Part shown: positions 1 to 36,313 of the stretch, piece by piece | Position numbering within the stretch: the first letter of the stretch is position 1 | Layout of the letters: the number at the start of each line of letters is the position of its first letter | Origin: Oscillospiraceae bacterium | Lineage (GTDB): Bacteria > Bacillota > Clostridia > Oscillospirales > Ruminococcaceae | Length of the DNA: 36,313 nucleotides | NCBI GenBank assembly: GCA_024697725.1 | Contig: JAILFE010000222.1 | Location: 1-36,313 of the forward strand | Direction of reading: 5' to 3' | The notes under the pieces: model-generated | The model's database searches: none | The model's input: the letters and a program-made list of their open reading frames with translations, nothing else | What the model was told of the DNA's origin: nothing | Program-made: the position numbers and the translations under genes

Positions 1-1
1 T

Positions 2-718
2 CCGATGCCTGTCACGACTGACGGGGTGAATCTTTCAGCCCCCGATACTGAAAAGGCGTTTCCTCTTGCGGGTCTGAGTTCACTTGTAAAAAAGGGAGGA
101 ATGGTATTCGGCGGTAGGATTACTCCGGATATCAGAAGGATATTTGAAGATCAGACCGTAATAGATTATTCCGCTGTCGAAGAGCTTACAGTGGAAAATG
201 CGATGATAACAGCAGAAGGCGCGGTCAGCGAGGCTATGCGCAGGCAGGATATCACACTTTACGTTCAGAAGATACTTGTTATAGGGTTCGGCAGGATTGG
301 CAGGGCGTTAGTCCGTGTCCTCGGTGGTTTTTCATCTGATATTACAGTAGCAGTCCGCCGCAGAGAAAGCGCCGCATGGGTCGGGATATGCGGATGCCGC
401 AGTATCATGTCCGATAATCTCGTTGGTGACGGGATGCCGTATACCCTTGTATTCAATACGGCACCTTCGGAACAGGGGAGATATATCCTTGACCGCGGCA
501 TACTGAAGAATATGAGAAGAGATGCGCTGATAATAGATCTTGCATCAGCTCCGGGAGCGACCGATCTTTCCGCTGCTGAAGAGCTCGGCATCGAAGCGGT
601 GAATCTCACAGGCGTTCCCGGGAGATATGCGCCCGAAACGGCAGGCAGACTCATTGCCGATACGGTATATGATATAATAAACAGAAGAAAGGAAGTTGAT
701 AAAGGTGATCTCGTTTGA
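2..718 (+). CDS. dpaA: Dipicolinate synthase subunit A (partial, 5' end outside window)
   Basis: This is the oxidoreductase-like subunit of dipicolinate synthase, which with subunit B makes the spore-core compound dipicolinate from a lysine-pathway intermediate (family knowledge). The frame is open from base 2, so the protein begins before the window; about 240 residues are visible against roughly 290-300 for the family. The Rossmann dinucleotide-binding loop is visible as ILVIGFGRIGRAL, followed by the conserved tail GVPGRYAPETAGRLI. The gene overlaps or abuts the dpaB start at its 3' end, so the two are translationally coupled. It implies a spore-forming host and probable mother-cell, late-sporulation expression, but no promoter lies in the window. 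Confidence 0.9.
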   Translation, partial: PMPVTTDGVNLSAPDTEKAFPLAGLSSLVKKGGMVFGGRITPDIRRIFEDQTVIDYSAVEELTVENAMITAEGAVSEAMRRQDITLYVQKILVIGFGRIGRALVRVLGGFSSDITVAVRRRESAAWVGICGCRSIMSDNLVGDGMPYTLVFNTAPSEQGRYILDRGILKNMRRDALIIDLASAPGATDLSAAEELGIEAVNLTGVPGRYAPETAGRLIADTVYDIINRRKEVDKGDLV

Positions 719-1301
719 TAATGTACGTATCGGATATGCGATGTGCGGTTCCTTCTGCACATTTGAAAAGTCCTTTGCCGCAATGGCGGAGCTGAAAAGG
801 CTCGGTGCCGATATCACGGTGATAATGTCGTCGAGTGCTGCCTCTGTCAGCTCCCGTTTCGGCACTGCAGCGGAGAATATCTCCCGTGCAGAAGAGATAA
901 GCGGCAGGAGTATCATCAGTACGATCGAAGCCGCAGAGCCTGTGGGTCCAAAGCATATGTTCGATCTGCTGATATGCTCTCCGTGTACCGGTAATACTAT
1001 TGCAAGACTGAGCCGAGGGATAACGGACACACCTGTTACTATGGCGGTAAAATCACATCTTCGCAACAGCTCGCCCGTGCTTATCGCAGTATCGACCAAT
1101 GATGCTCTGACCGCCTCTGCCGAAAACATCGGAAGGCTGCTGAACAGAAAAAATTATTATTTCGTTCCGTTCAGACAGGATGATCCGCAGAAAAAGCCTT
1201 CGTCTGCGGTCGCCGATTTCTCACTGATACCCGAAGCGGCAGCAGCGGCTCTTGACGGCAGGCAGCTCCAGCCGGTGCTGCGTTCACCCGTCACACGCTG
1301 A
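705..1301 (+). CDS. dpaB: Dipicolinate synthase subunit B (flavoprotein-like)
   Basis: This is the flavoprotein-fold subunit of dipicolinate synthase (SpoVFB family), partner of the preceding gene. Conserved pieces are RIGYAMCGSFCTF at the N-terminus, the SPCTGNTIARLS loop, the STNDAL motif and the FRQDDPQKKP stretch near the C-terminus. At 198 residues it has the family's usual size. The track starts at TTG 696, but AAGGAAG ends at 695, directly against that codon, whereas GTG 705 sits about 9 nt downstream and gives the expected short N-terminus, so I chose 705. The gene overlaps dpaA by 14 nt and is followed by a strong hairpin at 1313-1344. Confidence 0.9.
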   Translation: MISFDNVRIGYAMCGSFCTFEKSFAAMAELKRLGADITVIMSSSAASVSSRFGTAAENISRAEEISGRSIISTIEAAEPVGPKHMFDLLICSPCTGNTIARLSRGITDTPVTMAVKSHLRNSSPVLIAVSTNDALTASAENIGRLLNRKNYYFVPFRQDDPQKKPSSAVADFSLIPEAAAAALDGRQLQPVLRSPVTR

Positions 1302-1312
1302 TGATGCAAATA

Positions 1313-1344
1313 CCGCCCGACAGCATTGATATACTGTCGGGCGG
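1313..1344 (+). terminator. Convergent intrinsic terminator after dpaB
   Basis: An 11-bp perfect inverted repeat (CCGCCCGACAG/CTGTCGGGCGG, 10-nt loop) is followed on the + strand by tcgtctt. It lies between two convergent genes, dpaB (+) and the histidine phosphatase (-), and probably serves both. The T-tract is weak on either strand. Confidence 0.75.
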
Positions 1345-1366
1345 TCGTCTTACATACATCCGGAAG

Positions 1367-1975
1367 TTACCGAATATATGACATATCGCTGATCCGTTTT
1401 ATTATCCTTTTCCCGTCGTCCCTCACGATCATCTGAGACACTCCGCCGGAATAGCCGAACATTTCACATATGTTAAGTGCTCCGACCTCCGTTCCGAGGA
1501 ACATTGAATTGAAAACACTCAGCAGATCGCCATGAGAGACGATAACGATGTTTTCGGTATCATCTGCTATGATATCGTCAAAAAACGGCTTTAATCTGTT
1601 CCATACGTCCCTGCGGCTCTCTGCATCCGAAAAAAGACGGTCATCTATAGTCTTTTCATCGCATTCAAGATTCTCACGCAGCCACTGCACAGACTTCCCG
1701 CAGCATTTTCCGAGATTTCGTTCCCGCAGTTCTTTTCTCACGACCGGAACGACCTGAAGCTGCTGTGATATCCTGTCAGCCGTTTGCCTTGCGCGTTTAA
1801 GATCGGAAGTATACAGCACAACATCCTTGCCGTCAAGCTCTTGTTTCAGCTTTACTGCGATCTGGTCTGCCTGATGCTTTCCGAGTTCGGTCAGTTCCCA
1901 ATCTGTCCATGAGCCCACCATACCGTTTGTATGGTGTACAGACTGCGTATGCTGAACGGTGAATATATTTTTCAT
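1367..1975 (-). CDS. Histidine phosphatase family protein with variant QHT motif
   Basis: This is a 202-residue member of the histidine phosphatase (phosphoglycerate mutase-like) superfamily, which transfers phosphate through a catalytic histidine; the substrate cannot be told. The usual RHG motif is QHT here (FTVQHTQS), keeping the histidine (residue 9) but losing the arginine. Other family features are present: TDWELTELG, the second phosphate-binding arginine in LKRARQTA, the acidic residue in RERNLG and the late VSHGD histidine. The track start is a TTG inside the Shine-Dalgarno (cGGAGGA); the ATG at 1975, 6 nt after it, is the real start. It follows the helical-repeat gene 2078-2737 on the same strand. 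Confidence 0.82.
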   Translation of the reverse strand: MKNIFTVQHTQSVHHTNGMVGSWTDWELTELGKHQADQIAVKLKQELDGKDVVLYTSDLKRARQTADRISQQLQVVPVVRKELRERNLGKCCGKSVQWLRENLECDEKTIDDRLFSDAESRRDVWNRLKPFFDDIIADDTENIVIVSHGDLLSVFNSMFLGTEVGALNICEMFGYSGGVSQMIVRDDGKRIIKRISDMSYIR

Positions 1976-2001
1976 CAGCTGTCCTCCGATCAATATACAA
2001 G

Positions 2002-2043
2002 TGCCATAGTACTTCCGGACTTGGAACGGAAATTACTATGGCA
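2002..2043 (-). other. Inverted repeat upstream of histidine phosphatase gene
   Basis: Outer arms TGCCATAGT/ACTATGGCA (9 bp) enclose inner arms TTCCG/CGGAA. It lies between the helical-repeat gene and the histidine phosphatase RBS. The T-rich flank (CTTTTTCTTTT) is on the + strand, where no gene is transcribed, so a normal minus-strand terminator is not clearly supported. It may be a 5' leader hairpin or a weak terminator. Confidence 0.4.
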
Positions 2044-2077
2044 TGGCTCTTTTTCTTTTCGCATTAGATGGATTATA

Positions 2078-2737
2078 TCATTTTTTCTTCTTGTTTGTCA
2101 CCATTTTTACCTTGTCTGCACTGCTGCTTTTGTCGAATATCTTTTTGCGCAGCTTACGGCAGAGCTCGGTAAGTTCGTTTTTTCCGTCATATGCGGAAAA
2201 ATCCTCCGATGCCTTCTGTGCATCGGCTATCATATCGAGCTTCAGGAATGATCTTACGATGCAGATATCGGTCATAAGTGTTTTTCTTTCGTCCTTGTAG
2301 TCGTTTATTATCTTTATAAATACGGTGACAGCAGCGTCAAAATTTCCTGCGATGAATTGGTGTATCCCGAGACTTCTTCTCAGGAATACGTTCGGTTCAC
2401 CGAGAACTATCTTGTTGTATTGTACATATATCTCGTCTGCCGCCGCAAAGCGGTTCAGAAGGAACAGACAGAGGATGCGGTTTGCAAGGAATGCCTGTGC
2501 GGATACCTTCGGTACCTTTTCTGTTTCGACATCTTCATATGCGTTTGCTGCTCTTTTCAGCTCACCCATGAACAGAAGGGAGTTTGCATATCTGCTCTTG
2601 CCCTCTGCTATGTCCGAAGGCGATTTTGCTTCGGCGATCTCCGAGAGCAGCTTTTCCGTATATTCCTCACAGTAGCCTTTTTCGGTGAGTATCTTCATCG
2701 ACTCGGAATAATAATCCTTCTTTTTCCGGAAAAACAT
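2078..2737 (-). CDS. Hypothetical helical-repeat (TPR-like) protein
   Basis: I do not recognise this 219-residue protein. It is predicted soluble, without signal peptide or membrane segment, and rich in alternating helices with alanine and aromatic spacing typical of TPR-like scaffolds (for example YANSLLFMGELKRAANAYED and FIAGNFDAAVTVFIKIINDY). Both ends are very lysine-rich (MFFRKKKDYY and NKKKK). The ATG at 2737 is preceded by AAAGGGAT. It starts 22 nt downstream of the S41-family gene on the same strand, so it is probably the next gene of the ftsEX-M23-S41 transcription unit and could be a cytoplasmic adaptor. That role is only inferred from position. Confidence 0.7.
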   Translation of the reverse strand: MFFRKKKDYYSESMKILTEKGYCEEYTEKLLSEIAEAKSPSDIAEGKSRYANSLLFMGELKRAANAYEDVETEKVPKVSAQAFLANRILCLFLLNRFAAADEIYVQYNKIVLGEPNVFLRRSLGIHQFIAGNFDAAVTVFIKIINDYKDERKTLMTDICIVRSFLKLDMIADAQKASEDFSAYDGKNELTELCRKLRKKIFDKSSSADKVKMVTNKKKK

Positions 2738-2759
2738 GGCACATCCCTTTCATATGTGA

Positions 2760-3974
2760 TCAGACAGCCGAGACGACCTCGATCGCTTTTATCAGCTGAG
2801 AATCATACATTTCCTGTTCGGCGGCTGTAAGTCTGAACGGGTCTACTCCCGCAGGGAGCGATATGTCATAATCAGGCCTCAGCCCAATCCCGTTGAAATC
2901 GCCGCTGTTTTTCGTATGCACCGACGCAGCAGAAAATCTGACGGCACTCCCGTCCGTGCATTTGTATGTTTCCTGAATAACGCCTTTGCCATAGGTGTTT
3001 TTCCCGACTATGACCGCACCGAGCTCATCACGCAAAGCAAATGCAAAAAGCTCGGCTTCTCCGATAGTACCGCTGTTTACGATAACTGCCGCTGTCCCGT
3101 TGAGCGCAATCTCGTCGTTTGTACGGACAGCTATATCCTGATGAGTCGGATAATCGGCTGTAACGATATCTCCCGATGGGAGCAGCAGTTCTAGCACAGC
3201 CGAAAGCGCTTCAAGAGAACCGCCCTTGTTGTCGCGAACATCAAAAATATATTTGTCCGCGCCGTTTTCCGAAAGTACGTCAAGGATAGGGGAGAGCTGT
3301 CCCGCAGTGAGATCGTTGAAGCTGCTTATGCGTATATATCCGATATTTCCTCTGATGCTTCCCGTTACTGAGATTATATCCGTTTCGGCGGCGATCATAT
3401 CAAGATTACGGAATACAGTAGTTCCGTCGGCGTTTGTCCTTTTTATATGGAGCTTGACCTTTGTCCCGTCAGGCGAGGAGAATACTCCTACAGCGCTCTG
3501 ATATCCGCCGGGATAGGAATTGATATTGACATTGTTCACTGCCATAACGACATCGCCCTTAACGAGTCCGTATTCCTCGGCGGGGGAGCCCTTGTATATC
3601 GAATCTATCACAGCATAGCCCGCGCTGTCCTTTTCCCATGTGAAGCCGAGCCCTGTGATCTTGCCGGTATATTCTGCTGTCTGTGAAGCAAATTCATCTG
3701 CGCTGTAATACCGTGCATACGGGTCATCAAGTCCCTGTATATAGCCGCTCATGATATCGTCAAGAAGCTGCTTTTCATCTATCTCGTTGATATAATTGCT
3801 GCGGACGAAATTATCCGCATCTGAAAGCTTGATGTAAAAATCCTGCTTTTCGCTGACGCTGCGTATTTTTTTATTGAATATATTCAGTGATACGTTGCCG
3901 GTGATCACGAATGTAACTGCTGCGGTCACTGCTGAGATCCCGATGACCGTGCCGATTGAAAATCTTTTTCCCAT
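2760..3974 (-). CDS. S41-family (CtpA/CtpB-like) PDZ protein, probable pseudoprotease
   Basis: This is a membrane-anchored C-terminal-processing-peptidase homologue of 404 residues. It has an N-terminal transmembrane anchor (about residues 7-27), a helical region, a PDZ domain (about 95-185, including GSPAEEYGLVKGDVV) and the S41 core. The family normally carries a SASASE-type block with the nucleophilic serine 25 residues before the catalytic lysine of the GKG motif. Here the block reads GTIGEAEL, and the residue exactly 25 before the lysine (TYGKGVIQ) is Gly305 (codon GGA), so the nucleophile appears lost while lysine and glutamine remain. The ATG at 3974 is preferred to the track's TTG at 3977. 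It follows the M23 endopeptidase gene, as ctp-like genes often do beside ftsEX. Confidence 0.85.
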   Translation of the reverse strand: MGKRFSIGTVIGISAVTAAVTFVITGNVSLNIFNKKIRSVSEKQDFYIKLSDADNFVRSNYINEIDEKQLLDDIMSGYIQGLDDPYARYYSADEFASQTAEYTGKITGLGFTWEKDSAGYAVIDSIYKGSPAEEYGLVKGDVVMAVNNVNINSYPGGYQSAVGVFSSPDGTKVKLHIKRTNADGTTVFRNLDMIAAETDIISVTGSIRGNIGYIRISSFNDLTAGQLSPILDVLSENGADKYIFDVRDNKGGSLEALSAVLELLLPSGDIVTADYPTHQDIAVRTNDEIALNGTAAVIVNSGTIGEAELFAFALRDELGAVIVGKNTYGKGVIQETYKCTDGSAVRFSAASVHTKNSGDFNGIGLRPDYDISLPAGVDPFRLTAAEQEMYDSQLIKAIEVVSAV

Positions 3975-4049
3975 CAATCGGATGCCTTTCCTCCCGGATC
4001 ATGCTCCGCGCAAGGCGGGGCAGATCATTATTTTTGTTTATTCAAAGGC

Positions 4050-4079
4050 AACACCGCACAGAATGATCCATGCGGTATT
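4050..4079 (-). terminator. Weak hairpin between M23 peptidase and S41 genes
   Basis: A roughly 9-bp inverted repeat (AATACCGCA/TGCGGTGTT as minus-strand RNA, one G-U pair) lies in the 125-nt gap between the two genes. There is no clear T-tract, so it may only partially terminate or may be an mRNA processing or stability element. Confidence 0.35.
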
Positions 4080-4099
4080 GATTGTTTTATATTATTCTG

Positions 4100-5773
4100 T
4101 TATTTTTCCATTTCCACGTAATTGAACGGGTCGGTGTGCTGACCGTTGACACGGACTTCAAAGTGGCAGTGGTTTCCGTAGGCATATCCTGTATGACCGA
4201 TATATCCTATGATCTGACCCTGCTGAACCTCTTCTCCGACGCTAACGCAGCAGCTTTCCATATGCGCATATACAGTAGCGATACCGTCGCCGTGGTCGAT
4301 AATTACGTGTATACCGTAGCCGTTTCCTGTATCGGAGGCTGTCATGACAACGCCGCCAGCAGAAGCGACTATCGCTTCCCCCTCACAGCCCGGTTTGTTT
4401 ATGTCTATACCCTTGTGGAATGAGCTCGAGCTTTCTTCCTCAATGTATCGGCTGCCATAGCCGTCGGTTATATTCCTCACGGTAGGCACAGGCCACATAA
4501 ATCCTGTATCGGGATATGTACCGTAGCCCTTGTCACCGTCATATTCGTAGTTGTATTCAAATCCATTGTCATCGAAGAATAATGTATCTTCGTCATCGCT
4601 GTTTTCAGCCGGAACTGAGCTGTCCTCATCATAGAGATGATCGAACTGATAATCGGAATAGGGATCATAGAAATCATATTCATCTTCGCTGCCTGACGGC
4701 TCCGACATTATGAAGAACGATTCCTCCGGCGTTTCTGTTTCGGTATATGGGCTCTCTGTGTCAAAGGAGGAAGACTCTGTTTCGGGCGCGGCTGTCTCTT
4801 CGGGAGACCCGCTCATTATAATATCTTCATTCTCCACAGTGAGGGGAACTTCAGTCTCCTGTTTTCTGGCATCTTCCTCAGCCTTTTTCTGTGCCTTGGC
4901 TTTCTTCTCGGCTTTAGCCTTTCTTTCTGCTTCTGCTTTCTTTCTTGCAGCTCGTTCTTCCTCGAGCTTTTTCTTCTTTTCCGCCATTCTTTCGGCTATT
5001 GCTGCCTGCTCGCGGCGGATATAATCCTGAAGCTCTTCCTCGATCTGCTGTTCTTCCTTTTCTATCTCAACAGTGCGCTCGGACTGAGCCTCTGCCTGAT
5101 TTTCATACCACTGCTGTGTCTCTTTATGGTTTGCGTATGTATTCTGAAGCTCTTTGAGGATATGCTCCTGCTCCGCCTTTTTATTTCCGAGTGCGGCGCG
5201 TTCATTTTCGAGCTCCTGCTTGTCGGCATCGAGCGCTTTTATCTCATCCGAGAGATCGTTGATCATGTCGTTTTCGTGCTTGGATACTCTCTGCACTATC
5301 TCTAGGCGTGAAAGCATATCGTAGAAATCAGACGAGCCGACTATTACCTCTGCAAGGCTGTCGTTCCCGGAGACATACAGGACACGAAGGCGCTGACGGA
5401 ATTTTTCTATACCTTCATCCACCGCTGCCTGCTTTTCGGAGATCCTTTGGTCAAGCTCGGTCATTCTTCCGTTCAGGAGCAGTATCTGTTCGGAAACGTT
5501 TGCCATTTCTTCTTCCTGGATCTTCATCTTGCGGTCGTAAAGCTCAAGATATTCAGCATATTTATCGGCTTTTTCGGAATAGTCCTTTATTGATGCCTCA
5601 AGCTGCAGACGCTCTGTTTCAAGCTCTGTCTGGCGGCTTTCGAGAGATGTTATCGCATCCTCATAATCTGCCGAGCAGATCTCCGATCCCTGCATTGATA
5701 CCGCAATGATCGAAAGAGCAGCTGCAAATGCTGTTATCTTCATTAAAAAATGCTTACCGTTTCTGTACGCCAT
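4100..5773 (-). CDS. M23 peptidoglycan endopeptidase with coiled coil (EnvC/PcsB/CwlO-like)
   Basis: This is a secreted murein hydrolase of 557 residues, probably activated by FtsEX across the membrane, as for EnvC, PcsB and CwlO. A signal peptide (KITAFAAALSIIAVSMQG) is followed by a long coiled coil (about residues 38-255), a Lys/Ala/Glu helix (about 255-305), a very acidic Glu/Ser/Asp/Tyr linker (about 310-430) and a C-terminal LytM domain. Zinc ligands look intact: HKGID, YAHM and HCHFEV. The ATG at 5773 has AGGATG 9 nt upstream. It is third in the ftsE-ftsX-M23-S41 series. The acidic linker is unusually long; it may set the reach from membrane to wall. Confidence 0.9.
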   Translation of the reverse strand: MAYRNGKHFLMKITAFAAALSIIAVSMQGSEICSADYEDAITSLESRQTELETERLQLEASIKDYSEKADKYAEYLELYDRKMKIQEEEMANVSEQILLLNGRMTELDQRISEKQAAVDEGIEKFRQRLRVLYVSGNDSLAEVIVGSSDFYDMLSRLEIVQRVSKHENDMINDLSDEIKALDADKQELENERAALGNKKAEQEHILKELQNTYANHKETQQWYENQAEAQSERTVEIEKEEQQIEEELQDYIRREQAAIAERMAEKKKKLEEERAARKKAEAERKAKAEKKAKAQKKAEEDARKQETEVPLTVENEDIIMSGSPEETAAPETESSSFDTESPYTETETPEESFFIMSEPSGSEDEYDFYDPYSDYQFDHLYDEDSSVPAENSDDEDTLFFDDNGFEYNYEYDGDKGYGTYPDTGFMWPVPTVRNITDGYGSRYIEEESSSSFHKGIDINKPGCEGEAIVASAGGVVMTASDTGNGYGIHVIIDHGDGIATVYAHMESCCVSVGEEVQQGQIIGYIGHTGYAYGNHCHFEVRVNGQHTDPFNYVEMEK

Positions 5774-5859
5774 TTAAATTCACATCCTGTAATCTTTTGT
5801 TCTGCTTTACACTTTTTTTCTATGAATAAACTGGATTACCTGTGCAGCGGACTGCATTT

Positions 5860-6765
5860 TTACACTTTGACATATTTCTTTGTACTCAGAAGAGTACCGA
5901 ATGAACCGACCACAGCTCCGGCTGTGATATATACGATAGCCATACGCAGTGCTACCTTTGAAAACGGGATAAAGCCCTTTATCCCCATTGCGAGCCATAT
6001 CGTGCTGTCGGACATGAGCACATCAATGATCTTCACATAGCCTGCCCATGTAAGGAGTATAGCTGCTGTACCGGCGAATATCCCCATTATCATGCCTTCG
6101 ATGAAGAAAGGCACCTCGATGAAGGTATTTGTCGCTCCGACATATTTCATTATTGCGATCTCGCGCTTGCGCATATCGACGCTTGCTCTTGCTGCATTAG
6201 ATATGATGACAATGCTTACAACGATCAGCGCGATTATTATTATGCCCGAAAGGATATATACGAGCGATCTGAGACCCGTGAGCACGCTGACAAAATCCGT
6301 CGGCGCCTTGACCGAGTAGATGCCCTGCAATGAATTTATGCTCATGAGCGTCGAGCTCATCCTGCTTATATCTGCGACCTTGAGCCTGTATGCGTCGGGC
6401 AGGGGACTTTCATCACCGATGTAGTCAAAAAGCTCCTCTGCATTGTCCATACCGGCCTTCATGTCCTCAAAAGCCTGATCCTTTGAATAGAATTCGACCG
6501 ATTTGATATTGTCCATCTGTCTGAGCCTGTCGCCCATAATTGATATATCATCGTCAGTCAGATTGTCATTCAGGAAGATCACGACCTCGTTCTTTTCCTC
6601 GACATTGCCGATAAAGGTATTGATATTTTCCGTAAAAAGGACTGAAAAGCCCACAAGTAGCATTGAAACAGTCAGGATGCAGAACGATGCGACGGACATT
6701 ATCCTGTTGTTCCATATATTCTGAAAGCCTCTTCCGGTGAGGTATGCGATACTGCTGATTCTCAT
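5860..6765 (-). CDS. ftsX: Cell division ABC transporter permease FtsX
   Basis: This is the permease-like partner of FtsE, which transmits ATP hydrolysis to an extracellular peptidoglycan hydrolase during division. The 301-residue protein has the FtsX layout: a first transmembrane helix (about 21-45), an extracellular domain (about 45-165) and three C-terminal helices (about 171-195, 225-245, 270-295). The cytoplasmic segment ARASVDMRKREIAIMKYVGAT between the later helices is typical of the family. The likely hydrolase partner is encoded directly downstream. The ATG at 6765 has a weak, distant RBS (AGAAAGG about 14 nt upstream). Confidence 0.93.
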   Translation of the reverse strand: MRISSIAYLTGRGFQNIWNNRIMSVASFCILTVSMLLVGFSVLFTENINTFIGNVEEKNEVVIFLNDNLTDDDISIMGDRLRQMDNIKSVEFYSKDQAFEDMKAGMDNAEELFDYIGDESPLPDAYRLKVADISRMSSTLMSINSLQGIYSVKAPTDFVSVLTGLRSLVYILSGIIIIALIVVSIVIISNAARASVDMRKREIAIMKYVGATNTFIEVPFFIEGMIMGIFAGTAAILLTWAGYVKIIDVLMSDSTIWLAMGIKGFIPFSKVALRMAIVYITAGAVVGSFGTLLSTKKYVKV

Positions 6766-6841
6766 TAATTAATGTTCAAACCTTTCTTACGCCCCTTGAC
6801 CTGTCTTCTTCTCTTTTTTCTTTCTTTATCACAAAATACGG

Positions 6842-7507
6842 TCAGATAACATCATCAAAATTGACCTGACCCTCATATATCGAAATAATCCGACCGCCGA
6901 AACGGCGCACGAGATCATGCTCGTGAGTTACCATAAGCACTGTTGTGTCGCATTTGTTTATGCCCTGAAGCAGCTCGATTATCTCGATCGTTGTTTTGGG
7001 ATCAAGATTTCCCGTAGGCTCGTCGGCAATGATGAGCTTGGGATCGTTCACAAGGGCGCGTGCGATCGCAACGCGCTGCTGCTCACCGCCCGAAAGCTCG
7101 TTCGGGTGGACCTTCGCCTTGTCCTTCAGACCGACAAGACCGAGAACATATGCCACGCGCCGTCTGATATACTTTACGGGAGCGTCGATGCTGCGGAGCA
7201 CGAACGCCACGTTGTCGTAAACGCTCATATTGTCTATGAGCTTGAAATCCTGAAATACGTATCCTATAGTACGGCGGAGCTTGGGGATCTCATTTGCTCT
7301 GATCTTATTGAGCTCGTATCCGTTCACGGCAACAGAGCCGCTCGTCGGAGATATCTCCTTGATAAGCAGCTTGATGAGCGTGCTTTTTCCCGCGCCAGAT
7401 TTGCCGACAAGAAATACGAAATCTCCGTCGTTTATCGTAAGGCTCACATTATTCAGGGCTCTTACGCCGTTTGAATATGTGACCGATACATTTCTGAGTT
7501 CAACCAT
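6842..7507 (-). CDS. ftsE: Cell division ATP-binding protein FtsE
   Basis: This is the ABC ATPase that pairs with FtsX. Walker A (GKSGAGKST), the signature LSGGEQQR, Walker B with D-loop ([11 protein letters not shown]) and the switch histidine region (VTHEHDL) are all intact. The track ORF starts 30 residues too early; GGAGG at 7519-7523 points to the ATG at 7507 (MVELRN), giving 221 residues, normal for FtsE. It heads the division and wall gene series on the minus strand. A perfect 11-bp hairpin lies just upstream of its ribosome binding site. Confidence 0.95.
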
Positions 7508-7528
7508 CCGTTTTGATTCCTCCAAAAT

Positions 7529-7560
7529 ATAAAAGGGCATAACACTGTCTGCCCTTTTAT
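7529..7560 (-). promoter_or_regulatory. Leader hairpin (possible attenuator) directly before the ftsE RBS
   Basis: Perfect 11-bp arms (ATAAAAGGGCA/TGCCCTTTTAT, 10-nt loop) end 5 nt before the GGAGG of ftsE, with an A/T-rich tail (ATTTT) in between. It resembles a terminator placed inside the leader. It could attenuate transcription, protect the mRNA 5' end, or mark the end of an upstream transcript. Confidence 0.5.
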
Positions 7561-7640
7561 ACGGCATCCATCGGATACCGTCAGCCCAGCGTTTCAATTT
7601 ATCTTTTTCTGTTGAAATACGTTTGAGACTGTTATACTAC

Positions 7641-7683
7641 GCGCTGTTCCGGAATGTCTGAAAGACATTCCGGAATGCGCCGT
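7641..7683. repeat. Dispersed palindromic element, copy 1
   Basis: Perfect 13-bp arms (TTCCGGAATGTCT/AGACATTCCGGAA) around a GAA loop are flanked by gcgctg on the left and tgcgccgt on the right. A second copy with the same flanks and architecture is at 16085-16129. This copy lies between the PucR/CdaR-like regulator and ftsE and could also terminate the regulator transcript, although no T-tract follows it. Confidence 0.6.
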
Positions 7684-7694
7684 CTTTTATACTA

Positions 7695-8780
7695 TCAGAA
7701 CTTTGTCGGGTTTGCCGAAAGATACTTCTTTACCATAAGTGCGATCTTGAACACTATAGCGTGATCGAATTCGCGGAGATCAAGTCCTGTGAGCTTCTTG
7801 ATCTTTTCGAGTCTGTACACGAGAGTATTTCTGTGTACGAAGAGCTTTCTCGATGTCTCGGAAACATTGAGGTTGTTTTCAAAGAAGCGCTGTATGGTGA
7901 AAAGCGTTTCGTGATCGAGAGATTCGATAGAACCCTTCTTGAATACCTCCTGCAAAAATGTCTCGCAGAGAGTGGTGGGGAGATGATAGATAAGTCTTGC
8001 GATACCGAGATTATCGTAAGAGCATATGATCTTGTCGGTATCGAACACCTTGCCGACTTCAAGGGAGATCTGAGCCTCCTTGAAGGACTTTGCAAGATCC
8101 TTTATCCCTGTGACAGGAGTGCCTATGCCGACATTCACGCGGGTATAGAATTCACTTGAAAGCGTGTCCGAAATGGAACGTGCGAGCTTTTCAAGATCCT
8201 TGGATTCGATATTGCTCTTGACCTCCTTGACGAGAACGATATCTGTCTCGGAGATATTGAACACGAAATCCTTCGCCTTGTCGGGGAAAAGATTCTGTAT
8301 AACATCATAAGCAGATACATCGTTCGAGGAGATTATCCTTACGAGCAGAACAACTCTGTTCACATCGGAATTGAAATGCAGTTCGCGCGCCTTTACGACG
8401 ATATCACCGGGAAGGACGTTATCGAGAACGACATTCTTTATGAAATTGTTCCTGTCGTATTTTTCATCGTAATACTGCTTTATGCTCGAAAGAGTGATCG
8501 CAAGGATACTTGCATATTTTGCGGCACTTTCGTCTGTTCCCTCGACAAATACTGCATAATCGGGCTTTATATGTGAGCCAAAGGGCTTATAGGTATAGTT
8601 GTCGCGCACAAATATATCATGTGAATCGCTGAGATCGAGAGATACGAACTCGTTTGTTGAACCGATCTTTGTGAGATCGCTGCACGCAATGATCGTTGCA
8701 GAGGTATCTACAACGCCGATAACGCAGTCCATCGTATCACGCATCTGATGAATAAGTCCCTGAAAAAGTCTGTTTGACAT
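7695..8780 (-). CDS. PucR/CdaR-family helix-turn-helix transcriptional regulator
   Basis: This is a 361-residue regulator of the PucR/CdaR type. The N-terminal part (about 1-110) contains a sensor-like segment (CVIGVVDTSATIIACSD), the middle (about 120-270) resembles the GGDEF-derived CdaR domain, and the C-terminal 60 residues carry the HTH_30-type DNA-binding domain (FFENNLNVSETSRKLFVHRN and FDHAIVFKIAL). The ligand is unknown; family members respond to purines, diacids or amino acids. The ATG at 8780 has AAAGGATG upstream. No obvious target genes lie next to it. Confidence 0.85.
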   Translation of the reverse strand: MSNRLFQGLIHQMRDTMDCVIGVVDTSATIIACSDLTKIGSTNEFVSLDLSDSHDIFVRDNYTYKPFGSHIKPDYAVFVEGTDESAAKYASILAITLSSIKQYYDEKYDRNNFIKNVVLDNVLPGDIVVKARELHFNSDVNRVVLLVRIISSNDVSAYDVIQNLFPDKAKDFVFNISETDIVLVKEVKSNIESKDLEKLARSISDTLSSEFYTRVNVGIGTPVTGIKDLAKSFKEAQISLEVGKVFDTDKIICSYDNLGIARLIYHLPTTLCETFLQEVFKKGSIESLDHETLFTIQRFFENNLNVSETSRKLFVHRNTLVYRLEKIKKLTGLDLREFDHAIVFKIALMVKKYLSANPTKF

Positions 8781-8904
8781 TATACGGTCATCCTTTCGAT
8801 ATTATGCGGAATAATCGCCGGAAAACGGGATATGTTTTCAGCGGTGACCATCACACGATCCTGTACCGCACTTTTATATACAAAATTATTTTAGCATACT
8901 TTAA

Positions 8905-8927
8905 ACAAAAAAGTGTTAATTTTTTGT
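8905..8927 (-). terminator. A/T-rich hairpin downstream of the PHP gene
   Basis: Eight-bp arms (ACAAAAAA/TTTTTTGT, 7-nt loop) lie about 50 nt past the PHP stop codon on the minus strand, with T-rich sequence following. The stem has almost no G+C, so it would be a weak terminator. Confidence 0.35.
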
Positions 8928-8978
8928 GAATTATGCAGTGCTTTTGTAAAATGCTGCTGCATTTCAGCGGCGGTAATA

Positions 8979-9683
8979 CTACTGCAATTCAATATAATTC
9001 CCGCCTGAAAGCAGGAAAGAAAGCTTTCTTTCCTTTACGGCAGAGATATAATCGGACGGCGACTTTATCCTGTGCTCCAGAGCAATACCGCCGCCGTAGA
9101 ATCTGTCGGTGGTATTGTGGGCATCGGAGCCGGCAGTCACAGGCAGATCATACCATCCTGCGTATATCTTTGCGCGGTCGTTGAATATGCTCCTGTCGCC
9201 GCGCATGGAATCGTTTAGTATCTCTATGCCGTCAACGCCGTGTACGAGCACGAATTTATGTATATACGGAGCCTCCCTGAACGGGTGGGCCTGTATCACC
9301 ATAGCGCCCTCTGATCTTGCAAACGGCACATATTCCTCAAACGGCATATCCATTATCTCGGGGTGTGCCTTCAGCCACTGCTTGTCAATGCCGTAGGTGA
9401 GGAGATCCGTCTCTCCGTTACCGAATTCGACGCCGAAAAACACATCAAGACCTATCTCATCGCCCTTTGCTTTGGCATGTTCATATCCGAGACAGTACCT
9501 GTCTACCTTTTCGTCCCACGGCAGATCCTTCGGGACGGCGCAGTTGCCGTTGAAGAAATGATCTGTCACGAACACTCCGGTATAGCCCTCGGATTTATAT
9601 TTTATCGCCATTTCCTCGGCAGTGCTCGAAGAACAGAGGCTACCTTCCGAGGTATGCATATGAGTCTCATATTTGTAAAGCAA
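8979..9683 (-). CDS. PHP-domain metal-dependent phosphoesterase
   Basis: This is a predicted cytoplasmic hydrolase of about 234 residues with a PHP fold. Metal-binding motifs appear in order: ETHMHTSEG, VTDHFF, GVEFG, IQAHPF and the late GSDAHN. The substrate is unknown; relatives include histidinol phosphatase and nucleotide or oligoribonucleotide phosphatases. The track begins at GTG 9695, but that codon is part of the Shine-Dalgarno AAAGGTGA; TTG at 9683, 9 nt after it, is better placed and gives MLYKYETHMH. It starts 41 nt after the AI-2E-family gene, so the two may be cotranscribed. Confidence 0.85.
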   Translation of the reverse strand: MLYKYETHMHTSEGSLCSSSTAEEMAIKYKSEGYTGVFVTDHFFNGNCAVPKDLPWDEKVDRYCLGYEHAKAKGDEIGLDVFFGVEFGNGETDLLTYGIDKQWLKAHPEIMDMPFEEYVPFARSEGAMVIQAHPFREAPYIHKFVLVHGVDGIEILNDSMRGDRSIFNDRAKIYAGWYDLPVTAGSDAHNTTDRFYGGGIALEHRIKSPSDYISAVKERKLSFLLSGGNYIELQ

Positions 9684-9724
9684 TATACTTATCACCTTTC
9701 TGTATCAGGATCAAAGAACGGGTA

Positions 9725-11044
9725 TCATTCTTCGCCGGCATCGTTCTCTTCATTATTCACAGTGTTTTCAGTATTATCATCGGGTGTATCCTTATTTGGC
9801 TTCCATAGCCTGAAGCTCTTTTTCCGGTTGCGGTCAGCGGACTTTTTCTCGTCATGTATCGCAGGAACGGGAGCATAATCTGAGGTGAGTTCCGAAAGCC
9901 CCTTGCGCTTGAGCATGAAATCAATGAACTCATCCGTAATGGAGTATATCACAGCGAATATCGGCACACCGATCACCATTCCCGGGAATCCGAAAAGTCC
10001 GCCGCCGACGATGATCGCAAACATTACCCAGAAAGCGGAAAGTCCGGTGGAATTTCCAAGGATCTTGGGACCTATTACATTTCCGTCGAGCTGCTGGAGG
10101 ACTACTATGAGAAGAATGAACGGCAGCACCTGATTTGGGGATGAGAGCAGCAGGAGCAGAGCACTCGGTATCGCTCCGAAGAACGGTCCGAAGAACGGTA
10201 TAATATTGGTAGCGCCGACGATAACGCTGATGAGCAGCACATAATCGAACTGCATTATCGACATACAGATAAAGCAGAGAATACCTATTATGAGCGAATC
10301 GGCAAGCTTTCCGGATATAAAGCCGCTGAACGATGCATTTGCCTTTGTGCATATGCGCAGGAACTCGGCAGCGAATCTCTCGGGGAACAGCGCCTTGATG
10401 ATCTTTTTGAGCTGTGCCTGAAAATGCTCCTTGTCCAGCAGGAAATAGACAGCGGCTATAACTCCGATCAGGAAATCCTTGATAGCTCCTACGAACGAGA
10501 GTGCGCCGTCCTTTACCTTCACGACGAGATCTCCGAGCTTCGGGATGAGATTATTTACATATGTCTCCAGGGTGCGTGTTATCTCTTCAAATTTGCTGTT
10601 CAGGATATTGGATATCTCGGGATAATTGTTGAGCAGCTTGTCTACCCAGTTTTCGAGATTGGTCATATATGTCCCGAAATTATTGAATATCCCCATTATG
10701 CTATCGATAACGTTAGGTATGATGATCGCAAACAGTCCTGCGATTATCACGATAAAGAAAAGCATTGACAATATCGTCGCTATGACGCGGTCAAGCTTGG
10801 GATGAGGCTTTTTTTTGCCTGTCAGCTTTGATGATATCTTTTCAAGAGACAGCATGACCGGTGTGAGGACATATGCGATGCACACGCCCCATATCATAGG
10901 GGAAAGCACTTTTACCACATTTTTGAGAACGCTGTTTGCTCCCGAAAGGTTATTCATCAGACGATATATTATCAGTCCGAGAGTGAATGTTATCAGTGCA
11001 TATACCGATACAGTCGTATATTTGGAATTCCATTTGACTTTCAT
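9725..11044 (-). CDS. AI-2E family transporter (PerM/UPF0118-type exporter)
   Basis: This is a 439-residue polytopic membrane protein of the AI-2E/PerM exporter family, whose members export autoinducer-2 or drive cation-coupled antiport. Hydrophobic helices are visible near residues 10-30, 38-62, 72-98 and 165-190, then a cluster from about 230 to 375. Family landmarks are the stretch IIPFFGPFFGAIP and the segment QLDGNVIGPKILG. The C-terminal 50 residues are a hydrophilic tail ending NNEENDAGEE. GGAGG sits 5 nt before the ATG at 11044. No partner gene indicates a specific substrate. Confidence 0.9.
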   Translation of the reverse strand: MKVKWNSKYTTVSVYALITFTLGLIIYRLMNNLSGANSVLKNVVKVLSPMIWGVCIAYVLTPVMLSLEKISSKLTGKKKPHPKLDRVIATILSMLFFIVIIAGLFAIIIPNVIDSIMGIFNNFGTYMTNLENWVDKLLNNYPEISNILNSKFEEITRTLETYVNNLIPKLGDLVVKVKDGALSFVGAIKDFLIGVIAAVYFLLDKEHFQAQLKKIIKALFPERFAAEFLRICTKANASFSGFISGKLADSLIIGILCFICMSIMQFDYVLLISVIVGATNIIPFFGPFFGAIPSALLLLLSSPNQVLPFILLIVVLQQLDGNVIGPKILGNSTGLSAFWVMFAIIVGGGLFGFPGMVIGVPIFAVIYSITDEFIDFMLKRKGLSELTSDYAPVPAIHDEKKSADRNRKKSFRLWKPNKDTPDDNTENTVNNEENDAGEE

Positions 11045-11084
11045 TTTTGCCTCCGATATCTCCCGGATGATACAAATACCTAAC

Positions 11085-11099
11085 GATTTACGCTAAATC
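11085..11099 (-). promoter_or_regulatory. Small inverted repeat upstream of the AI-2E-family gene
   Basis: GATTTA-cgc-TAAATC is a perfect 6-bp inverted repeat about 40 nt upstream of the AI-2E-family start codon. It is operator-like by shape only; no matching regulator is identifiable. Confidence 0.25.
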
Positions 11100-11100
11100 A

Positions 11101-11140
11101 GTGTCCGTCTTGCAGCAGGGGACTGCTTACAAGCGGACAC
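11101..11140 (-). terminator. Hairpin after the isomerase gene
   Basis: Outer arms GTGTCCG/CGGACAC (7 bp) continue into inner arms CTTGcAGCAG/CTGCTtaCAAG. The structure starts 21 nt past the isomerase stop codon on the minus strand, where a terminator is expected, but the downstream T-tract is poor. Confidence 0.55.
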
Positions 11141-11161
11141 CGAATGATAGTTATTTATGCT

Positions 11162-12652
11162 TTATGCAAAGGGATTTTCTTCAGGATAGAAATTGCCTGC
11201 GGGACGGTTGAAGCCGATATCCTTTACGCCGAGATATCTGAGCACATTGAAGAGTGCCTTTCCGCTGTGGGAGAATACGATAGCTCCGTGATGCGGATAG
11301 TGCTTCTCTATAAGCACATAGCGATAGAAGCGTCCCATTTCCTTTATTGCGATTATTCCTATGCCGCCGAACGAGCGTGTGGGCACGGGAAGTACTTCGC
11401 CCTCTGCGATGTATGCAGAGAGAGTTGCATCAGCGGTGCTCTGGAGACGGAAGAGAGTGATCTCAGAGGGGATGATATCGCCTTCGAGCGTACCTCTGGT
11501 GATATCGGGCTCCTTGTCGGGCTCAAGACCGCGGTGCATGATGAGCTGATATTTCATCGTGTGGCTCGTGAGCTTGCAGGATGCGGTATTTCCGCAGTGG
11601 AAGCCCATGAATGTATCTGTGAGCTTATAATCGAATTTGCCCTTGATATCATTGTTGTATGTATCGGAAGGAACGGTGTTGTTGATATCAAGCAGAGTAA
11701 CGACATCGTCGGATACGCACTGACCGATGTATTCGCTGACAGCGCCGTAGATATCGACCTCGCAGGATACAGGGATGCCTCTTGCGGCAAGACGGCTGTT
11801 CACGTAGCAGGGAACGAAGCCGAACTGTGTCTGGAAGGAAGGCCAGCACTTGTTTGCAAATATAACGTACTTTCTTTCGCCCTTGTGAGCCTCTGCCCAG
11901 TCTGTGAGGGTGAGCTCATACTGTGCGAGCCTCGGAAGTATGCCGGACATCTTGTTGCCTTCGCCGAGCTCCTTTGCCATATCGTCGATAACGCTCTGTA
12001 TGCGGCTGTCGTCCTTGTGTGCGTTGTAGGCAGCGAAAAGATCGAGCTCGGAGTTCTCCTCGATCTCTGCGCCGAGGTCATAAAGACGTGCGATCGGGGC
12101 GTTGCAGGCAAGGAAGTCCTGCGGACGGGGGCCGAAGGAGATGATCTTGAGAGAATTGAGACCGAGTATCGTTCTTGCAACGGGGATGAAATCCTTTATC
12201 ATGGATGCGACCTCATCTGCCGTGCCTACGGGATATTCGGGGATATACGCCTTTACGCCGCGCAGTGCAAGGTTATAGGATGCATTGAGCATACCGCAGA
12301 AAGCATCGCCTCTGCCGTCGATAAGATTGCCGCCTGTTTCCTCCGAAGCAGCTGCAAACATAACAGGGAGCGAAAAGCGCTTTGCAAGCAGTGTCTCAGC
12401 AGATTCGGGGCCGAAGTTGCCGAGATATACCACGAGAGCGTTAACGTCATTGGCTTTGATATCGTCAAGAGCCTTGAGCATATCGCTTTCGCTCTCAACG
12501 GTAACGGGACATTCGTATATATCGATCCCCGCTGCCTTGCAGGCTTTGACTACTTCTTTTCTGCGGCCCTCGGAAAGACTCATTGGGAAACAGTCGCGGC
12601 TTACGGCGCAGATACCGAGCTTCACTTCAGGCATATTACCAAGATTATTCAT
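11162..12652 (-). CDS. L-fucose/L-arabinose isomerase family protein
   Basis: This is a cytoplasmic protein of about 496 residues in the L-fucose/L-arabinose isomerase superfamily, which interconverts aldoses and ketoses using a divalent metal. The N-terminal domain has VKLGICAVSRDCFP, and a conserved central segment reads CEVDIYGAVSEYIGQ. The late HCGNT and ARG-like THTMKYQ regions fit the family fold. The exact sugar cannot be told. The track ATG at 12664 abuts the GAAAGGA ribosome site; ATG 12652, 12 nt after it, is better placed. No sugar kinase or transporter is adjacent; the upstream lipoprotein gene is 58 nt away on the same strand. Confidence 0.82.
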   Translation of the reverse strand: MNNLGNMPEVKLGICAVSRDCFPMSLSEGRRKEVVKACKAAGIDIYECPVTVESESDMLKALDDIKANDVNALVVYLGNFGPESAETLLAKRFSLPVMFAAASEETGGNLIDGRGDAFCGMLNASYNLALRGVKAYIPEYPVGTADEVASMIKDFIPVARTILGLNSLKIISFGPRPQDFLACNAPIARLYDLGAEIEENSELDLFAAYNAHKDDSRIQSVIDDMAKELGEGNKMSGILPRLAQYELTLTDWAEAHKGERKYVIFANKCWPSFQTQFGFVPCYVNSRLAARGIPVSCEVDIYGAVSEYIGQCVSDDVVTLLDINNTVPSDTYNNDIKGKFDYKLTDTFMGFHCGNTASCKLTSHTMKYQLIMHRGLEPDKEPDITRGTLEGDIIPSEITLFRLQSTADATLSAYIAEGEVLPVPTRSFGGIGIIAIKEMGRFYRYVLIEKHYPHHGAIVFSHSGKALFNVLRYLGVKDIGFNRPAGNFYPEENPFA

Positions 12653-12710
12653 ATTATTTACCATTCCTTTCGTTATTTGATGCCGTTATACGGCAAATTC
12701 GACTTGATAC

Positions 12711-13451
12711 TTATTCTTTTTTCTCTTCGGCTTCGGTCTTTTCTTCCTTCTTTTCGTCTTTTTTGCTGTCCTTCTTATCTTCGGATTCGCTGCCGACTGT
12801 CACAGCAGTCTTTGTATCGAGTTCCTTGACCTTGATCGAGATATGTGTGCAGTAATAGCCCTCCGCGCCATCGACCGTATCATAGGAAAGGGTCATCGAT
12901 GCCGTGACGGAAAAGCTCGACATTTTCAACACTGTTTCGTATTCGAGGTGCATATCCACGTCCTCGGTGCCGGTCACAGCAGTGACATAGTCCTCGATAG
13001 GCTTGTATTTTTCCGCAAGCTGCTTGACCTTGCTCTCGTAGTATGATACCGCGGTATCCCTGTCGATAAGGCAGGTCACTTCTTCCTGATACGCCTTCAG
13101 GGTATAATCCTGCGTCTTTTTGTTGACGTTGAATTCGTAGGTTATAAGAGAATCATCGCAGTAGTAATATCCGTTGTCCGAGGGGATGATATCGCGGACC
13201 TCCATGATATCGGTATCGGTGTTCACACACCAGAGAACGGTATCATTTTCGTAGAATACTTCCTCCTGATTGTTGAGTGCAAGCACCTTCTTCTGAGGCA
13301 TCCCGAGCTTTATCTTGGACAGGACGCCAGAATATGCGGGCAGTTCCGATCCTGCTTCTTCCTTCTTCTTGCCGCAGCCCGCAAGCATGACGGCGGCTGC
13401 AAGAACAGCAGCGGATACCCTCATGATCTGTTTTTTTCCGGAAAATATCAA
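12711..13451 (-). CDS. Predicted lipoprotein of unknown function
   Basis: This is a secreted lipoprotein of 246 residues that I cannot assign to a function. The N-terminus is a type II signal peptide with lipobox LAGC after a hydrophobic run, followed by KKKEE. The segment SKIKLGMPQKKVLAL resembles the SmpA/BamE-like GMxxxxV pattern, but that is weak. The C-terminal 35 residues are Lys/Glu/Asp low-complexity (KKDSKKDEKKEEKTE). The track ATG at 13475 lies upstream of the RBS; GGAGG followed 7 nt later by TTG 13451 gives a sensible signal peptide. A strong promoter is 37-65 nt upstream. Confidence 0.78.
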   Translation of the reverse strand: MIFSGKKQIMRVSAAVLAAAVMLAGCGKKKEEAGSELPAYSGVLSKIKLGMPQKKVLALNNQEEVFYENDTVLWCVNTDTDIMEVRDIIPSDNGYYYCDDSLITYEFNVNKKTQDYTLKAYQEEVTCLIDRDTAVSYYESKVKQLAEKYKPIEDYVTAVTGTEDVDMHLEYETVLKMSSFSVTASMTLSYDTVDGAEGYYCTHISIKVKELDTKTAVTVGSESEDKKDSKKDEKKEEKTEAEEKKE

Positions 13452-13487
13452 TTCAATTCCTCCAAAAAAATACATTACTCATATAAA

Positions 13488-13516
13488 ATAATACAGCATA
13501 TTGTATGAAATGTCAA
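13488..13516 (-). promoter_or_regulatory. Sigma-A promoter for the lipoprotein gene
   Basis: The minus strand shows TTGACA, a 17-nt spacer and TATTAT. Predicted transcription starts near 13481, which makes the track's ATG at 13475 implausible and supports the TTG start at 13451. Confidence 0.75.
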
Positions 13517-13615
13517 TATATTAACGCAATATTTTTCATACCCGATAAAATAATCCACCCGGTATGTATACATTTGTTTCCTACGGTATGACCGATAGCT
13601 CCCGGAAGTCATTTA

Positions 13616-14602
13616 TCATTCCGATTTGTCCGCTTGTGAAGTGTTTTCTACATTATCGTTTTCATCATCACTGTGAGAATAGTCAACAAAGCTGATATTC
13701 ACATCAACTTCATTCTCTATGCCGGGGATTATTGCATCAGAGGCGTACTGCCATATCTTGAAATCATACGGATATGACGGCTTATCGTCATATTCCGCAA
13801 GCCATATGTCATATTCCGTGAGCTCGCTCATATCAATATGAACAAGTGCCTGACGGGTGTTCGTATATATCATCGGCTTATATCCCGCAGACGCTATATC
13901 AGAGCAGAAGCGTACCGTGCAGTCGGTGAGTATCCTCACGGGGATATCATTTGTTCTTGCGGATTCCTCTCCGATTATCTCCCAGTCGAATACAACGGGA
14001 TATGTCACATCATATCCTTTCAGATGTGATATCACAAATTCCGCTTCACTGGCTGCTTCGCTCTCGCTCACTGCCTGTGAAAAAAAGTAGACTCCGGTAT
14101 CGATCCCCGCTTTTGCGGCACCGGTCATATACTCATCAAATTTTTTGTCAAGCTTTATAGCGCCGCTCTCATAGCCGCGGTAGCCGATGCGTATCATTGC
14201 AAAATCGACGCCGCTTTCCTTCACCTTTTCCCAGTCGATATCACCCTGGAAATAAGAGACATCTATACCGACCTTCGAGGCTGCGTCATCGCCTTCATAA
14301 TACATGAATCCGCCGCGCTTTGTCAGACGGGAAAGATCATAGGTGCAAAGCGGTATCTCTTCGTGTTCTGAGGAATCATCTTCCTTGGCTTCATATTCAT
14401 CGACATCGGTCGCCATAGCTGCTATGTACAGCTCATAATCCCTGTTCTTTCTCACCGCGCTGATAAGTGATGCGGCGAGTATCAGTACGACCACGGCCTC
14501 CGCGATGCTCAGAAAAACGAATACGGCGTGCAACGATATTTTCTTTTCTTTATCCTTATCCTGCTTTCCGTCAAATGCTTCAAGCAAGTCTTTTTCAGTC
14601 AT
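13616..14602 (-). CDS. Membrane-anchored GH25 (lysozyme-family) muramidase
   Basis: This is a 328-residue glycoside hydrolase family 25 protein that would cleave the muramic acid-glucosamine bond of peptidoglycan outside the cell. A cytoplasmic Lys-rich N-terminus precedes one transmembrane anchor (about 25-48), an acidic linker (about 55-85) and the catalytic domain (about 108-310). The catalytic region shows GIDVSYFQGDIDW and VVFDWEIIG, containing the family's essential acidic pair; the end has WQYASD and VDVNIS. GGAGA precedes the ATG at 14602. It starts 32 nt after the flippase gene, so a wall or polysaccharide operon is likely. Confidence 0.92.
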   Translation of the reverse strand: MTEKDLLEAFDGKQDKDKEKKISLHAVFVFLSIAEAVVVLILAASLISAVRKNRDYELYIAAMATDVDEYEAKEDDSSEHEEIPLCTYDLSRLTKRGGFMYYEGDDAASKVGIDVSYFQGDIDWEKVKESGVDFAMIRIGYRGYESGAIKLDKKFDEYMTGAAKAGIDTGVYFFSQAVSESEAASEAEFVISHLKGYDVTYPVVFDWEIIGEESARTNDIPVRILTDCTVRFCSDIASAGYKPMIYTNTRQALVHIDMSELTEYDIWLAEYDDKPSYPYDFKIWQYASDAIIPGIENEVDVNISFVDYSHSDDENDNVENTSQADKSE

Positions 14603-14634
14603 CTGTATTTATTCTCCGTAGAATTTTACTGCCG

Positions 14635-16050
14635 TCAGGCTGTACGTGTGCGGTTTTTCCTTGATGAGAGTATCTTTTTCGCAGTCCTGTACAGAGCGGC
14701 GAAATTGAACAGCAGCAGCAGGCAGAACAGTATGATGAGCCACACGATATGCAGCTTGGGCTGTTTTACCGAAAGTATGCACATTCCGATAAGCACAGCG
14801 GTATTGAGCCCGAGCCTGAGAAAATCGACCTTGAACGGTATGAACTGCCTTGCGTCGAAAATGCGCACGGCAAAGCATACGAAATACGACGCGGCGGTCG
14901 CTATCGCAGCACCGTAGACCTTGAACTGCTTGATAAGCAGGAGATTTAGCAGGATATTCACCGCTGCCGCCGTGAGCGCCGTGAAAAGGCTGTTGAAAGA
15001 CTTCTTTTTGACGCTGTATATGCTTGAAAGGAACTGACAGAAGCACTGGAATATCATTGCGATTATAAGTATCGGGGTATAGAGCTCCGCACCTTCATAT
15101 TTTCCGGCAGGTGTGAGCATAGCGAGCATAGGCTTTACGATAAGTATCAGAGCGCCCGCTGCAAGATATATTATCGATGTATAAGCGCCGAATACGTTGC
15201 GGTAGAATTTTCCGAGAGTGCTGCTGTCCTTCTCCTCGATAGAGGACATCTGCCATGCATTGTAGAACATTGTCGTGACGAGCATCAGCAGTGTCGGTAT
15301 CTTGTAGGATACGGCGTATATGCCGTTCGCCGTTTCACCGACCATACGTATAACGAAGAATTTATCCGAATACTGCGTTATCCACCAGAGCAGATAGGTC
15401 GGTATCAGCGGAGCCGAGAATTTCAGCATTTCCTTGATAAGGTCGGCATCGATGAATTTGAAATCAAATGATCTGTTCAGTCTGCCGAACAGTATCAGGC
15501 AGATAAAGGATATGAGGTCCGATGCGATGAATGAAAGGATATATCCTGTTATACCGAGCTTCAGGACGAGCATGAACAGCAGATTGAACAAGAACTGCGT
15601 GAGCGTCGCAAATATGCCGTCGATCGCAAACAGCCGCACATATCCGCAGGCGCGTATATAATATGACGCCTGAAGTCTGAACACACTGAAAAAGCAGTAT
15701 ACGAAAAGCAGGAAGGTATATCCGTTGTAGTACGATGTCAGGTTCCACAGGGGAGTGGTCGCAGCAAATATCGTCATGCCGATCAGCGTCATGAAATTAG
15801 CCGAGGTATAGACCTTGCGGCGGTCATACGCCTTGTCAAGACCGAACCGTATTATTGCATCTGCCATTGAAAACGTGACTATAGGCACCAGCACATTGAG
15901 CGTGCTATAAAGCAGATCGGCCTTGCTGTATTCATTTTCGGCAAGTACGCCGGTATACAGACGCAGCAGAAAAAAACTCAGCAGTTTTGCGCTGAGCTGC
16001 CCTATGGCAAATACGAGCGTATTGCCCATAAGCTTTTTGTATTTGTTCAT
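14635..16050 (-). CDS. Polysaccharide/lipid-linked oligosaccharide flippase (Wzx/MATE-like)
   Basis: This is a 471-residue polytopic membrane protein of the polysaccharide biosynthesis (RfbX/Wzx, MOP) family, with about 12-14 predicted helices. The N-terminus KLMGNTLVFAIGQLSAKLLS and the helix-loop pattern with SYKIPTLLMLVTTMFYNAWQ are typical. It would flip undecaprenyl-linked saccharides across the membrane; the substrate is unknown. The track extends it upstream through a palindromic repeat, but AAAAGG at 16062-16067 followed 9 nt later by ATG 16050 marks the real start. The GH25 gene follows directly, and murA lies upstream on the same strand. Confidence 0.88.
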   Translation of the reverse strand: MNKYKKLMGNTLVFAIGQLSAKLLSFFLLRLYTGVLAENEYSKADLLYSTLNVLVPIVTFSMADAIIRFGLDKAYDRRKVYTSANFMTLIGMTIFAATTPLWNLTSYYNGYTFLLFVYCFFSVFRLQASYYIRACGYVRLFAIDGIFATLTQFLFNLLFMLVLKLGITGYILSFIASDLISFICLILFGRLNRSFDFKFIDADLIKEMLKFSAPLIPTYLLWWITQYSDKFFVIRMVGETANGIYAVSYKIPTLLMLVTTMFYNAWQMSSIEEKDSSTLGKFYRNVFGAYTSIIYLAAGALILIVKPMLAMLTPAGKYEGAELYTPILIIAMIFQCFCQFLSSIYSVKKKSFNSLFTALTAAAVNILLNLLLIKQFKVYGAAIATAASYFVCFAVRIFDARQFIPFKVDFLRLGLNTAVLIGMCILSVKQPKLHIVWLIILFCLLLLFNFAALYRTAKKILSSRKNRTRTA

Positions 16051-16084
16051 TTCTTTCATCCTTTTGTGCCGAGAAATTATATGA

Positions 16085-16129
16085 GCGCTGTTTCGGGAAT
16101 GATCTGAGATCATTTCCGAAATTCGCCGT
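16085..16129. repeat. Dispersed palindromic element, copy 2
   Basis: Fifteen-bp arms (TTTCGGGAATGATCT/AGATCATTTCCGAAA) pair perfectly apart from one G-U. The flanks gcgctg and ttcgccgt match those of the copy at 7641-7683. It lies between the 38-residue ORF and the flippase RBS, and is followed at 16134-16146 by a smaller GCCGC/GCGGC hairpin. Confidence 0.6.
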
Positions 16130-16172
16130 ATTTGCCGCCTTGCGGCGTGAAGCACTGTCGATTATACCGCCG

Positions 16173-16289
16173 TCAGACCTCGACGTATTTGGTCTTTGTC
16201 GATCTGAGGACTGCCGAGAACACTCCGATAAATGAAACACCGCCGCAGAATGCGACTGCCAGCCACATAGCTCTGTAAAAGAATTTCAT
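16173..16289 (-). CDS. Small single-pass membrane protein (38 aa), unannotated
   Basis: This short ORF is absent from the supplied track because of its length. The minus strand has GGAGG 6 nt before an ATG, then 38 codons ending in TGA. The product begins MKFFYRAMWLAVAF, has one hydrophobic segment (about residues 8-28) with a glycine pair in the middle, and ends with a charged tail (RSTKTKYVEV), which fits a single-pass membrane peptide. It stands between murA (after its terminator) and the flippase. I know no family for it; the RBS and frame are the main evidence. Confidence 0.55.
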   Translation of the reverse strand: MKFFYRAMWLAVAFCGGVSFIGVFSAVLRSTKTKYVEV

Positions 16290-16484
16290 AGTGATCCTCC
16301 GTTCGTTGCTGCCGGCAATCTGATGCAATTATCACGGGCAGCAGATATAATATCAGTATAATTATACCACATTGTTTTATAAATTGAAAGACCGAATAAT
16401 AAAAAAACTTATTATTTAAGCAAAAGTAACAAAAAATTTACAATTTGGTTTGTCAGCTGTATCATACACTGTTAAATGATCTGT

Positions 16485-16523
16485 AATATAAAAAGCCGCG
16501 GAGCATTTCTCAATGCCCGCGGC
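16485..16523 (-). terminator. Intrinsic terminator of murA
   Basis: On the minus strand GCCGCGG-g-CATT pairs with AATG-c-TCCGCGGC, a G+C-rich stem with a short loop, followed by TTTTTATATT. It starts about 30 nt past the murA stop codon, so genes downstream need their own promoter. Confidence 0.88.
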
Positions 16524-16554
16524 GTGTTTACATATTAGAGGGACTGCAAATCCA

Positions 16555-17847
16555 TCAGAGAGCGACCTTATGCGATGATGAAGTCCCGCCGGGAACGGAT
16601 TTCCTTGAGATATCCGCGCCGAGTCCCTGAAGTTTGCGTTCGATATCCTCATATCCGCGCTCGATGTGGTAGATATCCTCTATCTCGGTTATACCGCGTG
16701 CCGCAAGACCTGCGATCACGAGCGCGGCGCCTGCACGCAGATCGGGAACTGTGACCGGTGCGCCCATAAGATAACTTACGCCTTCGATGACTGCGACTTT
16801 ACCGTCGATAGAGATGTTCGCGCCCATTCTCCTGAGCTGCTCGACATAGCGGAAACGGTTATTGAATATATCCTCCGTGACTATGCTCGTACCTGCGGCA
16901 GTGCAGAGCAGAGTCGAGAACTGCGGCTGCATATCGGTAGGGAAGCCCGGATGCGGCATGGTCTTTATATTTGTGCGTACCAGAGGACCATCCACCGAAA
17001 CTCTTACACTATCGTCGAATTCCTCGACGGTAGCGCCTATTTTTTCGAGCTTGGCGGTAATAGATTCAAGATGCTTGGGGATAACGTTTTTTATAAGGAC
17101 ATTTCCTCTTGTTGCAGCAGCAGCGACCATATATGTGCCTGCTTCGATCTGGTCGGGGATAATGGCGTAATTCGTTCCCTTGAGGGATCTCACGCCTTTT
17201 ATCTTGATGACATCGGTACCGGCTCCCATGATATCGGCACCCATTGAATTGAGGAAGTTCGCAAGATCGACAACATGAGGTTCCTTTGCGGCGTTCTCTA
17301 TTACCGTAAGTCCCTTTGCTTTTACTGCGGCGAGCATTGTATTGATCGTTGCGCCGACTGTTACGAAGTCAAAATATATCTGTGCGCCTATGAGCGATCC
17401 GGCGTTGATATCTATCATGCCGTGATCGAGATTGCACTGTGCTCCGAGAGCGGAGAAAGCCTTGATATGCTGATCTATCGGGCGGTCTCCGAGATAGCAG
17501 CCGCCGGGCATCGAAACGCGCGCACGGTTGAACTTTCCGAGGAGAGTGCCGAGGAAATAGTAGGATGCACGCATATGCTTTGCCATCTCATAGGGTACTA
17601 TAGGCTCGGTTATGGTAGTAGCGTCGATCAGGAAAGTATTGTAACCGAGTGTTTTTACCTGTGCGCCCATTTCATAGAGGATGCGCAGAGATATGGATAC
17701 ATCACTTATATTGGGAACATTTTCAAGAATGCACGGACCGTCTGCAAGAATGACGGCAGGGATTATGGCGACGGCGGCGTTTTTCGCTCCGCTCACCGAA
17801 ACTTCGCCCTCAAGGCGGCGTCCGCCTTTGATTATAAACTTATCCAA
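16555..17847 (-). CDS. murA: UDP-N-acetylglucosamine 1-carboxyvinyltransferase
   Basis: This enzyme adds enolpyruvate from PEP to UDP-GlcNAc, the first committed step of peptidoglycan synthesis in the cytoplasm. The 430-residue product has the family start MDKFIIKGGRRLEG with SGAKNA, the active-site cysteine loop PGGCYLGDRPID and the late LRAGAALVIAGLAA. The track begins 34 codons too early; GGGAG followed 8 nt later by TTG 17847 yields the canonical N-terminus. Low-GC Gram-positives often have two MurA paralogues; which one this is cannot be decided here. A promoter is predicted at 18039-18067, implying a leader of about 185 nt. Confidence 0.94.
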   Translation of the reverse strand: MDKFIIKGGRRLEGEVSVSGAKNAAVAIIPAVILADGPCILENVPNISDVSISLRILYEMGAQVKTLGYNTFLIDATTITEPIVPYEMAKHMRASYYFLGTLLGKFNRARVSMPGGCYLGDRPIDQHIKAFSALGAQCNLDHGMIDINAGSLIGAQIYFDFVTVGATINTMLAAVKAKGLTVIENAAKEPHVVDLANFLNSMGADIMGAGTDVIKIKGVRSLKGTNYAIIPDQIEAGTYMVAAAATRGNVLIKNVIPKHLESITAKLEKIGATVEEFDDSVRVSVDGPLVRTNIKTMPHPGFPTDMQPQFSTLLCTAAGTSIVTEDIFNNRFRYVEQLRRMGANISIDGKVAVIEGVSYLMGAPVTVPDLRAGAALVIAGLAARGITEIEDIYHIERGYEDIERKLQGLGADISRKSVPGGTSSSHKVAL

Positions 17848-18038
17848 ATCATTATCTCCCATACAAAACGCATAGCGGCGCAGGATCTCTTTATTCTGGT
17901 ATACGATCCGCGGCGTTACCGTCGTATTTTGCTGTCCTTTGTTCTTCACAATGACAGTGTCTCTTCATTTCCGCATAAACACTACAGCAGAACATATCGG
18001 AGTATGACAGCATTGTTACACACTGTCCCATAACCTTT

Positions 18039-18067
18039 ATTATATCACATTTATCAGATAATTTAAA
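18039..18067 (-). promoter_or_regulatory. Putative promoter of murA
   Basis: The minus strand shows TTTAAA, a 17-nt spacer and a perfect TATAAT. The -10 box is strong and the -35 box is a 4/6 match. Confidence 0.55.
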
Positions 18068-18268
18068 GAGATTTGGATTGAAATCTGATACATTTTTTTC
18101 CACATACAGGGCATCATTTGTTGCATATCATACAAAAATACCACACAAACGCCCATACAGCCGACATTTGCTGTTACCAAACTGTAATCAAGTGCCGTTC
18201 TGCCGTAATAAAGTCTGTTCCCAAAGGTGCGTTCTCATGCTATTAACATTTATTTAAAATATGTGCGC

Positions 18269-18296
18269 TTGATTTCTATTGTTGATATGATATAAT
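18269..18296 (+). promoter_or_regulatory. Putative promoter of the flavodoxin gene
   Basis: TTGATT is followed by a 16-nt spacer and a perfect TATAAT. Transcription would start near 18303, about 100 nt upstream of the ATG at 18405. Confidence 0.65.
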
Positions 18297-18404
18297 CAAT
18301 ACAATAACAGCTGATGCAGCATATATGAGGCTTGCCCGTCATGCTGATTGCTTTTGACATCAGTGTATACAGCAGGATGGTAACAGGAAACGGAGGCTTG
18401 TTTT

Positions 18405-18878
18405 ATGGGTAAAAAACTTGTAGCGTATTTCAGTGCGAGCGGTATGACAAGAAGGCTCGCTGCTGCACTTGCCGAGGTCGAAGGTGCAGATCTTTTTGAA
18501 ATAAAGCCCGAAACACCGTATACCGAAGCCGATCTCGACTGGCAGGACAAGAACAGCCGCAGCAGTATCGAGATGAATGACAAGTCTTTTCGTCCGCCGG
18601 TCGCTTCAAAGGTCGAGAATATCGCGCAGTATGACGTTATATTCCTTGGTTTCCCGATATGGTGGTATGTTGCACCCACGATAATAAACACATTCCTTGA
18701 AAGCTATGATCTCACAGGCAAGAAGATAGTCCCGTTCGCCACCTCCGGTTCGAGCGGAATGGGCAGCACCAACAGTGAGCTCGCACCATCATGCGTCGGC
18801 GCCGAGCTCATTGAAGGACGCCGTTTCCCGAATGAGATAAGCAAGGACAAGATCAAGCTCTGGGCGGATCAGTTCTGA
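18405..18878 (+). CDS. Flavodoxin family protein
   Basis: This is a 157-residue FMN-binding flavodoxin-like protein that probably carries electrons in the cytoplasm. The phosphate-binding loop is FSASGMTRRLA, and the ring-binding aromatic loop appears in LGFPIWWYVAPTIINTFLE. The extended middle insertion ETPYTEADLDWQDKNSRS is typical of the family that includes YwqN or Flavodoxin_4-type proteins. The ATG at 18405 has GGAGG 8 nt upstream. It is monocistronic, between its own promoter and a terminator at 18909. The redox partner is unknown. Confidence 0.9.
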   Translation: MGKKLVAYFSASGMTRRLAAALAEVEGADLFEIKPETPYTEADLDWQDKNSRSSIEMNDKSFRPPVASKVENIAQYDVIFLGFPIWWYVAPTIINTFLESYDLTGKKIVPFATSGSSGMGSTNSELAPSCVGAELIEGRRFPNEISKDKIKLWADQF

Positions 18879-18908
18879 TACGGTCATAGAGCTGGTGGGA
18901 TAAAATAC

Positions 18909-18936
18909 AGGCGGTATCGTGTGATGCCGCCTTTTT
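18909..18936 (+). terminator. Intrinsic terminator of the flavodoxin gene
   Basis: AGGCGGTAT pairs with ATgCCGCCT (one G-U) and is followed directly by TTTTTG, about 30 nt past the stop codon. Confidence 0.85.
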
Positions 18937-18954
18937 GTCAGTATATAACAGAAA

Positions 18955-18983
18955 GCCGCTGCACGATATCATCATGCAGCGGC
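18955..18983 (-). terminator. Intrinsic terminator of tsf
   Basis: Perfect 9-bp arms GCCGCTGCA/TGCAGCGGC with an 11-nt loop are followed on the minus strand by TTTCTGTTATAT. They lie about 30 nt past the tsf stop codon and back to back with the flavodoxin terminator. Confidence 0.85.
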
Positions 18984-19012
18984 GGATAATTATGCTGTTG
19001 TAAGGATCAGTC

Positions 19013-19942
19013 TCAGCCGTTGCCCTTTGCCATATTTGCAACTTCCTCGGCAAAGTTCTCTGCCTTCTTCTCTACGCCCTCGCCTCTCTCAAAGCGTACA
19101 TAGTCAACTACCTTGATGCTGCCGCCGAGTTCCTTGGCTGCGTTCTCAACATACTTGCCTACTGTGCCGTCGAAGATGTCGGATCTTACGAAATCCTGCT
19201 CGAGGAGGCAGTTCTCGGAATAATACTTGCCGAGCTTGCCCTCTGCGATCTTGCTCTTTACCTGATCGGGCTTGGAAGCCATCTTCGGGTCTTCGTTCAT
19301 CTGAGCGATGATGATCTTCTTCTCTTCTTCGATAACATCAGCTGTTACGGATTCCTTGTTGAGGAAAGAGGGGCTCATAGCTGCGATCTGGAGAGCGCAG
19401 TTCTTGCCGACCTCATATACCTTGTCAGCGGGGAGGTCTGTGTCGAGCTTTACCATAACGCCGATCCTGCCGCCGTCGTGAACATAGGATACGAGTGTAC
19501 CTTCGAGCCTTGTGAAGCGGCGGATGACCATATTTTCTCTGATCTTGATGAAGAGATCCTGGAGCGATTCCTCAACGGACTTGTCGCCGCCGGAGATCTT
19601 TGCAGCCTTGAGAGCGTCGATATCGGCAGGATTGCTGTCGATGACAGTCTTTGCTGTTGCTGCAACGAATGCCTTGAATTCGTCATTGTTTGCTGCGAAG
19701 TCTGTTTCGATGTTCACTTCGAGAACTGCACCGACATTTCCTTCAACAACTGCTGTAACGATACCCTCTGCCGCAACTCTCGAGCTCTTCTTTTGCTGAG
19801 TTGAAAGACCCTTCTCACGAAGTATCTTTATAGCTTCATCTACATTGCCGTCAGCCTCTGTAAGAGCGTTCTTGCAGTCCATCATGCCGACGCCTGTGGA
19901 TTTCATAAGATCCTTGATCTCCTGTACGGATATCTTTGCCAT
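19013..19942 (-). CDS. tsf: Translation elongation factor Ts
   Basis: EF-Ts is the guanine-nucleotide exchange factor for EF-Tu. The 309-residue protein starts AKISVQEIKDLMKSTGVGMMDCKNAL, the family's N-terminal UBA-like domain and exchange motif (usually TGAGMMDCK). Later it has the core segment NIETDFAANNDEFKAF, which carries the catalytic T-D-F-V/A contact region. It ends with a 20-residue tail after the core. GGAGG lies before the ATG at 19942. It follows rpsB with a 109-nt gap that contains a terminator-like hairpin. Confidence 0.97.
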   Translation of the reverse strand: MAKISVQEIKDLMKSTGVGMMDCKNALTEADGNVDEAIKILREKGLSTQQKKSSRVAAEGIVTAVVEGNVGAVLEVNIETDFAANNDEFKAFVAATAKTVIDSNPADIDALKAAKISGGDKSVEESLQDLFIKIRENMVIRRFTRLEGTLVSYVHDGGRIGVMVKLDTDLPADKVYEVGKNCALQIAAMSPSFLNKESVTADVIEEEKKIIIAQMNEDPKMASKPDQVKSKIAEGKLGKYYSENCLLEQDFVRSDIFDGTVGKYVENAAKELGGSIKVVDYVRFERGEGVEKKAENFAEEVANMAKGNG

Positions 19943-20000
19943 TTTACATTCCTCCGTTTATATTTGTAAGGCATTATACTTTCAATACCTGTATCATCCC

Positions 20001-20028
20001 ATAAAAATACCCGATATCGTCGGGTATT
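20001..20028 (-). terminator. Terminator-like hairpin between rpsB and tsf
   Basis: Perfect 9-bp arms AATACCCGA/TCGGGTATT with a 5-nt loop are followed on the minus strand by TTTAT. It would let tsf be expressed below rpsB by partial termination, or it may end rpsB transcripts fully. Confidence 0.65.
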
Positions 20029-20051
20029 TTCTGTATGCCGCGTTCAGCGGA

Positions 20052-20795
20052 TCATTCAGCTGCTTCTTCGGATGCAGCCTCAGCCTCTGCTGTTTCCTCT
20101 GCGTTGTCCTGCTGACCCTGTCTGCCCTCGATGATGGCATCTGCCATAGCGCCTGCGATGAGCTTTACGGCTCTGATAGCATCGTCATTGCCGGGGATAA
20201 CATAGTCAACATCATCGGGATCGCAGTTTGTATCTACGATTGCAACGATGGGGATACCGAGCTTTCTTGCTTCGGATACCGCGATCTTTTCCTTGCGGGG
20301 GTCAACGATGAAGAGTGCGCCGGGGAGTCTCTTCATATCCTTGATACCGCCGAGATATTTTTCGAGCTTTTCGATCTCAAGTTCGAGCTTTACAACTTCC
20401 TTCTTGGGGAGAAGGTTGAATGTGCCGTCTTCCTGCATCTTGTGGAGCTGCTCGAGTCTTGCGATCCTTCTCTGGATAGTCTTGAAGTTTGTCATCATGC
20501 CGCCGAGCCATCTTGCGTTTACATAATAAGCGCCTGCTCTTAAAGCCTCTTCCTTGATCGAATCTCCCGCCTGCTTCTTTGTGCCGACAAAGAGAACGTT
20601 CTCGCCCTCTTCAGCAACGCTGCGGACGAAAGCATATGCTTCGTCAAGCTTCTTTACAGTCTTCTGAAGGTCGATGATATAGATACCGTTTCTTTCGGTA
20701 AAGATATACGGTGCCATTTTGGGGTTCCATCTCTTTGTGAGATGACCGAAATGTACGCCTGCTTCGAGAAGCTGTTTCATTGATACTACGCCCAT
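20052..20795 (-). CDS. rpsB: 30S ribosomal protein S2
   Basis: S2 is a structural protein of the small ribosomal subunit. The 247-residue product starts [17 protein letters not shown] and has the conserved [13 protein letters not shown], the segment [13 protein letters not shown] and [21 protein letters not shown]. It ends in an acidic Ala/Glu tail ([15 protein letters not shown]). GGAGG lies 9 nt before the ATG at 20795, which supports the full-length start. The rpsB-tsf pair is the usual bacterial arrangement; pyrH and frr do not follow here. Confidence 0.97.
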
Positions 20796-20829
20796 GATTT
20801 GATTCCTCCGTAAAATTTGGTTATTTTCC

Positions 20830-20893
20830 TCCGCCGTGTCATATCCGACGCTTATCCGTTTTCTGCGGACACCAACGTCAAAAACAGCGGCGT
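20830..20893 (-). promoter_or_regulatory. Structured rpsB leader (candidate S2 autoregulatory element)
   Basis: The leader of about 108 nt between the rpsB promoter and start codon can form nested pairings: GCCG with CGGC (outer), GACG with CGTC (middle) and TCCG with CGGA (inner). Ribosomal protein leaders of this kind often bind their own product. No family match could be tested. Confidence 0.35.
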
Positions 20894-20909
20894 GCGAATT
20901 GCAGTAATT

Positions 20910-20938
20910 ATTATACCATATAATTCCGCAGTTTGCAA
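20910..20938 (-). promoter_or_regulatory. Promoter of rpsB-tsf
   Basis: The minus strand shows TTGCAA, a 17-nt spacer and a perfect TATAAT, about 115 nt upstream of the rpsB ATG. Confidence 0.78.
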
Positions 20939-20976
20939 GATATTTCGTTCGGTTTTCTGTATGATTTTTTTGTGTT

Positions 20977-21240
20977 TCAGCTATCGCTTTTTGTTGAAAA
21001 ATACCCTTCTCCCGTCACAAGAACGGTATCTCTCCCTATCGTGTGTATGCTGTCTGCAGGTATGATTATGTCGTCATCCCTGCCGAGAAGCCCGAAAAAA
21101 TGCGCTCTTCCGAATATTATCAGCGCTTTCAGAGAATGATCGCTGCTGTCGAGTTCGGCATCGTCCGCAAACCCGAGCTTTTCTCCGTTCTTTATGCTGA
21201 TGACCTCTTTTCTGCGCAGTTCACTGAATGTAAAGCTCAT
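20977..21240 (-). CDS. YlmC/YmxH family PRC-barrel protein (sporulation-associated)
   Basis: This is a small protein of about 87 residues in the YlmC/YmxH family, a PRC-barrel-like group common in spore-forming Firmicutes; its molecular role is not established. Matching features are the start [24 protein letters not shown], the hydrophobic strand LIIFG and the end [18 protein letters not shown]. The track start at 21267 is nine residues too early; GGAG lies about 9 nt before ATG 21240, which gives the expected MSFTFSEL. It diverges from uvrC. Confidence 0.82.
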
Positions 21241-21330
21241 TTCATCACACTCCATGTTCAGGGTCATTTTTGTAAAATATATGCAGTTTCGGCACGAATA
21301 ATGACCTGTTTATTCTTTATTATTATCATA

Positions 21331-21359
21331 TTGCAAAAACGGAGCAAATGATGTATAAT
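21331..21359 (+). promoter_or_regulatory. Promoter of uvrC
   Basis: TTGCAA, a 17-nt spacer and a perfect TATAAT lie about 47 nt upstream of the uvrC ATG. Confidence 0.8.
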
Positions 21360-21405
21360 AATTATAGAAGCAGCTGCTTTTTGTTCTGAAAGGGGGTGAT
21401 CTGCT

Positions 21406-23232
21406 ATGAATGACCGGCTCGAATATCTCCGTGAAAAGACATCAAAGCTCACAACATCGCCCGGCGTATATCATATGAAGGACAAAACAGGTCATATCAT
21501 ATATGTCGGAAAAGCCAAGAATCTCCGGAACCGCGTCACATCCTATTTCTGCAGATCTCCCGACCATACTCCCAAGGTCGCAAAAATGGTCGAGCACGTA
21601 TATGATTATGACTTTATCGTAACAGACAGCGAATATGAGGCGCTTGTGCTCGAATGCTCGATGATAAAGCAGTATTCCCCGAAATACAATATCCTGCTGA
21701 AAGACGACAAGGGATACTGCTATATAAGGATATCTGATGAGCCCTATCCGCGGATAACTGCCGAGATGCAGAAAAAGGGCGGCGGGACCTATCTCGGACC
21801 GTATACCAGCGCCTATGTCGCAAAGCAGGCGGTCACAGAGGCAAACAAGATGTTCGCGCTTCCCGACTGCCGCAGGAAATTCCCGCAGGAGATAGGCAGA
21901 GGACGCCCCTGTCTGAATTATCATATAAAACAGTGCATGGGGGTATGCACCGGATGTATCTCACAGGAAGATTATAATTCGCTCATTGATGAGGCGGTCG
22001 AATATATAAAGAGCGGCTCCATGAAGTCCGTGGAAAAGCTCACAGAGGAGATGAACAGGGCATCCGATGAGCTGGATTTTGAAGCGGCAGCCCGTCTGCG
22101 CGACAGGATAAACGCCATAAAGCGTGCCGCCGAAAAACAGAAGATAATAGAGGATAATATGCCCGACGCAGATGTGATCGCCATCGCAAAGAACAGCGGT
22201 CAGGCGTGTGCGGCAGTGATAGTATACCGCGGCGGCAGACTTACCGACAGGGCGGAATTCTTTCTCGGCGATGACGACAGCGAAGACGATCTTCTCGAAG
22301 GATTCATCGGGCAGTACTATTCCAATGGGCGCGAGATACCGCGCGAGGTGATAACCGAGGAGCTTCCCGAAAGTGCAGAGCTGCTCGAACAGCTCCTTCG
22401 CAGACGCGCGGGAAAGGCTGTCAGCATAATATGTCCGAAAAAGGGACGCGATGCCCGCCTTCTGGCGCTTGCAAAGGCGAATGCGGGTGAATATCTTTCG
22501 ATAAGAGTCGGCAGGACGGGCAGGGAGATAATCGCTCTCGAAGAGCTTGCATCCGTTCTCGGACTTGAAAAGATACCCGAATATATCGAGTCATACGATA
22601 TATCTAATATCGGTTCGGATGCAATGGTATCGGGCATGGTCGTCTTTGAAAACGGCAGACCGCTCAAAAAGGCATATAAAAAATTCTCTCTGAAGACAGT
22701 TGATATACAGAACGACTATGCGAGCATGGCAGAGGTCCTCCAAAGGCGTTTCAGCCGTTATCTTGACGATGAAGAGAACGACGAGGGCTTCAAGCGTCTG
22801 CCCGATCTGATACTTCTCGACGGCGGAAAGGGACAGGTCAATGCGGTCGCTCCGGTGCTCTCGCAGCTCGGGATAGATGTCCCGCTTTTCGGGATGGTAA
22901 AGGACAGCCGTCATCGCACACGCGCTATCGCAACAGGCGGAGGGGAGATATCCGTCACTGAAAAGAAGGCGGCGTTCATGCTCATTACCCGCATACAGGA
23001 CGAGGTGCATAGATTTTCGATAACTTATCAGCGTGCAAGACATAAAAATGAGGCTTATTCCCTTGAACTTACAAAGGTGAAGGGGATAGGTGAGAAAAAG
23101 GCACAGAAGCTCCTTATGAAGTATAAGACAAAAGCTGCGATGAAGGAAGCATCCGCCGAGGAGCTTGCCGCAGCAGCGGGAGTATCCGGCGATACTGCCG
23201 AGCAGCTCTACCGCGTGATACAGGAATTATGA
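21406..23232 (+). CDS. uvrC: Excinuclease ABC subunit C
   Basis: UvrC makes the dual incisions of nucleotide excision repair with UvrB. The 608-residue protein has all domains in order: GIY-YIG nuclease (about 15-95, SPGVYHMKDKTGHIIYVGKA), a Cys-rich linker (CLNYHIKQCMGVCTG), the UVR helical domain that binds UvrB (about 205-240, ELDFEAAARLRDRI), the RNase H-like nuclease (about 375-545, including LILLDGGKGQVN and GMVKDSRHRTR) and C-terminal helix-hairpin-helix motifs (VKGIGEKKAQKLL). A strong promoter and AAGGGGGTGA ribosome site precede the ATG at 21406. The gene is intact. Confidence 0.97.
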   Translation: MNDRLEYLREKTSKLTTSPGVYHMKDKTGHIIYVGKAKNLRNRVTSYFCRSPDHTPKVAKMVEHVYDYDFIVTDSEYEALVLECSMIKQYSPKYNILLKDDKGYCYIRISDEPYPRITAEMQKKGGGTYLGPYTSAYVAKQAVTEANKMFALPDCRRKFPQEIGRGRPCLNYHIKQCMGVCTGCISQEDYNSLIDEAVEYIKSGSMKSVEKLTEEMNRASDELDFEAAARLRDRINAIKRAAEKQKIIEDNMPDADVIAIAKNSGQACAAVIVYRGGRLTDRAEFFLGDDDSEDDLLEGFIGQYYSNGREIPREVITEELPESAELLEQLLRRRAGKAVSIICPKKGRDARLLALAKANAGEYLSIRVGRTGREIIALEELASVLGLEKIPEYIESYDISNIGSDAMVSGMVVFENGRPLKKAYKKFSLKTVDIQNDYASMAEVLQRRFSRYLDDEENDEGFKRLPDLILLDGGKGQVNAVAPVLSQLGIDVPLFGMVKDSRHRTRAIATGGGEISVTEKKAAFMLITRIQDEVHRFSITYQRARHKNEAYSLELTKVKGIGEKKAQKLLMKYKTKAAMKEASAEELAAAAGVSGDTAEQLYRVIQEL

Positions 23233-23251
23233 TAATGGAGGTCGTGAACGT

Positions 23252-23776
23252 ATGTCCGTGTCAGAAGAAAAACAGGACTCCTTACAGCTTGCAACGGAGT
23301 TCATAAAGGTGATAATAAAGAGTATACTATTTTTTATACTGCGGCTGCTGATATTTTATCTTGCCTACAGGCTGATAAATATTCTGGTCGTATACGGCGT
23401 GTCTTATCTGCGGAAGGATGATATCGCCTCGGCAGCAAACCGCAGTGAGTCGGTGTTTGCCGAGATACAATCGCCCGCTCCCAGGATAAATGACTGTGTT
23501 GATTATCAGCTCCTTGCAGAGAGATACAGGTTCTTCATTTCCGAGCAGGAATATGATTCGTGCAGCGATTATCTCAAACAGGCACGTACAATGAATCTGT
23601 GCAATATTTTCCTGCCCATTACGGCAGTCCCGCAGTATTTCGAGCCTGCCGGCGCATCGGTGCGCGGGACATCCGGCGGTACGGAATATCTGCTCGATGT
23701 TGATACGGGGATAAATGTTTTCACGCTCGAACCCGAGGAAAGCTTTTCTTTCAGGATATTATCCGTCAAGAGATAA
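23252..23776 (+). CDS. Hypothetical membrane-anchored protein
   Basis: I do not recognise this 174-residue protein. A charged N-terminus is followed by one or two hydrophobic segments (about 20-53, IIKSILFFILRLLIFYLAYR), then a hydrophilic domain of about 115 residues that is probably extracytoplasmic. The tail (TEYLLDVDTGINVFTLEPEESFSF) has alternating hydrophobic residues typical of beta structure. GGAGG precedes the ATG at 23252, 20 nt after the uvrC stop, so it is likely cotranscribed with uvrC. Confidence 0.65.
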   Translation: MSVSEEKQDSLQLATEFIKVIIKSILFFILRLLIFYLAYRLINILVVYGVSYLRKDDIASAANRSESVFAEIQSPAPRINDCVDYQLLAERYRFFISEQEYDSCSDYLKQARTMNLCNIFLPITAVPQYFEPAGASVRGTSGGTEYLLDVDTGINVFTLEPEESFSFRILSVKR

Positions 23777-23880
23777 GCTTTACAGTATGCAGCTGACGTG
23801 ACCCTGCACTTATACCTGCCGGATATCCCGGCACCGAAAAAATGTGAAGAGAAAATTATGAGATCGAAAGGGTGATATTT

Positions 23881-26133
23881 ATGACCGAAACAAATGCATG
23901 GAGAGGCTTTGACGGCATAAAATGGAAAAGAGAGATCGATGTAAGGGATTTTGTCAACCGCAATTTCACACTGTATGACGGCGACGAGAGCTTCCTTACG
24001 CCTCCCACCGAGGCGACGAACAGGCTCTGGGCGCGGTTGCAGGAGCTCCAGAAGGAGGAACGCGAAAAGGGCGGAGTGCTCGATATGGAAACAGAAGTCG
24101 TATCGGGACTTACAGCTTACGGCGCTGCATATATAGACGATTCCATGAAGGATCTTGAAAAGGTAGTCGGACTTCAGACAGACAAGCCGCTGAAACGCGC
24201 CTTCATGCCCTACGGCGGTATAAAAATGGCGGAGCAGGCGTGCGAGAATTACGGCTATACCCCGAGCGCAAAGCTGCATGAGATATTCACAAAATACCAT
24301 AAAACGCATAATCAGGGCGTGTTTGATGTATATACTCCGGAAATGAGACTTGCAAGAAAGAGCCATATCCTCACCGGTCTGCCAGATACCTATGGGCGCG
24401 GCAGGATAGTCGGGGATTACCGCCGCATACCTCTCTACGGTATAGATTATCTTATCGAATGCAAGAAGAACGATATGTACTATATAGGAAAGAACCGTAT
24501 GACAGGCGATATCGTCCGTCTGAGGGAGGAAGTCGCAGACCAGATAAAGGCTCTCGGCGCTATGAAGGAAATGGCGCAGATGTACGGCTTTGATATATCA
24601 AGACCCGCTGAGAATGCGCGTGAGGCGGTACAGTGGCTCTATTTCGGATATCTTGCCGCGATAAAGACCCAGAACGGCGCAGCTATGTCAGTCGGCAGAG
24701 TATCGACCTTCCTTGATATATATATTACAAGAGATATCAAAGAAGGCACCCTTACCGAATCCGAGGCACAGGAGCTCATTGACCATTTCGTAATGAAGTG
24801 CCGCATGGTCAAATTCGCAAGGATACCTTCATATAACGAGCTCTTTTCCGGCGACCCTGTATGGGCAACTCTCGAAGTCGGCGGCATGACTATAGAAGGC
24901 AGACCTATGGTCACGAAAAATGATTTCCGTTTCCTGCATACTCTTGAAAATATGGGGCCATCTCCCGAGCCCAACCTCACCGTGCTTTACAGTTCAAGGC
25001 TCCCTGAGAAATTCAAGAAATACGCTGCCGGGATATCCGTCAGGACGAGCTCTATCCAGTACGAGAACGATGATGTCATGAAACCCGTGTGGGGGGATGA
25101 CTACTCTATCTGCTGCTGTGTTTCGGCAACTCAGACAGGCAAGGAGATGCAGTTCTTCGGAGCAAGGGCAAATCTTGCAAAGTGCCTTCTCTATGCGATA
25201 AACGGCGGATACGACACCGTCATGAAACAGCAGATATCGCCGTATTACCGCAGGATAGAGGGTGATTATCTTGATTATGACACACTCATTGAGAAATTTG
25301 ATGTCATGATGGACTGGCTGGCTGATCTTTATGTGAACACTCTGAATCTTATCCACTATATGCACGATAAATACTATTACGAAGCGGCGCAGATGGCTCT
25401 CATAGATACCGATGTCCGCCGCACCTTCGCAACAGGCATCGCGGGCTTCTCTCATGTGGTGGACAGCCTTTCCGCCGTAAAATACGGCAGAGTAAGAGTG
25501 ATGCGCGATGAGGAGGGCTATGCTGTCGATTTTGATAATGAGGCTGATTTCCCCCATTACGGCAATGACGACGACCGCGCAGATGAGATAGCAGTTGAGC
25601 TTCTCGGGAAATTCATATCCAAGATAAAGATGCGCCATACCTATCGTCATTCCGAGCCCACTACCTCGATACTGACGATAACCTCCAATGTGGTATACGG
25701 AAAATATACCGGCAATCTTCCCGACGGCAGACCTGCGGGGGCTCCTCTTGCACCGGGGGCGAATCCTTCATACGGAGCCGAAAAGGAAGGACTTCTTGCA
25801 TCTCTCAATTCGCTTGCGAAGCTGCCCTATACGTGGGCGCTCGACGGAATATCGAATACTCAGTCCATAAACCCGGAGGCACTCGGTCACAATGATGATG
25901 AAAGAGCGGATAATCTTGTTCATGTCCTTGACGGATATTTCGACCAGGGTGCACATCATCTGAATGTCAATGTGTTCGGCATTGAAAAGCTCATAGATGC
26001 TATGAAGCATCCCGAAAAGCCGGAATACGCGAACTTTACGATACGTGTATCCGGATATGCTGTAAAGTTCATCGACCTTACACACGAGCAGCAGCTCGAT
26101 GTCATAAGCAGGACATTCCATGAACGGATCTGA
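23881..26133 (+). CDS. pflB: Formate C-acetyltransferase (pyruvate formate-lyase)
   Basis: This oxygen-sensitive glycyl-radical enzyme converts pyruvate and CoA to acetyl-CoA and formate in anaerobic fermentation. The 750-residue protein has the usual length. The catalytic cysteine pair is in [20 protein letters not shown] and the radical glycine in [10 protein letters not shown] near the C-terminus. Inside, [13 protein letters not shown] and [20 protein letters not shown] are conserved. The track begins at GTG 23872, inside the ribosome site AAAGGGTGA; ATG 23881 is correct. The activase gene overlaps its 3' end by 14 nt, as expected for a coupled pair. Confidence 0.97.
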
Positions 26134-26863
26134 GAATGATATCATCGGATATGTTAATTCGACCGAGAGCTTCGGCGCAGCGGACGGCCCCGGCGTGAGA
26201 TTCATCTTTTTCATGCAGGGCTGTCCGATGCGGTGTATGTACTGCCACAATCCCGAAACATGGAGCACCGGAGGCGGAAAGGAGTATACCCCCGCACAGG
26301 CGCTCGCGCTTGCCTGCCGCTACAGGAGCTACTGGAAGGACGGCGGTGGCATTACCGTGAGCGGGGGAGAGCCGCTCATGCAGATAGGGTTTGTCACGGA
26401 GCTTTTCAGACTTGCTCATGAAAACGGGATAAATACTGCGATAGACACCTCGGGAGCGGTCTTTGATCCTTCGGAGCCGTTTATATCAGAGTTTGATGCT
26501 CTTATGGAGAATACCGATCTTTTCATACTCGATATAAAGCATATCGACAGTGAAAAGCACCGTATTCTCACAGGCAGACCGAACGATAATATACTCGCTA
26601 TGGCGCGTTATCTTTCGGATAAAGGGAAGGATATGTGGATACGGTATGTTCTCGTTCCGGGTGTCACCTCGGGAGAGGATGATCTGAAAAGGCTGTCACG
26701 GTTCATAGGTACGCTCGGAACGGTGAGAAGGACAGAGATACTGCCTTATCACACATTGGGTGTGGCGAAATACGAAAAGCTCGGTATAGATTACCGGCTG
26801 AGGGGTATATCTCCGCCGACAGCAGAGGAGATAAGGAACGCATCCGATATACTCGGAATCTGA
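26120..26863 (+). CDS. pflA: Pyruvate formate-lyase activating enzyme (radical SAM)
   Basis: This radical SAM enzyme installs the glycyl radical on PflB. The 247-residue protein has the cluster-binding motif CPMRCMYC, preceded by [16 protein letters not shown], and the GGG(I)[13 protein letters not shown]-binding segment, followed by [10 protein letters not shown]. Residue spacing and length match the family. The gene overlaps pflB by 14 nt, so translation is coupled. No separate promoter is visible. Confidence 0.96.
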
Positions 26864-26914
26864 TACTGCGTCGAACTGCTTTTCGTATCATTTGCAAAAG
26901 GGAAAGATACTTCT

Positions 26915-27901
26915 ATGAAATATATATTTTTGGTAAATCCGGTTTCCGGCGGCGGAAAGAATCTCCGGCTCATTGATGATATCAGGTCGGAATTCAGCAG
27001 TATCGGCCGCGGAAGCAGCCTCGAGATCGTGTATACGAGCAAGCGCGGGGAAGCACAGAGGCTTTCCGCTGGCTTTGCCGATATCTACGGAAAAAACTGC
27101 ATGATCGTATGCTGCGGCGGCGACGGAACTATACACGAATGCGCAAACGGTCTTGTACATACCGATACTCCGATGGCAGTTCTCCCGTTTGGTTCGGGCA
27201 ATGATTTTGCTTCAAAGCTGTATGGGAAAAAACCTTCCGCATACAAGGCGGCAGAGGAGCTCGGCTTTATCGGCGGGCTTCCGAGATTTTTCATCAGACA
27301 TATCGATCTCGGCAGAGTCACGGCGAATGGCAGTACATTCTGTTTCATAGGTATCATGAGCCTCGGATTTGACACAAGAGTCGAGATACTCGCCGACAAG
27401 ATCTCACGAAAGATACCCAAAGCGGCATCTATGGCATATACTCTCGGTCTTATGGGAGGTCTGTTCGGAGAAAAGACATACTGCATAAATGCCCGTCTTG
27501 ATGTTAAGGAAAAAAACGGGGATATACGTCCGATAAAAAGACGTATGGCATATACGCTCATGGCTGTCTGCAATTCCAGCTATTACGGCGGCGGGTTCTG
27601 TCCCGCTCCGAATGCAAAGCTCAATGACGGGATATTTGAATTCCTTGTTGCCGCTCCCTGCAATCTCGTCGAGATATGCAATCTCGCACCGATGTATAAA
27701 ATGGGTGTTGCGGATATATCTCCCAAGATAAATCTGACAAGTATAGTCGGCGGTTCGTTCTTCTCGTCCGACGGGAACACTTTCGTTCTCAACTGTGACG
27801 GAGAAAACACTGTCACACAGCGTGCGGATTTTTCCGTTGAGCATAAGGTATTGAAGCTTTGTGTGCCTATCCTTTCCGAAGGCGTCAAGGCTTTCCGGTG
27901 A
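26915..27901 (+). CDS. Diacylglycerol/lipid kinase family protein (DagK/YegS-like)
   Basis: This is a 328-residue lipid kinase of the DAGK catalytic family, cytoplasmic or membrane-associated. Conserved features are the start IFLVNPVSGGGKN, the nucleotide-binding GGDGT motif (VCCGGDGTIHE), the FGSGNDFA segment and the C-terminal FLVAAPCNL and LNCDGE regions, the last probably metal-binding. In Firmicutes such enzymes recycle diacylglycerol released during lipoteichoic-acid synthesis. The ATG at 26915 has GGAAAG upstream. It is 51 nt downstream of pflA; functional linkage to fermentation is not apparent. Confidence 0.9.
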   Translation: MKYIFLVNPVSGGGKNLRLIDDIRSEFSSIGRGSSLEIVYTSKRGEAQRLSAGFADIYGKNCMIVCCGGDGTIHECANGLVHTDTPMAVLPFGSGNDFASKLYGKKPSAYKAAEELGFIGGLPRFFIRHIDLGRVTANGSTFCFIGIMSLGFDTRVEILADKISRKIPKAASMAYTLGLMGGLFGEKTYCINARLDVKEKNGDIRPIKRRMAYTLMAVCNSSYYGGGFCPAPNAKLNDGIFEFLVAAPCNLVEICNLAPMYKMGVADISPKINLTSIVGGSFFSSDGNTFVLNCDGENTVTQRADFSVEHKVLKLCVPILSEGVKAFR

Positions 27902-27937
27902 GAATCCGCACAGAATTAACGGATCGGGAGAATTATT

Positions 27938-28471
27938 ATGGCAGATCTGAAAAAATACGCCGGCAGGATATTGGGAAACAAAAAAATGATCGCAGTCATA
28001 TGCTGTATGGCTGCGGTCATTTTGTGGCTGATATTATGGAAGATATTTCCTCTTGAATTCTATTCGCTGTTCTTCGCTTCGGCGGTCGGGAGCAATATCC
28101 TGCTCGTTATGCTGATACTTGTGATATCTATCCCATGTACGGTGCTTTTTTCAAAGCTCATGCGCACCGGGATACCGGTGAAGCGTTCCATAGCGGCGGA
28201 TATACCGTGCATGATCGCGGCAGCGTTCGTATTCTCGGTATTCCGCTATACGGGTGTGCATTGGGTCGTTCTTGCCGAGGCAGTACATTTTGCGGCGGTA
28301 TTCTTTATTATGAGGAGCGCTCTGTCAAAGGAGCAGGATGCAAAGCGGAAGAATGCTCAGGATATTCTGACAGCAGTATTTGCTCTTTTCCGCACGATGA
28401 TATCCGACAGCGCTTTCCTGATGATAATGTTCGCAATGGCAAAAGCGGCTTATGAATATACAGACGGATGA
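27938..28471 (+). CDS. Hypothetical integral membrane protein
   Basis: I do not recognise this 177-residue protein. It has four predicted transmembrane helices, about residues 18-37, 41-70, 85-105 and 108-128, with a more polar C-terminal 45 residues that includes another hydrophobic stretch (SAFLMIMFAMAKAAYEY). The ATG at 27938 has GGGAG 7 nt upstream, and the gene follows the lipid kinase by 36 nt. Its stop codon lies only 3 nt from that of the convergent fusion gene, with no terminator between. Confidence 0.7.
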   Translation: MADLKKYAGRILGNKKMIAVICCMAAVILWLILWKIFPLEFYSLFFASAVGSNILLVMLILVISIPCTVLFSKLMRTGIPVKRSIAADIPCMIAAAFVFSVFRYTGVHWVVLAEAVHFAAVFFIMRSALSKEQDAKRKNAQDILTAVFALFRTMISDSAFLMIMFAMAKAAYEYTDG

Positions 28472-28474
28472 TCA

Positions 28475-29725
28475 TTATTCTGTGATCTTTATCATTACTG
28501 CCTGCGAGCCGTTTTCCTCCCAGCGCTCGATAAAATCATCGCGGCTGTAAGGGACTATGTTCTTTTTATCATTGCAGTCCATGAAATAGTATGCTTTCGG
28601 GTCATACCCGACAAGGACGAGCGTGTGGGAATTGCCGAGCCATTTTATCTTTCTTCTCGTTCCGATAGCTGTCCATTCCGAGCGTTCGGAATACCTGTAG
28701 AAATCCATGTTCTTTGATGCCCATACGATCACAGGAACGCCTGAATCTATGAGCTTTTCCATATCTGCGGAGTTGAGGTCTTCAAGGCATATCGCCTTGT
28801 ATTTGTCCGAGACTCCGTTTTTTTCAAAATAAACGTTCAGTGTATTTCCGATGACGGGAGCATAACAGCCGTAACCGTCTTTATGCGGATCACCTGCAAA
28901 GCATATGTACGGGTCGGGACCGTAGTTCGTGCCGTCATTATCGGTGTAGAATTTTGTGCTCGAACGCATATAATGATCGGCAAGGTCGGTCTTGTCCGCA
29001 TCAAAGCCGAGATAGTTCAGCACCGCCGCCGCACAGGTTATCTCACAGCCTGTCGGGAGTTCGGGATACTGTGATATCACCGGGAAATCCTTTATGAGCT
29101 TCTTGCTGAAAAAGACCTCCGGAGACGAATAGCCTTGACCAAGGTCTTCGACGGTATATCCGTCATAATGCTGATGCGGGTCAGCGTTGAGTCTTGTATA
29201 GCGTTCGCGTTCGTTTATCCTGTTGAGGTATATCTCATCGGAGCATATCCTGTCGGTGAAGTATGTGCATACGAGCAGTGCCGCTCCGAGTATCACGGAG
29301 ATAGTTCTGAACACTTTATAACTCCTTTCACAGAGCAAGCTGCACGGCAGGAGCTCTGTCAGCGGATAAAGCTCCGGCTCGCCGCTTTCGTTTTCGAGTA
29401 TGACAATGATCCCCGGAGAAAACTCCGCGAGCACCTGACGGCATATCCCGCATGGGAAGGTATATCCGCCCTTTGTGTTGTTCACTATCGCTATCGCGGC
29501 AAAACTGCGGCAGCCCTCCGATACTGCTTTGAATACAGCAGTCCTCTCGGCGCAGTTAGTCGCGCCGTAGGATGCATTCTCGATATTGCAGCCGGTGAAT
29601 ATCCTGCCGTCTTCCGTGAGCAGGGCAGCCCCTACCCTGAAGTCGGAATATGGCGCATATGCATATTCTGCGGCTTCGTGAGCTGCTTTCAGGAGTTCCT
29701 TTGCATTGATATCAGAATTTGTCAT
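28475..29725 (-). CDS. Cytidine deaminase fused in frame to a membrane-anchored C39-like peptidase
   Basis: The single 416-codon frame holds two complete modules. Residues 1-137 are a full cytidine deaminase with zinc motifs NCAERTAVF and PCGICRQV, ending LLPCSLL where the family normally ends. Residues about 138-416 are a separate exported module: a hydrophobic anchor (FRTISVILGAALLVCTYF) and a papain-like C39-type domain with catalytic Cys in LPTGCEIT and His in GNSHTLVLVGYD. At the junction AAAGGAG lies 7 nt before a GTG (29314), an independent start that would yield the peptidase alone as a 279-residue protein. So this may be two genes joined by loss of the cdd stop, a genuine fusion, or a sequencing frameshift. 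A cytoplasmic deaminase joined to an outside peptidase is otherwise not known to me. Confidence 0.8.
   Translation of the reverse strand: MTNSDINAKELLKAAHEAAEYAYAPYSDFRVGAALLTEDGRIFTGCNIENASYGATNCAERTAVFKAVSEGCRSFAAIAIVNNTKGGYTFPCGICRQVLAEFSPGIIVILENESGEPELYPLTELLPCSLLCERSYKVFRTISVILGAALLVCTYFTDRICSDEIYLNRINERERYTRLNADPHQHYDGYTVEDLGQGYSSPEVFFSKKLIKDFPVISQYPELPTGCEITCAAAVLNYLGFDADKTDLADHYMRSSTKFYTDNDGTNYGPDPYICFAGDPHKDGYGCYAPVIGNTLNVYFEKNGVSDKYKAICLEDLNSADMEKLIDSGVPVIVWASKNMDFYRYSERSEWTAIGTRRKIKWLGNSHTLVLVGYDPKAYYFMDCNDKKNIVPYSRDDFIERWEENGSQAVMIKITE
29312..29328 (-). promoter_or_regulatory. Internal ribosome binding site and GTG start of the C39-like module
   Basis: On the minus strand AAAGGAG (29322-29328) is followed after 7 nt by GTG at 29314, which begins an ideal membrane anchor. 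A TGA in the -1 frame overlaps this site (in tgTGAaagg), exactly where the deaminase would be expected to stop. Confidence 0.7.
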
Positions 29726-29804
29726 ATATGATCACCATGTAAAAAGCTCTCAGGCGGATGCGGAAAAGTGCCTTGAACGGCAGCACTGAACTAAAATGCT
29801 TAAA

Positions 29805-30051
29805 TAATGTCTGCTCAAAAAGCCGAAAAGTACGTAATAGTGCAACTTCGAAGTGCTTTTCGGCTTTTTGAATGCAAGATTTTTGAGCTGATAAGCCCAA
29901 AAATCTTGCACTATTGCTGACCGTAGGTCAGCAATAAGCAGACATTAATCAGGTAGTGCGCTGCAAATCTTTGATTTGCAGCAGCAGAAGCGGCAGTAAG
30001 CAGCCGCTTCTGCCAATAACCGCCCGTAGGGCGGTTATTGAGCACGCACTA
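29805..30051. repeat. Six-hairpin structured repeat element
   Basis: Six perfect inverted repeats follow one another: 29817-29869 (14-bp arms), 29874-29909 (12), 29912-29936 (11, loop gta), 29961-29981 (9, loop ttt), 29984-30013 (11) and 30014-30040 (12, loop gta). The first three are enclosed by TAATGTCTGCT (29805-29815) and AGCAGACATTA (29937-29947); the last three by TAGTGCG (29954-29960) and CGCACTA (30045-30051). Two domains therefore share the same plan of a closing stem around three hairpins. Pieces reappear at 33121-33168 and, inverted, at 33273-33311. It stands between the cdd fusion start and the ABC module, outside any ORF. Confidence 0.8.
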
Positions 30052-30225
30052 TTTACCGATAAACTCATATAAATATTGAAGCTATATTCCCCAAAATGCA
30101 TTATAAATTTCTATAGGTAATTAATTGCCGAAGTAATAAGATCTGTGCAGAACTGCATAATATCAATATATCATGCAGTTAAGGAATTGTCAAGCTCAGT
30201 GTCAGTATAATCACAGCCTGATCTG

Positions 30226-30257
30226 AAATAGTGTCCCTTTGGGACACTATTTTTTGA
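30226..30257 (+). terminator. Terminator-like hairpin with T-tract on the + strand
   Basis: Perfect 12-bp arms AAATAGTGTCCC/GGGACACTATTT with a TTT loop are followed by TTTTG on the + strand. No plus-strand gene lies upstream within the gap, so it may end an unrecognised transcript or work in reverse for minus-strand reading. Confidence 0.6.
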
Positions 30258-30385
30258 AAATCAGATGATGCTTTCCGCACTCATTGATAGAGTCACTTTC
30301 AGATCCTTCGTTCTGAATATGAATTGCAGCTCATCTTACCCTATCGACTCTGCCATTAATAATGATCAGTGGCTCATTAAAAATT

Positions 30386-30420
30386 GCTCCCGGAATTTAA
30401 ACTCCGGGAGCTTTGTTTTC
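30386..30420 (-). terminator. Bidirectional terminator downstream of the ABC operon
   Basis: Nine-bp arms GCTCCCGGA/TCCGGGAGC (8-nt loop) are followed by TTTGTTTTC on the + strand and by AATTTTTAATG on the minus strand. It lies about 120 nt past the permease stop codon and is the probable end of the LytTR-DUF3021-ABC transcript. Confidence 0.7.
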
Positions 30421-30532
30421 ATAAATGTTCTGATTCTTACTCACTTTAAGAATTCAGGAAAAGATCTCATACGCATATTATATCATTCCTCAATTATCCA
30501 GAATATCCTTTAGGTATTCTCCTTAAGATGTC

Positions 30533-31225
30533 TTATTCAAGACCCTTGCGTTTGTATATCAGTATAAAGAGAACTGCTGCTATCAAGAAATTCACAGATA
30601 TTACCACTATGCTTTCCGAAGTGATATCCGAGTTTCCGATACCGTTGATAAGCTCGCTTATCTGCTGAGAGTAGGTCATCCTTGCGATATCCTTTATCTT
30701 TTCGTTGAACATCGAAAGCATCGGGAGCAGAGAAAAGACCAGCGATACCGGAACAGAAAGCGATGAGGAAGCCATCTGATTTTTCGAGAATACTCCGATC
30801 ACGGCTCCGGTGAGCCCGGACAGCAGTATCCCCGTGCATATCAGTGCAATGAACATCGCAAGGTCTGCTCCTCTGTATCCGCCTAGTATCGCAAATACTG
30901 CCGTACCGAACATAGACATCACGAATACATATATCCCTATGCCGATAAGATATTCCGCAGACTTCACGCTGCTCATTATAAGTACGCGAAGAGTGTTCTT
31001 TTCCTTTTCCTCGGAGATTATCGCTGCCATACTTGAAAGAGGCGCCATTGCCACAAACATTACCGCAAAAAGTTTTGCAAAGAAATGCTCGGGCATACCT
31101 TCCGGCTTTACCGCATTTTGCATTATTACCGCCAGTACCGGGAACATGACGAACTGTATCAGTACCATCTTGTTTTTAAGAGTGTCTTTCATTTGCTTGA
31201 GAAATATCGCAGATATGTTCTTCAT
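30533..31225 (-). CDS. ABC-2 type transporter permease
   Basis: This is a 230-residue ABC-2 family membrane component, about half the size of fused versions, so it probably dimerises. Hydrophobic helices run about residues 21-38, 48-65, 92-115, 122-145, 155-175 and 206-225. The signature SEEKEKNTLRVLIMSSV between helices 2 and 3 is typical for ABC-2 permeases. It overlaps the ATPase gene by 4 nt (ATGA), with AAAGGAG 9 nt before the start, which fits a coupled pair. The substrate is unknown. Confidence 0.88.
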   Translation of the reverse strand: MKNISAIFLKQMKDTLKNKMVLIQFVMFPVLAVIMQNAVKPEGMPEHFFAKLFAVMFVAMAPLSSMAAIISEEKEKNTLRVLIMSSVKSAEYLIGIGIYVFVMSMFGTAVFAILGGYRGADLAMFIALICTGILLSGLTGAVIGVFSKNQMASSSLSVPVSLVFSLLPMLSMFNEKIKDIARMTYSQQISELINGIGNSDITSESIVVISVNFLIAAVLFILIYKRKGLE

Positions 31226-32073
31226 GCAGAAAGCTCCTTTCCTGTAAGCTCCATGAACACCGTTTCAAGATCGGGTTCTGAGGTGTGTATCGTTTCCGCG
31301 AGACCTTTTCCGATGAATTCGGAAAGCCTTGCAGCAGAATCTGTGTTGTACGGCAGCTCAATATCACTGCCGTCCGCGAGATGTATCTTAAGCATACGCT
31401 GATGATCGTATCTTCGGCATATATCCTTCGGACTGCCGCGCTCCACGATCTTTCCTTCGTTTAGAAGAGCGATGCTTCCGCACAGCTTCTCTGCCTCCGT
31501 CATCGTGTGGGTCGTGAGGAAGATTGTCTTGCCGCGTTCCTTTTCCGCGAGGATGATCTTGTGTATCTCATTTGCCGAAACAGGGTCAAGCCCATTCGTT
31601 GGCTCATCCAGGAAAAGTACATCCGGATCGGTCATAAACGCTCTTGCGAGCTTCAGGCGGCCTGTCATTCCCTTGGAGAGTTTTCCAGCAGGTGTTTTTG
31701 CAGCGTCAGACAGCCCGACCTTTTTGAGCACAGATGTTATTTCTGCATTTCCGATGCCATACAGTCTTGCGAACAGCTTGAGATTGTCAAAGCAGCTCAG
31801 ACGTTCGTAGATCCCGAAATCATCCATAGCTATGCCGAAGCGCCTGCGGTCTTCACCCATGAGCCTGCTGGTGTTTTTCCCGTTGATGAACGCCGTGCCG
31901 CCGTCCTGTACGATCTGTCCGGTAAGGATCTTTATGAGGGTGGTCTTGCCGGCTCCTGAAGGACCGAGCAGCCCGAATATCTCTCTGCGGTCTATATCAA
32001 GATCGATACCGTCAAGTACCTTCCTGCCGCCGTATTCCTTTACGATGTTTATTCCTGTGATCGCTTTGCTCAT
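31222..32073 (-). CDS. ABC transporter ATP-binding protein
   Basis: This is a 283-residue ABC ATPase of the kind that pairs with ABC-2 permeases. Walker A is GPSGAGKTT, the signature is a variant, LSKGMTGRLKLA, in place of LSGGQ, Walker B is VLFLDEPTNGLDP and the switch histidine is in TTHTMTEAEKLC. The C-terminal 70 residues form a regulatory extension. AAGGAGGA lies 8 nt before the ATG at 32073. It is third in the LytTR-DUF3021-ATPase-permease operon. Confidence 0.93.
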   Translation of the reverse strand: MSKAITGINIVKEYGGRKVLDGIDLDIDRREIFGLLGPSGAGKTTLIKILTGQIVQDGGTAFINGKNTSRLMGEDRRRFGIAMDDFGIYERLSCFDNLKLFARLYGIGNAEITSVLKKVGLSDAAKTPAGKLSKGMTGRLKLARAFMTDPDVLFLDEPTNGLDPVSANEIHKIILAEKERGKTIFLTTHTMTEAEKLCGSIALLNEGKIVERGSPKDICRRYDHQRMLKIHLADGSDIELPYNTDSAARLSEFIGKGLAETIHTSEPDLETVFMELTGKELSA

Positions 32074-32074
32074 A

Positions 32075-32545
32075 TTATTTGTCCTCCTTTATACGTTTCA
32101 GAGCTTCATCCAGTCTGCGGTTCTCCTGACGTTCAGCCAGCGATGTCACGAATATGCTCGTCAGACAGCTCACTGCAAAACATATCACGAACAATATCCA
32201 TGCGATCGGCAGATCTGTCGGGAACCACCCGAAAATAAAGACGAATATCGTTATGACTGCGAACACGCTCGAGATCATTGCGGCTATCCTTGCCGCAGCA
32301 GACATTTTCTTTATAAGGATATCTGTCATGAACACGGTGCGTATCAGTATCACCAGCACCGCCGCGAGCAGGAACTGAAAGCTCGTTGCTGAACTTATCC
32401 CTTTTCCCGCAAGCGAAAACATTGACGAATATTCCTCCGCGTTCCTGCCGAACAGCATACTGAATATATTCAGTATGACATTGGTCAGTCCGTAGGTCGT
32501 GAATATCTGTGCGAGAATACCGAAAACTGTTCCTCTTTTGTCCAT
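32075..32545 (-). CDS. DUF3021 family membrane protein
   Basis: This is a 156-residue protein with four predicted transmembrane helices (about 9-30, 50-72, 84-106 and 110-135) and a charged C-terminal tail (AERQENRRLDEALKRIKEDK). It resembles DUF3021 proteins, which in Firmicutes are encoded beside a LytTR regulator and probably control its activity at the membrane. The ATG at 32545 follows the lytTR stop codon without a gap, and the ATPase start is 1 nt past its own stop, so translation is tightly coupled. Confidence 0.82.
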   Translation of the reverse strand: MDKRGTVFGILAQIFTTYGLTNVILNIFSMLFGRNAEEYSSMFSLAGKGISSATSFQFLLAAVLVILIRTVFMTDILIKKMSAAARIAAMISSVFAVITIFVFIFGWFPTDLPIAWILFVICFAVSCLTSIFVTSLAERQENRRLDEALKRIKEDK

Positions 32546-32986
32546 TTATCTTACCCCCAGTCTGGATTTTAATTCATCCGCATATTGTCTCGAAACTATC
32601 ATCTGCTCGCCGTTTTCAAGGGTAAGCCTGAGCCTGCGCTCGAATTCCGACCTGATAGAACGGATATACCGAAGCTGCACGAGACAGGACTTGCTTATCC
32701 TGAAAAAACCGCTGCCGCAGAGTCTTTCTTCCATTTCATACAGCTTCTGCTTTGTTTCGTAGACTTCATCCCGGGTATAGACAAAGGTCTTTCTGTCAAC
32801 GGATTCTATATAAACTATCCCGGATATATCGAGTATAAAGGACTCGCCGTTCTTTATAGCCGTTATCTGACTGTCCATTATGCGCAGCGCGGATATTATC
32901 TCCTCCGTTTCGGGAGTCAGCGCGGGACAGTTTATCACTATCTCGATATCTTTGTATGACGGGTCTGTATTGATCAATATTTTCAC
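32546..32986 (-). CDS. LytTR family DNA-binding regulator
   Basis: This is a 146-residue regulator with no receiver domain; the C-terminal half (about 50-146) is a LytTR DNA-binding domain with the conserved stretches SGIVYIESVDRKTFVYT, FFRISKSCLVQLRYI and NGEQMIVSRQYADELK. The track begins 17 codons too early; AGAGGGGTG followed 6 nt later by GTG 32986 marks the start. DUF3021 is its probable membrane partner. It probably controls this operon, but the DNA site is not visible with confidence. Confidence 0.88.
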   Translation of the reverse strand: MKILINTDPSYKDIEIVINCPALTPETEEIISALRIMDSQITAIKNGESFILDISGIVYIESVDRKTFVYTRDEVYETKQKLYEMEERLCGSGFFRISKSCLVQLRYIRSIRSEFERRLRLTLENGEQMIVSRQYADELKSRLGVR

Positions 32987-33008
32987 TGTATTCACCCCTC
33001 TGTCTGAA

Positions 33009-33037
33009 ATGTTATCATATATCCCCGTAAATATCAA
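33009..33037 (-). promoter_or_regulatory. Putative promoter of the lytTR-ABC operon
   Basis: The minus strand shows TTGATA, a 17-nt spacer and TAACAT (4/6 match), giving a leader of about 16 nt before the GTG. Confidence 0.45.
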
Positions 33038-33120
33038 TAGTGTAATGCGTATCCTGCCGGAATCGATGCATAAGATGCCGCACTTGTGAGTGTCTGTGCA
33101 AGAGCATCGGTATGCTTATA

Positions 33121-33168
33121 GCCGCTTCTGCCAATAACTGCCCGCAGAGTGGTTATTGAGCACGAACT
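33121..33168. repeat. Partial copy of the six-hairpin element, same orientation
   Basis: Forty-three of 48 positions match 30003-30050, the last part of the six-hairpin element. The copy has only the right arm of its fifth hairpin and a decayed sixth hairpin (CAATAAC/GTTATTG retained), so it looks like a decaying fragment. Confidence 0.75.
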
Positions 33169-33203
33169 GATTATAGCTGTAGTTCTGCGGAAAGGTCAAT
33201 TGC

Positions 33204-33246
33204 CGGAAAAGATAAAGAGCTGTTCTCCGGCTTGAGAACAGCTCTT
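33204..33246 (-). terminator. Intrinsic terminator of the GGDEF gene
   Basis: Perfect 13-bp arms AAGAGCTGTTCTC/GAGAACAGCTCTT (6-nt loop) are followed on the minus strand by TATCTTTTCC. It lies about 105 nt past the stop of the GGDEF gene. Confidence 0.8.
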
Positions 33247-33259
33247 ATATACTGCGTGT

Positions 33260-33311
33260 CCAATAACTGCCCGCAAATCAAAGATTTGCAGCGCACTATC
33301 TGATTAATGTC
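33260..33311. repeat. Chimeric, inverted fragment of the six-hairpin element
   Basis: The first 16 nt (CCAATAACTGCCCGCA) repeat 33131-33146 exactly. From 33273 to 33311 the sequence matches the reverse complement of 29941-29979 at 38 of 39 positions. So two modules have been joined in a new order and one of them inverted. Confidence 0.75.
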
Positions 33312-33351
33312 GTTTACTATAGCTGCTTGTGAAGTGAATATTTTGATGCTG

Positions 33352-35244
33352 CTATTTCCGTCTTCCGGGCTTTGAAAGCTTTTGCTCGTACATATGTGAA
33401 TCGCTTATTTTCAGAAGATCCTCCAGCCGTCCTGAAGAATCCGTTTCAGTCATGTATGTACCGTAGCTGAAATCTATTTTATAGGGCTTCGGGTTATTCT
33501 CATTGAATTCCCTGATGAATTCCTTCATGCGTGAGATAAAGCGTGCAAGCTGAGTTTCGGAATAATCCACCGCAAAAATATAAAATTCATCGCCGCCTGC
33601 CCTGCCGGCTGTCTCGCCGGAATCACAGCATTTCATTATTATTTCCGCAGCTGATTTTATCGCACGGTCGCCTTCATAATGTCCGAATTGATCGTTGATA
33701 AATTTAAGTCCGTCCATATCAATGACCATGGTGCAGACAGTTTTCTTTTCAATAAGAGAAGCGAGCGATTCTCTCGATTTGTTGTCAAATCCCCGGCGGT
33801 TGTACATACCTGTGAGATCGTCCTTGATGCTGAGGTTTTCGAGCTTTCTGATAAGCTTGCGGATACGGTCGCTTTTTAGGAGATTTTCAAGTGTTATCCC
33901 GAGATTCAAGAGCCAGACAGTGTAGAATTCGTTGAAAATGTCCTTGCCGGACATTTCTATAACAGAATATCCGAAAACACATTCCGCAAAATTTACGCTC
34001 ATTATGTAATAGAAATGACATCTGTCAGAGTTGGATTCCGGAATAAGATAGGTACTGTCAAAATTCCGTCTGCATCCTGTGTATTCATTCTTTTTGTCTA
34101 TCCAGATCGCAGGGATGAATTTTCCGGAGGGAAATGTGAAGTCGCTGTTACAGGAGGGATGTTTTTCGTAGTCTGTATGCATCATCAGAAAGAAGGCGTT
34201 GAATTCACCGAAATTCACCGAGTTTTCAGAAAAGACTGTCTCCATACTGCGTACAGTTTCAACCTTGTTCAGCTTCAGCATGGATGCTTCCGCATCGTAG
34301 ATATTGAAGCCGTAGGATCGTGTCAAGTCATATACACGGTTGAGGTTTTCGGCTTCTTTGCGGTAATTGAGCGGAACGCATCCGCAGGACTGGTCAAATA
34401 CAGGACGGGGACGGATAATAAGATCCGGTTCGGTATTTTGTTTTCCGTCAGCGAGATCAACAAGTAGCCGGAGAGTTTTTCTTGCGATATCAAGCCTTTC
34501 GCGTGTCGCAGAGGTGATGTGCGGAAGAAATTCTTTTCCCTCTATAGTTCCGTCAAATCCCGATATTGCAATATCCTCCGGTATTCTGATATCGCGGTTT
34601 TTCAGTGCAATGGAAAGAGAGATCGCCATATAATCATTTGCGCATACTATTGCTTCGGGGCGGTCGGGCAGCGAAAGAAAATAATCCGCAGCTTCATTGC
34701 CCTTGTTGAACCAGAAATCGCCCTCGAAGATCCCTGCGCCGTCCTTCGGCATCCCGCGTTCGGACATGACCTTCCTGAATTCTGTGAGTCTTGCCTGTGC
34801 ATCCGGATGAGTCAGATAGCCTGACATAAATCCTATTTTTGTAAAATGATGATGATCTATAAAATGTTCGATGAGCGCTCGTATCCCGCCTGTTTCGTCA
34901 AAATCGATATTGTAAAATCCGTCAACATGACTGCTTATGGAAATGACCGCACATTTTGCGGTGCGCAGCTTGCGTATGACCTTGTCCGCCATGCCTTCGA
35001 CGTTGTAACCCTCGCCGTCAAAGACGATACCGTCATACTGAGAAAGATCGACATATTCATACATATCAAATTCAGAATCGCCGTACAGCGGATTCTTGTA
35101 GCCTATTTTTCCGAGAGAGTTGAAATAGTGCATATCAAGGTCAAGTTCCTCTGCGGCAATGTTGAAGCAGCGGCAAAGATTGCTGCGGTATCTGCTTGTG
35201 AAGCTGCATCCGAATACTGCTATCCTTTTTCGTTTACTGCTCAT
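33352..35244 (-). CDS. LacI-type ligand-binding domain fused to GGDEF (probable diguanylate cyclase)
   Basis: This is a 630-residue soluble signalling protein. Residues about 5-290 resemble the periplasmic-binding-like sensor domain of LacI regulators (ARLTEFRKVMSERG, VCANDYMAISLSIALK, IPEDIAISGFDG) but there is no helix-turn-helix and no signal peptide, so sensing is cytoplasmic. A middle region (about 295-465) is of unknown fold. The C-terminal GGDEF domain (about 475-625) has DDLTGMYNRRGF and an intact AGGDEF active motif; the RxxD inhibitory site is absent (DSGE). It would make cyclic di-GMP in response to a small ligand. A strong promoter (35297-35325) drives it divergently from the GNAT gene. 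Confidence 0.88.
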   Translation of the reverse strand: MSSKRKRIAVFGCSFTSRYRSNLCRCFNIAAEELDLDMHYFNSLGKIGYKNPLYGDSEFDMYEYVDLSQYDGIVFDGEGYNVEGMADKVIRKLRTAKCAVISISSHVDGFYNIDFDETGGIRALIEHFIDHHHFTKIGFMSGYLTHPDAQARLTEFRKVMSERGMPKDGAGIFEGDFWFNKGNEAADYFLSLPDRPEAIVCANDYMAISLSIALKNRDIRIPEDIAISGFDGTIEGKEFLPHITSATRERLDIARKTLRLLVDLADGKQNTEPDLIIRPRPVFDQSCGCVPLNYRKEAENLNRVYDLTRSYGFNIYDAEASMLKLNKVETVRSMETVFSENSVNFGEFNAFFLMMHTDYEKHPSCNSDFTFPSGKFIPAIWIDKKNEYTGCRRNFDSTYLIPESNSDRCHFYYIMSVNFAECVFGYSVIEMSGKDIFNEFYTVWLLNLGITLENLLKSDRIRKLIRKLENLSIKDDLTGMYNRRGFDNKSRESLASLIEKKTVCTMVIDMDGLKFINDQFGHYEGDRAIKSAAEIIMKCCDSGETAGRAGGDEFYIFAVDYSETQLARFISRMKEFIREFNENNPKPYKIDFSYGTYMTETDSSGRLEDLLKISDSHMYEQKLSKPGRRK

Positions 35245-35296
35245 AATATATGTTCACTCCATTCAAAGGAACAAAATGGTCTATGAGAATATTATT

Positions 35297-35325
35297 ATGA
35301 TAGCACGATTTCAGGCGTGTGTCAA
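35297..35325 (-). promoter_or_regulatory. Promoter of the GGDEF gene
   Basis: The minus strand shows a perfect TTGACA, a 17-nt spacer and TATCAT, with a leader of about 45 nt. Confidence 0.8.
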
Positions 35326-35362
35326 CAGTTTTATTGTTAATATTGGCTCATGCCTGCCGCTC

Positions 35363-35391
35363 TTGACAGAGAAACTGGATAGTGTTAAAAT
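35363..35391 (+). promoter_or_regulatory. Promoter of the GNAT gene
   Basis: A perfect TTGACA, a 17-nt spacer and TAAAAT predict a start near 35398. Confidence 0.78.
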
Positions 35392-35575
35392 ACTGATGAG
35401 ACGAAAGCTTTCTGCCCCGGTCTTACCAATGCTGTAATTCTTTTTTCAAACTGCCATTCCGGCTGTAGGAAAGGTCTTGCGGCGGCACCCTGTTCTGCGA
35501 AAAGATCGGGTACGGCAAAGGTTCTCATCGGACTTTCCGGAAACGGGACGAATAGCTTCAAAAAGGGGAGTATAT

Positions 35576-36100
35576 ATGAAGATAGAAACAGAGCGCCTGC
35601 TGCTGCGCAAGATGAATAAGGACGACTATGACGCATTATATGCGGTGCTTGCCGATCCGGAGATAATGCAGCACTACCCATATCCCTTCGGCGAAGAAAA
35701 GGTAAGGGGCTGGATAGAGAGGAATATTGCCAGATACCGTATATTCGGCTTCGGACTGTGGGCGGTATGTCTCAGGGATACGGGCGAAATGATAGGCGAC
35801 TGCGGTCTTACGATGCAGAATATCAACGATCTCATAAGACCCGAGATAGGGTATCATATCCGCAGGGATATGCAGCGCAGGGGATATGCAAGAGAAGCCG
35901 CTCTGGCAGTGAGGGACTGGACATTTGAAACGCTCCCGTTCAATGTGATATATTCGTATATGAAGTATACAAATATCCCTTCCGCAAAGGCAGCCGAATC
36001 ATGGGGCTGTCATTTTGAAGAAGAATTTGAGGACGATATCAACGAAAGAACAAGGGTCTATGCGATAACAAGGGAAGAGTGGCTCGCGTCACGGAAATAA
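35576..36100 (+). CDS. GNAT family N-acetyltransferase (RimJ/RimL-like)
   Basis: This is a 174-residue acetyltransferase that would use acetyl-CoA to modify an amine on a protein or small molecule; the substrate is unknown. It begins KIETERLLLRKMNKDDYDAL, which is characteristic of RimJ/RimL-type GNATs, and has GEMIGDCGL and the acetyl-CoA loop RRDMQRRGYAREAALAV, then YTNIPSAKAAESWG. The track starts 33 codons too early; GGGGAG 5 nt before ATG 35576 selects the start. Its own promoter gives an unusually long leader. Confidence 0.9.
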   Translation: MKIETERLLLRKMNKDDYDALYAVLADPEIMQHYPYPFGEEKVRGWIERNIARYRIFGFGLWAVCLRDTGEMIGDCGLTMQNINDLIRPEIGYHIRRDMQRRGYAREAALAVRDWTFETLPFNVIYSYMKYTNIPSAKAAESWGCHFEEEFEDDINERTRVYAITREEWLASRK

Positions 36101-36142
36101 ATAAAAGCAAAGACCGCTCTGCGCGAAAATGCCGCAAAGCTA

Positions 36143-36171
36143 TTGACACACACGGGAAATGATTGTATAAT
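36143..36171 (+). promoter_or_regulatory. Perfect-consensus sigma-A promoter
   Basis: TTGACA, a 17-nt spacer and TATAAT all match consensus, 70 nt upstream of the last gene's ATG. An imperfect inverted repeat (ATCCG near 36179, CGGAT near 36208) lies just past the predicted start and could be an operator. Confidence 0.88.
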
Positions 36172-36240
36172 TAGTGTATCCGGTAACTGGCATATGGGCA
36201 TAGGATAACGGATATCAATTATAATACAGGAGGTCATGAA

Positions 36241-36313
36241 ATGAAATTTTATCGCAGTGAAGACAAGAAAACGGTCATCAGCGTGATGAACGGAGAATTT
36301 TCGGCAGCGGGGT
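36241..36313 (+). CDS. Truncated CDS, possible desulfoferrodoxin/superoxide reductase-like protein
   Basis: Only the first 24 codons are in the window. AGGAGG lies 7 nt before the ATG, behind a perfect promoter. The start MKFYRSEDKKTVISV resembles the opening of desulfoferrodoxins (MKFYxCExCGxxI), but serine and lysine stand where the first two rubredoxin-type cysteines would be. If the resemblance holds, this would be an N-terminal-iron-less superoxide reductase. The evidence is short; the gene itself is secure, the function is not. Confidence 0.55.
   Translation, partial: MKFYRSEDKKTVISVMNGEFSAAG

Follow-up and report, generated by a model that had tools for sequence, protein, structure and literature searches.

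In a 36,313-nucleotide stretch of DNA from an Oscillospiraceae bacterium (GCA_024697725.1, contig JAILFE010000222.1; hereafter the window), a single open frame on the minus strand leads from a cytidine deaminase into a membrane anchor and a C39-like peptidase. Is this a gene for a protein with two functions, or are two ordinary genes being read as one? The frame begins with an ATG at 29725 and closes with a stop codon ending at 28475 (29725..28475), comprising 416 codons (416 aa) and no internal stop, which bears out the first-pass annotation in having described one frame that joins a deaminase to an anchor and a peptidase.

Two domains in one open frame

Homology to cytidine deaminases extends to about residue 130 of the fused protein (cdd; 29331..29725, minus strand). 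Pfam family dCMP_cyt_deam_1 (PF00383) is found at residues 8–109, the NCBIfam models TIGR01354 and PRK05578.1 are matched at 138.8 bits (cut-off 113.65) and 147.5 bits (cut-off 74), and B. subtilis Cdd (1jtk) is matched with an E-value of 5.7e-36. TIGR01354 denotes the tetrameric type of cytidine deaminase. With that type (TIGR01354, B. subtilis 1jtk) the window protein shares its sequence, its length up to the LLP motif and the zinc motifs CAE (C58-A59-E60) and PCxxC (P91-C92..C95), both of which are invariant in the 103 distinct homologues that we aligned, drawn from related genomes and a genome collection. It differs from the tetrameric enzymes at the C-terminus, where Leu replaces the terminal Phe and the stop codon lies in another frame.

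This difference is marked across the family. The column of Leu130 (TTG), which corresponds to Phe125 in B. subtilis Cdd, holds Phe in 102 of the 103 homologues and Ile in one, and in all 101 homologues whose stop codon lies inside the available sequence the protein ends 0 to 22 residues past this column. Of the ten homologues closest to the window protein in sequence, seven end in Phe-x-Leu-stop, as do both same-genus deaminases available (L140 and L141). A C-terminal Phe after LLPxx, followed by a stop, is absent from the present frame, which carries Leu130 and reads through. The deaminase had been described as complete at 137 residues; its zinc motifs are indeed kept, but homology ends near residue 130, and the C-terminal Phe has become Leu.

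The second half is a predicted membrane-anchored peptidase of 279 aa, counted from a GTG at codon 138 (28475..29314, minus strand). Peptidase_C39_2 (PF13529) is found at residues 213–383 with 80.4 bits, against a Pfam gathering cut-off of 24, and an E-value of 2.5e-22, and the solved C39-like peptidase 3erv_A is matched with an E-value of 3e-16. The residues C227, H367 and D383 (Cys-His-Asp) are each present in 31 of 31 orthologues, and the most hydrophobic stretch of the whole protein, 17 residues from residue 138 onward, lies just past the join. The window peptidase has in common with its C39_2 relatives (PF13529; 3erv) the domain, the Cys-His-Asp residues, the N-terminal hydrophobic anchor and a conserved convergent neighbour; in contrast to them, it has Cdd fused in front, and its patatin neighbour is replaced by cdd.

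The peptidase is a separate gene in all 31 of these orthologues, which come from other genomes examined. Their own starts lie within about one residue of the GTG (29312..29314, minus strand), and we therefore take this codon to be the normal start of the peptidase. Purine-rich, Shine-Dalgarno-like sites precede many of the orthologue starts, and in the window the GTG is preceded by the putative Shine-Dalgarno sequence AAAGGAG (29322..29328, minus strand) with a spacer of 7 nt (TTATAAA). That the peptidase may be made separately from the internal GTG, as first proposed, is well supported by the orthologue starts.

The junction and a candidate one-base loss

On the minus strand the junction reads CTG CCG TGC AGC TTG CTC TGT GAA AGG AGT TAT AAA GTG. 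It contains every element to which the first-pass annotation had pointed: AAAGGAG, the 7-nt spacer, the in-frame GTG and, in the -1 frame, a TGA (29328..29330, minus strand) that shares one base with AAAGGAG. This TGA had been said to sit where the deaminase should end, and its position is the one expected of a stop codon in the family rather than that of a chance stop; as the original end of cdd it would give the same tail length (Phe plus two residues) and the same final Leu as in the nearest homologues. If codon 130 had one more base after its TT, the frame would read Phe-Ala-Leu-TGA (or Leu-Ala-Leu-TGA) and end at this very codon. One indel thus explains why the Phe and the stop are missing and why a correctly spaced stop is found in another frame. 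Because the Phe and the stop that the family leads one to expect are absent from the present frame, we infer a net loss of one base at codons 130–131 (TTG CTC; 29333..29338, minus strand), the first of which is the conserved Phe column of the alignment. We consider it very probable that two ordinary operon genes, cdd and a gene for a C39-like peptidase, were joined by such a loss near codon 130. Among the meanings offered earlier for the junction, a recent stop loss or a base error gains support in this form from the Phe column and the family's stop positions.

The ancestral arrangement would have been a lineage-specific operon with cdd directly upstream of the gene for the membrane-anchored peptidase. 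Before the loss, cdd would have ended in ...LLP-C-S-F-A-L-stop, its TGA overlapping the peptidase Shine-Dalgarno sequence AAAGGAG, and the peptidase would have started at the GTG at 29314. A stop codon overlapping the Shine-Dalgarno sequence of the next gene is a common layout, and a translationally coupled one. With one base gone at about codon 130, the frame would have shifted, both the Phe and the stop would have been removed, and translation would have run eight codons onward into the peptidase, in the peptidase's own frame. Operon pairs joined by a single junction indel have in common with this locus a stop overlapping the next Shine-Dalgarno sequence and the expected stop in another frame, and we found no differences from them.

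Could the stop have been lost by substitution instead? Codon 132, now TGT, is a single substitution away from TGA, and had it once been TGA the deaminase would have ended in the present frame as ...P-C-S-L-L-stop. Such a tail is one residue shorter and lacks the usual F-x-L ending. The change of Phe to Leu would, in addition, have to be a second, independent event, whereas one indel explains everything. Since it requires two events and fits the family tail less well, we judge substitution alone less likely than the loss of a base, and very improbable in itself.

Programmed frameshifting had also been suggested, with a -1 shift to the TGA giving the deaminase alone and the fusion being made otherwise. 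The -1-frame TGA does lie close by and is followed by a Shine-Dalgarno-like sequence. However, between codon 119 and the TGA there is neither an X XXY YYZ heptamer nor a long homopolymer (codons 119–133 were read by eye), and a Shine-Dalgarno-like sequence was recognised only downstream of the would-be slip site, whereas the stimulators of dnaX- and prfB-type frameshifts lie upstream of theirs. The -1 product would end in V/Q-L-A-L, still without the Phe, and programmed frameshifting was seen in no homologue. With no slippery site and with the Shine-Dalgarno-like sequence on the wrong side, we rejected this explanation, which has next to no chance of being correct.

A more far-reaching alternative is a real, fixed and selected fusion that supplies a membrane-tethered deaminase–peptidase along with free peptidase from the internal GTG. 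The frame is open from end to end and the active-site residues are intact in both halves; the predicted topology is self-consistent, with the deaminase inside, then the anchor, and the peptidase outside; and the source genome has no close deaminase match besides cdd. Yet the fusion occurs in none of the 31 peptidase orthologues, no deaminase homologue continues beyond the Phe column for more than 22 residues, and the near-invariant Phe has been lost, a loss that a conserved fusion does not call for. The fused gene was to be doubted if relatives kept a separate cdd stop codon, and every homologue examined, from other species, has one. Searching the literature, we found no paper on a Cdd–C39 fusion. 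A selected fusion is therefore improbable. If anything still less probable is a fused frame that is both real and maintained in this species, in which the peptidase anchor holds a cytosolic nucleoside deaminase at the membrane's inner face while free peptidase is made from the GTG. Neither the fusion nor the gene pair is found in any other genome examined, and the ideas of a dual-product gene and of tethering a cytosolic enzyme, both raised by the first-pass annotation, are not supported. Altogether, nothing suggests an evolved dual-function protein, and the fused frame most likely results from one missing base.

Gene neighbourhood and a structured repeat upstream of cdd

The window genome is the only one, among the loci examined, to place cdd beside this peptidase. 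A common arrangement in relatives is a convergent ORF of about 175 aa on one side of the peptidase and a divergent gene for a patatin-like phospholipase on the other. The convergent neighbour is kept in the window as a 177-aa ORF (27938..28471, plus strand) that has no Pfam or NCBIfam match; this ORF and the peptidase are neighbours across the family, and a functional link between them is possible. The usual place of the patatin gene is occupied in the window by cdd and a repeat; the source genome has its best patatin match (38% identity) on another contig. The cdd–peptidase pair appears to have arisen by a rearrangement in this lineage alone. Elsewhere in the window, at 33352–35244, a periplasmic-binding-protein-like (LacI-type) domain is joined to a GGDEF diguanylate cyclase domain in one protein.

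The repeat, directly upstream of cdd (29805..30055, unstranded), is an intergenic element of about 250 bp. In the source genome it occupies 29 places of 140 bp or more, 28 of them besides the one in the window; most show 97–99% identity, and many of the copies are at contig ends. About 30 diverged copies (70–77% identity) are carried by a genus mate, G002, and searches of G001, G003 and 22 other relatives yielded none. The predicted fold consists of two adjacent four-way, cloverleaf-like junctions with a minimum free energy of -146.7 kcal/mol (z -15.7). When copies from the source genome and G002 are aligned, 15 of 53 predicted pairs show compensatory changes on both sides. The window has no Rfam match. 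Fragments of the same repeat family (matches of 49 and 39 bp) were also noted at 33120–33311. The repeat may represent a new family of structured mobile repeats, and this covarying, two-cloverleaf element beside cdd is of more interest than the fused frame itself.

Assembly error or real deletion, and what follows

We put the odds at about even that the organism itself lacks the base, as against an error confined to the draft assembly. The source assembly is a draft of 457 contigs and 3.39 Mb. We set about 517 kb of its readable sequence, some stretches being masked as N, against proteins of relatives; about 78 kb of this were comparable, and found one other convincing frameshift, an apparent one-base loss in a G run of a conserved gene (L214, near 4008; 3955–4081 on contig 58 of the source assembly, G000). 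The same survey of a genus mate gave no frameshift in 98 kb, counts that are too small to call the source assembly error-prone. Two further survey matches (L157 and L196) were discarded, being judged antisense shadow frames. Long homopolymers are the commonest place for assembly errors, and the putative loss at the junction lies outside any of them, which counts against a one-base loss. We also considered a misassembly mediated by the repeat next to cdd, and rejected it: the repeat is about 470 bp from the junction and the junction itself lies in unique sequence, so that such an event cannot explain the fused frame. Two pattern scans of viral contigs turned up no second copy of the junction.

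The consequences for the deaminase can be gauged from mutants of a related enzyme, in a study that treated the homologous Phe as conserved and near the substrate pocket (PMC9897663). Changing this residue to Ala or Trp in CDA_F14 raised KM about twofold, and removing residues 127–130 lowered kcat/KM (PMC9897663). Since the change of Phe raises KM only about twofold, its loss could be tolerated. A real deletion could likewise be tolerable, which speaks to its effect and not to its occurrence.

The locus carries a caution, in that one base at the junction of an operon can be enough to produce a near-perfect-looking fusion with intact domains. A family-wide alignment of C-termini, here with a near-invariant Phe and a characteristic stop position, exposes a case of this kind. 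If the deletion is real, the organism would have a deaminase with a changed C-terminal Phe and eight linker codons leading into the N-terminal anchor of the peptidase. By analogy with CDA_F14, this deaminase, tethered by the N-in/C-out anchor of the peptidase, would probably still be active, and the peptidase's own start could still be used. The locus would then offer a clean snapshot of how one base could turn a tightly spaced operon into a fusion gene.
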